Positions 1-64,000 of a stretch of 64,000 nucleotides of DNA are shown here, piece after piece. Within the stretch, counting starts at the first letter, position 1. Every line of letters starts with the position of its first letter. The translations under genes and the position numbers were made by a program. Source of the DNA: Eucommia ulmoides (Eukaryota; Streptophyta; Magnoliopsida; Garryales; Eucommiaceae); the NCBI GenBank assembly GCA_016647705.1, contig CM028333.1:28060743-28124742 (forward strand), in the 5' to 3' direction. The notes under the pieces are model-generated. The model was not told where the DNA came from. It worked only from the letters and a program-made list of their open reading frames with translations, and did not search any database.

Positions 1-240
1 CGATTGATCAACCGACCAAGAGAGATCGGTCAACCTATGGCCAATACTTGAACTCTTTGAATCGATCGATCGACTGACCATGGCTGAAAAATGGCCTGGG
101 GAGCATTTTGAATCGATCGGTCAACCGACTGATGGAGTATCGGTCGATTGACTGGTGAATAATTTTGGCTTGGGTTACAACCTAAATCGATCGGTTGACT
201 AATGAGTTTTGATCGGACAACCGATGGTGGTGTTTTAGAA
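1..240. repeat. Degenerate GGTCGACCGATTGA-type short repeats within LTR A
   Basis: Short motifs around 'GATCGGTCAACCGACTGA' recur irregularly about six times. Equivalent blocks sit in the inverted copy at 11040-11390 (GGTTGACCGACTG motifs) and in the copy at 53350-53610 (GTCGACAGGTAAGTCGACC motifs). The block is an internal feature of this LTR family and differs in sequence and length between copies. Confidence 0.6.
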
Positions 241-1822
241 TTGGAGGATTTTGTGGATTTGATAAAAAAATAGCCATTACTAGCTGTTTTTTTGTTGAAA
301 TCTGAGAGATATTTTAGGGATTTAATAATATTATAGATATATGGTTGTTATTTTGATATCCCTAAAATATGGTACATATATTTTAAGTATTTCTCAAATT
401 TCATTCTTTATATCCTATCGATTTGAGAATATGAAATTATTTGAGGGACTACATTAAATGATTTAAAATCTATAATTAAGTGAATTAAACCAGGATTAAG
501 TTATATCAATATATAGGGTCTATATGAGCAATTAAATATCATGACATGAAAACTAGCCGTTGGAGGGTCTGTTTCAAATCATTATTTATATACCTGTGTT
601 TTTCACTTATGGGTGATTCCAATCAATCATTCTTTTAAAAGTTATTCAGTTTCTGAGCTTTTTGAGAGTCATTATTCTGAAAATATACTGAGAGTTTACT
701 GTGAGATTATTCTTGAGGAAAATTGTTGAAAGTTTTGTGATCACCGATCTAAAGTTTCATTGCGATTCAGTTTTCATTCATTCAGTAGTATCTAGGTGAG
801 ATCGTTTCAAGTTTTTGCTTTTAATTGTTATTTGATATTATTATTTATTGCTTAGAGTTATGATCTTTGTAAAATCATTTTCCGAACGTCAAATTACTTG
901 AAAATATTTTAAAACGATTTTTTGTAAAAATCTGATTACGTGTTAAATTGTGTGTTACTCACTTATCTTATAATCAAATTTTGAAATTCTCATTTTATTA
1001 CTATCACTATTATTTATCAGGATATTAATCAAGTTTAAATTAATCTGAGGTGGTAGAAGTTCTGAGTGGAAAAAAACTTATCAATTTATTGTAATTGGTG
1101 AATTGTATGCGGATTAGATATTATTTGGAATATCTAATCAGGGGTAACTGAGTTTCAATCTCGTCCAATAAAGAGATTGAGGTTTGATATTTTCCTAAGG
1201 TATAAAAAGATTAGGTTGCTCTTTTCTCGTGAAAAGAGATAATCGTAATTCTTCCTGATTAGAATTGAAATTGAGTAAATTTGTAACGGCTTCATCCTTA
1301 CCAGTGAAAAATGATACTTGGAGTGATTTTGATGAGGTTTAATTCTTAAGCCTAAGGTATAAAAAAAATTAGGTTGTGATTCTCTTGTAATAGAAATAGG
1401 TTAATCTTTAGCCTGTGAAAAAAATAGGGGTTCTTCCTTAACCTTAAAAAATGGAATTGTAAAGATGATTCTGAGCTTGTGAAAATAATCATTTTGTAAG
1501 AGTTTGGTTCCTACCTGATTAAAGGAGTCATAGTGGTTTAGTGGGTGCGAATCTCCGTGGAGGTCGGAGGACTAGATTAACCAAGAGTAGCTTGGTGAAC
1601 CAGCATATATCGTGGTGTTCTGCTTTGTTACTTTATTTATTTTCAATTGTTTAGGTGTGCACCTAGTTTAAATAACACATATCCACTACTATAAAAGATA
1701 ATTATTAATTTATGATAAAATTAATTATTTGATTTTTCAAATGTTATAAGTTGATAATTTGTTTTAATTTTTTTATATCTACCCAATTCACCCCCCCTCT
1801 TGGGTAGATCACTGGACCAACA
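1..1822 (+). mobile_element. Family A copia-type LTR, 3' part (5' end outside window)
   Basis: A long terminal repeat whose 3' end reads CCCTCTTGGGTAGATCAC followed by CTGGACCAACA. The same body and end occur at 5131-6401 and 53029-55058 in this orientation and at 9567-11785 inverted. Shared landmarks are the block GAGGTGGTAGAAG near 1047, TCTCCGTGGAGGTCGG near 1553 and a purine-rich stretch with several 'AGCCTAAGGT' repeats. At the inverted copy the LTR end abuts a tRNA-Met-type primer-binding site, which is why I call the family an LTR. No primer-binding site follows 1822, so this is a 3' LTR or a solo LTR. Its start lies before the window. Confidence 0.7.
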
Positions 1823-2884
1823 AGATATTTTATGATATTAAGTGATAAGTGTTAAAAAAAAAAAAAAGTAAATCACACATCACTTAAAATTTTGAACATT
1901 TTATAAGTGATGTTTATTTTTAATTGATTGCTTATTTTTATTTTTTATTTTTATTTTTATCAATTGCACTTAATTCTTAATGAATTTAGTTTTAAGCACT
2001 TAATTGCATTATCAAACAGGGTTTTAGTTGATTAGTCATTAAAATAAAATATTATTAAGTAAAAAAACTAAAAATGAAGATTGAAATAGAACTTAATTTA
2101 GGAAAAAATATAATCATGCAATCAACATAATAACAATTGCCCGACAAATTAGACCAAAAACAATATATTTTGGAGTAATATATAAATTTTAAAATTTTGA
2201 AAAAGTAAATACAAATGAGATTAAAATTGAAAAAACAATATTTATGATTTATTCAATTGAAGATTGAGAAGCTTAATCGACTTCAATTGGGCAAAAAAAA
2301 TATTGGAGTCCAGATTAGAATATTAAAATATTTGGAAGCAAAATACATTAGTTCTTAAATTTTAAGAGTATAATCCGTAATTTATTCGAGGAAAAATTGA
2401 GATGCCTAATAGGAAAGTCAATTTGAGCTTCTCTCTTTAAAATTGAAAACTAATGAATAAACTAAAAATGTAATACAAACTATAACAAACTATAAGGATC
2501 AAAAAGCATAGCTATACAGTTTGTTGAAAAGTTAGTTCAAAAAATAATTAAATAGTTAATTATTAAGGAAAAATTATTATATTGTCTTTAAGAGATATAA
2601 ATCAAAAAATTAACCCCTACTACTATAATAAAAATTTTAGTTCTCAGAGATTTTAAAAAATAATAATCCGTTCTTTGAATATCATTTTTCTATTATTTAC
2701 GTACAACACCATTCTATTAAAAAATCAAGATATGAACATTCATATTTTTATTTTCCTATTTCAAAACATTTTAATACATTTTAACTCTAATTCTGCTATT
2801 GTGAAAATTCTTTATTCTTTATGTGAACAAATCAACAAAACACAATCCCAATATGAAACCTTCACCAAAACTACTAGCAATAAT

Positions 2885-2919
<35 letters not shown>

Positions 2920-3419
2920 GAAAAAAAACTAAGGTCAACAAACAACAAATAGGTGTGAACATTTCATCAAACCACGTAATATTTACCCAAAAAACCATGA
3001 ATAACAAATCAAGACATCAGAAACTCTATAAAATCAACAAAAACAAAATCGGCATAAACATTCACCAACCACAAATGACACATTCACCCTGAAAACTAAA
3101 TCAAAATAGATCTGAAATCCCGTGCAAACATTCACAAAAAATAAATCAAGAAATGTGAAAGAAACTTAAGATCAACGAAAAGAACATTCATAACAGATTT
3201 AACAAAATCAACAAAAATAATAAACAAAATCTAAGTCACTAACTGAATGTTCAAGACAAGATTTGAATGTTTACTGACTGAATGTTCAACAAAAAGAACA
3301 AATAGATCTAAATGTTCAAAACAAGATTTAACGAAAAGAATAAACAAAAAACTTCACAAAAATCAACAAAATCAAAATAGATCTAACAAAATTGATATGA
3401 ATATTCACCAAATCACAAA
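1823..3419. other. AT-rich stretch without recognisable gene
   Basis: No coding sequence is supported here. It holds a short sequence beginning TGTTGAAAAGTTAG at 2522, which is the reverse complement of the LTR end at 14096 and so a fragment of a minus-oriented LTR, and a 30+ base poly(A) tract near 2888-2914. From about 2960 there is a degenerate array of 'AACATTCAC' and 'AAAATCAACAAAA' motifs reaching the start of the copia pol remnant. Short open frames here are low-complexity. Confidence 0.5.
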
Positions 3420-3440
3420 TGAACATCCACCATCTGAAGT
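2960..3440. repeat. Degenerate tandem array (AACATTCAC / AAATCAACAAAA)
   Basis: The words AACATTCAC or GAACATTCA and ACAAAATCAACAAAA recur about every 60-90 bases, with drift in both sequence and spacing. The array ends where the copia protease remnant starts, so it occupies the place where the gag region of that element would be expected. Confidence 0.4.
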
Positions 3441-3827
3441 CAATCTCGTTGACAATCCCAGAGAATGGTATGGGAATACTAGTGCTACCTACCATATATG
3501 CTCAGACAAGAAGATGTTCACCATTTATCAGTTGGTGGAATATGGAGTTAAGCTCTATATAAAAAATAAAAAAAATAAAAAAAACTCTTCAACTTCTAAG
3601 GTTGAAGGATAGGAAAATGTCGTTTTAAAAATGACCTTTGGTAAGGAACATACTTTGAATGATGCAATGCATGTACCAGATATCCCTAAGATCGGGTTTT
3701 TGATTCTTTGATAAGTAAGAAGGGATTCAGACTAGTATTTGAGTCTGAAAATTTTGTACTTACTAAGAATTGTATGTATGTTGAAAAACGCTGTATGAAT
3801 AAAGGTCTTTTCACATTTAATATTAAG

Positions 3828-3916
<89 letters not shown>

Positions 3917-4956
3917 GCTAGTAATTCGTCTACTTATATGATTGAGTCTTTAGATGTGTGACTTGGTCATTAGGGACATGTTAATTGTGATTCTTTGCGT
4001 AAATTAATTAATATGAATTTAATTCTTAAATGTTAAAATAGTAAAAGTCACAAATGTGAGACTTGTACGGAGTCAAAATTGACTCAAACTTATTTTCATT
4101 TAATTGAACAAAAAACCAAACTTTTAGAGTTAGTTCATATAGATATTTGTGATTTAAAATTTGTACAAACTAGAGGTAAAAAAAAAAAAATTATTGATGA
4201 TTGTACAAGATACCTTTATGTTTATGTTTTAAGAAGTAAATATTAAGTATTAGACATGTTTGTGCATTCTAAAATTGAAGTTAAAAATCAACTTAGCGAA
4301 CAAAAAAAATTAAAGCGTTGCGTAGTGATAGATGGTGAGTTGTGTGCACAACATGAAACAATTCATCAAACTACAACACCTTATTCACCCCCATCAAAAT
4401 GGATTTTTTGAGAGAAAGAACAAAGCTTTGAAAGAAATGACGAATTCTTTGTTAAAAATTTCGGGTCTACCTCAAAATTTGTAGGGGGAGATTGTTTTAA
4501 CAACGAATTTTATTTTAAACAAATCACCTCATAAGAAATTAAATAAGATCACTTATGAATTGTGCAAAGGTAGAAATCCTACATATTCATATTTAAAAGT
4601 GTAGGTGTGTTTTGTAAAAGTTATTGTTCTTGACCTGGAGCAAATTAAAACAAGACAAAAAAAAATATTGATTGTATATTCATTGGATATGCACAAATAG
4701 TAGCGCATATCGATTTTTGGTTCATAAATCATAAATTGAAAATGTGCATAAGAACACGATTATTGAATCGAGAAATGTATCATTCGTTGAGAATATTTTT
4801 CCTTACAAAACTCCTATTGAGTCAAGTTCTTTAAAGAGAACTAGTGATACTACATCAAGTAATTCCCAAGCGGATGAAATTGAACTTAGATGTAGTAAAA
4901 GGACAACAGTTTTTAAATCTTTTGGTCATGATTTTTATACCTATATTATATGGTAT
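3420..4956 (+). pseudogene. Ty1/copia element C pol remnant: protease, pre-integrase and integrase
   Basis: Translated in shifting frames, this reads as the first half of a plant Ty1/copia (TNT1-type) polyprotein. Visible pieces are SEVNLVDNPREW just before the protease, a degraded aspartic-protease box (GNTSATYHIC in place of D-S/T-G-A-T-x-H-x-C), GFRLVFESENFVLTK, the integrase zinc-binding region (CETC-like, here as KCETCTE variants), PYSPP..NG near 4390 and GLPQNL near 4470. The end (FGHDFYTY) matches the linker before reverse transcriptase. Frameshifts, stops and an (AAT)n expansion make it non-functional. The frame is cut at 4956 by nested element A and resumes near 11797 with EPQT. Confidence 0.8.
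3828..3915. repeat. (AAT)n microsatellite, about 29 units
   Basis: An uninterrupted AAT/ATA tract of about 88 bases lies inside the copia pol remnant, at the poorly conserved linker between protease and the pre-integrase domain. Confidence 0.95.
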
Positions 4957-6401
4957 TGTTGGTCCAAAGATCTACCCAAGAAGGGGTGAATTGGGTAGTT
5001 ACAAAATTTAAACAATTAATTACTTTAAACACCTAATATTAAATAATCAATTTTCCTAAATTAATTATTAACTTAGTCACGCAGCGGATATGTGTTTAAT
5101 ACTAAGTGCACACCCAAACACAATATAAGAGTAATCATTCTGATATTATTTTGAGAGATCAAATTGTGAGATTAATTATTGAGGAGTTCTTGAGTTAAAG
5201 TGCTGATTCTGTAAGTGTCACCGAGTTGAGCTGTCTAGCGTTCTAATCTATAATTCTTCGATGTTATCCGGGTGAGATCTTTCCAAGCTATTAATCTTTA
5301 CTGCATATTTATTTTTCTATATTTACTTGGTTGATAAGATCTTGATAAAATCATTTTCGTAACTTTAAATCGCATAAAAATATTTTAAAACGATTTTTGG
5401 TGAAAATCTTATTACATACTTATTTGTGTGCTATTCATATTTATCATAATCATATTTTTATATTTTCTTGGTAAAAGTGTTCCAAGCATATTCTTAATTG
5501 AGTCTATTGCTATCATTGCTTGCTTGGTTAATTAATTGTATGAGAAATCGTTTTTGAACTTTAAAAGTATAAAAATTCTTTTAAAACGATTTGTGAAATA
5601 ATTCGATTACGCTCTCAATTTTGTGCTACCCACATTATTTTTGTAATCTAATTTTTGTTTCCTCACTTAATTCTATCACTAGTAATTATCGGGACATTAA
5701 TTGAGTTTAAGTTGATTTGAGGTGGTAGAAGCTTTGAGTGGGTAGAACTTATCAATTTCTTGTAATTAGAGTGTTGTGTGTGGATTAGGTACTATTGGGA
5801 GTATCTAATCAGAGGTAGCTTGGTTTCAATATCTTCTGATAAAGAGATTGAGATGTTAATTCTTCCTTGATTGAATTTGTGAGTGATTTGTAAAAGTTTC
5901 ATCTTTACCTGGGAAAATGATAGTTTGAGTGTTTTTGTGAGGTTTTGATTCTTTAGCCTAAGGTAAAAAAAAGGTTATTCTTGAGCCTGTAAAAAGTAGA
6001 GGTTATTCTTGAGCTTAGAAAAAAAGAAGAGATTATTCCTGAGCTTGGGAAAAAGAATTTGTAAAGGTTGATTTTGAGCCTGTGAAAAGAATCATTGTGT
6101 AAAGGTTTAGTTCCTACCTGTTTAAAAGAATCTTGGTGAATAGTGGGTGCGAATCTTCGTGGGGCTCCGAGGATTGGATTAGTCAAGAGTAACTTGGTGT
6201 GTACTGCATTATTTATTTCCTTTATTTTATCTTGTATTGTTTGGGTGTGCACCTAGAGCTTATTACACTTATCCGCTGCTATAAAGATAATAATTAATTT
6301 TAGGATAAAATTAACTATTTTATTATTGAAGTGTTATTATTCTTATAATTTTTTAATATTACCCAATTCACCCCCCTCTTGGGTAGCTCACTAGGCCAAC
6401 A
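4957..6401. mobile_element. Inverted LTR-A junction (about 170-bp terminal inverted repeats)
   Basis: The first ~170 bases (TGTTGGTCCAAAGATCTACC...) match the 3' end of LTR A on the minus strand and parallel 9567-9740 base for base with few differences. From about 5131 the sequence switches to the 3' part of LTR A on the plus strand and runs to its end CTAGGCCAACA at 6401. The unit therefore has long terminal inverted repeats and two outward-facing LTR 3' ends. Its flanks differ (GGTAT left, CATTT right), so the unit did not insert by itself. Confidence 0.7.
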
Positions 6402-8082
6402 CATTTAGAATATCTAACAAGATTCCTGGTTTCAGAAAAGAATTTATGAAATCTCTTTTGTTTAAGGATTTTTTGAAACCTAATTTCAGTTTTATCAAAG
6501 ATATCTCATGAAGTTCCCAAAAGCATTTTTAAATTATTCTCACCACCTGTGAATTTGAAAATTATCGAATATAAATCCAATATCTTGGATTTCAATTCAA
6601 TGTTTTCAGATTCGAATTTCATCACTTGCTTATTAAGTATGTTAATTGTACTTTGTAGGGCGTTAATTTGAGAACACTGATGTTTATTATACTTTGTAGG
6701 GCGTTAATTTGAGAACACTAATTTTTATAATCATGCATTAGTTCTTGATAAATATAAAATAAATCATCAAAATATAAAGGACAAGAACTAGAACATTTCG
6801 TTACCTCATCTCCAGTGGCCATCAAAGCAAGCATAGATGAATTGTCACTACCCGATTTTTCTTCTTTTCTTTTCTCTTCTTCTTTTTTTCTTTCTTTGGT
6901 TTGGGACAATCAGATTGGACGTGTCCGTTCTTGTGACAATAGAATCATTCCACAATACTCATGTTGAAATTTATCTTTCCCTGGAATGTTCATCGAGTCA
7001 TTTTTTTGAAATTTTTCGTGAGAAGCGTCACATCCTTTTTTTGCTCTCTGTCAATACTGATATCATCACTATCATCCTCTTCCTTATTTTTTTGAACTTT
7101 CAATGCCAATGACGTTTTTTATATATATTTTCTACTTTGTCCTCATATCCTCGCATAGTCGTCTCATGTGTCATTAGATTTCCAATGAGCTCATCAATAG
7201 TGTAGACTGTGAGATCTTTAGTTTTCTCTATCACAGTTACTTTCGGTTTCCAGACTTTAGTCAATGATCTCAGAATTTTTCGTACTTTATCCTCCATAGT
7301 ATAAGGTTTTCTAAGTTAACCGAGGTTGTTGCAGATATTATTGAATCTTGTGTACATTTCGGAATTGATCATGTTTCACCCATTCTGAATAGTTCGAATT
7401 GTCGAACTAAGGCATTGATCTTGGATTGTTTCCCCTGATTTGTCCCTTCGTGTGTAATTTGCAATGTATTCCATATTTCTTTTGTCGATCCACAACCTGA
7501 AACCCTGGTATATTCATTTGCATCTAAAGCAAAAAAAATTAGAATATTAATAGCTTGAGAATTAATAGAAAGTTTTTGTTTATCAGAGGTTATCAACTAC
7601 TCTTTTTTCCTAGTAACTCCATTCTCCTTACGAACGAATGGATCGTCCTCAATAGCGACCCACACATCATAATTGGTGGCTTGAAGAAAAGCAATCATTA
7701 TTTCCTTCCAGAATGAATAGTTATCACCTACAAAACAAAGGTGGACGGTTGGTAGCGCGGGAAAAACACGCCGCTACTTACATTCGCAAGTATACGAGGT
7801 CTAAGTTTTAGTATAGTGTGATCGTTAAGATCAAGTTATCATATCCACAAGGATTGTTGTCGTTACTATCGAATACCGCGTTTGTCGTGACCTAATTTTA
7901 TCTAGGCGAAAAACAAATGTATTTAATTAATTAAACTAATACTAATATATCCTAAATTAACTACACTATTATGTTAATATGTTTTAGGGTGAAGAATTGC
8001 ATAGGGATTAACGTGTTTACGAATCCGTGTTTGATTCCGATTTACTCACGTTTACGTTGTTCGACCTATTTGACAAACTCGG

Positions 8083-8480
8083 TACGTAAACTCCACCGCC
8101 ACCTCTTCCGAGTGTAAGACGGGAGAATACATGACTTCGAGTCAACGAAGAAGTCCCCCTCAACGTCTTAACGACCCTAGGTCACGTGATTCTCGCCCAG
8201 CGTCATTGATTGAGCACAATCCAACTCTTTCCCGGGTTATTGAATCGTCACGTTGTATTTACCCTATTGATAATCTCCGTTCTAAAACTCCCTCGCCACC
8301 TCTTCCGAGTGTAAAACGAGGAATATAATGCAACTTCGAGCCAACGAAGAGGTCTCCCTCAACATCTTAACGACCCTAGGTAGCGTGTGTCTAGCCCCAC
8401 GTCATCAATTGTCCACGATTCAAATCCCAACCGGGTTATAGAAGCATGACATTTGTTTACCCTATTCCGAATTCGGGGTT
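8083..8480. repeat. About 200-bp tandem duplication inside LTR B
   Basis: CGCCACCTCTTCCGAGTGTA occurs at about 8098 and again at about 8295. Each copy is followed by the same order of motifs: CTTCGAG.CAACGAAGA, CCCTCAAC, CGACCCTAGGT, then a 'GGGTTAT' block. The same duplication is present in the left palindrome arm near 23500-23780. Confidence 0.8.
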
Positions 8481-8940
8481 TGTCAAAATCCTGTATTCTC
8501 CATTTATCAATCCAAGCATAATAAACAAATAAAACGATAAATACAATCAAACTACGAAGAACAATCACAAACGAAACACCGAAATCACCCAAACAACGTA
8601 TTTATAAATTATAGGTTAATCCCTACTACAATCCATATTTAACTCAGGGCCATAGCCGCATATACAAGAAAATAACGAGCTAAACATGCTCACATACTCC
8701 TAAGATAAATAAATAAGGAAAAACGATCGAAGAACTTAGCCTCATCCGAAGATAAACCGCTAAGAACGCTCAACGATCGATTCGCCGTCTTCTCCACTTC
8801 GGGATGTGAGCTCCACCACTAAAATCCCTAACCCTTGGCTTAACTATAGACTAAAGGGATCAAAAATGCAAGAGAGTGGAGAGATATCCGGCTAAAGAGG
8901 GAGGAGATGGGATATTTATAGTATCCTAAAAATATCTAAA

Positions 8941-9240
8941 GGCTGTGCAGGGCAAATCCGCCTAGGCAGTGGAAATTGCGCCTAGGCGGAGTTAGGTAGA
9001 TTAAGTTTGATCGCCTGGGCGGTGAAGTAGGCGGTGGACTGGAGAACATTCTGTTGAAATTCCGCCTAAGCGAAGAAAACTTTGCCTAGGCGAGCGGCTG
9101 TCAGTAGCCCTTCTTTGTCCTCTGCTGGATTTCCGCCTAAGCGGTAGAATTTTCGCTCCGGTGGTCTTCCGTCAGTAACATTTTTCTCTTCTTTGCATTT
9201 TCACCACTTAAGCAGTGGTCTGGACGCTTAAGCGGTGGGC
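8941..9240. repeat. Cluster of CCGCCTAGGCGG-type palindromes in LTR B (U3)
   Basis: GC-rich variants of the 10-12 base palindrome CGCCTAGGCG, such as CCGCCTAAGCG and ACGCTTAAGCGG, occur about ten times in 300 bases in an otherwise AT-rich window. The same cluster is in both palindrome arms (22640-22910 and 24765-25050), upstream of the TATA box. Confidence 0.85.
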
Positions 9241-9552
9241 CTGTCTCATCTTTTAGCCTTCGAGCTTGTTTATCCACCGTAACTTCGAACCGCTTTGGTT
9301 CGATCTCATCGTTTTAGCTCCAGTTTTCTATCTTTTTGACCCACACACCTGAGTTATACAAAAAGTATGAAAACTAATTAAAACATAATAAAAATAACTA
9401 TAAACATATTCGAAGACTAACCAATTCAGATTAGAAATAGATAGGTTTTTCACACCTATCAACGGTGCATAGACTGTCCCTCGCCAGAGTGCCTATGGGG
9501 TGCTCCATGTGATATTTCTTAGCTAGGATTTCAAGCAAAACGAGCTAAATTA

Positions 9553-9564
9553 GCTCTGATACCA
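9553..9564 (-). other. Primer-binding site of element A (initiator tRNA-Met type)
   Basis: The minus strand reads TGGTATCAGAGC, two bases after the LTR end GGGTCAACA. This is the standard plant Ty1/copia primer-binding site and fixes both orientation and the 3' border of the LTR. Confidence 0.9.
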
Positions 9565-9566
9565 AT

Positions 9567-11785
9567 TGTTGACCCAAAGAGCTACTCAAAATGGGAGAAG
9601 ATTGGGTAGTTACAAAATTTAAATAATTAATTTCTTAAACACTTAATATCAAATAATCAGTTTCCTTAAATTAATTATTATCTTAGTAATGCAGCGGATA
9701 TGCATTTAATACCAAGTGCACACCCAAATACAATATAATAGAAAATAAATAATACAGCACACAACGATATATCCTGGTTCGGTCAAGCTAGTTTTGCCTA
9801 CGTCCAGTCCCTCGAGCTCCATAGAGATTCGCAATCCACTAAACCCCTTTGATCTCTTTATTAGATAGGAATCAAACTCTTACAATGATTCTTTTGGAGG
9901 CACAAAATCAACTTTTACAAATTACCCTTTTCCAAGGCCAATGATGAACCCTATTTTTTTAACCAGGCCAAAAATTACCTAACACTCTCTCATTTATTCT
10001 TTTCACAGGAAATAATAAACCTTTACGATTCACTCGAAATAACAAATCAATTACTGTAAGAATCAAAACCTAATTCTTTTTAAAGGAAAAGAATAACTTA
10101 ACCTTTTTACATGACAAAGATCAAACTCTAATCTTTTTCACAGGAAAAAGATTGAAATCTAGGTACCTTAACTAGACACCGTCTCAAACGTGTCTAATCT
10201 GCTCAAACTCACAAATACAAAATATGTAAGTTTCCTCCCACAAGGAGCTTCTACCACCTCAATACGAATATACTCGACTAATGTCCTGAAAAATTACTAC
10301 ATGATAGATACAATGTAAGGCAAATAAAATATGATTTATTAATAAAGTGGGTAGCTTAATTTAAGCATGTAATCAGATAATCAAACAAAATCTTTTTTTA
10401 AAAAAAATTAGGCTTTTAAGTTCAAAATGATTTTCTAAACAATCTTAAACCAATCAATCAATAAAAATATAAATTCAAAGTAAATAACAAAGCTTGGAAA
10501 GATCTCACCGGGAAATACCGAAGATAATGATAATATCATAATAGAACACAAGTCGATGACTCCAAATCACAAGCACTTTAGATTAAGAACGTAGAATAAA
10601 TATCTCACAAAAATCTTAACGTAAATATAACTCTTAGAAAAACTTGAACTGATTGTTCTTGATGTGTTAATCTCAATTCCTGTAGGTCTATATTAATAGA
10701 TAAATATCAAGCCCTCCTACTTCTAGTTTTTCAAAGATATGCCTTTAAAAGACACTCTTAGACCCCATATATGATAACATTTCAATTTAAGAGTATTTCA
10801 ATTAAAAATAAATTTTGATTCTCTCAGATAAGTCTACAAAACTATTCTCAATTTAAAACTATAGAAATAGGAAGTATTAATCCATTTAAATTAGGAGAAT
10901 CTTAAAGTATATGGAACAAATCAATATGGATAATAGAATATGTAGATAATATCTCAATTAGGTTCAAATCCCCCAAATATCTGCCTTGGAATCCTAAAAA
11001 ATAGATAGATTTTGACCAAGAGACCAAATCTCTCGATTTCCCAACTGCCTCAGTTGGTTGACTGACTAGTTTTGAACCAAAATACAGTCGTTGCTTTTAG
11101 GCAAGTTGGTTGACCGACTACCTCCAATCGGTTGACTGATTGGTTCAAACTGCTTTAATTTCTCTTCAATTTACCTACTGACTGAAACGGCTAACCAGCC
11201 CATTTCATTCGGTTGATCAATTAGATCAGTGTGTTCACTTCCTTCGCCAATTTAGCCACTGTTTCAAATAATTGACTGACCTCTTTAATTCGGTTGACCG
11301 ACTGGATAAGTAACACCTCATTTCATCTTCAAAACTTAATGTTTAATTTGGTTAACCGATTGCTTTTCTCGGTTGACCAATTTAACCAAAATACTTTACT
11401 TTTTATACTTTAAAACATGTTTTCTATTTAGGTCAATTATCAAATTCATTTCACATAAGGATAACATTCAATATCTTAAAATAGGATCTTAAACTCTATC
11501 ATTTTATATCAAGACACACATAAAAATAACTCATTTAAAATGTCATGTGTAATCCTATTTCGGGTTGCATTAAGAGTATATAAGTAGAAAGTTATTTTCA
11601 TCTATTTTTCTTCAAGATCTTTAAAATTCTTCATATCTTCATTGTGTCTATCTTGCACCTTTTATGTTTTCTTCATGAGGTCTTCTACTAAATCATATGC
11701 CTGGAACTTATAAACTTGAAACACTTGATAAAATCATTAGTTCTACCAAAAATACCAATTCTTAATTGTTCATCAAAATCTTGCA
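9567..11785 (-). mobile_element. 5' LTR of element A
   Basis: The minus-strand LTR is about 2.2 kb, ending GGGTCAACA at 9567 next to the primer-binding site. It contains the GGTTGACCGACTG short-repeat block (11040-11390) and the family-A body with GAGGTGGTAGAAGC. Its upstream part resembles 53029-53330, which supports a full-length LTR of about 2 kb. The start is estimated from where element C's pol resumes. Confidence 0.65.
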
Positions 11786-11796
11786 TTCTACATATC

Positions 11797-13293
11797 TGAA
11801 CCTCAAACACTTGGGGAGGCTATGCTTACGCCTGAAGCACCTCTTTGGAAAAAGGCTATGAATAGTGATATTAAGTCCGTCTTAGGAACTTGTGGATCTT
11901 CCATCAAGAACAAAACTACTAGGATGTAAATGAATCTTTAAGAAAAATATGAAAGCAGATAGATCAATAAAGGAAGACTTGTAGCTAAAGGTTACAAGTA
12001 GTAAAAGGCTATAAATAATTTTAATACTTATTCACTAATAACATGAACCATATCTGTATATCTATTGCAGCTATATATAACCTTAAGATACATCAAATGG
12101 ATATTAAGATTGCATTCGTGAATGGTGAATTAGATGAAGAAATCTATATGGAACAACCAAATGGGTTTGTGGTTTCTAGAAAAGAGAATAAAGTGTGTCG
12201 ACTTATAAAATCCTTGTATGGATAAAAGCAAGCATCAAAATAGTAGTATGAGAAATTTGACAATGTTAAGTTGTCAAATAATTTTAAGATCAATGAATGT
12301 GGCAAGTGTCTATATTAAGAAAATAGAGTCTTGTTACGTTATTGTATGCTTATATTTACTAGCAATAATGATAAGGTCATAAAACCTACTAAAAAAATGT
12401 TAACTAATAAATTTGGAATGAATGATTTGGAGAAAACATATGTAATTCTTGATATCAAAAGAATAACTGAAGTATTAATCTTATCTCAATCTCTATAAAT
12501 TGAGAAGATCCTTGAAAAAATCAACAAGGATGATTCGAGTATATCAAGAACACCTATATATGCTAATAAACATATTTTAAGAATACTAGTGAGAGAATAT
12601 CTCAATTAGAGTATTCTCAAATAATTGATAGTTTAATGTACAATATGAATTGTTCAAGACTTGATATTGCTTATGCAGTAAGTAAATTAAGCAGGTTCAA
12701 TAGCAATCCAGGTAAAGAACATTGGAAAATTATAGTGCAACTATTGAGATGTTAAAGATATAATCAAAATTATAATTTGCTTTACATGAGATATCCAGAA
12801 GTACTAGAAGGGTACGTCGATACAAATTGGATATCTAATACTAAAGACAACAAATCCATGAGCAGATATGTTTTGTATTTGGAGGAGCTGTTGTGTCATG
12901 GAAATCCTCTAAGAAAACTTGTTTTGCCAGATCCACAATGAAATATGAATTTATTGCTTTAGATAAAGCAGGAGAAGAAGCAGAGTGTCTTTGACAATTC
13001 TTGGAATAGATTCCAATGCGGACTAAGCATGTGCCAGCTATCTGCATACATTACAATAGTCAATCTGCGATTAGTCTGCAATTAGAAGTACACAAAGTAG
13101 TATGTCTAACGGTAAGTCTCGACATATATGTCAAAGGCATAATACCGTGAGACAGTTTCTTTCTAATGGAGTTATCTTAATTGATTATATCAAGTCAAAA
13201 GATAACATTGCAGATCCGTTAACCAAATGTCATACACAAGATAGAGTAAACTGCTTATCAAGGGGAATGGGCTTGAAGCCTATTATGAAATAA
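11797..13293 (+). pseudogene. Ty1/copia element C pol remnant: reverse transcriptase and RNase H
   Basis: This continues the pol interrupted at 4956. Visible pieces are EPQT and PEAPLWKKAM, GRLVAKGYK, HQMDIKIAFVNGELDEEIY (RT, first catalytic region), EQPNGFVV, KVCRLIKSLYG, YVDD-region remnants near 12350, a Q.EYS.I.GSL region near 12610, the RNase H stretch near 12840-13050, then GKSRHI..RHNTVR and IDYIKSKDNIADPLTK with a terminal RGMGLKPI. Stops and frameshifts are frequent, so it is dead. The terminal motif identifies the TNT1-like lineage. Confidence 0.85.
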
Positions 13294-13299
13294 TCGTCA

Positions 13300-14096
13300 T
13301 AATGGCAACCCATCCTAGTTGTTTCGATATCCTAAGATTTAAGTTAAAGGGACAACCAAATTATGAAGGTGACTGTGAGTGTGACCTTGGGGTCTTGGAG
13401 AATGATTGGCTTGGTTTTGGCATTCTTTTAGACAAAATCTAAAAATTAGATTTATCATAACCCAAACAGAGCTTAACTGTTTGGGATCGTAATTGCAGAG
13501 AGTTACAAATCTGGAGGTTGTTCATGTGTATAACTATAGAACGTTACAATAATGATCTCTTGGATATTAATCCAAGAGTTACATAAGCCTCTTTATTATC
13601 TTTAGTTACTGCTTCTGCTCCCTATAAATAGGTAAACATTTCGCAACATATAGGCATCAACACATAAGCTTGGATTCTTTTTTCTTCTTTAGAGTTTTTT
13701 GACATATTTCATTGCTCTTGGGAAAGTACCAATGGTTGCTAATCATTGTATCCTAGGAGGCAGACGCTAACTCAAACCGTAATTACCGTAGCAGAGGCAA
13801 AATGTACTTTAAGGAGAAATCATCAAACGATTGCTTCAATCTCCTTCTTTGGTATTCTATTTTAATTTTTGTTTGATAATACTGTAAGTGTTTCATTCTT
13901 GTTTTCCATTCAGTATTTTATCTGTACATTGTAATACAAATTTCAATTATGTGATTTTATGTTGTAATATGTTAATTTGGAGTTTTTTTTTTAACAGATA
14001 ACTTTCATTTGTTTTATTTTTATTTTTCTAGTTTTTTTGGCTATAACAAATTAAATAATTAACTATTTAATTAATTTCTAAATTAACTTTTCAACA
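13300..14096 (+). mobile_element. Polypurine region and 3' LTR of element C
   Basis: After the pol stop comes a conserved non-coding tail (GGGACAACCAAATTATGAAGG near 13350), also present at 17505 after another pol remnant. The LTR probably starts near 13426 (TTTTAGACAAAATC, a decayed TGTTAGACAAA as at 19381) and ends TTTTCAACA at 14096. A TATA box (CTATAAATAG near 13622) and an R/U5-like region with GAGGCAAAATGTACTTTAAGG (13795) match a second LTR at 20080. The start is approximate. Confidence 0.6.
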
Positions 14097-15350
14097 CAGT
14101 TAATATAACTACCATAACCAAATAAGATCAGTCAATAAGATAAAAATATATATATATATTTATTGATGTAGAATAAAAATACTACAATATTAAAAAAGTA
14201 AATGTAACTATGTTCGAACTTTAAGGGTAAAACCTAAAATACTCATATTCAGTTGGAGCTCAAAACAAAAGCTTATTCCAACATCCAAGCCAAGTATTGT
14301 AGCTTGCAGCAAAGACTGCGGCAAAGGCAGAGTTTTTGGTTCCATTTCAAGTTGTAGTTCGAGAACCAATACTAGTGGATCCCACAGAGGTCAAGGTTGG
14401 AGCAAAGATGGCAGCAAATGGAGCATAAGTAGGTAGCTAGAGCAAGACAAAGACAAAGAAAATAGGGTGGAAGGAAAACGAAGGGCATTTCTTTATTTAT
14501 TTGAATGGAGTCTAAAATCCTCTACTAGGTACCTAATGAATAGGGAACTACATAAATGGTTCAATTCACTCGTTCTATATATAAGTAATTTAATTTTGAT
14601 TGCACATGACAAGCCTATAAAGTATAGGTGGTGGTTAATAATTACAGTTAATTATAACAAATTATAATCTATTTAATAACATAGGACGAGTATAAGAGGG
14701 TTGGATGTTTTTCAGCCACACGATATCTTGTGCGATAAAAAATGACTGAGATTAAAAGATAATTAAACAAATTTTTTTGTTTATATAAATATATTAATAA
14801 CTAGGTAGTTGTATAAGTAGCCCTTTCTCTCTCTCTGAGTAGGGTCGAATATGAAAGATATGAAAATCATGTATTCTCCATCTATGGGAATTTGTTGTCT
14901 CTTTTCTATCTTTATCTATGAAAATCACACATTTTTCACCAATGGAAATCACACATCTAGCGAGAGAATTCTGACCCTAATTCTCCATAATTGAGCCATC
15001 TCTCTCTCTCTCTCCCCCTCTCTCTCGTGCAAATCCTCCATGAATCCCTATAAAATGTGCTCAAGAAACCCTACCCATATTCTCATTCTCTCCTTCCATT
15101 GTAGAAAACAAGCAAAATGGTTTCTTTTCTTCAACATTATCATGCGTGAACTGTTTCTTTATAGGTAATTTATTATCTGTTGATTTACATATCTCAATAA
15201 GTTTTTCTTACGTGATGCATTAAATAATTATTATTCTTTGTTAAATATATGAATTTGAATAATATATTTTTATGTGTTATATGTTTGTCATATCTGCTGC
15301 ATGATTATATTTTTATGATTCAAAATATTAAATTATTTTATTTTATTTAT
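14097..15350 (+). other. Unassigned region, possibly leader or LTR of element D
   Basis: No gene is supported. CT-rich tracts occur at 14825-14840 and 15000-15027. A leader-like stretch follows, ending just before the gag remnant at 15360, so a decayed 5' LTR and leader of that element may lie within it, but I cannot place its borders or a primer-binding site. Short open frames (for example 14467-14667) have no recognisable family. Confidence 0.35.
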
Positions 15351-15359
15351 AGATTGAAA

Positions 15360-16310
15360 AACGTCGGCTAATGTGAATACACTAAATGTGTCGATGGTTG
15401 GAGCATCGAATACGGTAGCTATGACTATACATGTATCTCGTGGGGAGAAGTCTGAAAAGTTTGACAAAACTTATTTTAAGAGATGGCAACAAAAAATATT
15501 TTTTTATTTAACAACATGAAATCTTGCTAGAGGCCTACAAGAATATGCTCCGTCCATGACTAGTGATATAGATAAACAAACCAGCAGTGGAAGGTTAGAA
15601 ATATGTTGATTTCCTGTGCAAAAAATATATTTTGAATGGATTGAATAATTCACATTACATTGTGCATTTTCTAGTTAAAACAACGAAAGACTTGTAGCAA
15701 TCACTTGAAAAGAAATATAAAACAAAGGATGATGACACCAAGAAGTTTGTAGTTGGAAAATTCCAAGACTATAAATTGATGGGGTAAAAAATAGTAGTAA
15801 GTTAGGCTGAGGAACTTCAAGTGATTTTACATGATATTCATGCGAATGTAAGACTCTAAGTGAATCATTTCAAGTGGAAACTATTATTGAAAAATTACCT
15901 TATTCTTGGAGTGACTTCAAGAATCATAAACATAACGTAAAGAGATGAGTCTTGAAGATCTTATCTTAAAATTGAGAATAAAGGAGGAATATCATGTTGC
16001 TAAAAGGCGATTGAATTTTCGAACTCTGAAATCTAAAGGCAACGTGGTGAAGTCTCGAAAGAAAGAAAAAAATGAAAACATTATGGTTTAGGCCCAAGTC
16101 ACGGCTTTAAAGGGGATTTCAATATAAAGTTCAAAAGTAACTGTTATGTTTATGTCAAGTTAGGACGTCGTGCTCACGAATATCACAAAAAGGGTTGTGA
16201 CAATGAAACCTCAAAAGCCAACCTATCAAGCTAATGTGACAGAGGTAGATAATCGTTCTGATAAGATTGATGGCATGCATCTTTCAGCTTAATGAATGTT
16301 ATATATATGA
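15360..16310 (+). pseudogene. Ty1/copia element D gag remnant
   Basis: Frames can be pieced together into a TNT1-lineage gag: ANVNTLNVSMVGASNTVAMT near the start, GEKSEKFDKTYFKRWQQK and FFYLTT (UBN2-type N-terminus), LEKKYKTKDDDTKKFVV, FQ.E.IIEKLPYSWSDFKNH, then a lysine-rich stretch and a degraded CCHC knuckle region (CYVYVKLGRRAHE..KKGC). ANVTEVDN..DKIDGMHLSA follows, as before the protease in this lineage. Several stops make it non-functional. It is the same lineage as element C but a separate copy. Confidence 0.75.
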
Positions 16311-16381
16311 GAAACAACCAAAAGAATAAAGTTTTTTTCAAATGTATTATGTGATATAATATATTAATAGCAAAAATAATA

Positions 16382-17530
16382 ATAATAATAATTAAAAAAA
16401 AAAAAAAGAGTATTTTATTTTATTATTGAGTCATTGGGTGTTCGGCATGTCAAATTGGACATCCATTATTAATTAACTTGGGGTAATAGAATAAAAAATT
16501 GTGAGATTTAAGTGTTTAGTCAAAAGTGATATATAACATAAATAATTTTTTTAAGTCATAATTGCAAGACTTGTATGGAGTCAAATATGACTCAAAAATA
16601 TTTTATTAATAAAAAATACACTAAAATAATTTCAAGTTATAAATATGAAACTTGAGTGCAACTTCAAATTGACAAAAAAAAAAAAAAAAACTCTTTTTGA
16701 AAGAATTGTGAAATCTCTAAATTAATTTGTAAAATTAGAGGAGTGACAAATATTTTAATACTTTTATTGATAATTCAAGAACTTGTGGGGAATATGTATT
16801 CCATTAGAGGTTAAACAAGACATCTTAAATATATATTTTAGAAAGGTACGAGGCCAATCCACAAATACTTAAAAATATGGGGGTATCTTGATAAATTGGT
16901 ACTTTTTTATCCTTAAAGAATGTACATCTACTAGTATGAGTGTCTTAGGAGAAAATTAAGCCTAGATTTGTCGACTTGTTTAATTTTTGTGTGAGTTATA
17001 ACAAGTGTTAATGTATTGATATGCGAAATTTGACTCTTTGATAATGTTAAATAAATTCATATATGCATTTAAAATATGATGTCAAATAAATTTAAGATCA
17101 ATGATTTAACTAGATTTTATAAAAACTACTAAATCATTTTATATCATTATTTTTTTATGGTTAATATGTCATTACATGTAGAGGAGATACGGTATTTTTG
17201 ATATCCACTAAACAAACGTGAATATATGATAAAGCATGTGTTTAAATACTTTTCACATTTATTAAAGAAATATTTTAATGTGGACAAAACTTGTACCAAC
17301 AATTTATCTATGTCACGATTGATAATGAGGTTATGAAAATTAACTTTATAAAATCTAAAAATAACGTTAAAGATCCGCTGACCAAGGTCGAATTTAAGAG
17401 AAAGATAACTGATTATCAAGGAGAATGAGACTATGTCTATAATAAAATAGTCATCATAATGGAAACTCAACGTACTTGACTTGAGATCTCAAGATTTAGG
17501 TTCAAAAGAACAACCAAATTATGAAGGTGA
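16382..17530 (+). pseudogene. Element D pol fragments (integrase, RNase H end)
   Basis: Short recognisable pieces only: HWVFGMSNWTSIIN near 16435 and CKTC-type residues near 16560 (pre-integrase and zinc region), scattered fragments to 17150, and the RNase H terminus FIKSKNNVKDPLTK near 17340. The conserved post-pol tail (AACAACCAAATTATGAAGG) follows at about 17510. Most of reverse transcriptase is missing, and A/T-rich small insertions are common. Confidence 0.6.
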
Positions 17531-17659
17531 CTGCATTTATTATTACATAAAATTAATATTTAGAAGTAGTTACCAAGAAGTCTTCATATGAGGACAAAAC
17601 TATCAAATGCACATTTTTTAAACATATGTTACAAAATAGTTTTTTTGTCTTTTTGTGAC

Positions 17660-17849
17660 GATTATTCAACATGAGATCGTGTTGAATATAACATGATCTC
17701 GTGTTATATTCAACACGATCTCATTTTGAATATAATATGAGATCCTGTTATATTCAACTTTCACCGTCGTACTCATTCTATCTTACCAAAACAACCATAC
17801 AATATACTCAACATAAACTCTACTCCACCAGGAGCATAAACCAATGTTA

Positions 17850-17896
<47 letters not shown>

Positions 17897-17985
17897 GTTT
17901 AGGACAACTAGTTTGGGACTGCCGACCGTCATGTTATATTCAACACGATCTCGTCTTGAATATAACACGAGATACGTGTTATGTT
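17660..17985. repeat. Palindromic minisatellite (GTTGAATATAACACGAGATC)
   Basis: Alternating blocks of ATTCAACACGATCTCGTGTT and its complement recur at 17666-17762 and again at 17936-17982. Each block is close to self-complementary, so neighbouring blocks can fold into cruciforms. A (CT)n tract at 17853-17892 separates the two groups. Confidence 0.75.
17853..17892. repeat. (TC)n microsatellite, about 20 units
   Basis: An uninterrupted TC dinucleotide run. Confidence 0.95.
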
Positions 17986-17989
17986 TTAA

Positions 17990-18950
17990 TTCTGCATTCA
18001 AATTGATAATTCTCTCAACACGAAAACACATGAACGTAAAGAAAATTAATCGTCATTTAATTATCCTAAAATCAAACATTAAACTCTCGACCATTAGGGA
18101 GAACATTCATCAATTCCAAAACACAACCAACAGCAATGGCCAAAATCAAGCAACCAAAACAACCTTTTTCCAAACCAAATTCCTATAAATAGGGAATTAT
18201 GGACTTATATAAACACACATAAATATATCGAAACCAAGAATCGACTGTCAGAATCAGATCTAGAAAATTAGGGTTTCTAAGGCATCAAATCTCCAAGGTC
18301 CAATGGCTTTGCTTCTATTGCTTCCAATTGCAGGTATGAATCCATCCGAACGATTGCTTCCAATTACAAGTATGTTGTCTTCCATATCAGGTAGCTCACC
18401 CCAAACCACAACCAGATCTGGCCATCGTGACTAGATTTATGGCCAACTCTGGTCGTCGCGACTAGATTCACGACCAACGACAGATGGCGGGGGCACGTGG
18501 CTGTGCTGGGATGGTGAAAGGAGAAAAATAAAGAGGATTGTGGTACTGCTTCACACTCGTGGAAGAGTTCCGATCAAGTGTTTGATGGTGGGAACAACAG
18601 ATCAGATTCTGGTATCATCAGTGATCTTTTGGTTATCGTCAAGATGGATATTCAATTTGGCCCTGAGGAATACCTTCTTGCCCTTCAAGTTGGAAGTAGT
18701 AAGGTCTCTGACGCTCTTAAGGAAAAAGAAAGATCTCGGACGCTCTTAAGGAAAAAGGAATGGGGTGAAAGAAGGGCAAAATTGTCAATTAAAAAAATCA
18801 GAACTATTTGGTATAAAGTACCGCTTTTTGTAGGATTTTTTGGTGCAAGAAAAGTTGTAGAACCATGTATTATAGATTTAGTGTTTTAAGTAAACTTTTT
18901 TGTATTTTCCCTAATATTTATTACCCATTTTCAACGATGAAATAGTGATG
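17990..18950 (+). other. Unassigned region with TATA-like box; possible LTR or gene-derived fragment
   Basis: CTATAAATAG at about 18184 is followed by a leader-like stretch and several short open frames (18540-18889), none of which resembles a known protein. A tandem duplication of GACGCTCTTAAGGAAAAA lies at 18710-18760. GC content is higher than in the neighbourhood at 18400-18560. It could be a decayed LTR with its own promoter or a captured host fragment. Confidence 0.3.
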
Positions 18951-18959
18951 ATTGAAATA

Positions 18960-20464
18960 AGTATGATGATTCCTAAAACTTGATATTATCAAGAGGAGTA
19001 TAAGAGAATACAGTTTATAGGAGATCATCTATATAAGTGTGAACTGGGTCAGTTCCATGAGAATGATAATTCTAAATTCTCTAGAGTACTCACGAAAAAA
19101 ATCAGGGTGTTCAGGGCCAATATGAATGCAAGTATAGAACGAATAATGTCTAGAGTCAACTGTGTGGTTTCTATTGTCTTGGTTTGCATCAAAGGCTGAA
19201 GAATTCAAGACATCATGTTCACAAGTTAGCTGAGTAAATTCGATACATTCTTACTAGGAAAGGTTCAAGGACAAAAACTACCTATCCCAATGCAGTTGTT
19301 TTCTTATTGAGTTTTCTCCCTCTCTTGTGTCTACATTACATATGCATGTTTATCTAATCAATTTTATTCATGTGGAGGACTGTTAGACAAAAATAGGTTT
19401 TACACTATTTTAAGTCTAGTTATTTATGTTATTTAATTTTTAGTTGACATATTTTCATATATCAATACATTCATATTGGTGAGAAGACAGACATGAAATA
19501 TTAATTTGTCAAAAATCATTAAAATATGAATGAGAAATTGTCTAAAGTAAACACATGGAGTTGATTGGAGTATGTAAAATGATTAATCCCATATGGGTTA
19601 ATGAAAAATACTTAGACCACAGTTATAATTTATGTTTAGATCGTAGACCCAGGTCGAATCATGGATCGTGGGTTTGGTTGACGGGTTAATCCCAATAGAG
19701 AAAATGCTTTCTAAAATTTTCTTTAAATTAATTCTAGTAATTTTTCTAACCAAACAAAACTTATTTTTCCACATTTTAACTCAATTTTAATAAGGAATTA
19801 CACTTGGTTAATTCTTAGTGGCTTGAAGTGAGACATTTGGTGTATTGGAGTTACTCTTTTGTTTTATCTATAAATAGAAAAATTAGCATTATCATTCAGG
19901 TATGATACATTTTAAACTATACATACACTTTGATTCTATGTTTCTTTTATTCTCAAGAGAGTTCAATACTTGTTTTGTTCATTGAATTCTTTGATTTCGA
20001 ATGCTAGTATCGAAGGATCATAATTGTTGTATTTTGGGAAGCAAGTGCCTGAGCAACCGTAAGCACCTGAGCATATGCGAAATTTACTTTAAGAAAATAT
20101 CATCAAATGATAATCTCGATCCACATAATTTTTTGGTATTATTATCGGTAAGTCCTCTAAGTATGATATTATTTATATTCTAATTTATTGTATTTTAATT
20201 AAATGTTTTATAATATTTGTTATCATGTATTTTACAATATGGAATATTTATTGTTGCCTATATTGGGTTTCTAGAATAGGTGTTGTGACCTGTTTCACAT
20301 TATGTAATATATGTTATAAGATACATTTAATAACAAATTTTACTAAGAGATCTTTTAATTGTTTATCAATATTATTTTATTGTATACATATTTGTGACAT
20401 ATTTAGAGATCTTTATTAAAATTAATATTAATTAAATTAGTATTTTCACCATTATTTTTCAACA
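18960..20464 (+). mobile_element. 3' end and LTR of another decayed copia-type element
   Basis: A non-coding 3' internal region (TTGTCTTGGTTTGCATCAAAGG at about 19180) precedes the purine-rich TGTGGAGGAC and the LTR start TGTTAGACAAAAATAGG at 19381. The LTR runs about 1.08 kb to TTTTTCAACA at 20464. Its U5-like part (GCGAAATTTACTTTAAG near 20080) resembles the LTR of element C. I see no pol for this copy in the window. Confidence 0.55.
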
Positions 20465-22016
20465 TCATCTTATAAAATATAACAACTTGAAATCTAGAAT
20501 TTTAAAAAATATTAAGATTTGACACCAAAATTGTATATCCCCTTTAAAAAAAAAAAATTACATGAATTTTTTATTTTTTAAATACAAAATTGATCTCATT
20601 TTTATCCATTTCTAATACTCTACATGTGTTCTGCTTTCCTATGTTTTAAGGGTTGAAGAATCAAAATGTTCATTCATTTTTTACATTAAATATTTGTATC
20701 AAGATCAATTTATTTTAAAGATTCCAAAATATCGTCTTTTAATACATATCCCGAATGAAAAAAAAAAAATTGATTGAAATTTGAGGTCTTTACACCTTAA
20801 TAATTGCAATATATGTTTGTTTAGATGATTAAAAACTGATATGAGATCAATTTTGTGTTTTAACATTATATATTTTAATGTAAAATAAGCATTTTTGCTG
20901 AAAGGGGCTAAGGATTTTTATAAAATTTTCTTAGACGAATCCATGCATATGTAGCTCATGCAAAATGGAGTTGTTTAAGTAATCAATAATAATCGTGTGA
21001 AGATATTTGGTAGGTATTTGTTGTTTACACTCATTTTCACTAAGTTTTTCATGTATTAATTAAAAATATATATATATATATATATATATATACTAATATA
21101 TATGTGGGTTTGGAAAAATTCTCATACCTAGAAACTGGGAATGGTACCCCCGATTATAGTAAAACCAGATCACCCTCGGTTGTTCTAAATATTGAACTGG
21201 GAGTGGTACCCCCAATTATACGATCTTTTGTAATTTTTTTTTTAACAAAAGGGAGAGTCCGCAGCTCTGCAACATCTCTTCACATGCATGTGTTTACTAA
21301 AACAAATGCATGTCCATTTTTTTTACAAAAGGGAACAACGCATATTATTTACTTTTACTTCCTCAACTTCCATAGAGGAATTGAATGTTTATAAAATCTC
21401 ACATCCAATATCACCTCACAATTAGTAATTAATTCTAAATCACTTCACAATCAATTAATTAATTTTAAGTTTTTAAACTATAGTTCAAATTGTATGTCAA
21501 ATTGATACTATGCGACTCTAATTTCATTATTTTATATATTGTTTTAATAAGAATTTTCAATTTTGATTGGATTTATCTCAAAAAAAAATTGATTGGATTT
21601 ATCTTAATAGACATTCATATAAGTCGTTGCAATTTGGAGTAATGATTAAACTCTAGCATAATTGCTCCTTTACATACTCTGGTTATAAAGTGACATACAA
21701 TATTAGATATATGTGTTATAATTTGGAGTGTAACGGTTACAACATTAAGTAACACTCGTTAAAAAAAATTATGATAATTATTGCAATTTGGAATCCAGAG
21801 TTACAATTTGGCAAATAAATGTTAAGCACTATTATAGTTGCAAGTTGAAATAACATTGTTACAATATAACATAACACTAATTGCAATTTGAGATAATTGA
21901 GTTACAATTTGAAACCATAAAGTTACAATCATAAGTAATATGAATTACAAATCTTTATACTAACTATTGCAATTTTGAATGACAAAGTTGCATGGTGAAG
22001 TGACAAAGTGATATAA
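20465..22016. other. AT-rich intergenic DNA with TTGCAATTT motifs
   Basis: No gene is seen. A (TA)n run lies at about 21066-21092. Two direct copies of ACTGGGARTGGTACCCCC lie at about 21134 and 21198. TTGCAATTT/TTACAATTT motifs recur many times from 21630 to 22000. The same motif type continues at 27280-27560 beyond the Helitron, so the Helitron probably split this repeat. Confidence 0.5.
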
Positions 22017-22949
22017 TCTATATAATAAATCAGAACGGGTACATTCACGGCCGTCGGATTAGAGACAAAACTCTTGACATTTTAAGGCCGTATGATCTTT
22101 TCATTTTTATTTTTTTTTTTAAAATTAGGGCCATAAAAGGAAACTGGGTTTGTTGAAATGAAAATAATTGTATATCATTAATTGATAGGATTTGTCACCT
22201 ATAACTAATCATCTTAATTCCTAATCGTGTATCACTTTTATGGAAACAAATGGCTAATCAATTCCTAATCCTTAATTGCCTCTCAATTTTATGGAAACAA
22301 CGACGCCTAATTCCCGTAATCCTCTCACTCTTTTTCTCTCCCTAATTGTAAAAACATAACACCAAGGTTTCTCTCTAAACAATTGCATCTCTCTCAATCT
22401 TAATGCCTTCTCTCTCAGCCTATGATAGGTGTGAAAAACCTATCTATTTCCAATCCTAATTGGTTAGTTTTCGAATATGTTTATAGTTATTTTTATTATG
22501 TTTTAATTAGTTTTCATACTTTTTGTATAACTCAGGTGTGTGGGTCAAAAGATAGGAAACTGGAGCTAAAATGATGAGATCGAACCAAAGCGGTTCGAAT
22601 TTACGGTGGATAAACAAGCTCGGAGGCTAAAAGATTAAACAGGCCCACCGCTTAGGCGTCCAGATCACCGCCTAAGCGGTGAAGATACAAAGAAGAGCAA
22701 AATGTTACTGACGGACGACCGCCTAGGCGAATATTCTATCGCCTAGGCAGAAATCCAACAGAGGACACAGATGGGCTATTGACAGCCGCTCGCCTAGGCG
22801 AAAATCCAACAGAATGTTCTCCAAGTCCACCACCTACTTCACCGCCCAGGCGATCAGACTTAACCGATCTAACTCCGCTTAGGCGAAAATTCTACCGCCT
22901 AGATGGATTTGCCCTGCACAGCCTTTAGATATTTTGAGGATATTTTTGC

Positions 22950-22957
22950 TATAAATA
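22950..22957 (+). promoter_or_regulatory. TATA box of left palindrome arm
   Basis: TATAAATA lies about 527 bases into the LTR and points toward the palindrome centre. The matching position of the solo LTR carries the same box. Confidence 0.55.
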
Positions 22958-24715
22958 TCCCATCTCCTCCCCCTTTGGCCAGATCTCTCTCATCTCTCTT
23001 GCATTTTTTATCCCCTTAGGCTATAGTTAAGCCCAGGGTTAGGAATTTTAGTGGTGGAGCTTGCATCCCGAAGTGGAGAAGACGGCGAATCGATCGTTGA
23101 GCATTCTTAGCGGTTTATCTTCAGACGAGGCTAAGTTCTTCGATCGTTTTTCCTTATTTCTTTATCTTAGGAGCATGTGAGCATATTTAGCTCATTATTT
23201 CATTGTATATGCGGCTATGGCCCTGAGTTAAATATGGATTGTAGTAGGGATTAACCTATAATTTATAAATACGTTGTTTGGATGATTTCGGTGTTTTGTT
23301 TGTGATTGTTCGTCGTAGTTTGATTGTATTTATCGTATTGTTTGTTTATTATGCTTGGATTGATAAATGGAGAATCCGGGGTTTTGACAAAACCCCGGAT
23401 TCGAAATAGGGTAAACAAACGCCACGATTCTATAAGCCGGTCGGGGTTTGAATCGTGGACAATCGATGACGTAGGGCAAGACACACGCTACCTAGGGTCG
23501 TCAAGACGTTGAGGGGGACCTCTTCGTTGACTCGAAGTGGCGTTATATCCCTCGTTTTATACTCGGAAGAGGTGGCGAGGGAGTTTTAGAACGGAGATTG
23601 TCGATAGGGTAAATACAACGCGACGATCCAATAACCCGGAAGGGAGTTGGATTGTGTGCAATCAATGACGCTGGGCAAGACTCACATGACCTAAGGTCAT
23701 TAAGATGTTGAGGGGGACTTCTTCGTTGACTCGAAGTCATGTATTCTCTCGTCTTACACTCGGAAGAGGTGGCGGCGGAGTTTACGTACCGAGGTTGTCA
23801 AATAGGTCGAACAACGTAAACGCGAGTAAATCGAAATCGAACACGTATTTGTAAACACGTTAATCCCTATACAATTCTTCACCCTAAAACATATTAACAT
23901 AATAATGTAGTTAATTTAGGATATATTAGTATTAGTTTAATTAATTAAATACATTTGTTTTTCGCCTAGATAAAATTAGGTCACGACAAACGCGGTATTC
24001 GATAGTAACGACAACAATCCCTGTAGATCCCTCCCGGGTTATTGGATCGTCGCGTTGTATTTACCCTATCGACAATCTCCGTTCTAAAACTCCCTCGCCA
24101 CCTCTTCCGAGTGTAAGACGAGGGATATAACACCACTTCGAGTCAACGAAGAGGTCCCCCTCAACGTCTTGACGACCCTAGGTAGCGTGTGTCTTGCCCT
24201 ACGTCATCGATTGTCCACGATTCAAACCCCGACCGGGTTATAGAATCGTGGCGTTTGTTTACCCTATTCAGAATCCGAGGTTTTGTCAAAACCCCGTATT
24301 CTCCATTTATCAATCCAAGCATAATAAACAAACAATACGATAAATACAATCAAACTACGACGAACAATCACAAACAAAACACCGAAATCATCCAAACAAC
24401 GTATTTATAAATTATAGGTTAATCCCTACTACAATCCATATTTAACTCAGGGACATAGCCGCATATACAATGAAATAATGAGCTAAATATGCTCACATGC
24501 TCCTAAGATAAAGAAATAAGGAAAAACGATCAAAGAACTTAGCCTCGTCTGAAGATAAACCGCTAAGAACGCTCAACGATCGATTCGCCGTCTTCTCCAC
24601 TTCGGGATGCAAGCTCCACCACTAAAATTCCTAACCCTGGGCTTAACTATAGCCTAAGGGGCTCAAAAATGCAAGAGAGCTGAGAGAGATCCGGCCAAAG
24701 GGGGAGGAGAGGGGA

Positions 24716-24723
24716 TATTTATA
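24716..24723 (-). promoter_or_regulatory. TATA box of right palindrome arm
   Basis: TATAAATA on the minus strand mirrors the box at 22950 and also points inward, so the two LTR promoters are convergent. Confidence 0.55.
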
Positions 24724-25275
24724 GCAAAAATATCCTCAAAATATCTAAAGGCTGTGCAGGGCAAATCCACCTAGGCAGTAGAATTTCCGCCTAGGCAGAG
24801 TTAGATCGGTTAAGTCTGATCGCCTGGGCGGTGAAGTAGGTAGTGGACTTGGAGAACATTCTGTTGGATTTTCGCCTAGGCATTAGAATTTCCGCCTAGG
24901 CGAGCGCTGTCAGTAGCCCATCTGTGTCCTCTGTTGGATTTCCACCTAGGCGATAGAATATTCGCCTAGGCGGTCGTCCGTCAGTAACATTTTGCTCTTC
25001 TCTGTATTTTCACCGCTTAGGCGGTGATCTGGACGCCTAAGCGGTGGGCATGTTTCATCTTTTAGCCTCCGAGCTTTTTTATCCACCGTAACTTCGAATC
25101 GCTTTGGTTCGATCTCATCATTTTAGCTCCAGTTTCTTATCTTTTTGACCCATACACCTGAGTTATACAAAAAATATGAAAACTAATTAAAACATAATAA
25201 AAATAACTATAAACATATTCGAAAACTAACCAATTAGGATTGGAAATAGATAGGTTTTTCACACCTATCAGCCTA

Positions 25276-27200
25276 CCTTCTGTCTCTCCTTACCAGACTA
25301 ATCGATGTATCCTCTTCTTCAATCTCATCTGTCGTTGTTGCCGTCGCCGTCATCTACGCCGCCGATCATCTCCTCACAATGATAGCTTATACTTTTGGGT
25401 ATGATTCTTCTCTCTCTCTATCTGTTCAACGCTGTCGATGCACCACCAAACTCCACTTTTTTGTTTTCGATTTAGACAAATCTGAGTTTAGTTTCGCGCA
25501 ACCTAACATTGAATTTGTTGAATCTAGCTTCTCCATATTGGTTTCGTCGTCGCCGTCTGCTCTAGCTGGGTTCCTGATCATCCACAGAGGTTTAATTCTT
25601 GATTTTTGACTCATTTTTAATTTTCAATAAATCTAACTTCTTCTTCTTTTTTCTTTTTTTCTTTTTTTCTTTTTTTTTTTTTTTTTAATTTTAAATCTTA
25701 CTCTGGTTTTTGATTCATAGGTTTTGAAACCATCACCTACATGTTGCAGGTAAATCAAATTCAACTTTCTGATATGGTCACCACCAACTGTTTCTACTTT
25801 GGTCTTTTGGGTTTTTTCAGATTAGTCTCACCCAAACCATTCATTGTTTTAGTTTTTCAACAATAGATTTTGCATGTTGGCTTCAGCTTGGTTGGACCAA
25901 ATGATGATGAGTGGGTTTTGGCAGGCCCAATGTAAGGATGTAATGCAAAGAATGATGCTACATTGTTTTATGATCTGCTTCGTGTTGGATCTACATAGTA
26001 TTATATCTCCTGCTATACTTCGAGAATTGAAGCAAGTAAAGATTTATGTGTTTCGTTGTTGAAGGATCTATGTATTGCGTGCTCAATCTTCTGTTTTTTT
26101 AGTTTGAAAATTTAGTGCTTCAACGTTTTCTATCTCATTTGTTGATCATCATTTTTGGCTTTTAATATATTGATTTGATGTGTTTTTGTTTTCATGTTAC
26201 TGTCAGTCACTTTTATATCTTGCAAATTTCTATGCCACTTTAGCTCCGGAGTGTTTGGGAATATTGTATAAACAAAACAAATTATGGTATTTTTTTTAAA
26301 TGTCGGTTATTGTTGTGTTCACTTGAAAAACGGGAGTTGAGAACTTGAGAAACAAATGGTGTTTTGTTATTTTTTTTTATATATTTGTACGTATATTATT
26401 AATTTGTGTTTATTTGTAGTTCGTTGAAATTATTTGACGATGAAAGAAAACTTTAACAATTTGATGGTTCTTTTATCTAATTTCGATATTTAGCATTGTT
26501 TTTTAATAGATTTTTGACTTTCTATACAATTTGTTTGTTTTACTCTAAAATATGGTCGTAAATTATTACAATTCTAATTGATTTTATTTTTTTTAAATTA
26601 AGGTTTCTTTTTCAGTCCATGGCAGTGGCAGTTGGCGGTGGCAGTGGCAGTGGCGTTGTCATTGAGAGGATGAGGTAAGGTTGGATATAAATATAATTAT
26701 TTAAAAAGTTGGGTAAAAATATATAATTTTAAAAATAAGGGGGAATTAATCTATATAGGCTGAATAGTTAAATTAGATTTGAATGCAGAATAACCAAAAT
26801 ACCTCCATTATTATTGAATAGTAATTGGAGCAAAATTGGAATAAAATTGAAATGTCAAGGAGCCAATGTGTCTATTTCCAAATTTGAGAGTCTAATTGAG
26901 TAACGACTGCATTTGTGAGAGATCAAAAGTGTCATTAGTCTGAATAGATAGCCTGAATAGAAAAGAGAATTTATGAAAAACTCTATCTAGTATATAAATA
27001 GTATGTATTAGTAAAGAATGTATAATCTTCTTATTTTATATCGATACATTTTTTAATTTTAATTATTGGTTATTAGTAATGTTCAACTGTTAGTTATTAT
27101 TGATGTTCAAATTAAATAGGTGCATGATGTTAATATCAATTCTTACTTATTATTGTTGATGTTTAAATGAAATAGATCAATTCTTTATTTTGTTTTTGTT
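25276..27200 (+). other. Helitron internal DNA, possibly captured gene fragments
   Basis: Pyrimidine-rich, 5'-UTR-like sequence (22320-22417, continuing at 25276-25378) leads to an open frame 25379-25609 (76 codons) and another at 25874-26062, with intron-like T-rich stretches between (25621-25700). A GGCAGTGGC minisatellite lies at 26622-26655. Exon-intron texture inside a Helitron suggests captured host gene pieces, but I recognise no protein family. Confidence 0.35.
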
Positions 27201-27239
27201 GTTTTACACCCGTGCTTTCAGGTACGAGTTATACGCTAG

Positions 27240-27665
27240 TACTAAAATAAATTTCACAATAAGATTAATTACATTACATAACAAGAATTGCAATAATAAC
27301 TCAATTGTATATTTTGTTGAAAAATTAGATATTAAGATCCATCAATAAAAATTCCTAGAATAAAATGTAAATAATATTATCAAGTAAAAAGTAATTTTAT
27401 TTTAAAACCATAGTTAATTTGGTTTGGTTCTAAAAATACTTCATCAATTGTTTTTTAGTTATCACTAGTACAACTTAACATTATATTATTATAATTTGTT
27501 CTAACATCAATTACAATATTATATAACTTTTATTACAATTTAAAATAATGAGTATGGAAACCAAAAATAAATAAATAAATTCATAAAAATAATTCATTTT
27601 TACATTTAACATTGATCTTATTTGACAGATCTCTACCTGTAGATTTTAAAATATTAATTTAAAAA

Positions 27666-27714
<49 letters not shown>

Positions 27715-27797
27715 TTATATATCTTTAAAAATAATTTGTATATATATACGTGTATTGAAAGTAAAAATCACTATATCAAGTATCCAATGCAATACCA
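27240..27797. other. AT-rich intergenic DNA with (AT)n
   Basis: No gene is seen. The TTACAATTT-rich repeat interrupted by the Helitron continues here, and a pure (AT)n tract lies at about 27669-27708. Confidence 0.5.
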
Positions 27798-27995
27798 ACA
27801 CAGTGTAACTTAAGTGGTAAGGCTTGCTTAAGTTAAAACAGTTGAAGAACTTCTGTAATGTTAGATACTTGAGTTTACGGGAAATCATTTGTGGGAAGGG
27901 ACAGCTAACCACTCCAAACAAGATTAATCTCACACCTTGTGTGGGTGTAGAGACACTCGTGAGTACCAATATATATATATATATATACACCCAAT
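27798..27995 (+). mobile_element. Possible tRNA-derived SINE
   Basis: GTAACTTAAGTGGTAAGGC resembles a tRNA A box (TAGCTCAGTGGTAGAGC). A weaker B-box candidate (GAGTTTACGGG) follows about 60 bases later, and the unit ends in a (TA)n tail. I see no clear target duplication, so the call is tentative. Confidence 0.3.
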
Positions 27996-28304
27996 GCAGT
28001 CATTCCCCATTGAAGAAAAACCCCAAGGGTTGTAATGTAATTTTCCCATTAATATTCTTGCGCATGTCCTTTTTGAACCGTACCACTAAATTCAACGGTA
28101 GCCCACGCATATATCATACAACCGCGTACTTGCTAACATCACTCTCCAATAGTCAATAGTCTTCTCCTCTAATTTCGTCGGTGTCGCGATTCAACGCGGT
28201 TCAAAAATGGTTATAAAAATATTTCCGATCATGAATTGCTTCCTTCGCAATCGCGCTCTTTGTTCAATCAGTTTCAGCTCAAGCTTCGTCAAAAGGATCA
28301 TAAA

Positions 28305-31300
28305 ATGGCCAGTTCGTAAGCTCTTCTCAACACTATTTCCGATCCTTTCTCTATTTTTTTTTAAAGATTTGCGTACCATGTCTGCATAATTGTGTGTGTC
28401 AAGTGCGTTAATGGCGTTCAGCACTTGGTTTCAGAAGCGCGCACGAAGTTCTTCCTCCGCGTCTGGACGCTACTTCTGAACCACCGCCTCTCTTCGATGG
28501 AACCACCAGGTACAAACGAAACGCACAGGAGAGCCACACTTCTCTGTTTGTGTATTGTGTATGTTTATGTCGTTGGTTAAGTATGGGGTTGAATCACACT
28601 GTTTCATCAATGATATCTATTGCAATTTTTTGTTCTGTTTTCAATATTGGCATGTTACACGTTGAAGTTTTGGAATTTGTATTTGTTTGGCTAATCGGAA
28701 ACTTCCAAAGAAAATATTGATTGGAAATACCGGTATCAATATAGTTTCTTCCTCTGTTGTGAAGCTTAAAAGGCCAATCCTGAAACATTCAAATTTTTTA
28801 GGTAAGTGTGTGAGAATTGAGGGTGTGAAGTGTAGGGGTGGTTTGGGCCTCTCCAGGCTTTCCTCACACACCACCGGTCCCTTCCACATCCGCTATGGGA
28901 TAAACTCAACAATCTCTCCCCCACATATCGGGCCTTTGGTCACTAACCCTCGACTAGTTTCTCCTTTTGTGGCTATTGGGCCAAAATTATTGTAACCTGG
29001 ACTCCGATACCAGTATAGGAGTGGTCTTGGGCCTCTCTCAACCCAAAACAAAAAACTAAGTGAGACTTTTCTTTACACTTATAACTGACCACCAATTTCT
29101 TCCACATCTGATGTGGGATAATCCCAACGTGAAGTAACAAACTTGAATAATACGGGTCCAAAGGGTAATTACCCTTTCGTATGAAACTAATTGGTACTTC
29201 CGAATCGAGTGCTGACCCTGAATGATTTCAATTTGTGAAGGTTGTACATGACTGATCAATGTCCATTTGCACAGCGTGTATGGGTTACCAGAAACTGCAA
29301 GGTAATTTATGACCGTGTTGTAAATCAGTTGCTGTGCCTACCTTTTATCCTATAGTTGCAAATTTTAGTTTCAGTTTTCCCTTTGTGTTGATAACCCTAC
29401 TAATGCATTGTTTAACACTAGATTATTGGTTATTTGTAGACTAATTTACTTAAACGTAGGTTCATTATTAAACAAATAGTCCTCTAACTCAAGGCTTGTA
29501 GCCTAGCAGTTATCTAGTGTTCCTCTCTAGTGAGAAGTGTAGTGTTCAAAAACCCCTTCCTCAATGTTTGTACCAAAAAAAAAAAATAGTCCTCTGCTAG
29601 AGAATTGAATAATATCGATTAATGGCTAGAGAGAAGTGTTATAGACCCTTTTCTCAATCTATTGAAACATATCTGTTTATTGTGATAAGGGTCGAATGAA
29701 GGATTGGCTAATATATGGTCTTCAGTAGAGCATTCTTGTTTTAGTATATGATAAGATACCATGGTAAAACTGATGCAATTGGTGATAAAAGATTAATCTG
29801 TTTGTTTCTTTTTCATTTTTTTAGGGATTACTAGATGAGATTAAACTGGTTCCCCTTGATCTAAACAATAGGCCTGCGTGGTACAAGGAGAAAGTTTACC
29901 CCGAAAACAAGGTAATATTTTCTAACTATCTGTTAGTTATTTGTCTTACCCAGGCAAGGCACTGTAGAGTTCTTTGACTGCTCAGGCCAAATTAAATGGA
30001 AATTGAAGGGGAAAAAAAACTGCCTTAGTGTTTATTTTTCTATATGAGCACGAGGTGCTCTTTGAAAGATGATTTCTATTTTTGTCGCTTGTCTCTCTCT
30101 CTCTCTGTGTCTTGCTTCTTCTCCTTTTCCTATTTCTATTTTGCTTCCTTTACAAGCAAACTATTTCAGCTTCTATAGATCCGTAATTTACAGTTATTAT
30201 TATCATCATTATTTCAGCGGCACCATTTTCTGAACCGATGTGCTCACTCCCTTCTTTAATCTTTTATTATTTCCGTGAGGGCCAACATCTTCAGCTTGTG
30301 TAATTCTACTAGCTTATGAATATCTTTTTGGTTCACATATCTTTTTGCCCTCTCTTTCCTTTAAGCATTATTCTTTTACTATAACAAATAACTCAAGTCT
30401 GGTTTGCGTGCAGCCAATTGTTAGTTGTCATGAGAGATCATCCCTATTTCCTGTCCTTCAAAAAATTCTCATGATTCAAAGCCTTCTTTCAACTTTTGGC
30501 AACCTACTAATTTGGACAGATGCAACTAACACCCATAAGCAAACACATTTAGCATTACAATCAAAAGGAGGAAGAGAGAATTACAGTGAATCTCTTTGCT
30601 TCAATGTAGGATGAGATTGTGTTAGAAAATGTACAATGGCATGTTTGCAGAGAGCACAGATAGGGAATGAAACCATTTTTAAAATGTTCTGTTTTTCCTC
30701 TTTATTTACTTTTTTTTTTCCTTATTTTGTTGTCTTGCGGTATTTTTCCAGACTGAAGCTATTATAGAGTAGCACAGTAGCATAAACTAACTTCGATTAG
30801 TGTAGTTGTCTATATTATGGAAACTCATTTATAATTTGGTTTAAATTGGTTACTTCAAGCAACCAGCACACCCTATGACCCAGAAAACATCTCCCTTTTA
30901 CTGGTCATTTATGAATGTCTCCTCTTCTTACAGGTGCCAGCACTGGAACATAACAACAAAATCATTGGAGAGAGTTTAGATTTGATTAAGTACGTGGAAG
31001 AGAACTTTGGAGGGCCTAAACTTTTGCCTGATGTAAGATGTGCTACTTGTTAAGCCTCTCTCCCTCTCTCTCTCTTAAACTTTGATCTAAATGATGATGA
31101 CAAATATTGCAGGATCCTGCTAAAAAACAGGCTGCTGACGAGTTGCTAGCGTACTCTGACACGTACTTGAGAATAGTTTACTTTTCATTCAAGGGAGACA
31201 CATTGAAAGAAGCTAGTATGGCATTTAATCCATTTGATATGTTTTATGCATTACAATTTAACACACCACGTAAACCTTATAAAATTCTGACGTGCGCCTT

Positions 31301-32714
31301 CGTCAGGTGTTGGTTTTGATTACTTGGAAACAGCTCTCGGTAAATTTGATGACGGGCCTTTCTTTGTCGGTCAGTTGAGCTTGGTAATTTACTCATTATA
31401 CGTTTTTCTATTTGAACTCGACCAGCGTTTGGTAGCCCAAAATTCAAGTCTTCAAATTGGAATTGGAACCAGAATTGGAATTAAATGCGTGAAAATTCTT
31501 AGATGTTTTGCACGCGTTCACTTCTAATTCCAACTTTGAAAGCTCCAATTTCATGAAACCAAACGCTACCTTGGTGGAATTAAATGCTTTTAAAAATCCA
31601 ATTTTCATTACATGAAAATTAATCCATCTCTTAATTGTTAGCATATGGCATTTTAGTGGCTTGCTTGTCTGTAATTTGGAAATTCTATATGATTTCGAGG
31701 TTGATATTGCATATGCTCCGTTCGTTGAAAGGCATCAAATCTTCTTTAAAGCTATTTGGGATTATGAAATCATGGCCGGTAGGCCTAAGCTGGCAGCATG
31801 GTTTGAGGTTTGTTTTCAAAGCATTTCATCCTTCATTTTATTAAGCAACTGACTTATAATAGTTGATACTATCTATTGACCAATCTTCTATGGATTTCCT
31901 TTTCCTTTCATATAAATTAAGCAACCAACTTATTGTCTTGTAATGGCATGACCAGAGGTGGTGATGAAAAATGTTCAGTACATAATAAGAATGACATGAA
32001 AAATGCAATTTCTCATTTGTTGAACATTGAAGAATAAGAAACTATCACACAAATTCTCCCTTCACATTTTCATCCTTTAGATAGCTAAAAATCATTAAAG
32101 AATGCTTAGGTGGTGTTTGTTTAGTGTTCATATTCACAGATTTTTGCTTCTGTTTTCAGAAATTTTAGAACAGAAATAGAAATTTGGGAACAATTATATT
32201 CTGTTTGGGAAAATTTGTCTTAAAAATCAGAGAATTGAACAGAAATTTTCATTAATTTGGTTTTCATATTTCCATTTCAGTTCCCAAAAAACAGAGAACA
32301 AGAACACTAAACAAATGAACCTGTAATTTCCCATTTTAGAGGAAATAGTATAAGATGGTTAAATTATCGATTTTTGCTAGAAATCGTCTCCTCTCTCTAT
32401 ATATGTCTATGTATGTATATATATTGTTGTCATCTCCTCTCTCTCTCTCTATATATATGTGTGTATATATTGTCGCAACACTTCACATTTGGGGATCTTT
32501 CTGCAGGAGATGAACAAGATTGATGGTTACAAGAGGACAAAATGTGATCCCAAAGAGCTCATTGAATACTACTCAAAGCTCTTTCTGGTAGTTCCTCCTT
32601 CAGTTTCGGGTTTCTCGAATCAAAGTTTTGTGTTTTTTGGTTATCTTGGGGCGGATTAAAGTGTGTTGGTTTCTCACTATATGGATCTCTTTTCTCTTGC
32701 AGGCCAAGAAGTAA
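28305..32714 (+). CDS. GSTL: Glutathione S-transferase, lambda class (GSTL / IN2-1-like), 10 exons
   Basis: A cysteine-type glutathione transferase; lambda enzymes act as thiol transferases or reductases that remove glutathione from conjugates such as flavonols. Coding exons: 28305-28315, 28435-28509, 29241-29301, 29825-29911, 30934-31032, 31113-31215, 31307-31383, 31700-31807, 32507-32587, 32703-32714. All splice sites are GT-AG and all phases agree, giving 237 residues, the usual family length. The N-terminus is MASSSAHEVLPP, then PPLFDGTTRLY. The thioredoxin-like domain (about 23-110) has the active-site motif CPFAQR with Cys36, the cis-proline loop KVPALEH (Pro80) and the glutathione-contact pair Glu91-Ser92. 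The helical C-terminal domain carries GPFFVGQLSLVDIAYAPF and ends in FLAKK. There is no clear transit peptide, so it is probably cytosolic. Introns carry a TRIM, a SINE and two MITEs. GSTL3-like is the closest memory; the exact paralogue is uncertain. Confidence 0.93.
28830..29129 (-). mobile_element. Decayed TRIM retrotransposon in GSTL intron 2
   Basis: Two related blocks (28830-28911 and 29014-29129) each read, on the minus strand, TTGGGATTATCCC- or TTGAGTTTATCCC-type starts, CACATC.GATGTGGAAG and GAGAGGCCCAA. Between them the minus strand has TGGTATCGGAG (29002-29012), a near-perfect tRNA-Met primer-binding site right after the LTR end. This fits a small non-coding LTR element (TRIM) of about 300 bases. 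Confidence 0.6.
29474..29595 (+). mobile_element. SINE with 12-bp target duplication in GSTL intron 3
   Basis: The body is at 29486-29583 and ends in a 13-base poly(A). AAATAGTCCTCT flanks it at 29474-29485 and 29584-29595. An A-box-like TAGCCTAGCAGTTA lies at about 29500, and a B-box-like GTGTTCAAAAACC at about 29542. Short length, tRNA-type promoter boxes, A tail and perfect duplication together support a SINE. Confidence 0.85.
31424..31567. mobile_element. MITE in GSTL intron 7
   Basis: Terminal inverted repeats AGCGTTTGGT / ACCAAACGCT bound about 144 bases. The inner sequence is also inverted (AATTGGAATTGGAA against TTCTAATTCCAAC). ACC flanks both ends, suggesting a 3-bp target duplication. 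Confidence 0.65.
32109..32322. mobile_element. Fold-back MITE in GSTL intron 8
   Basis: The left end GGTGGTGTTTGTTTAGTGTTC pairs with the right end GAACACTAAACAAATGAACC. Inside are inverted AACAGAAATAGAAATTTGGGAAC-type words. It belongs to the same family as the elements in and next to the kinase gene. Confidence 0.7.
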
Positions 32715-32964
32715 GTACGCCGGCATTGATCAAAGCTGTGTATGTATTAAATAAGTGGCAGTTTGTCCAGTCCACATGTAATGTTTTTTTTTTTTTTTTT
32801 TTTTTTCAGTTCAAAACCTAAGTTCCTTAACATGGCTTGATTGATTGAAGTATTTCGATATTTATGTTGATTGCAGTATAAAACGTATTTCATGTTTTGT
32901 GTTGATACTGTTTTTGTGAACTTATTTTCTCCTTTCTATTTGTAAGGTGGTGTTTGATTGCATT
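32715..32964 (+). other. Likely GSTL 3' untranslated region
   Basis: Non-coding DNA after the stop, with a poly(T) tract at about 32787-32808. I see no single decisive polyadenylation signal. Confidence 0.4.
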
Positions 32965-33290
32965 TGTTAGAATCTCACATTTAATCTATAAGGCTTCCCA
33001 AAGTAGTCTTACATGTGAAAAGAGTTACTCCACTTTATACTATGCGGTTATAGGTTGGAACATTCTAATATGGTATCGAAGATAGGTTTGGGAAGTTTTG
33101 TTTGTTTGTTCATGATTGTTTGAATGTTTGTCTTCTCTCTTATGTTTGTTTGATTGCATCATGTGTAAGACGGGATTGCGTGTGAGGGTGGATACTAGAA
33201 TCTCACATTAAATTTGTGAAACTTTCCAAAATAGTCGACATAAAGAGTTATTCCACTTAATATCATATGATTTTAAGTAAAAACCTCCTA
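32965..33290 (+). mobile_element. TRIM retrotransposon downstream of GSTL
   Basis: The first LTR at 32965-33070 starts TGTTAGAATCTCACATTTAA and ends CATTCTAATA, followed at once by TGGTATCGAAGA (tRNA-Met primer-binding site type). A second LTR starts at about 33193 (ACTAGAATCTCACATTAAAT) and has the same motif order (CTTTCCAAAATAGTC, AAGAGTTATTCCACTT). The whole is about 325 bases without coding capacity. Confidence 0.7.
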
Positions 33291-33431
33291 CCAGTATTGA
33301 ATTGGGGCCTTGTATTTAAATTGGAGCCTTGAAGCTTCCGTTCAAAATTGAAGTTAGAACTTGCACTCGAATTTCAAAACTAACGAAATTTTCGTTAGCA
33401 AATTCAATCCGTCGTTCGCAATTTAACTTAA

Positions 33432-34088
33432 GTTGGTGTTTGGTGGTACAGAATTGGAATTAAAAACGAATACGTGTTATTAAAATATAAATTCATTCAT
33501 TTCCAACTGCATTTCTAAAGTAATGTTTGATTATAGGGAAAATTATATTTTTTACCCCTGATATACGGGATGGGTGTTTATGGGGATTTTGAGATTTAAT
33601 TGTACATTTAGTCCTTCAATTTTTACATTTGTTTCGATTCTACAAAATTGAAAATGTTAATAATTTTAGATAAAAAGTGAGTTATGTTCAACATGTGTCC
33701 TAATGATAATATTGTCACTTCATCACTATACTAAACATAAAACACTTTTTTATAACATTTTCATAATAACAATTCATCCAAAAAAATGAGAGAAAGCATG
33801 AATCACTTAATGAAGTGAATTAGAAAATCATATACTGAACACAATTCATTTTCTGTCCAAAATTATTAGCAACATTTTTAATTTTATACGATTGAAATAA
33901 ATGTGGAACTTGAAATACCATAATTTGACAAAACCTCACTCTCCACTTAGGCACCTACCCCAGACTTTAGGGACCAAACATATAATTTTCCCTTGATTAT
34001 ATGACATTGAAATCGACAAATTCAAAGAAATCAGCATAATATATGAACAGAAGCTCCAATTTAATGAAGCCAAACACTACCCAAAACC
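33432..34088. mobile_element. MITE split by a MULE-type MITE
   Basis: The outer ends GTTGGTGTTTGGTGG and CCAAACACTACCCAAAAC are inverted repeats. Next to them AATTGGAATT and CTCCAATTTAATGAAG echo the intron-7 MITE. The inner 457 bases are a separate insertion (33536-33992). Confidence 0.6.
33536..33992. mobile_element. Mutator-like MITE with perfect 9-bp target duplication
   Basis: Ends GGGAAAATTATATTTTTTAC / ATATAATTTTCCC are inverted repeats. TTGATTATA flanks it at 33527-33535 and 33993-34001. A 9-bp duplication is the mark of Mutator-like elements. There is no coding capacity. Confidence 0.88.
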
Positions 34089-34446
34089 CAACTGCTGGCT
34101 TAAAGGGAAAAGAAAAACTACTTCCTGTTCTATTAGGACTGTAGGTTGCAAAGGAAAACCATAAAAACAATCTTTATCAGATAACTGAATGAGTCCTATT
34201 TTCATCAAAATTGTGTCAAGTGATCCCAAACATTCTATATATTCATATAAATCTCAGGGTGCAATATAGTTTTATGGTTTCAGTAGTTTTTTAATATTAC
34301 AGATCTCAAGTAATAGATACACTACAAAAACCTATACAACAGAAACCCTCTATCACACAATAAATCCAGTAAAAAGTGTACTATTCTCTCAAACCCCCCC
34401 CCCCCCACAAAAAAAAAGAAAGAAATATCATCAATTCAAAACTAGG

Positions 34447-34632
34447 GCTCGCCTAGTGGTGTTCGGTGATCAGAAAAATGGAAACAGATATGTTCTGTTC
34501 CCATAAAATTGGTTCAAAATAAAATGGGAAACGAAACAGAAACATAATCCTGTTGGCTCCGGTATTTTTTTTTTTCTGTTCCAAGTTAGAAATCTGGGAA
34601 CAGAAATATTGAAACAAACACCACCTTTTGAG
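34447..34632. mobile_element. Fold-back MITE between the two genes
   Basis: AGTGGTGTTCGGTGATCAG at the left and TTGAAACAAACACCACC at the right are imperfect inverted ends. Inside are ACAGATATGTTCTGTTCCC and its complement-like partner. It belongs to the same family as 32109-32322. Confidence 0.6.
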
Positions 34633-34660
34633 CAAAACCCGGCGTCAATTCAATCTTCTA

Positions 34661-37600
34661 TCAGTAAACCCTTTCCCTTTTGGACTGTGTCGTAAACCCT
34701 TTCTCTTTTGGACCCTGTCGATTTTCAGGTTCAATTCTTTTTTGAGAGGCAAGGTAAGTTAAAGCAGTTACTACATCAGCCATCATGGGGCGCATGTTTG
34801 GCTGCTCCTGAACACACATTGCCGCAACAGCTAGAGCTTGATATAAGCCTCTCATTGGGTACTGTCCTTGGAGAGCTGGATCGGCCATTTTCGAGAATTT
34901 TCTTCTATCGGTAAACAAAGGTCTTGCCTGTTCAGTTTTTTCAATCATAGTCATAAGAACTCATCATAACAGTAGATAATGAAAAGAAAACAAACAGGTT
35001 AGTTTTTTTTTCCTTTTTTTCGTTCTTAGAAAGCTGGGAATAAAAATAGAAATATGGGGAAAAAAAACTGTTTTTGATCTGTTCATAGATGTTTAGAACA
35101 AATTTCTTGGAACAAATATCTTGCCTGTTTTCTGAATCTCTGTTGAAAGAACTCATAAACAAAGGCCCTTTTGTTCACAATATTTGTTCCCAACTCTGCA
35201 TGTGCATGTTTTACTATTTTGTGTTTTATTATTTACCAAGGTTTTAAATTGCAATATCGGGTTACATAACGATAACAGTCACGGTGTAACGGTATCAGGA
35301 ATATCTGTCTATCCATAACATAAATCGGCCGTAGGCCCGTAACGATCATGAATTTTTTAAAATCACCAGAATATCCTCAAGAACTCAATAATAGTAATTG
35401 TTTTACTCATTTAACCCTTAGTAAACACATTTTAATAGATATTATGACATTTAATTACATATATACAACACAATAAAGAAATGAAAAAAGACGAAAAAAC
35501 CGTCATATTAAACAATCTTAAAAGAATAAGATGATGCAAACAACATTTAATAAAAATATATTACACAAACATAATAAAACAGTAAATTGTACTTGGATTT
35601 AGCTTGCGAGGCTTGAAGTTGGGAAAAAATTGCGAGGTTTCAGGGTAAATTCAGCTGCTGATTATATGAATAATTCAGCCGAACCAAGGGTCCAAGGATG
35701 AATTTAAGCTGGATGAAGGGGCCTGCACTAAGCGGAGGGCTGAACAAGTTACAAGGCTGAATTACAGGCTTCTTTACGGCTGCTGATGAGAGGGGAGGGG
35801 CCTGCACTAAGGCAGTAAGGGCTGAACTGCTGAAGAAATGCTGAACTCTGAAGAAAGGCTGAATTTCCAGCCATCACATGGCCTGCACAAGGCTGAAATT
35901 ACAGCCTGCTGATGAGAGGGTGGCCAAGGGGCATGCACAAGGCTGAATATGGCCTGCATCTGACGGGAGAGGGCCTACTGAAGGCAGAGTAACGGCCGTT
36001 ACGCCTCATTGTAATGGGGACCCGTAACGGGCTGATTCGGTGAATCGACCCAAGAACAAAATATTGGCCCGTAACCGTAACAGCGGGCTGATTTTTCATT
36101 ACGTATCAGCCATTACGGTATGTAACGGCCGATACTTAGAACCTTGCTCTTTACATGACTGGTTCCAAGCCCAGGTAAAGGAGGGGTGCTGCGTTAGGTA
36201 ACTGACAACAAATATAAAACTTTGACAAAGCTTTTATGACATGACTCCTATTAGATTACACTTTGGAGCTGTTAAAGGGAATTTCCGTAATGTTTTTATT
36301 TTTATTTTATTATAACTAGAGGGAGAAGCTAACATATTTGTCAAGTCGTCTTATTCTTCTTCCGTCCTTTTTTTAACTTTAACATGGTATCAAGTGCGTG
36401 ACATTAATTTCATAAGATCTGTTCTTTCATTTTTTATTTTATTTTATTTTTTCCCCCCTTCCTTTTTTTTCCTGTTTGTTGGCAAGGCCTGAAACTTTTG
36501 TTCCCGACCAACCCTTACCACCGCCATCTATGGTCAAATCCGACGCTGCTACTGCCGTCACCATCCAAATCCGATGTCGCCACTAGGTTTTCATTTAAAT
36601 TCGACACCCTTGCCTCCGTCGTTATACAGATTCAATGCTGCACCATCGCCGTTCAAATCCGATGTCATCACAATTGTCACTGTCCATATCCAACACCTCA
36701 ACAGCCCAAGTCGTTACAAGTCTGATGTCGCTCTGATCTACAATCACCTTTTAGACATGACTTCGGCCATACTTTTAGTGCCCCTGTATTGCGGTGGTTG
36801 TGCCCTAGACACTTGGTAACTGGTAAGCTTTAAAAAAATTCTTTCTTTCATCGTCTTAAATTTCAGTTCCCATTTGATTGTCTTGTTCAATTGTCACATG
36901 TTTTATTGTGGTTAGTGTATTGCTGATTACAATTTCGTGGTTTGTCTGTTGTTCTTTGTTAGATTCTTAGTTCAGTTATATCTTCGACGGGTACTTGAAT
37001 GGGAGTAATTATCTCCAGTGGTCCAAGACCGTCAATGTGGCCCTCACCTGACAAGGAAAACATAATCATCTCACTAAATCTGTCCTAGCACAAGATGAGA
37101 AGTATGAGGAGTGGATTCAAAATTATGCCCAGATTGTATCCTTGTTTTTGAATATGATGGAGTCTCGATTGTTGATATGTGTATTCATTCAGATAAGCAT
37201 AAAGCAATCTAGGAGTATCTTCATGTGTTATTTTCCAAAAATCTTACCTAAATGTAAGCTTTATCGGTCAAGTATTTTCAACTTCATCAAGCCATGCAAT
37301 TTGCAATGGATTATTTTGCTACGTTCAATAGGTTTCATGCGGAATTAAATATGATTCCCCCAATGACTATTGATGTGAAAGAAATGAAGACGCAACATAA
37401 GCATATGACAGTCATGAAATTTTAGCAAGATTACACCTAGAATTTAGGCTAGTCCGATTTCAAATCCTTGCTAGTGCTAGTTTTCCCACCATTACTAAAA
37501 CCTATTCACGAGTCTTGCGTAACACCACTAGAAAAAGTGTGTCAACCTCTAGTTTATCTTCATTGTCAGAGCATTCAAACCTGGTAACACAGACCGCTCA

Positions 37601-40600
37601 AGGAATCGTGATCAGTCTAATGGTGGTCGCAATGGTCACTCCCGAGGTGGCCGTATTGGTGACTCTCGGGATGGCTAAGGTGGTTGTGGCTGCGGCCAAC
37701 ATCGTAAGTGTTTCTTCTGTGCAAGAAAAATAGAGACTTGTTAGAACTTAGTTGGTCGTTTATGCTCATGCTGTGACCTCTAATCAAGCTGATGTTGTTC
37801 CACCATCTGATTCTTCAACTGTCAGAGGGATTTTTGTTGACGAATATGCTCAGTTACTTCATTTAAGATATCCCAACAAATCACCACCCCCATTGCTTCT
37901 CTAGTTCAACGAGATACCTCTATTGCGTGTCTTTCCCTTCGTCCTTCCCCTTCTACACCATGGGTCATAAACTTTGCTACCTGTCAGGTATGTCTTCCTT
38001 GTTTATACACATTCATTCATCTCCCTCGTTTTCTTCTATTCCTCTTGTTGATGGTTCATGGTTCCTATTTGTGGCATGGGCAATGTGGAACCACATTCCT
38101 TCTTCTCTTTATCCTCTTTTTCAATACTCTTTATTTTTCTTTTTAATTTGATGTCAGTCGAAAAGTTTACTAAACATTTTAATTGCTCAACGAATCCAAT
38201 AATTGCTAACTTTGGATGTGAAGAAATTCAACCTCTGTTGCGACCAGTTTAAGAATCTCAACCTTCCATTGTTTGATTTGAAAAACAGATTCATTCTGAT
38301 TTGAAGAATTTTGATCTTTGCAGAGAATAATCAAACAATGGACTTGAAGAAATTTGACATCCCGAAATCCTTGTTTTTCCTTAATTTTTCGAAGTCTATA
38401 AATTAGATTTTCAGGGTAGAACGTTCGTTGCTTTGCTTTGTTTACGTATTACATTTTACTCTTCAGTTGTCAAATGTATACGTGTTGTTTATACTTCAAA
38501 CCATTATATTTCAATTTTTCAGCAATTTTTAATAACGTCAATTCACATGTCTAATACCTTATCCTGTGCATGTATTATTCAAAAGTTATTCCCTGTTTTT
38601 TTTATCTTTAGAATTATTTTCTTTATATATATTTTGTTGCACTATGTCTCACCCCGGACAAGTCAAAATGTTTCGCTCCAAGCCAACATTAATTGAGTCC
38701 TTTCAGTTTCAGTTTAGTTCATTCAGATGAGGTCATTCTCGTGTCTCTTTTATATTGGATTTTTCTTATTTTGTCAAATATAAGGATGATTTTTCAAGGA
38801 TTACATGGTTTTATTTAATGAAAGATGGTTCTTAATTATTTTCCATTTTTCATGACTTTTGTGCTAAAATCAAAACTCAATTTAATGGGGCAGTGCTTAT
38901 ACTTTAGAGTGAATGCTCAAGGTATATTTTTGTCTTTGACTTTATGTCACAATTGATTATCCTCCATCAATCATCTAGTCCTCACACACCGTAGCAAACT
39001 AGAGTATATGAGTGTAAGAATCGACATCTTCTGAAAATGGTTCGCACTCTACTTTTTGAGATGATTGTTCCCAAGCGTTTTTGGGGTGATGTGATTCTTA
39101 CAAAACTTGCTTCTTGATCAATAGGATGTTGCCTTCTACTCTGAATGGCATGGTTCCACATTCCTTTCCTTTTCCCCACTCCCCCTTGTTTGGAAAATCT
39201 TTGGATACGTTTGTTTTGTTCATCAGTTGACTCCTAGTAAGGTTAAATTAGATCCGCGTGCCTTAAAATGTCTTCCTCGGCTATTCTCGCACACAAAAAG
39301 AGTCATCGGTGTTATAGCTCATTTTTACGCCACTCATTTGTGTGCGCGAATATTAACTATTTTTAGTCCACCACTTACTTCTCTGAGTCTCACTCTCAAG
39401 TTGATTTGGATGTCACACTTCTTTTACTAAGTCTTCCTACCCCTACTATATCGTCCTTTGCCCCGGATTCCGTCCCCCGAAGTCGTTCACCACCTCCATT
39501 GACGGTCTACTCTCGTCGCCAGAAGGTCACTTATACCGTTGCGTCCATCATCTCTGTCCTCAGATTCTTCTTCGATTGATCCATCTTATCTCTGATTTGG
39601 ACATGCTCATTATCGTCCGAAAGGGCAAGCGCTCATATACTGACCATCCTATCTCTAATTTTGTCTCATGTGTGCATCTATCCTTTTATGACTATTCTTT
39701 TGTTGCTTCTTTATACTCTGTATCTCTCCTTAACTCTGTTTCAAAGGCCTTCTCTCACCTTGGTTGGAAAACTACAATAGAGGAGAAAATACTAGCCTTA
39801 CATCAAAATGACACCTGTGATCTCGTTTTGCTTTCACCTAGCAAAATGTTAGTTGGATGTAAATGGGTATATATAACAAAGTTCATCCGAATGGCACCAT
39901 TGATCGATTCAAGGCTCGCTTAGTTGCTAAGGGTTATACTAAGGTATAAGGTCTTGATTACTTTGAAACTTTTTCTCTCGTTGCAAAGTTTGCATCTACT
40001 CGTTTATTCATCTCTCTTGATGCCACTTTTCGATGACCACTACATCATCTCGACATCAAGAATGCCTTCTTAAAATGAAAATCTAATTGAGAAGTATACA
40101 TGGAACAACCTCATCGGTTTGTTGCTAAGGGGTAGTCTGGTTTGGTAAATGGCCCTTGAAGAAATCGATTTATGCTCTTAAGCAATCTCCTCAAGCATTA
40201 TCTGGGATATTCAGTGACATGGCCACCGAGTTTGGTCTTTCGCGCAGTGGAGTTGATCACTCAGTGTTCTACAGACATAGTACAATTGGGAGGATATTAT
40301 TGATAATTATATAGATAATTTCGTTGTTACAAGAGATGACCACAATGTTATTCAAGAACTCAAACAGTTCTTGCATAACAAATTTCAAACAAGAAACTAT
40401 TGGTAGAATAGGGAAAACCATTGGCAAATTCAAGACAATAGAGAGAGATAGTTGGGAAGTTGAACTACTTGACTGTTACTAGACATAATATCTCCTTTGC
40501 AGTTAGTGTTACCAATCGATTCGTGGATCATCCCACGACTTGTCACTGGGATGCGGTGGTTCGTATTCTCAGACATCTAAAAGGTGCTCCTGGTTATGGT

Positions 40601-43600
40601 CTACTATATCAGAATTTTGGTTACACTCGCAAATAAAGGGATATACAGATACAGACTAGGTCGGACCACCCTCAAATAATAAGTCTACGGGCTATTTCGT
40701 GTTCATTGGAAGTAATCTTCTCACTTGGAAAATTAAAAAGCAGATTGTCGTGGCACAATCAAGTGCAAAGTTTGAATACAAGACCATGGTCCATACAACT
40801 TGTGAGCTAACTTGGTGGAAAAATTTTGTTAGAAGAACTAGTGTTTGATCATTCTTCACCGATGGTACTTCACATTACATCCAATCCAGAAATTGAAGTC
40901 GATTACCAATTCATATAACAGAAACTGTTATAGAAATTGATTGAGACTAGACATGTGAATTCTATTAATCAATTAGCAAATATGTTTATTAAACTATTAG
41001 GGAGATCAAGGATAAAGTACATTTGTAACAAACCATGAGAGTACAATATATATGCTCCAGCTTGCGAGAGAATGGTATGTCATTAATTTATATTTAGTGT
41101 TTCTATATTGTTTCCTTATTTTTATTATAAATAGAGGGAGAGGCTGACACAATTGTCAAGTCATCTCATTCTTCTTTTGCATTTTCTTAACTTTAACAGT
41201 AGTATCCTCTACTAGTAACGCACTACATTACCACATCTTAAATGTAGTAGGGCGTTGGCTAGAAGAGAGACGTGTAATCGCCTGGATATATACATTACCA
41301 CCACTTGGATATAGTGAGAAATAGGCATGGGCAGGTTAGGGCGTCTCTAGGAAGAGACGCGTTGTGTACTTGCAAGGATACGACGCCAAATATGCAAGCA
41401 TTGTCACATTATTTATTTGTAATAGGTATTGGTATGTACCCGGATTTCGTTCTTTCACTATCCGTTGATAAGGAAGTTGAAAGTACCAGAGATTCGTAGA
41501 AGCATGACAATAGGCTTAGGTGAGCACAAAGTGAGTGAGAGAGAAGTCTAGGGAAATTAAGAGTATGTGATATTAGTTGTAGTATACGGGGAAGTAAAAA
41601 CATAAGAATGTCATGAGTATTATGATAGATAGAGATTTAAAAGATAGTGTGATCGATATTAGAAGAATAGGAGATAGAATGTTGGTTTTGAAGATGGTTA
41701 TAGGAGGGGAGGCAATGAATGTAGGGTGTACACTCCAAAAGTTGGGTTGCACGAAAACGTTAGACAAGAGTTTTGGGAGCAAATAAATGAACTCATTCAT
41801 GACATACCTATCCAAGTGAAAATATTTATTGGAGAATATTTGAATGGGCATGTAGGGAAGGATTGTGGGACATATGAGAGAGTGCATAGTGGTTATGGAG
41901 TTTGGGAAAAGAATGCAGCAGGAGAGGGTTTTAGATTTTGTAATAGCGTGTGATTTAGTGCTTTTGAATACATGTTTTAGGAAAACATATAGGCATCTTA
42001 TCACATTTAAGAGTTGACCTAGGAGTAGCCTAATAGACTTTGTTCTACTCGAATAATAGTTTAGTATGTAAGGATTGCAAAATCATATTTGGAGAGAATA
42101 TTGCCATTCAACATAGATTAATGGCAGGCAGTGTTGTAAAAGACAAGGGCGTTGGACGGGGCGTTTTGGTTTGTCCGGGGCGGGACGTAAGCGCCGGGGC
42201 GTGGGGCATAAGCCCCGCGAGACATGAATTTTTAATATTTAAAAAATATAATATATAATTAAAAAAATATCAAAAAAATAATTAAAAATGATATATTATA
42301 GATAATATTATAATTATTACTTATAATTTATAAATAAATTAAAAAAAAAAAAAAAAAAAAAAATTAGAGCAACCTTACCATTCTAGCTCTCCATTACTTA
42401 TAATATTATATTAAGATGAAATATTAAAAAAACTAAGGGGTCAAATGTAAAATTAAGTCAATTATTAAACATAGATTCATCAAGATGAAATATTTAAAAA
42501 CTAAGGGGTCAAATGTATAATTTAATTAATCATTAAACAAATATCTATACCCAGGAGCTTCTACTTGGGAATTGGGATGTCAACGAGGACGATAATCGGA
42601 GGTGCTATCACCGGAGGAGCTACGACGACAATTGCGATAATCAAAGGAGCTACCACCGGAGTAAGCAGCTCTAGCCGACGACAATCCGCTCTTAAGACGA
42701 AAATCGGAGGAGCTACCCTAGGCGTATGCAGCTCTAGCTGACGATTTCCTGCTCCTCCTCTCAATATTCTTCTTTTCTCTTTGCAAAACCCTAGGCGTAT
42801 GCCCTGGGCTTCATTGGGCGTACGACCTAGGCGTTGCTGGGCGAGGATGGGCGACGCCCACCAGGTTTTGCGACCCCCCCCCCCCCCCCCCCCCGCCCAA
42901 GGGCAATTTCCCTACGCCCCGCCCCTGTTCACGCCCTGCCAACGCCTTTTACAACACTGATGGCAGGAGTTTAAGGTAAATAGGCAACCAAGGATATAAC
43001 GGAGAGATCTAAAGGAAAAAAATAGTTGTTTAAGGATAATATTAGCAAGGAGGATAAATGGAAGGATATGACGAAGTAAACAAAATGTAAATGATATGGA
43101 GAGTCAAATTAGAGATATAGGAAGCACGGACATGGACACGGACACGGAGACACGACAATTTTTCAAAAACCCCAACGCGGACACGGCATGGACATATCAA
43201 TAAAAAATATATAATTATGTATATATATTAGTTTAATTAACGAAATACATATTGTCATTAAGTAAATTGATTTAAAAAAATATTAAGATAATTATAATTA
43301 TATATCAAAATAAAAAAACTAGTGAAAAAAAACCCAGAAAATATCATTTAGTTTTTCTGATTATTAACCTAGACATAAAAGTTATAGTATAACAAGTTAT
43401 AATTTATAAATAAAATAATGCTATAATTTATATTTTAAAAATATTAAAAAAAAAAAAAAAAAACAGATAAAGATTAAAACAACAGAAAAATTCAGATTTA
43501 AAAAAAAAATAATAGAATTAAAAAAAAGAGAAATTCAAAAAGGTATTGGACAATGGGCATTAGCTGTACTCCACTAGTCAAGAAACTACTTCCCTGTCTC

Positions 43601-46600
43601 GATATACTCCCTGCATTAAACAACTTCCCTGCTTTTTGACCGACACTGTCATTCAAGGGAGAAGCATTCGATGCAGCCGTCGCCGTCGTCGTCCACCCTC
43701 GTCATCGTCGCCATCATCGTCCACCCTCGTCATCATCACCGTCATCGTCCACACTCAAGGTCGTCTTCATTGTCATCCATTCTCGAGGTTGTCGCCATCG
43801 TCATCCACACTTTCTCACCGTCAACGACGTGGCATGATCGAAATTTGCGTAGCAATCTCTCTATGCATGCTCGGTGAGTTCTCCATCCCGTTAGATGTGG
43901 TAGATCGGAGAGTATAATCTCGCTGTCCAACTTGTCCGACACGTTTACCTTCGCGTGTCCGACACGGTTACCTTCGCGTGTCCGCGCTTTGTCGAAATTA
44001 ATAAAAATAAATGAAAATCTCAGACACGTTCCGACAAGCGTCAGACACCGACACTCAGCCTCCCGCGGAGTGTCCGTGCTTCCTAGATAGGAAGAGACAT
44101 GCTAGGAGTACGTAGAGGAAGGGGGACCAAAATATAGAAAAAGTTGGTGGTCGAATGAGAGGTTCAAAAAGTTGTTTCTGATAAGAAAATATCTTATAAG
44201 GAATGGCAAAATAGTGGGAGGTTAGAGAAGTACAATTGGGCAAAAAAATAAGGAAAAAATTATTAAAGAATCTTCGTTTAGGGCTTACGATAATGTGTAT
44301 AAGAAATTAGAAAAAAAAAGATAAAGAGAGGGGTATATACTAGATTGTTAAGAGACATCTAAGGAAGACTAGATATCGAGAAAGTGTTAAATGCATCAAA
44401 GATGTGAACCAAAAGGCTTTAGTAAAAGAAGAGATTATAGAACGATGGAGGCATTACTTTTATGGTTTATTCAAATAGAGTAGTGTTGGGGAATCAAGTT
44501 TATGACTGTTTGTTTTGCCTCCAGGTAGGAATCATAGGTCCCATAAGAGAAATAGGACTTCGGAAGTTAGAACAACAATAAGGGAGATGAGTAATGGTCC
44601 CAATGGAAAAGTAGTAGGGCCAGATGAAATCCCTACATAGGTTCAGAAGAGTTTGGGAGATCTTGGGATAAATTGGTTGACTAGGCTATTCAGTGACATA
44701 TCAAAAATAAGGAAACATTGGATGATTGAAGGAGAAGTATATTAGTGCCTATTTACAAAAATAAAGAAGATGTCCAAAGTTGTATGAAGGTATAGCTACA
44801 AGAGTTTGAACCATAGGAAATAATACTTGTGCCTTTCCAATTAATTAGTCTTGAATCAAAAATCATCTTTAAGTCCTTAGATCTTTGTTTTAATAATGAG
44901 TAAACTCATGAAACATATTCAAGATGGAGTATCATGGAATATGTTGTTTGTAGATGACATAGTACTACTTAATAAAACTAGAAAAGGTCTTAACATTCTA
45001 GAAAAGGTCATTGAAGGGAAGTCTTAGTCTAGGGGCTTAAAGATCAATAGAACTAAGACGGAAATACATGCATTACAATTTTGACAATACTCAGAGAGAT
45101 GATGGTAGGTAAAGAATAGAGATCTACATAGGTAAAGATTAGTTTTTTTACTTCATGGGAATGGAGAAATCGAGGACACAACACATAGAGTCAAGGTAGA
45201 ATGGTTAAAGTGGTGAAGTACAGTTGTGGTAATTGTGATCATAGGATACCACTGAAATTCAAAAGAAAGTTTCACAAGACTACAATAAAACTGAATTTTT
45301 TATGATTTAGAATGTTGGCCGGTAAACAAGAATTATATTCAGAAAGTAGGTGTGGCCAAGATAAAGATGTTCAGGTGGATGAGTGGTAAGACATTAATGG
45401 ATAAAGTTCGAAATGGGGTTATTAGTGAGAGGTTAGGAATAGCACCAATTGAAGATAAGATGAGAGAAAATTGTTCACAATGGTTTGGACATGTGCATAG
45501 AAGATCTAAGGACGCACTACTACGAACATGTGATTTAATTTAAGTGGAATGTCCTCCAAGGGTGAGAGGTAAACCTAAGAAAACGAGACAATTAGGAACG
45601 ATCTAATTGTTTTGAAATTAATTGAAAGCATGACCCTTGAACAATCTGTATGGCACGAAAAGGATTCATGTAGCTGACCCTACTTAGGTGGAGCAAAGGC
45701 TTTGTTGTTATTGTTATTGTTGTATTCACTTATTTTTGTTCCCCAAAAACTGGTAATCAAAATGGAAATTGGGAAACCAAAAAAACTGTTATGCTTTGTT
45801 ACCAGATTTTTAGAACAAATTATTGGGAAAAGCATACTTGTTCCTAGAATTTTGACTTTGTTCCAAGTTCACAAGAAACATAATCAAAAATGTCGGAACA
45901 AAACACAAAAAACGCCACCTTAGGTGGTGTTTGTTAGTGTTTCTTGTTCTGTTTTTTATTTCTTGAATTTGTTCCCAGTTGGGAACAGAAATTGGGGAAA
46001 TAACAGTTTCTTTTTGTACCCATATTTTTATAACAATTTTCTGGGAACAGTTGAAATTTGTTCCCACATTTCGATTTTTATTACAATTTTTTTGGAACAG
46101 AAACAGAAATTTGAGAACAGAAACACTAACAAATGCTACGTTAACTAACCAGGCAGTGGATCTGTCCCTAGAAAACTGGGAATAAAAACAGAAATATGGG
46201 GGGACAAAAGAACTGTTTTTGCCCTATTCCTAGATTTTCACAACAATTTTTTTGGAATAGAACATAATTATTCCCAGATTTTTGTTTCTCCTCAAAGTTC
46301 ATGAAAACGAAACATAAATCTGGGAACAAAAACACAAAACAAACACCGTGCTCGTGTTTACATTCCTAAATTTCTGTTTCTATTCCCAGAAAAAAGAAAC
46401 AAAAATCTGAAAGAAAAAAAAAAAAAAAAAAAACTGCTTCCCAGAAACTCTTTTTTAAAATGATTTTGTTCTTACCCAAGCAACAAGATTCTGTTCTCCT
46501 CCAGTTTTGGAGTTCTCAATAGCTTTCCTCCCAGTAATGATCTCGAGAAGAACCACCCCAAAGCTATAGACATCAGATTTGAGCGTCAATTGACCAGTCA

Positions 46601-49600
46601 TTGCATATTCCGGCGCGCAATATCCGTATGTACCCATAACCCTCGTGGATACATGCGTATTATCTCCGACCGGACCGAGCTTAGCCAACCCGAAATCCGA
46701 CAGCTTGGGATGATAAACCTCGTCAAGCAAAATGTTAGAGCATTTTAGATCACGGAATATTACAGGAGGGGTTGCTTTGTCGTGTAAATACTCCAATCCT
46801 TTTGCAGCTCCAGCTGCAATTTTCATTCTTGTGTTCCAATCGAGACGTTTCTTACCAGGTGTTGGATCTGCAGCTCCATTATCAGTTTAAAATTGCTCAA
46901 TGGAATCGAGGACCCCGATTTCTGTTTTTGTTCCCAATTCCAGGGACAAACAAAATTATGGGAACTGAAAAAAATTACTTCTTTTCGGTCTTAGTTTTTT
47001 TAAATAAATTGCAGTGAATGAAAAATAATAATTCTCGGGTTTATGTTCTGGTCCTAAGTTTTCTGAGAGCAGAAACAGAATTCTGGGATAGAAATACTTA
47101 GCCTAAGGTCACGTGCTTTACTGTTTCTTATCCCAAAATTTTGTTTATGTTCCAAGATTTTTAGAAAAATAAATCTCTTTACGTTTTGCTCCCATATTTT
47201 TAGAATAATTTGGTGAGAACAGAACAAAAACGTTCCCACATTATTACAAAGAAAAATCAATTTCTGCTCAGATTTTGAGAACATAGTAAAATTATTCCCA
47301 CATTTTTTAGAAAAGGAAATCTCTCTCCCATTTTTCAAAAAAAAAAAAAAGACGCTTTTTATATTCTGCCCAGAATTTTAGAACAAAATTATGAGAAGAG
47401 AATAAAATTATTTGCAGAATTTCTTTTTTTTAAAAAAGAAAAAAGATATAGAAATCTATTCGTCTCCCAAATTTTTAGAAAAAGAGATATGTTTATGTTC
47501 TGCTCCTAGATTTTTTAACAAATTTATCAGAATAGAACAAAAAAGTTACCAGATTTTCAGAAAAATAAATTTGTTTACATTATGCTCCATAGTCCATAGT
47601 TTTTAGAATAAATTTTCGAGAACAGAACATACTTGTTCTAGATTTTTAGAAAAATGAAATATGTATGTTTTCCACTCCCAGATTTTTTAGAACATTTGTT
47701 GCTTCCAAGTTCTAGTCAAAGAAAAATTGTTTACACTTTCTCCCATATTCTTAAACAAAACTTATAATAACAGAATAAAGTTGTTCCCAAATTTTTGTTT
47801 TAGTCCCATTGTTTTCAGAAAACAGAAACAAAAATCTACAGAATAGAAACACTAAAATGAACGCCGCCTTTAAAAAAAATTAAAAAAAATAAAAAAAAAC
47901 AAAAAAAAAAACCAGAAATTACCGTGAAGATGGTCCTCTAAAGATCCAAGGGGCATGTACTCGTAGACAAGAAGTCTTTGATCCCCATCAGCACAATAAC
48001 CAATCAGATTGACGAGGTTGGGGTGGTGTAATAAACTTAACATTAGCACTTCCACCAGAAATTCTCTGTTCCCTTGTAACCCATTTCGATCCAGTTGCTT
48101 GATGGCAACCATCTACCATAAAACAAAATTCCAAAAAGGTGTTAAAATTCTACTAACTTCTACTAATATTTTTAGGATATTACACGAGAAGACCATTATG
48201 AAAATAACCCCATTTTCTGTTCTCAAGTTTCTATTTCTATCCCGAGAAATTTGTTTTGAAAATCTGGGAACAGGCTAGAAACAGAGTATTTTTTTGGATA
48301 TTAGACAAGAAGATCGTTCTGAAAGACTATTCAGACCTGTTGAATTGAAACTATATTAGTCGAGTCAGGAAGGGTAGGGGCAGAAATAGCCATTTGAACA
48401 TGAATCCAACGTTTGTTTAGTGTTTTTGTTCTCAGATTTTTATGTTTTCCAGGTTTTTTGGATACGGAAACAAAAACACTAGTCCACGTTTGCCAAGTGT
48501 TTTCGTTCATGAATTCTGTTACTATTCCCAGAAAATTGAGAACAGAAACCGGAATATGTGAGTAAAAAATGTTCTTGTTCTGCTCTCAGATTTTAAAAAC
48601 AAATTTTCGGCCAAAATAACAAAATCGTTCATAGATTTTCATTTCTGTTCCAAGTTTTCTATGAACAAAAACAAAAATCTAAGAGCATAGGCACTAAAGG
48701 TGGTGTTTGGTTAGTGTTTCTGCATTTTTGTTTCTGCTTCTAATAAATTGGTATAGAAATTTTGTTTCTGTTCTAGAGTATTCTGGGAATAGAAACATGT
48801 TTGGTAATGACTATTGTCTTAAAATTATTTCATTTAATTTATGAGAATAGAAATAAGAAACATGTTTAGTTGCAATATTTATTTATTTTTCTTTAAATGT
48901 ACGGTGTCGGCGGGATGGTGATGGTGGCTAGCGAATAGTGGTGGCCGGTAAGGGGGTGGTGGGTATAGTTTTATACGCGTGAATAAAAATCAACATTTTT
49001 TTCTCAAATTCTTAAGGAGTTCAGGATTTACTCCCAAAATTTTGGGAACAGAAACATGTTTACTAGATGCGTTTTTGTACATTAATCTCAAAATTTTGGA
49101 AGCGAGAATAGAAATCAAGGAATAGAAACAGTGACCAAACGGGGCCATGTGGTGTTTGGTTAGTGTTTCTACTTCCAATAAACTGGGATGAAAATTTGTT
49201 AGGATCCCACATCGACTAAGTATGGGATTGGTTGGTAGGTTATAAACCCCTAGGCACCCTCCCCTTGTAAGCCGGTTTTCAAGGGTGAGTTCTACCTAGT
49301 GGGTTTGTAACCATTGGTTCGTACCAAGTATGGGCTTGGTTCGTATCAATTGGTATCAGAGCATTGTCCTGGGCCCCACGCCAACGTGCCACGTGGCAGG
49401 CTGACCAGTGCGCTGGGGTAAAGAGGCCGACGTGGACGTCGGCTGTGGAAGCGTGGGGAAATGTTAGGATCCCACATCGACTAAGTATGGGATTGGTTGG
49501 TGGGTTATAAACCCCTAGGCACCCTTCCCTTGTAAGCTGGTTTTCAAGGGTGAGTTCTACCTAGTGAATTTGTAACCATTGGTTCGTACCAAGTATGGGC

Positions 49601-50721
49601 TTGATTCGTATCAAAATTCTGTTTCAATTCTAGAGTATTCCAAGAATAGAAACATATTCGGTAAGGGTCATTGTCTTAAAATTGTTTATTTTAACTATGA
49701 GAACAAAAACAAGAAACACGCTTGGTTGCAACATTTGTTCTTTTTTTTTTTTCTTTTCTTTTAAATGTATGATGACCAGCATAGTGGTGGTCCCCACGGG
49801 TAGTGATGGTTATAGTTTTGTGGGAATAAATAGGAATCGACATTTTTTTATTTTTCAAATTCTTAAAAAATTCAGAAAATATTTTCAAAATTTTAGAAAC
49901 AAAAACGTAATTATCAAACCATTTCTGTACATTATTCCCAAAATTTTGGGAGTGTGAACAGAAATCAGGGAATAGAAACAATAACCAAACAGGACCTACA
50001 AACACCACTTATTAGTGTTCCTTTATCTAGATTTTCTGTTTCCAGATTTCTTCTATTTCTATTTCTAGAAAACTCAGAACATAAATAGAAATAGAAGAAT
50101 AATTTTATTCTGTTTCCAGAATTTTGTGCTAGAAATCTGGAGCAACAGAACTTTTTTATTATTATTATTTTATATTTACATTTCTGTTTCCAATTTTCTG
50201 ACAACAGAAACATTAATCATGGAGCAGAAACACTCATAAAGCAAACCACATACTCTACTAACCTGATCAGAACTTTCCAGTATCCCCTTGTATACTCTAC
50301 CAAAACCGCCTTCCCCTAGAAGACAATCACCCCGGAAATTTCTAGTTGCAGCTGCCAATTCACGAAATGTAAAAATCTTCGCTGCTATTTGGTTCGATCC
50401 TCCATCTTTCCTCTTTAATGGTGGATTCGCCCTCACTTTCTCTGAAAATACAACCATAAATAAACAAAAACAAATTGGAAATGAATATATATATATATAT
50501 GTGCAGATATATATATAAACGAAGAAAATCAAGCGATTATCAGAGAATATGAAAAGAAGAGTGGAAAGTTCACGTAGGCATATTCACAAACACATGATAT
50601 GCAACCCGTAAAGTAATGAAAGGATACCTAAAGAGGGTTGGATCGGTTCGAGTGGGTCTCTCTGCTTCCTCTTCTTCCTTGATGAATGCTTCGATTGTCC
50701 AGAGCACGGAAACCAACCCAT
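34661..50721 (-). CDS. Receptor-like cytoplasmic kinase, subfamily VII (PBL7/CDL1/PBL27-like), 5 exons
   Basis: A serine/threonine kinase of the PBS1-like family, which relays signals from plasma-membrane receptor kinases in immunity and hormone pathways. Coding exons on the minus strand: 50721-50628, 50441-50263, 48112-47923, 46867-46476, 34927-34661. Splice sites are GT-AG and phases agree, giving 373 residues. The start is set by MGWFPCSG: Gly2 for myristoylation and Cys6 for palmitoylation, so it should sit at the plasma membrane. A basic linker precedes the kinase domain (about 67-355): GEGGFG loop (74-79), Lys96 in [12 protein letters not shown] (Asp194), DFG (212-214), activation segment [14 protein letters not shown] (228-241), and [15 protein letters not shown] near the end. 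The family normally has YRD; here it is FRD. The last intron is 11,548 bases. The C-terminus is short and carries a 28-bp tandem duplication. Orthology to PBL7 versus PBL27 is not settled. Confidence 0.92.
34665..34720. repeat. 28-bp tandem duplication in the kinase C-terminal coding end
   Basis: Two copies of a 28-base unit, differing at four positions, lie just before the stop. As 28 is not a multiple of three, the second copy is read in another frame and gives a different peptide before TGA at 34663-34661. Confidence 0.85.
35237..36146. mobile_element. DNA transposon remnant (hAT-like) in kinase intron 4
   Basis: Ends CAAGGTTTTAAATTGCAATA and CGATACTTAGAACCTTG are imperfect inverted repeats. 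The flanks TTATTTAC and CTCTTTAC match at 6 of 8 positions, consistent with an old 8-bp duplication. Inside are GTAACGG/CCGTTAC words near both ends and irregular GGCCTGCACAAGGCTGAA repeats at 35700-35960. No transposase is seen. Confidence 0.55.
36270..41198 (+). mobile_element. Ty1/copia element E in kinase intron 4
   Basis: The short LTRs at 36270-36384 and 41073-41198 share TTTATTTTATTATAACTAGAG / TTTATTATAAATAGAGGGAG, a 'TTGTCAAGTC.TCTTATTCTTCTT' block and the end CTTTAACA. The primer-binding site TGGTATCAAGTGCG follows the first at 36385, and a purine-rich stretch precedes the second. The LTRs have diverged and I see no matching target duplication, so the insertion is old. It lies in sense opposite to the kinase gene. 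Confidence 0.75.
36960..41040 (+). pseudogene. Element E gag-pol remnant
   Basis: Decayed copia polyprotein. Gag: [17 protein letters not shown] near 36990, glycine/arginine-rich linker near 37610 before the knuckle region. Integrase: fragments at 38730-39300. Reverse transcriptase: [10 protein letters not shown] near 39850 and [13 protein letters not shown] near 39905, [18 protein letters not shown] near 40050, [10 protein letters not shown] near 40095. RNase H: fragments 40560-41000 ending in NQLANMF.K. Stops and frameshifts throughout mean it encodes no product. Confidence 0.75.
42129..42959. mobile_element. hAT-type MITE with perfect 8-bp target duplication
   Basis: CAGTGTTGTAAAAGACAAGG at the left and the complementary CGCCTTTTACAACACTG at the right are inverted ends. 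ATGGCAGG flanks at 42121-42128 and 42960-42967. CAGTG termini and an 8-bp duplication are hAT marks. The ends are GC-rich (GGGGCGTTTTGG, CGCCCC); the core is AT-rich and a run of about 22 C lies at 42875-42894. No transposase. Confidence 0.92.
43120..44083. mobile_element. DNA transposon with GGAAGCACGGACA termini
   Basis: GGAAGCACGGACATGGACAC and TGTCCGTGCTTCC are inverted ends. CACGGACAC-type words repeat inward from both ends. It interrupts the LINE, which resumes with a matching frame afterwards. The flanks (GAGATATA / TAGATAGG) are too decayed to size the target duplication. A region of TCGTCATCGTC trinucleotide repeats lies at 43672-43800. No transposase seen. Confidence 0.65.
45923..46137. 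mobile_element. Fold-back MITE, complete copy
   Basis: GGTGGTGTTTGTTAGTGTTTC at the left pairs with GAAACACTAACAAATGCTAC at the right. The inside is built of inverted GGGAACAGAAA / TTTCTGTTCCC-type words. Confidence 0.7.
48708..49145. mobile_element. Larger MITE of the GTGTTTGGTTAGTG family, copy 1
   Basis: Starts GGTGGTGTTTGGTTAGTG and ends GAAACAGTGACCAAACGGGG. Internal landmarks are TTGTCTTAAAATTATTT, a GTGGTGGC-type core (48905-48965) and TTTTGTACATTAATC. The next copy follows almost at once and shares these landmarks. Confidence 0.65.
49150..49994. mobile_element. Larger MITE, copy 2, split by a TRIM
   Basis: Same start (GTGGTGTTTGGTTAGTGTTT), same internal landmarks and a similar end (GAAACAATAACCAAACAGG) as copy 1. 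A TRIM is inserted at 49197-49613. The ATTCTAGAGTATTCC that follows the break matches copy 1's TTCTAGAGTATTCTG, confirming the join. Confidence 0.7.
49197..49613 (+). mobile_element. Complete TRIM retrotransposon, two 152-bp LTRs, 5-bp target duplication
   Basis: The LTRs at 49197-49348 and 49462-49613 both start TGTTAGGATCCCACATCG and end TTCGTATCA. I count six substitutions between them, all transitions. The primer-binding site TGGTATCAGAGC is at 49351-49362 and a purine-rich GAAGCGTGGGGAAA precedes LTR2. AAATT flanks at 49192-49196 and 49614-49618. The 113-base interior has no coding capacity. Confidence 0.95.
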
Positions 50722-51039
50722 ATAGTTGCTCCAATATCTCTCTCTCTCCTCTCTCTCTGCAAATAAGTTGTGAGAAGAAAGGAGGAGGCGTCAATGGCTG
50801 AATAAAAATGCAGGCCGAACCAGAGAGAGAGAGAGATTATTGGTTGAAAGCTTTGAAAAATTGAATTGGAGTTTGAGAGTGTTGTTTTGTGCGGCAGACC
50901 TGGTCAAAGCGAAACTTTTTTAACTATCCAACATTGTTTTGTGGCTTCGAGTTTGCCGGAGAAATTTCACTTTTAACCCTAACACTTAAAGTTATATGTC
51001 GCTTCAGTCCTCTTTGTTTCACTTTACCTTCTAATAATA
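50722..51039 (-). promoter_or_regulatory. Likely 5' UTR and proximal promoter of the kinase gene
   Basis: The region upstream of the start codon (minus strand) is rich in GA/CT runs (AGAGAGAGAGG near 50740-50760 and GAGAGAGAGAG near 50823), as is common in plant leaders. No convincing TATA box was found. A Ty3/gypsy fragment begins about 320 bases upstream. Confidence 0.4.
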
Positions 51040-51246
51040 TTATGAAGTTAGGAATTGATGAGTCAACCATCCGCCCCAGTGACACTACAATTCATCCCTT
51101 TGATGGGTCAAAGAGGCAGATTCTCGGTAACATTGATTTACGTGTGGAAATAGGACCTTACACTTTCGGGGTAAAATTTCAAGTATTAGACATCCCTGAA
51201 ACATACTATTTTCTCTTAGGGCGTTCGTGGATTCATTCCGTAGAAT
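51040..51246 (+). pseudogene. Isolated Ty3/gypsy aspartic protease fragment
   Basis: An open frame of about 68 codons reads LGIDESTIRPSD, HPFDGSKRQILGNIDL, VEIGPYTFGVKFQVLDIP and FLLGRSWIHS. This is the C-terminal part of a Tat/Ogre-like Ty3/gypsy protease, where GRPWIHS is typical. No gag, reverse transcriptase or LTR adjoins it. The frame is intact across the fragment, then AT-rich DNA follows. Confidence 0.7.
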
Positions 51247-52264
51247 AATTGATAATAGCATTGAAAGAAAAATGCTCATGCACGCAATGACATAAGTATA
51301 TATAAATTATTGTAAAATTACATGGATTTTTAATTTTTTTAATTTTACAAAATTTTATTATTTCACAAAGTTTACTCTACAGTATTTATAACAATTTTTT
51401 GTTTAAAATCAAAAAACTCATAAATTAATATCACTTAACATCACAAATAATAGTCATAGTTAAACATACGAACAAGATAGAATAAGAAAAAGGAAAGTCA
51501 TGAAAAATTGTTAGTGCGACAAAGAAAAAAAAAAAAAATCAGGACCAAATGGAATACCCAATTGAAACATAAGGGGTCAATTTCAATTTTCGCTTAAATT
51601 TTTAATTTTTCTGCTCTCGCATTCTTTTGACCCCCTCGTTAGTGGGTCGCTCGTTAAGTGAGACCAAAAACGTGTGATTTCTTCTTCTCTTGAATTTCCG
51701 GATTCAAAAAAGAATACAAATTGTCCTGTTTTCTTTTATTAAAAATTAATATTAATATGCGTTTATTAAGAATTGAAATTAATTTTAATTTGTATTATAA
51801 ACTAAGATTAATGTCTATTTATTAAGAGTTGAAATTAATTTGAAAAAAAAAATAGATAAATGGTATTAAATTATAAAAGTTTTGTAAGGAAAAATTTATG
51901 GCTCAAATATATAAAACTCTCCCATATTGAACAATTAACAAGCTAAGGTGTGAGACATCTCCTATCATTTAGTCTTATAGAAAAACAGTCTCATCTAATT
52001 TAAATAATGGGTAATTTTATATGTATATCTTTTTTTTCCTAAACACTTTAAAAAATGTAAATAATTTTAAAATTATCATTTTACTCTTTTTATAAAAACA
52101 TTTAACTTTTTTCCCTTCTATTTTTTTTTTTAAAAAAAAAAAAAAACACAAACACCCCCCAGGTCGGTCACCCCTAAACCCTTATACCCACCAATCCCCT
52201 CTACACCTTGTCCACAGCCCCTCATCTTCCTCATTCTCTTCTTCCTTTTCTCATCTCTCCCTAT

Positions 52265-52324
<60 letters not shown>

Positions 52325-53028
52325 TGAGAAGAAGAAAACGAAATAGGGTTTGGGAAAGAAGGAAGAAAGGGATTGTTAGAGAAAGAGAGAGAGAGAGAAA
52401 GAGAGAGTAAAAAACGTTGTCGCTGATAGCGAATGGAAATGGAGTCGCCAGAGAAGAAAGAAAAGATAAAGAAGACTTAAGGATGAAAGTGTAAAACATA
52501 AAAAATTAAAGTGATATATGTGTTAGTAATTTGACAAGTAAAGATAGTAATTGACTTAAATATTTTTTTAGAGTGCATACCCAGCGATCCTATTTTGGCG
52601 TCAAACATACCAAAGAACCCAAAGGTTTTTCAATGAACCGAGCGATCCATTTAAAAATTATGGCCTAATTTGCCCCTATTGAAGTGTCATTACCTTCCGT
52701 TATAGACTAGTCAACATTTCTGTTTATACGCATACCTCAATCTAGGGAGCTGTTATCATATGTGTTTACACGAAGAACACTTTTAATTTATTAGAAGTTT
52801 CTCCCAACTATAGTCATTGTTCCATCATCAAATTATATAGGAAGAATTGACATTTCCTGTCTTCAAAATGAGATGTCAATCATTTTTTTTGAACCAATGG
52901 ATAAAAATCCATGTTGAATTCAAAAATGTAACACTATATGTTAATCTTAAGATTTTGATAGACAATTAAATATTGATATTTTTTGTGGGACTAATGGTTT
53001 ATTAAGTATTTCACTTTATTAGTTCTAG
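51247..53028. other. AT-rich intergenic DNA, no gene
   Basis: No protein family or element ends are recognised. It holds a (TA)n(GA)n microsatellite (52269-52322) with more GA-rich sequence to 52410, and a poly(T)/poly(A) palindromic tract at about 52121-52146. The open frame on the minus strand at 52251-52499 is created by these repeats. Confidence 0.5.
52269..52322. repeat. (TA)n(GA)n compound microsatellite
   Basis: About 16 TA units followed by about 11 GA units, uninterrupted. Confidence 0.95.
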
Positions 53029-55058
53029 TGATGAAAATGCGATGACAAATTATGAATGGATGCTAAATGATGATGAAGAATTAAGAGTTTGAAGAAATTA
53101 GAGAAAACAACTCAGGTGAATTTCAACTCTTAATATCCCAATTAGGAAAACACACGGCACAAAAGTTTTTATTGTTTATGTGGGTTTTAATAAGATGAAA
53201 TTATTTGCTCTTATGTGCGATTGCAAAATAAATATTTATAATGGATTAAAATTGAATTTAAATATTTAGTAGAGCATATTTAGAAAAGAAAATGGTTAAA
53301 ATGGTGAAAACGTAAGTAAGAATGAGTTAAAAACGAGTTTAGAAAAGAGATCCAGTATACATAAATCGACTGGTAAGTCGATCGGATAAAGCAGACAGAA
53401 CTCTTTGTATCTCTAAGTCGACAGGTAAGTCGACCGGTGAAGAGAATATGAACTCTCTATATCTCTAAGTCGACAGGTAGGTCGACCAGTGAATATAAAT
53501 CAAATTCTCTGTATCTCTAAGTCCACAGATAGGTCGACCGATGGACGCAGAATCTTTGGCTTGGCTATATCCTGAATCGAATGGTCGACTGGCCGATCGA
53601 CTGAGGTCACAGTTTTAGGATATTGAGGATTCCGAATTCATATATAAAAGTAGCCATTTTGTTGGTATTTGTGAGAGATTTCAGAGATTTTATGATATTC
53701 AAGATATGCTACACCTATTATTTAAATCCTATTGATTTGGTTCATTAAGTTTGAATATTTTTCAATTTGGTACATAAAATTGTTTCTATTCTATTTAATT
53801 GAGATTAAGAAATATTTGGGGGACTTAATTGAAAGATTTAAAAATTATAATTAAGTGAATTGAACCAAAATGAAGTCATAATGATATAAGGGGTCTAAGA
53901 AAACATTCAAATGTCATGACACATGGGAACTAGCCGTTAGAGAGCTAATTTATTTTCCATATATATAGACCTGCGTTTTTCATATCATGCATATAGATTA
54001 AGAGAGCTTAAAGAATTGAGATCATATTGAGTTGTTCTAAGAGATATCATACTAAGATTTTGTGAGAGTTATTCTAAGAGACGATCTTAAGAATCATTAA
54101 CTATTAATCTTTGCTGCTACCGGATCTGAAGTAACATCGCTCTATTTATTTTTTCTGTGGATTCTGGGTGAGATCTTTCCAATTACTTTCTATATTGCAT
54201 TGCTTGTTTAATTTCTAGAATTTGATCTTTAGAAATTATTTCTGATTTTTATTGAAGAAAATATTTTATAAACAATTTCTTGAATTTGATTTCATGCTCA
54301 ATTATTTGCTATCCATCTTTTGTTTAAAATCAGATTTTCAATCTCATACTTTTCTATCACTAGATTTGAGATATTAATCGAGTTTTAATTTATCTAGGGT
54401 GATAGAAGCTCCGAGTGAGATAATCTGCTTATCAAATTGTATTGGTGATTAGTGTGACAGATTAAATACTGTTGGGGGTATTTAATAAAAGGGTAGCCGA
54501 TTTCAGTCTCTTCCTGTAAAGAGATTGAGGTAGTAATTCTTCTTGGATAGAATTATTTTGAGTGAATTTTGTAACGGTTCAATCTTTACCGGGTAAAAGG
54601 ATATTTGAAATGTTGGTGAGATTTTGATTCTTTTGCCTTTGTGTTAAAAAGAATTAGGTTATTCTTTAACTTGTAAAAAGTAGAGGTTCTTCCTTAGCCT
54701 GTGAATTTTTTTTTGTAAAGGTTGATTCTGAACCTGTAAAATAATCGTTGTGAGAGTTTGGTTCCTACCTTTGAAGGGATCTTGAGTATTAGTGGGTGCG
54801 ACTCTCCGTGGGGCTCGGGGGACTGGATTAGCCAAGAGTACCTTGTTTAACTAGTATAAATATCTAGTGTGCTGCAATATTTAATTTATTTATTTTTGCT
54901 ATTTGGTGTGCACCTAGATGATTATATAATTCCTCTGTATTATAAAGGTAATAATTAATTTAAGATTAAAATTAATTATTTAATTTTTTGAAGTATTCTT
55001 CTGATAATTTTTTAAATACCCAATTCATCCTCTTCTTAAGTATTCTACTGGGCCAACA
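53029..55058 (+). mobile_element. Family A LTR (solo or 3')
   Basis: It ends CTGGGCCAACA and carries family-A landmarks in order: ACTAGCCGTTAG (53930), GGGTGAGATCTTTCC (54166), AGGGTGATAGAAGCTCCGAG (54398), TCTCCGTGGGGCTCGG (54800). The start near 53029 is estimated by similarity to the upstream part of the LTR at 9567-11785. No primer-binding site follows and the flanks show no duplication. Confidence 0.65.
53350..53610. repeat. About 58-bp tandem repeat inside LTR A
   Basis: About four units, each with AAGTCGACAGGTAAGTCGAC followed by an AACTCTCTATATCTCT-type spacer. This is the LTR-A short-repeat block in its most regular form in the window. Confidence 0.8.
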
Positions 55059-55126
55059 CTATACATCACAAAAATGCAAAGCATTATTGACCCATTCATG
55101 TTGAATTCAACATTAATAATTATACA

Positions 55127-56611
55127 TGTTTTTTGGCCCAAAGATCTATTGATCGCGCCATATTTTACCTGATTTAATGTCGTTAATCTAAGTTTTGTTA
55201 ATCTTTTGAATTAAATAAATTAGTGTAATTTATTATTTTCATTTATTTTTGTAGATTTGAAGAATTGGATAAAAAATAAAAAAAAATAAAAAAACACTAT
55301 TTGGAAGCAAAATGCGCAAGAAAATTATCAACCAGATAAAAGTAACGATTTATGGCACTAAAATGAAGACCATTATCTACTCTTTTGGCCATAACTACTT
55401 TCACAATTTAAATTTTGGGATGAAACAAGTTGTATATGAAAGTAGACTCTCTATGTTTTCCAACGACTAGTCATATAGTAAAATCGGAGTTCGTATGAGA
55501 AAGATACAGTCATTCGAAATTGATCATTCTACTCTGTTGAACGTCGCGTGCGTGGCGAAGACTAGAAGGCTCATCTAAACCTTATGGTTCAAGTCGCACG
55601 CGCAACTGGTGCCAACCTGCATCCATTTTTTACCTGTTTTATGCTCAAATGCCCACCCATTTCATCCACATTTGAACCCTAACCCTACCTTTAACTTTGG
55701 GGCCTATAAATACAAGGCTAAGATATGAGGAAAAAAAATGAGAGAAGACTACACTTCAAAACTCATTTTTCTTTCTCTATTTTCTCCACCATCTTCTCAC
55801 CAAATCTTGAAAGAGAGAAGCCAAGGAGCTTAGAAACAAGTTGGAGATGGTGTTTTTGAGGATTGTATCCGAGAAAACATCGTTCTTCACAACAATGAGT
55901 GGTTAATCTACCTTCAATCAGGTTAGGATTGTGGTAATGTATTTTTGAATTTATGTAAAATTGTATTTTTTATTTCATTGTTGGATATTGTGTAAACTAT
56001 TATGTGACATGAATATTATTCTCGATGTGATATTATTGTGGTTGGATTTACTGTCAAAATATTCTCGTGGAGATTTTAGTTTAGATTCAATTACAACTAG
56101 AACATTATATCTAGTACATGTGGTCTAGATCTAATGGTCACACAATCATATTATTGATGATCGATTATTAGTCTAGATAGTTTATGCCTAGATTTAAATT
56201 CACCATTTAGGAATTAAATATCAAAGATAAATCATACCGATGAATAATTATTCTAATCTTTCTAAATAGTTTCGACTTATAGTTGGGAATACTTGTTCAC
56301 ATAAATCCAATCAAAATAAAAAATGTGAAAACAACGTAATACTCAAAAATACTAAACCCACAATTTCTAATCCCGATTCTCTATTTTATTTTGCTTGTAG
56401 ATTTAGTATTTACTTTTCTTGTTTTAAAAACCCAAAACAAAAATCAAATCTCTTTTTTGTTTAGGAAAGAAAAATAATTGAAAATCGATAATTACAATAC
56501 CGATCCTTGTGGTTTGACACTCTGCTTGAACACCATACTACATCAGCATCGCAATACCATTTAAGGGTATTATTTTTTAGTGATCAAATTTCGACGTCTT
56601 TTCCAGGGATC
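55127..56611 (+). mobile_element. Ty3/gypsy LTR with degraded primer-binding site
   Basis: The LTR starts TGTTTTTTGGCCC and ends TTTTTAGTGATCA at 56586, about 1.46 kb. A TATA box (CCTATAAATAC near 55700) and the U5 landmark CCTTGTGGTTTGACACTC (56502) are typical of plant gypsy LTRs. Next comes TTTCGACGTCTTTTCCAGGG, a decayed form of the GGCGCCGTTGCCGGGG primer-binding site used by many plant gypsy elements. The interior is missing; copia sequence follows. Confidence 0.75.
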
Positions 56612-59600
56612 AACATCGCTAATTGTTGATTTCTATTATTATTTTTCTTTTTTCACCTGTATATATTCATCTGTTTTCTTTCTTGATTACTTATATGATA
56701 TCAACCTAATCTCGTTTCTTTCTTCTTAATATTTTTTTCCCAATTTTTGAACTGAGAAATCGATGCTCCTTCTCTCTGAAACCCTAGTCGCCACTGTAAC
56801 TAAGAGCTGTCGCTATGCTGTTTAATCGATTCAAGCTATCCAATCGATTCAAGCTTCACCCAGATTCGAGCTTTGTCGTACTGTCATAACTTAGATCTAG
56901 TGCAATCCAATCGATTAAAGCTTTGCCCAGATCCGAAGCGATCATCGTTGCCGTCGAACTTTGTCGTGGTTCGTTTACTGATCTAAGATTTCAACGAGGC
57001 AATCTGAGATTTCTTCTCAAGTTGTCGCCATCTCATTCCAATCAATATCTTCTTCTTATTTTTCGTTTCCCTTGTTAGCATCATTTCTGTAAAAATATTT
57101 GAACCCATATTAGCCTCTATGGTTGGGTGCAAGTCCTCTACAGCCATTTGGACTCTCATTCAAGATCATTTCAATTAGAAATTTGTTGCCAACTCCTTCC
57201 TTTATAGGAAACGACTCACCATCCTCGAGTGTAGCACCCGATCTATACCTCAATATCTACAAGAAGCAAAATATATTTATGATGCCTTTGCTATTATAGG
57301 TGAGCTTGTCTCTAACAAAGATCTAGTTAATGTCATTCAACGGCCTTGATTATGAGTTTGACATGTTAATCACCGCAATTAAAAAATTTGACTTACTACC
57401 ACTATTCTTTAATCTACCTACTTGACTACTCAACTGTGAGACCCGACACAAAACTGTTTCTTGTCCTTACCTTCTGTTTTTCTTGCAACTCAGACTCATT
57501 CTAATGTCACTCCACGAAATAATTTACATCATAAAGGTCACAAAAAAAAACAATGGTCGTCCATCCACAAACTGTGTTAATCCCTCAGGTATTCCTTACC
57601 CCAGTCCAAAAACCATGTCTCATTGTCAATTGTGCTTTGGGATTGGTCATTCTGCCTGCAATTGCTACTGCCTCTCTTCGTTTGTACAACCATTCGTTCC
57701 TCCATCGCTGAACTCTGCCTTTACAGGCCTAAAAATTACTCTACCTCAGGTGCATCAAAATAAACAAACTTTACAGTGGTCACTCAATGATACCAGTTGG
57801 TATCCTGATACTGGTGCATCTACCCATATAACGGGTAACCCTACTCTTCTGCAGCAATACATACCATACAATGGGCCTGATTTTGTTCGACGTGGCAATG
57901 GTGATCACCTACCAATAACTTATACGAGTAAAATAACACTACCACTTGACTCATCATCCTTTTTTCTCAATAATGTCTATGTCGTTCCTTTAATGCGTAA
58001 AAATTTACTCTCCATCACTTAATGTTGCACTAATAATCATGTTCTTTGTGCTTTTGATACTAATCACTTCTATATCTTTAACTCACATTTGGTTCTCTCC
58101 TCTATCAAGGCCTATATAAGTATGGTCTCTACAAGTTACCTGTCATCTCTCCCCGTTTACACGTTTTATCTACCTCGATCACCTTGTCCACGCTTTGGCA
58201 CAGTCAACTAGGTCATCCATCTGCTAAAGTCATGTCTTATTTGGGTTCCAATAAATTATTATCTACTCCTTTTAAATTTAATTTTTTCTTCTACTCTGGG
58301 TATACTTTAGGTAACTCCACACATCTCCCATTCCTGAGCTCTCATGAAATAAAAATCTCTTTTCCTTTTACTTTAATTCACTATGATGTATAGCAAACTC
58401 ATGTGCTTTCTGTCTCTGGTTATAAATATTATGTGTTTGTTCAATGACGACTACACTCGTTTTAGTTGGCTATACTTCATGAAACAAAAATTTGAAGTGC
58501 TCCAACATTTCAAAGACTTTTTAGCCTATGTCCAAACTCAATTTTCTACACACGTCTAGCAATGTCAGAGTGATGGTGGTGGGGAATATGATAGTGGTCC
58601 GTTCAAATCACTTTGTTCTTCTCTAGCTATCCATCATCGGCTCTCTTGTCCTCACACTCCCGAACAAAATTGACTTACTGAACGAAAATACCACCACATT
58701 GCTGACATGGACTATACCCTCTTTCTCACAACTCAAGTTCATCTCCATCACGGGCCCGAAGCAATCTCTACTACTATTCACCTAATCAATATTTTCCCCT
58801 ATTTTAAACCCAAGTAGTCATCACCATTCTTCCATCTTTATGGCCATATTCCTTCCTACTTTGAGTTACGTGTGTTTGGTTGTACATGTTATTCGCATTT
58901 AAGTGCTTATTTAATTAATAAACATTTGCCAAGAACTGTTGAATGTGTGTTTTTAGGCTACAACTTGCATCATAAAGGCTATCATTGCCTAGACCGCACA
59001 ATTGGTATAGTGTACATTTCCCGACATGGTCGTTTTATGAACAACACTTACCATTTGCATCTAACACTAGAAGCATTCCACCAGACTCATAATCATGGAC
59101 CTTTGTTCTTCTATTACCACCAACTCATGTTGAACCTCTACAATCGGCTACACAAAATAGTGTTCCGCCTCCTCTTCATCAACCATTTCTATATCATTAT
59201 CATCGTCGACAAAATCAACCCTTATAATTCAATCCTTTTGCTACTTCTACCGCTAAGGCTCTTCTATCTCCAGTTTCTTCACACTATTCGATGGTAACAC
59301 GTCATCGAGATGGCACACTCCATCTTCTTGTTCGAATAGATAACGCAATCCGATATTCTCTCCCAGAGGTTCTACTTGTTCAGCTTCCATCATCCATTAC
59401 CTGCTATACTCAGGTTATTCGTGTCCCTGAATGGAGTCAATCTATGACTAGTAAATTTAACTTATTGAAGACCAAAAGTTAGGTTTTTGTCTCTTCTTCC
59501 CCACATCAACATGTTGTGGGTTGTAAGTAGGTCTTCAAACTCAATCGCAAAGTAGACAGTACCATTGAACCATACAAATTTCGCCTACTTTCCAAAGGCT

Positions 59601-61123
59601 TCCATCAACAAGAGGGTATTGATTTTGATGAGATATTTAGTCCTGTAATCAAACCTACCAATATTCATACCATGCTCAGCCTTATCATATCCTTTGGTTG
59701 GACATTGCACCAACTTGACGTGAAGAATGTTTTTTTTTTATGGTGTTTTGGATGAAACTGTCTGTATGTCACAACTACCTGGTTTCATAGATCTGGATAA
59801 TCCTTATCATGTCTGTCGTCTACAAAAGACCATATGTGGCCTCAAATAAGTGTCTCAAGCTTGGTTCCAACGTCTCAGCACATTCCTTTTACAGTATGGT
59901 TTCACCTAGAGTCAAGTTGATCATTAATTGTTTATCTATTGCTCTAACTTTGTTGTTACTACTTCTTTTATATGTCGATGACATTATACTAACTGGGAAT
60001 CAGTTGTCTCTAGTTTTATCATTCATCACCACTCTTGGCAAGAAGTTTGAGCTTAGCAACCTTGGTTCCCTATCTTACTTTCTAAGCCTTGAAACAACTT
60101 CCTCTCCTGCTGGCTTACATCTTTCTCAGCTCAAGTATACTATCGATCTTATTGTACGTTTCTTGATGACAAACTACAAACCTTGAAACACCCTTGTATG
60201 TGTTAAAACTCAATTATCCTCTCAAAGTAGAGATCTCTTGTCAGATACCACTGAGTATCGCCAATTGGTTGGCTCCTTACAGTATCTCAGCAAACCACAC
60301 ATTACCTATGTTGTTCATCATGTTGCTCAATTTATAAGCCAACCACCTTAGAGCCTCCAAACGAACCCTTTGGTACCTTAAAGGGACTTTAAACTTTAGC
60401 CTCATTTTCCAGCGTAGTGTTACACCATTAATTCTCCAGGCTTATTTTGATGCTAATTGGGCAGGTTGTCTCGACTCTTGTTGCTTTACCACTGATTTTT
60501 GTGTTTTCTTGGGCTCCAATCTAATCTTTTGGACCGCCAAGAAACAATCTATTATCTCTTGATCAAGCGCCAAAGCTGACTATTGATCCCTTACCCATGT
60601 TTGCGTCGAATCCACATCGGTACTTCATCTGCTCCAGGAGTTGCAAATTCTCATATTCATGTCTATCACCTTACTTTGTGATAATCTCAACACTACATAT
60701 ATGGCCACAAATCTTGTGTTTTGCTCTCGTACTAAGCATATTGGATTGTATTATCACTTTATACCAGAACGTATTCATACTGGCACACACCATGTTCAAT
60801 TTGTCTCTTCTACTAATCAACTCGCCAACATTTTTACCAAGGGACTCAACAAGACACAATTTCATCTTCTACGAACCAAACTCGTCTCTCCAAGTTAGTC
60901 GAGTTTACGAGGAAGTATTAAACCTCTCTTTATTTCATATCAATCACAAATCTATATTATTGTTGTAATCATTTCATATCAACTACAAATCCGTATTTTA
61001 GGTACTTAGGAATCATTTCATATTAGTTAGAAATCTTTATTTTAGGAACAATTACAACATAACTCTTCCATAAATAGGATCATTCTCTATAATAAAACAT
61101 ATGTAAAGTCTTGATTAGTTACA
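56612..61123 (+). mobile_element. Ty1/copia element F
   Basis: A short 5' LTR end (to 56695) is followed by TGATATCAACC, a decayed tRNA-Met-type primer-binding site. The 3' LTR starts near 60916 (TATTAAACC after a purine-rich GAGGAAG) and ends near 61123 (TTGATTAGTTACA, matching TTGATTACTTATA at 56695). The 5' LTR is truncated, abutting the gypsy fragment. Confidence 0.65.
57000..60897 (+). pseudogene. Element F gag-pol remnant (Retrofit/Ale-like copia)
   Basis: Legible parts in order: gag with a knuckle CQLCFGIGHSACNC (57620); protease WYPDTGASTHITGN (57800), with the catalytic Asp in DTGA; VYVVPLMRKNLLSI; pre-integrase TLWHSQLGHPSAKVM (58180); integrase pieces to 58700; FGCTCYSHL (58872); reverse transcriptase LHQLDVKN (59706), QLPGF near 59775, YVDDIILTGN (59971); RNase H terminus RTKHIGLYYHF.PERI and QLANIFTKGL (60730-60850). 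The protease stretch is open for 179 codons, but stops and frameshifts break the rest. Confidence 0.85.
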
Positions 61124-62336
61124 CCAGTGAGTCCAGATCTTCAAGCAAGGATTCAGGTTATTCCGTGTAATTTTTATTTATTTATTTTTAAAAAATAGGA
61201 CTACGGTAGATGGATAATGTATTTAGAAGATTAACCATTTTAATTATGAAATTAAAATAGTCTAACCCCTCAAGACCACAACCCGACCCATATTTATGTA
61301 CTGTATATCAGAGTCCAAATCATCTTACTATATAGTGTCCTTACAATTACCAATATCCTACATGCTCCTATAATAATATTTATCCCGATTCATATTATCC
61401 GTTGTCCAAGTATAATTGATATTCAAACAATTATGGGTGGGTTCAACATTATTATAGTAAACCTTTACGGTCATACTTTTACGATAAATCCTATTACCAA
61501 CCCCAATGTCAACCACTGGTTCTCCAAGAAGCTAGGGATGCTCAAGCCGATGAAATGCAACAAGTCCTTAAAATCTTGGAAGAGCGAGCCCAAACAATGG
61601 ACTTGCATTCTCAAACCCTTGCTAAGCTATGAGCCTAATTCGAGCATCTATTTGAAGCTTTGAACGAGGAGAATGAGGAGTGGTCCCGAATTTGACAATT
61701 AGGTAGGTGTTGAGGAGAGTGTTCCAGAGCAAGAGAATAAAATTGAAGAGACATTGAGAGAACCACAGTCGAGTGAGAATGGTGAGGAACCACAACGATA
61801 TGATCCCTAGCTTAAGCCGTGTTTGAGTGCAATAATGAGTAGGTAAGTGTAGGTGTTGACAATACATACAATGATGAGATCGTGGTAGAAAATCATGAGG
61901 AAGATGAGATCTAACCCTTAGAGACACACTTAGATAATCATCCTTTAATCGAAACATCTTTGATACCCGTGCCACCATATCCTAAAATTAAGATAAATCT
62001 TTTGGATGCGGTGGACCAACCATCAACCCTGACTATAGGTGATTCTTGTCATATTCAAAGGATTGACGGAATTCAACTCCTCTTGGAAGTCTTAATAAAA
62101 AGACCACCAAGTAAGTCCCACATGAAAGAAATAAGATTTGATCTGGGAAAAAAGTTGAGGAATTTGAGTGTTGCCTGTAACTCATCTCTGACTAATTGGA
62201 GAATAACTCAACGAAAGTTGGTTACTCCATTATAGTTAGAGTGCTTGAGACACTCATTGTCCGGCTGAATACGCTAAATTTAGCCCTACGTGAGAGGTAA
62301 CCGACGCATAAAAAAATAAAAAATAAAATAAAAAAG
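61124..62336 (+). pseudogene. Ty3/gypsy remnant
   Basis: ARDAQADEMQQVLKILEER (61530) and acidic, asparagine- or glutamate-rich stretches look like gag/spacer sequence of a plant gypsy element. Near 62260, GTCCGGCTGAATACGCTAAA and AGAGGTAACCGACGCA match the conserved non-coding tail of Tat/Athila-type elements before the 3' LTR. No complete domain is seen and stops are frequent. Confidence 0.5.
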
Positions 62337-62357
62337 ATAATAAATAGTCGAAATCAC

Positions 62358-62468
62358 TGTTGGCCCGAAGATCTACACTAAAGGGGGTGAATTGGGTAGA
62401 TATAAAAATTTAAATAATAAATTTAAATTCAAGATATAAATTTTCCTAATTGATTATTATCTTAACTC
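62358..62468 (-). mobile_element. Family A LTR end fragment
   Basis: TGTTGGCCCGAAGATCTACA and GGGGGTGAATTGGGTAG match the inverted LTR-A end at 4957 and 9567. It breaks after about 110 bases where copia RNase H sequence begins. Confidence 0.7.
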
Positions 62469-62828
62469 GTGGAAAAATAAGAAGCAAGTTGTTGTCTGTC
62501 AATCTTAAAACGTATGACCTTCTTTGGCTTCATTCCCTCATGACTAAATTAGGGTTTCTTGTGACAAACTCGTTTACTATATTGCGAGATAACAAGTATG
62601 TCATAATGTTATCCCCTGAATTAGTCCTTCATGAGAGAATTAAACATATCGAAGTTAATATCCACTTTTTTTCATGAGAAATTTCGATCAGGAACTATTG
62701 TACGTACCTTTGTCTCATCTTCCAAGGAGGTCATTACCATGTTCACCAAGTCTATTGTATCATCATTTTTTTAGTCATTCATTGTCAAGGTGGGACTCAT
62801 CAATATATTCGCCTCATGTTAAGGAAAA
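62466..62828 (+). pseudogene. Copia RNase H C-terminal fragment
   Basis: KNKKQVVVCQS, WLHSLMTKLGFLVTNSFTIL, DNKYVIML, PELVLHERIKHIEVNIHF and, further on, SSKEVITMFTKS are the end of a Ty1/copia RNase H with frameshifts. The catalytic upstream half is missing. It is a different element from F. Confidence 0.75.
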
Positions 62829-63080
62829 GTGTTGAAATATGTATTTTCTATATAATTATCATTTATTGTTTCACAGGTCATGTTGACAATTTTGGGAAAA
62901 GTCTAACTTTATTGCCATATTATAAAACTTCTCTTCCTCTCCTATATCAGTTCAACAAGCTATAGCATCAATAATCAGTTGCACTTGAAAAGAAATCCAC
63001 TTCACTTCAATCTCCAGAATAATTGTTGCTATCAACAGCAAAACGTACAATCAAGTTGCAAAGAAAACCCCTAAAAACTT
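62829..63080 (+). mobile_element. Putative 3' LTR of the preceding copia fragment
   Basis: TGTTGAAATATG follows directly after the RNase H tail, where the 3' LTR would begin. TATTATAAAAC near 62923 could be its TATA box. The 3' border is not determined. Confidence 0.4.
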
Positions 63081-64000
63081 CTATAAAACAAACTCAAGTC
63101 TCACCCTTTGATTTTTACTAAAATAATTTCACTCCTTAATAATAAGTATTTTAAAAAAAAACCTTTGTAATTTTGTATTATTATTATTTCTCCAAATGTA
63201 ACATTACTTCCAAATTTATTTTAAAATTAGATAATTAATTATATAGTCCCTCAAAGATAATAAAATTAGAAAAGAGACCTTTGGTCGAATTACTTAAGTT
63301 TTTAGTCCTTATAGAGTTTATAGAAAAAGTATCTAATATTACCTCCAACTAATCATTCACATTTACGGATCCAGTCATTTTATCCTATACAAGAAGACAA
63401 AAGTAATAGAACTTTCCATATTTGCAACAAAAATATCATCATTGTAAAATTCATTTTCAGAAGCAAAAAACAAATCGAAAAATTTAGAAAAAAAAATATC
63501 TAAATAACTTGCAATAAAAGATCTACACGATGATATAATTAGATTTTTTTGTCCACTTTAAATAATACGTAAACGTTAATATAAATATTCAAGTAATACA
63601 CCTTACCTATATTTATTATTACGATTTGAATTTCACATTTTAATAATACGTATACCTTCAAGTAATACATTTTTCAAGCACTTAAATGTTTGATTAAGAT
63701 ACGTTTATGTTATGTGAGTAAATATTCAAGCAATACATATTTAGAATTACACTTTTCAATCTCTTAAAAATATTATTTTTGATCTTATTTTTATTCTGTA
63801 CGTAAATGTTCAAGCAATATGTTTTTTTCTAAATTACTTGTTCGATTTGAAATTCATCAATAAATATTATTTAATTGTGTGTAAACGTTGAAGTAAAACA
63901 TATTTCACTTTCGAACAGTATTAAATTTGAATCTCATGTCCATATTGTATTTTAGTGTTAATGTATATTATTTTATAAGGGTTCTGTATGTTAATGTTAA
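63081..64000. other. AT-rich DNA with degenerate TTCAAGTAATACAT repeats
   Basis: No gene is seen. The word TTCAAGYAATACAT recurs near 63585, 63657, 63726, 63809 and 63889, spaced about 70-85 bases, each preceded by a GTAAA(C/T)GTT-like stretch: an old tandem array. Confidence 0.5.

What the first reader, a model, noticed from the sequence alone, without database searches (positions are those of the whole stretch)
22423..25270. Two LTRs inserted as one inverted palindrome with a single 5-bp target duplication
Both outer ends are the same LTR terminus (TGATAGGTG, U3 side), the 3' ends of both LTRs are lost at the centre, and GCCTA flanks the whole 2848-bp unit. Normal integration joins one U3 end and one U5 end. 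A unit with two U3 ends and a single target duplication suggests integration of an aberrant inverted cDNA (for example from template switching or autointegration), or an LTR pair reshaped by inverted recombination. The arms are closer to each other than to the third copy, which favours one template.
Basis: partly seen in the sequence, partly recalled or inferred. Interest (0 to 1): 0.85.

Follow-up and report, generated by a model that had tools for sequence, protein, structure and literature searches.

The report
Retrotransposon inserted by two identical ends
A jumping gene normally enters a chromosome with one copy of each of its two different ends, but here, and at five other places checked in this plant-like genome, it went in with the same end on both sides, apparently because a faulty DNA copy was made back-to-back before insertion.

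Summary
The 2848-bp unit has two exact U3 ends, arms of 1606 and 1243 bp joined tail to tail at 24028, and GCCTA on both sides. Three paralogous loci in the same genome carry the empty site with one 5-mer, so the unit went in as one piece. The joint occurs once in the genome at up to 3 mismatches. The arms are each other's nearest relatives among 39 LTR copies compared (clade support 1.000).

It is not a one-off. In a C1 sample, 4 of 9 convergent U3 groups within 15 kb carry an exact direct 5-bp duplication (chance about 0.002 each). A sixth unit was confirmed on C2. No two joints are alike. In the four units testable on the tree, the arms form a clade.

In two units the centre contains reverse-copied tRNA-Asp, the minus-strand primer. 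The genome holds 43 LTR ends fused to tRNA-Asp sequence beyond the primer-binding site. These joints were therefore made on reverse-transcription products.

Best reading: plus-strand DNA with a bad U5 end was extended back along another U3-bearing plus strand (misplaced strand transfer), and integrase inserted the two-U3 product. Main rival: two cDNAs integrated by their U3 ends, then end joining.

The parts
22418..22422 (+). left target-site duplication GCCTA
22423..24028 (+). left arm: LTR from its exact U3 end, U5 end missing (93 bp short on the solo LTR)
23646..24027 (+). unpaired centre: part of the left arm with no counterpart in the right arm (382 bp)
   Evidence: (pair I1)
24028..24028 (.). 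tail-to-tail joint, 1-bp overlap; the 40-mer around it occurs once in the genome at up to 3 mismatches
24028..25270 (-). right arm: inverted LTR ending in an exact U3 end, about 480 bp short at U5
25271..25275 (+). right target-site duplication GCCTA
7750..9461 (-). solo LTR of the same family, ends TG..CA, flanked by ACGGT at 7745-7749 and 9462-9466; comparison copy

Best explanation
This is one insertion of a cDNA that carried the U3 end of its LTR at both termini. The cDNA arose during reverse transcription. A plus strand whose U5 side was unfinished or spoiled (stopped short, or run on into the tRNA primer) paired by a few bases with another U3-bearing plus strand, probably plus-strand strong-stop DNA, and was extended back to that strand's U3 start, instead of the minus strand doing so in the normal second transfer. 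Integrase then used two U3 ends and made the usual 5-bp duplication. Shown: one insertion event, two exact U3 ends, sister arms, recurrence with different break points, and tRNA-primer copy in the centre of two other units. Inferred: that the joint was made by polymerase strand transfer rather than by end joining, that the second template was strong-stop DNA, and that integrase did the insertion.
For: Empty sites with one 5-mer: window unit, 3 loci; L038, 3 loci (ATGGC, ATGGC, ATGAC); L078, internal region of two related copies; L045, 3 distant repeats with flanks contiguous and no gap at the site, 57-71% identity only. Six units with two U3 ends and direct 5-bp duplications: window GCCTA; L045 GGTAC; L050/L038 ATGAC; L059 CCCAT; L078 GTGTG; L091 GTCAT. 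Arms cluster in 4 of 4 units testable on the tree, support 0.958-1.000, like a normal LTR pair (0.994). L078 and L091 centres hold LTR end, spacer, PBS and tRNA-Asp copy of 36 and 59 nt (PBS included); tRNA-Asp identity by ARAGORN. 43 tRNA-fused LTR ends, reversed-pattern control 0. The shorter arm lies within LTR plus PBS in all six units (L091 was read only at its centre and ends).
Against: The joints, judged by eye, show 0 to about 5 bp of overlap or short filler, and L038 has roughly 10 nt that also occur in the nearby LTR; this suits cellular end joining too. A second-strand route for finishing the right half is assumed, not seen. In L038 the far left LTR differs in its U3 (80% to the reference LTR over 91 bp), while the inverted end matches its own 3' LTR (95.7% over 94 bp): there the two outer U3 ends were not copies of one template. 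Sister status rests on a narrow margin in L059 (91.9 against 91.5%) and L045 (94.3 against 93.6%), and base states shared by the two arms and by no other copy number only 1 and 0 there, against 6 in the window unit and 3 in the normal pair. The window unit itself has no tRNA sequence. 14 of 19 tRNA-fused ends read are not clear U3-U3 joints.
Confidence: 0.66

Rival explanations
1. Two separate cDNAs of one source were integrated together, each by its U3 end, at one target. The two loose, defective U5 ends left in the broken chromosome were then joined by the host.
For: Gives the same final structure and duplication. tRNA-bearing or truncated U5 ends would be unfit for integrase (tRNA-bearing ends; unfitness inferred). 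Short overlaps and filler at joints. Two different U3 types at the ends of L038.
Against: Needs two cDNAs at one site in each case, of the same source in the four units tested. If break points were uniform on a 5.4-kb cDNA, the shorter arm should lie inside the LTR in only about half of units; it does so in 5 of 5 units not chosen for that feature (own estimate, about 0.05, from arm lengths). No back-to-back U3 pair (the mark of a U5-outer unit with intact U3s) within 8 kb in the C1 list, against 8 convergent pairs.
Confidence: 0.27
2. Two unrelated LTR insertions in opposite orientation lost the DNA between them; the matching GCCTA is chance.
For: Both ends are ordinary U3 ends and the terminus is abundant: 3767 places at up to 1 mismatch.
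Against: Empty sites with one 5-mer and no missing target. Arms are nearest relatives of each other. 4 of 9 convergent groups with duplication against 0.002 expected each.
Confidence: 0.02
3. The palindrome is itself a transposable unit (foldback-like element) that multiplies as such.
For: Long inverted repeats with a target duplication look like a foldback element.
Against: The joint is found once at up to 3 mismatches and each of the other five units has a different joint.
Confidence: 0.01
4. Assembly artefact (fold-back read or misjoin).
For: No reads could be examined.
Against: Arms differ at 3% of sites and in length, the flanks are not inverted copies, the edges coincide with U3 ends and a duplication, and paralogues show the empty site.
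Confidence: 0.02

Closest known systems
Solo LTR / complete LTR retrotransposon insertion (same family, window 7750-9461 and L030)
   Same: Same LTR, TG..CA ends, 5-bp duplication
   Different: A normal insertion has one U3 and one U5 end; here both ends are U3 and the U5 sides meet in the middle
2-LTR circle junctions carrying tRNA-primer sequence (HIV-1; PMC5618025, passages read)
   Same: Faulty RNase H action leaves tRNA-primer sequence at the U5 end of the cDNA
   Different: There the junction is U5 to U3 in an unintegrated circle; here U5 to U5 inside an integrated unit flanked by U3 ends
Autointegration inversion products (recalled; Lee and Coffin 1990 seen only as a reference title)
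   Same: Rearranged cDNA with inverted LTR segments
   Different: Those are circles without free ends; these are linear insertions with a duplication
DIRS-type retroelements with inverted terminal repeats (recalled)
   Same: Inverted LTR-like ends
   Different: Recombinase elements without target duplication; here a 5-bp duplication and ordinary LTRs
Foldback / MITE DNA transposons (recalled)
   Same: Long inverted repeats with a target duplication
   Different: Not multiplied as a unit; arms are LTRs, and sister cases carry PBS and tRNA copies from reverse transcription

Membership tests
LTR retrotransposon family (host family of the unit) | LTRs with TG..CA ends and 5-bp target duplication | tested here: met
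   solo LTR 7750-9461; L030 785-6206 with GTCTT on both sides
LTR retrotransposon family (host family of the unit) | tRNA primer-binding site after the 5' LTR and polypurine tract before the 3' LTR | tested here: met
   TGGCGCCGTTGCCGGGGA five bases after the LTR, TTTGGGGGTAT before the 3' LTR in L030; complementary to tRNA-Asp read by ARAGORN
Autonomous LTR retrotransposon | own gag-pol genes | tested here: not met
   internal region about 2 kb with no open frame over 73 aa in the one complete copy looked at, L030: a non-autonomous (LARD-like, recalled term) family; its autonomous partner was not sought
Ordinary LTR or solo-LTR insertion | one U3 and one U5 end | tested here: not met
   both ends U3
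Foldback/MITE transposon | multiple copies of the same inverted-repeat unit | tested here: not met
   joint found once at up to 3 mismatches
DIRS-type element | no target duplication, tyrosine recombinase | tested here: not met
   5-bp duplication present; the unit consists of LTR only
Product of aberrant strand transfer on strong-stop DNA | joint at or near the PBS/tRNA end with short pairing, arms from one template | tested here: inconclusive
   tRNA centre in L078 and L091, sister arms in four units; window joint lies within U5, without tRNA

The most novel reading that the evidence does not exclude
The family has a regular second route of insertion. Plus-strand strong-stop DNAs, often still carrying a copy of the tRNA primer, are joined tail to tail into U3-U3 molecules that integrase accepts as proper substrates. 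In the C1 sample such units are about a fifth of the insertions with more than one terminus (4 beside about 15 same-strand pairs), so by extrapolation from that one stretch there may be on the order of a hundred in the genome.
Probability: 0.5. Interest if true: 0.85.

Novelty: new variant of a known kind. Interest (0 to 1): 0.74.

Why it matters
Integrase is normally thought of as pairing one U3 and one U5 end of one cDNA. Repeated insertions with two U3 ends and clean 5-bp duplications suggest that two U3 ends suffice for concerted insertion in vivo. They also preserve failed reverse-transcription intermediates, including almost whole tRNA-primer copies, as fossils that can be counted and dated. 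Annotation programs that expect direct LTR pairs would probably miss them or call them nested or broken elements (inference). They also create new long inverted repeats, which can feed small-RNA silencing (general knowledge, not tested here).

Tried and rejected
Chance pairing of two insertions: rejected by empty sites. Amplified palindrome: rejected by the unique joint. Convergent groups without duplication in the C1 list, told in full: 5 of 9 failed, namely 1187989/1189876, 1220539/1227866, 12740499/12753289 (flanks are inverted copies, so a larger inverted duplication), 14490322/14493658 and 19768725/19774148 (the last two have polypurine-tract flanks on one side). The L045 flank search gave only distant repeats (67-77%); 5 were compared, and 3 of them hold both flanks contiguous. 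The left-flank search for the window and the L059 flank search did not complete and were not pursued.

Of 43 tRNA-fused ends, 19 plus L078 were read. What follows the tRNA in the 19: inverted LTR in L090, L091, L092, L095 and L098 (68-90% identity; L089 weakly, 66%); same-direction LTR in L087, L093, L094 and L099; a family-internal-like stretch in L084 (73%); no family match in the other 8. So tRNA-fused ends are not all U3-U3 joints. L087 and L093 lie 0.5 kb apart and look like one duplicated stretch. The outer duplication was tested in only one of these, L091, and was met; the first window fetched for its right end (L104) fell short of the end, a second (L105) reached it.

A U5-end listing (100 of 7138 places) showed, by eye, one convergent close pair (C1:27533982/27534198) and no divergent pair within 15 kb; too thin to settle U5-U5 frequency. 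Ten paper searches listed no paper that I recognised as reporting integrated U3-U3 units; I read passages of two papers only, and subscription journals are mostly missing from the library.

Full report
Observation. The unit at 22423-25270 begins and ends with the same LTR terminus and is flanked by GCCTA on both sides. Against the solo LTR at 7750-9461, the left arm runs from the U3 end to 93 bp before the U5 end and the right arm from the U3 end to about 480 bp before it; they meet at 24028 with a one-base overlap. The arms differ at 36 of 1200 sites (K 0.031) and from the solo LTR at K 0.093 and 0.095; polarised by the solo LTR, 16 changes fall on the left arm, 18 on the right, and 2 sites differ in all three copies.

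One event. The right flank matches three other loci of the same 947-Mb genome over its length at 84-88%. In each, left and right flank are contiguous with one copy of the 5-mer: GCCTA in L061 and L062, TCCTA in L063. The unit therefore entered as one piece and made an ordinary 5-bp duplication. The 40-mer across the joint occurs once in the genome at up to 3 mismatches.

Family. Searching the genome with the left arm scored 40 of 8435 candidates; the right arm was the best non-self match (95%), the next 92%. L030 is a complete element (5422 bp; LTRs 1718 bp, 95% alike; internal region 1987 bp; PBS TGGCGCCGTTGCCGGGGA; tract TTTGGGGGTAT; duplication GTCTT) with no open frame over 73 aa inside. 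The U3 terminus occurs 3767 times at up to 1 mismatch; related families may share it.

Recurrence. From 100 listed U3 termini on C1 plus one, nine adjacent convergent pairs lie within 15 kb, against one divergent and 19 same-strand pairs; within 8 kb the counts are 8, 0 and 17. Four of the nine convergent groups have exact direct 5-bp duplications: L045 GGTAC, L050/L038 ATGAC (its duplication lies at the outer terminus 3186176, not the adjacent one), L059 CCCAT and L078 GTGTG. The other five do not. The chance of 4 of 9 at 0.0019 each is about 1.6e-9; for L038 and two failed groups more than one left terminus was tried, which changes this little. L038 and L078 also have empty sites, and L045 has distant ones. 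On the L030 map the break points (longer | shorter arm) are: window 1625 | 1242; L045 about 3580 | 1046; L059 about 3825 | 1696; L038 3' LTR position 1546 | 94; L078 past the 3' LTR end into PBS and tRNA | PBS. No two are alike.

One source per unit. On 39 LTR copies over 1049 columns, the arms of the window unit, L045, L059 and L078 each form a clade (support 1.000, 0.966, 0.958, 0.994), as does the normal LTR pair of L030 (0.994); identities within units are 96.9, 94.3, 91.9 and 92.9-93.9% against 92.8, 93.6, 91.5 and 92.6% to the nearest other copy. Base states shared by the arms and by no other copy: 6, 0, 1 and 4, and 3 for L030, so the case is strong for the window and L078 and thinner for L045 and L059. 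L038 could not be tested this way; its inverted 94-bp end matches its own 3' LTR at 95.7%, while its far left U3 is of another subfamily.

The tRNA clue. In L078 the two LTRs face each other across AGTTT-like spacer, PBS and 36 nt of sequence complementary to tRNA-Asp, of which the first 18 are the element's PBS; ARAGORN reads the matching gene as tRNA-Asp. A pattern for tRNA sequence beyond the PBS fused to the LTR end finds 43 places, reversed-pattern control 0. In 19 of these that were read, tRNA copies run 46-75 of 75 nt; five are followed by inverted LTR at 68-90% identity. One of the five, L091, was tested for two outer U3 ends with a duplication: found, C2:40600187-40603837, 3651 bp, GTCAT on both sides. 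Such ends arise on reverse-transcription products, so these joints were made on cDNA intermediates or their immediate descendants. tRNA-primer sequence at U5 ends from faulty RNase H action is known from HIV-1 2-LTR junctions (PMC5618025, passages).

Mechanism. Common to all six units: the U3 ends are exact, the U5 sides are missing or run on past the LTR, and the shorter arm stays within LTR plus PBS, the extent of plus-strand strong-stop DNA. I infer that a plus strand with a bad U5 side is extended back along a strong-stop-like strand, a misplaced version of the second strand transfer, and that integrase joins the two U3 ends. Joining of two cDNAs after U3-U3 integration would leave the same scar and is the main rival. 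For Rous sarcoma virus it has been proposed that integrase recognises U3 and U5 ends differently (PMC12789967, passages).

Limits. No reads, no relatives. Rates rest on one stretch of one chromosome: 4 U3-U3 units beside roughly 15 same-strand LTR pairs, of which only L030 was tested for a duplication. The absence of a precedent covers only the searches named in Tried and rejected.

Noticed in passing
genome G000, 43 places (19 read: L083-L101): LTR U5 ends of this family fused to reverse-copied tRNA-Asp, up to the whole tRNA; some continue into non-family DNA or same-direction LTRs, so other faulty insertion routes may be fossilised too
   Followed up: partly
L094 (C6:40363479-40363738): U5 - 64 nt of tRNA copy - U3 in the same direction, like a 2-LTR junction with retained primer, but in the genome
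   Followed up: no
C1:27533982-27534228: two U5 ends facing each other about 0.2 kb apart, with a U3 end listed at 27535906; possible further U3-U3 unit, duplication not tested
   Followed up: no
C1:12740499-12753310 (L051, L052): convergent U3 ends whose flanks are inverted copies of each other: a larger inverted duplication or an assembly fold-back
   Followed up: no
L050/L038 (C1:3186176-3191328): element whose 5' and 3' LTRs belong to different subfamilies: chimera between co-packaged or recombining elements
   Followed up: partly
window 57426-60186: copia-type pol fragments (Pol_BBD, SH3_retrovirus, RVT_2)
   Followed up: no
window 46455-46886 (-): protein-kinase exon (PF00069)
   Followed up: no
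window 435-1822, 4957-6401, 53810-54988: second repeat family with TGTTGG..CCAACA-like ends in several copies
   Followed up: no
window 8088-8466 and 23418-23737: a 199-bp direct duplication inside the LTR, also seen in L030
   Followed up: no
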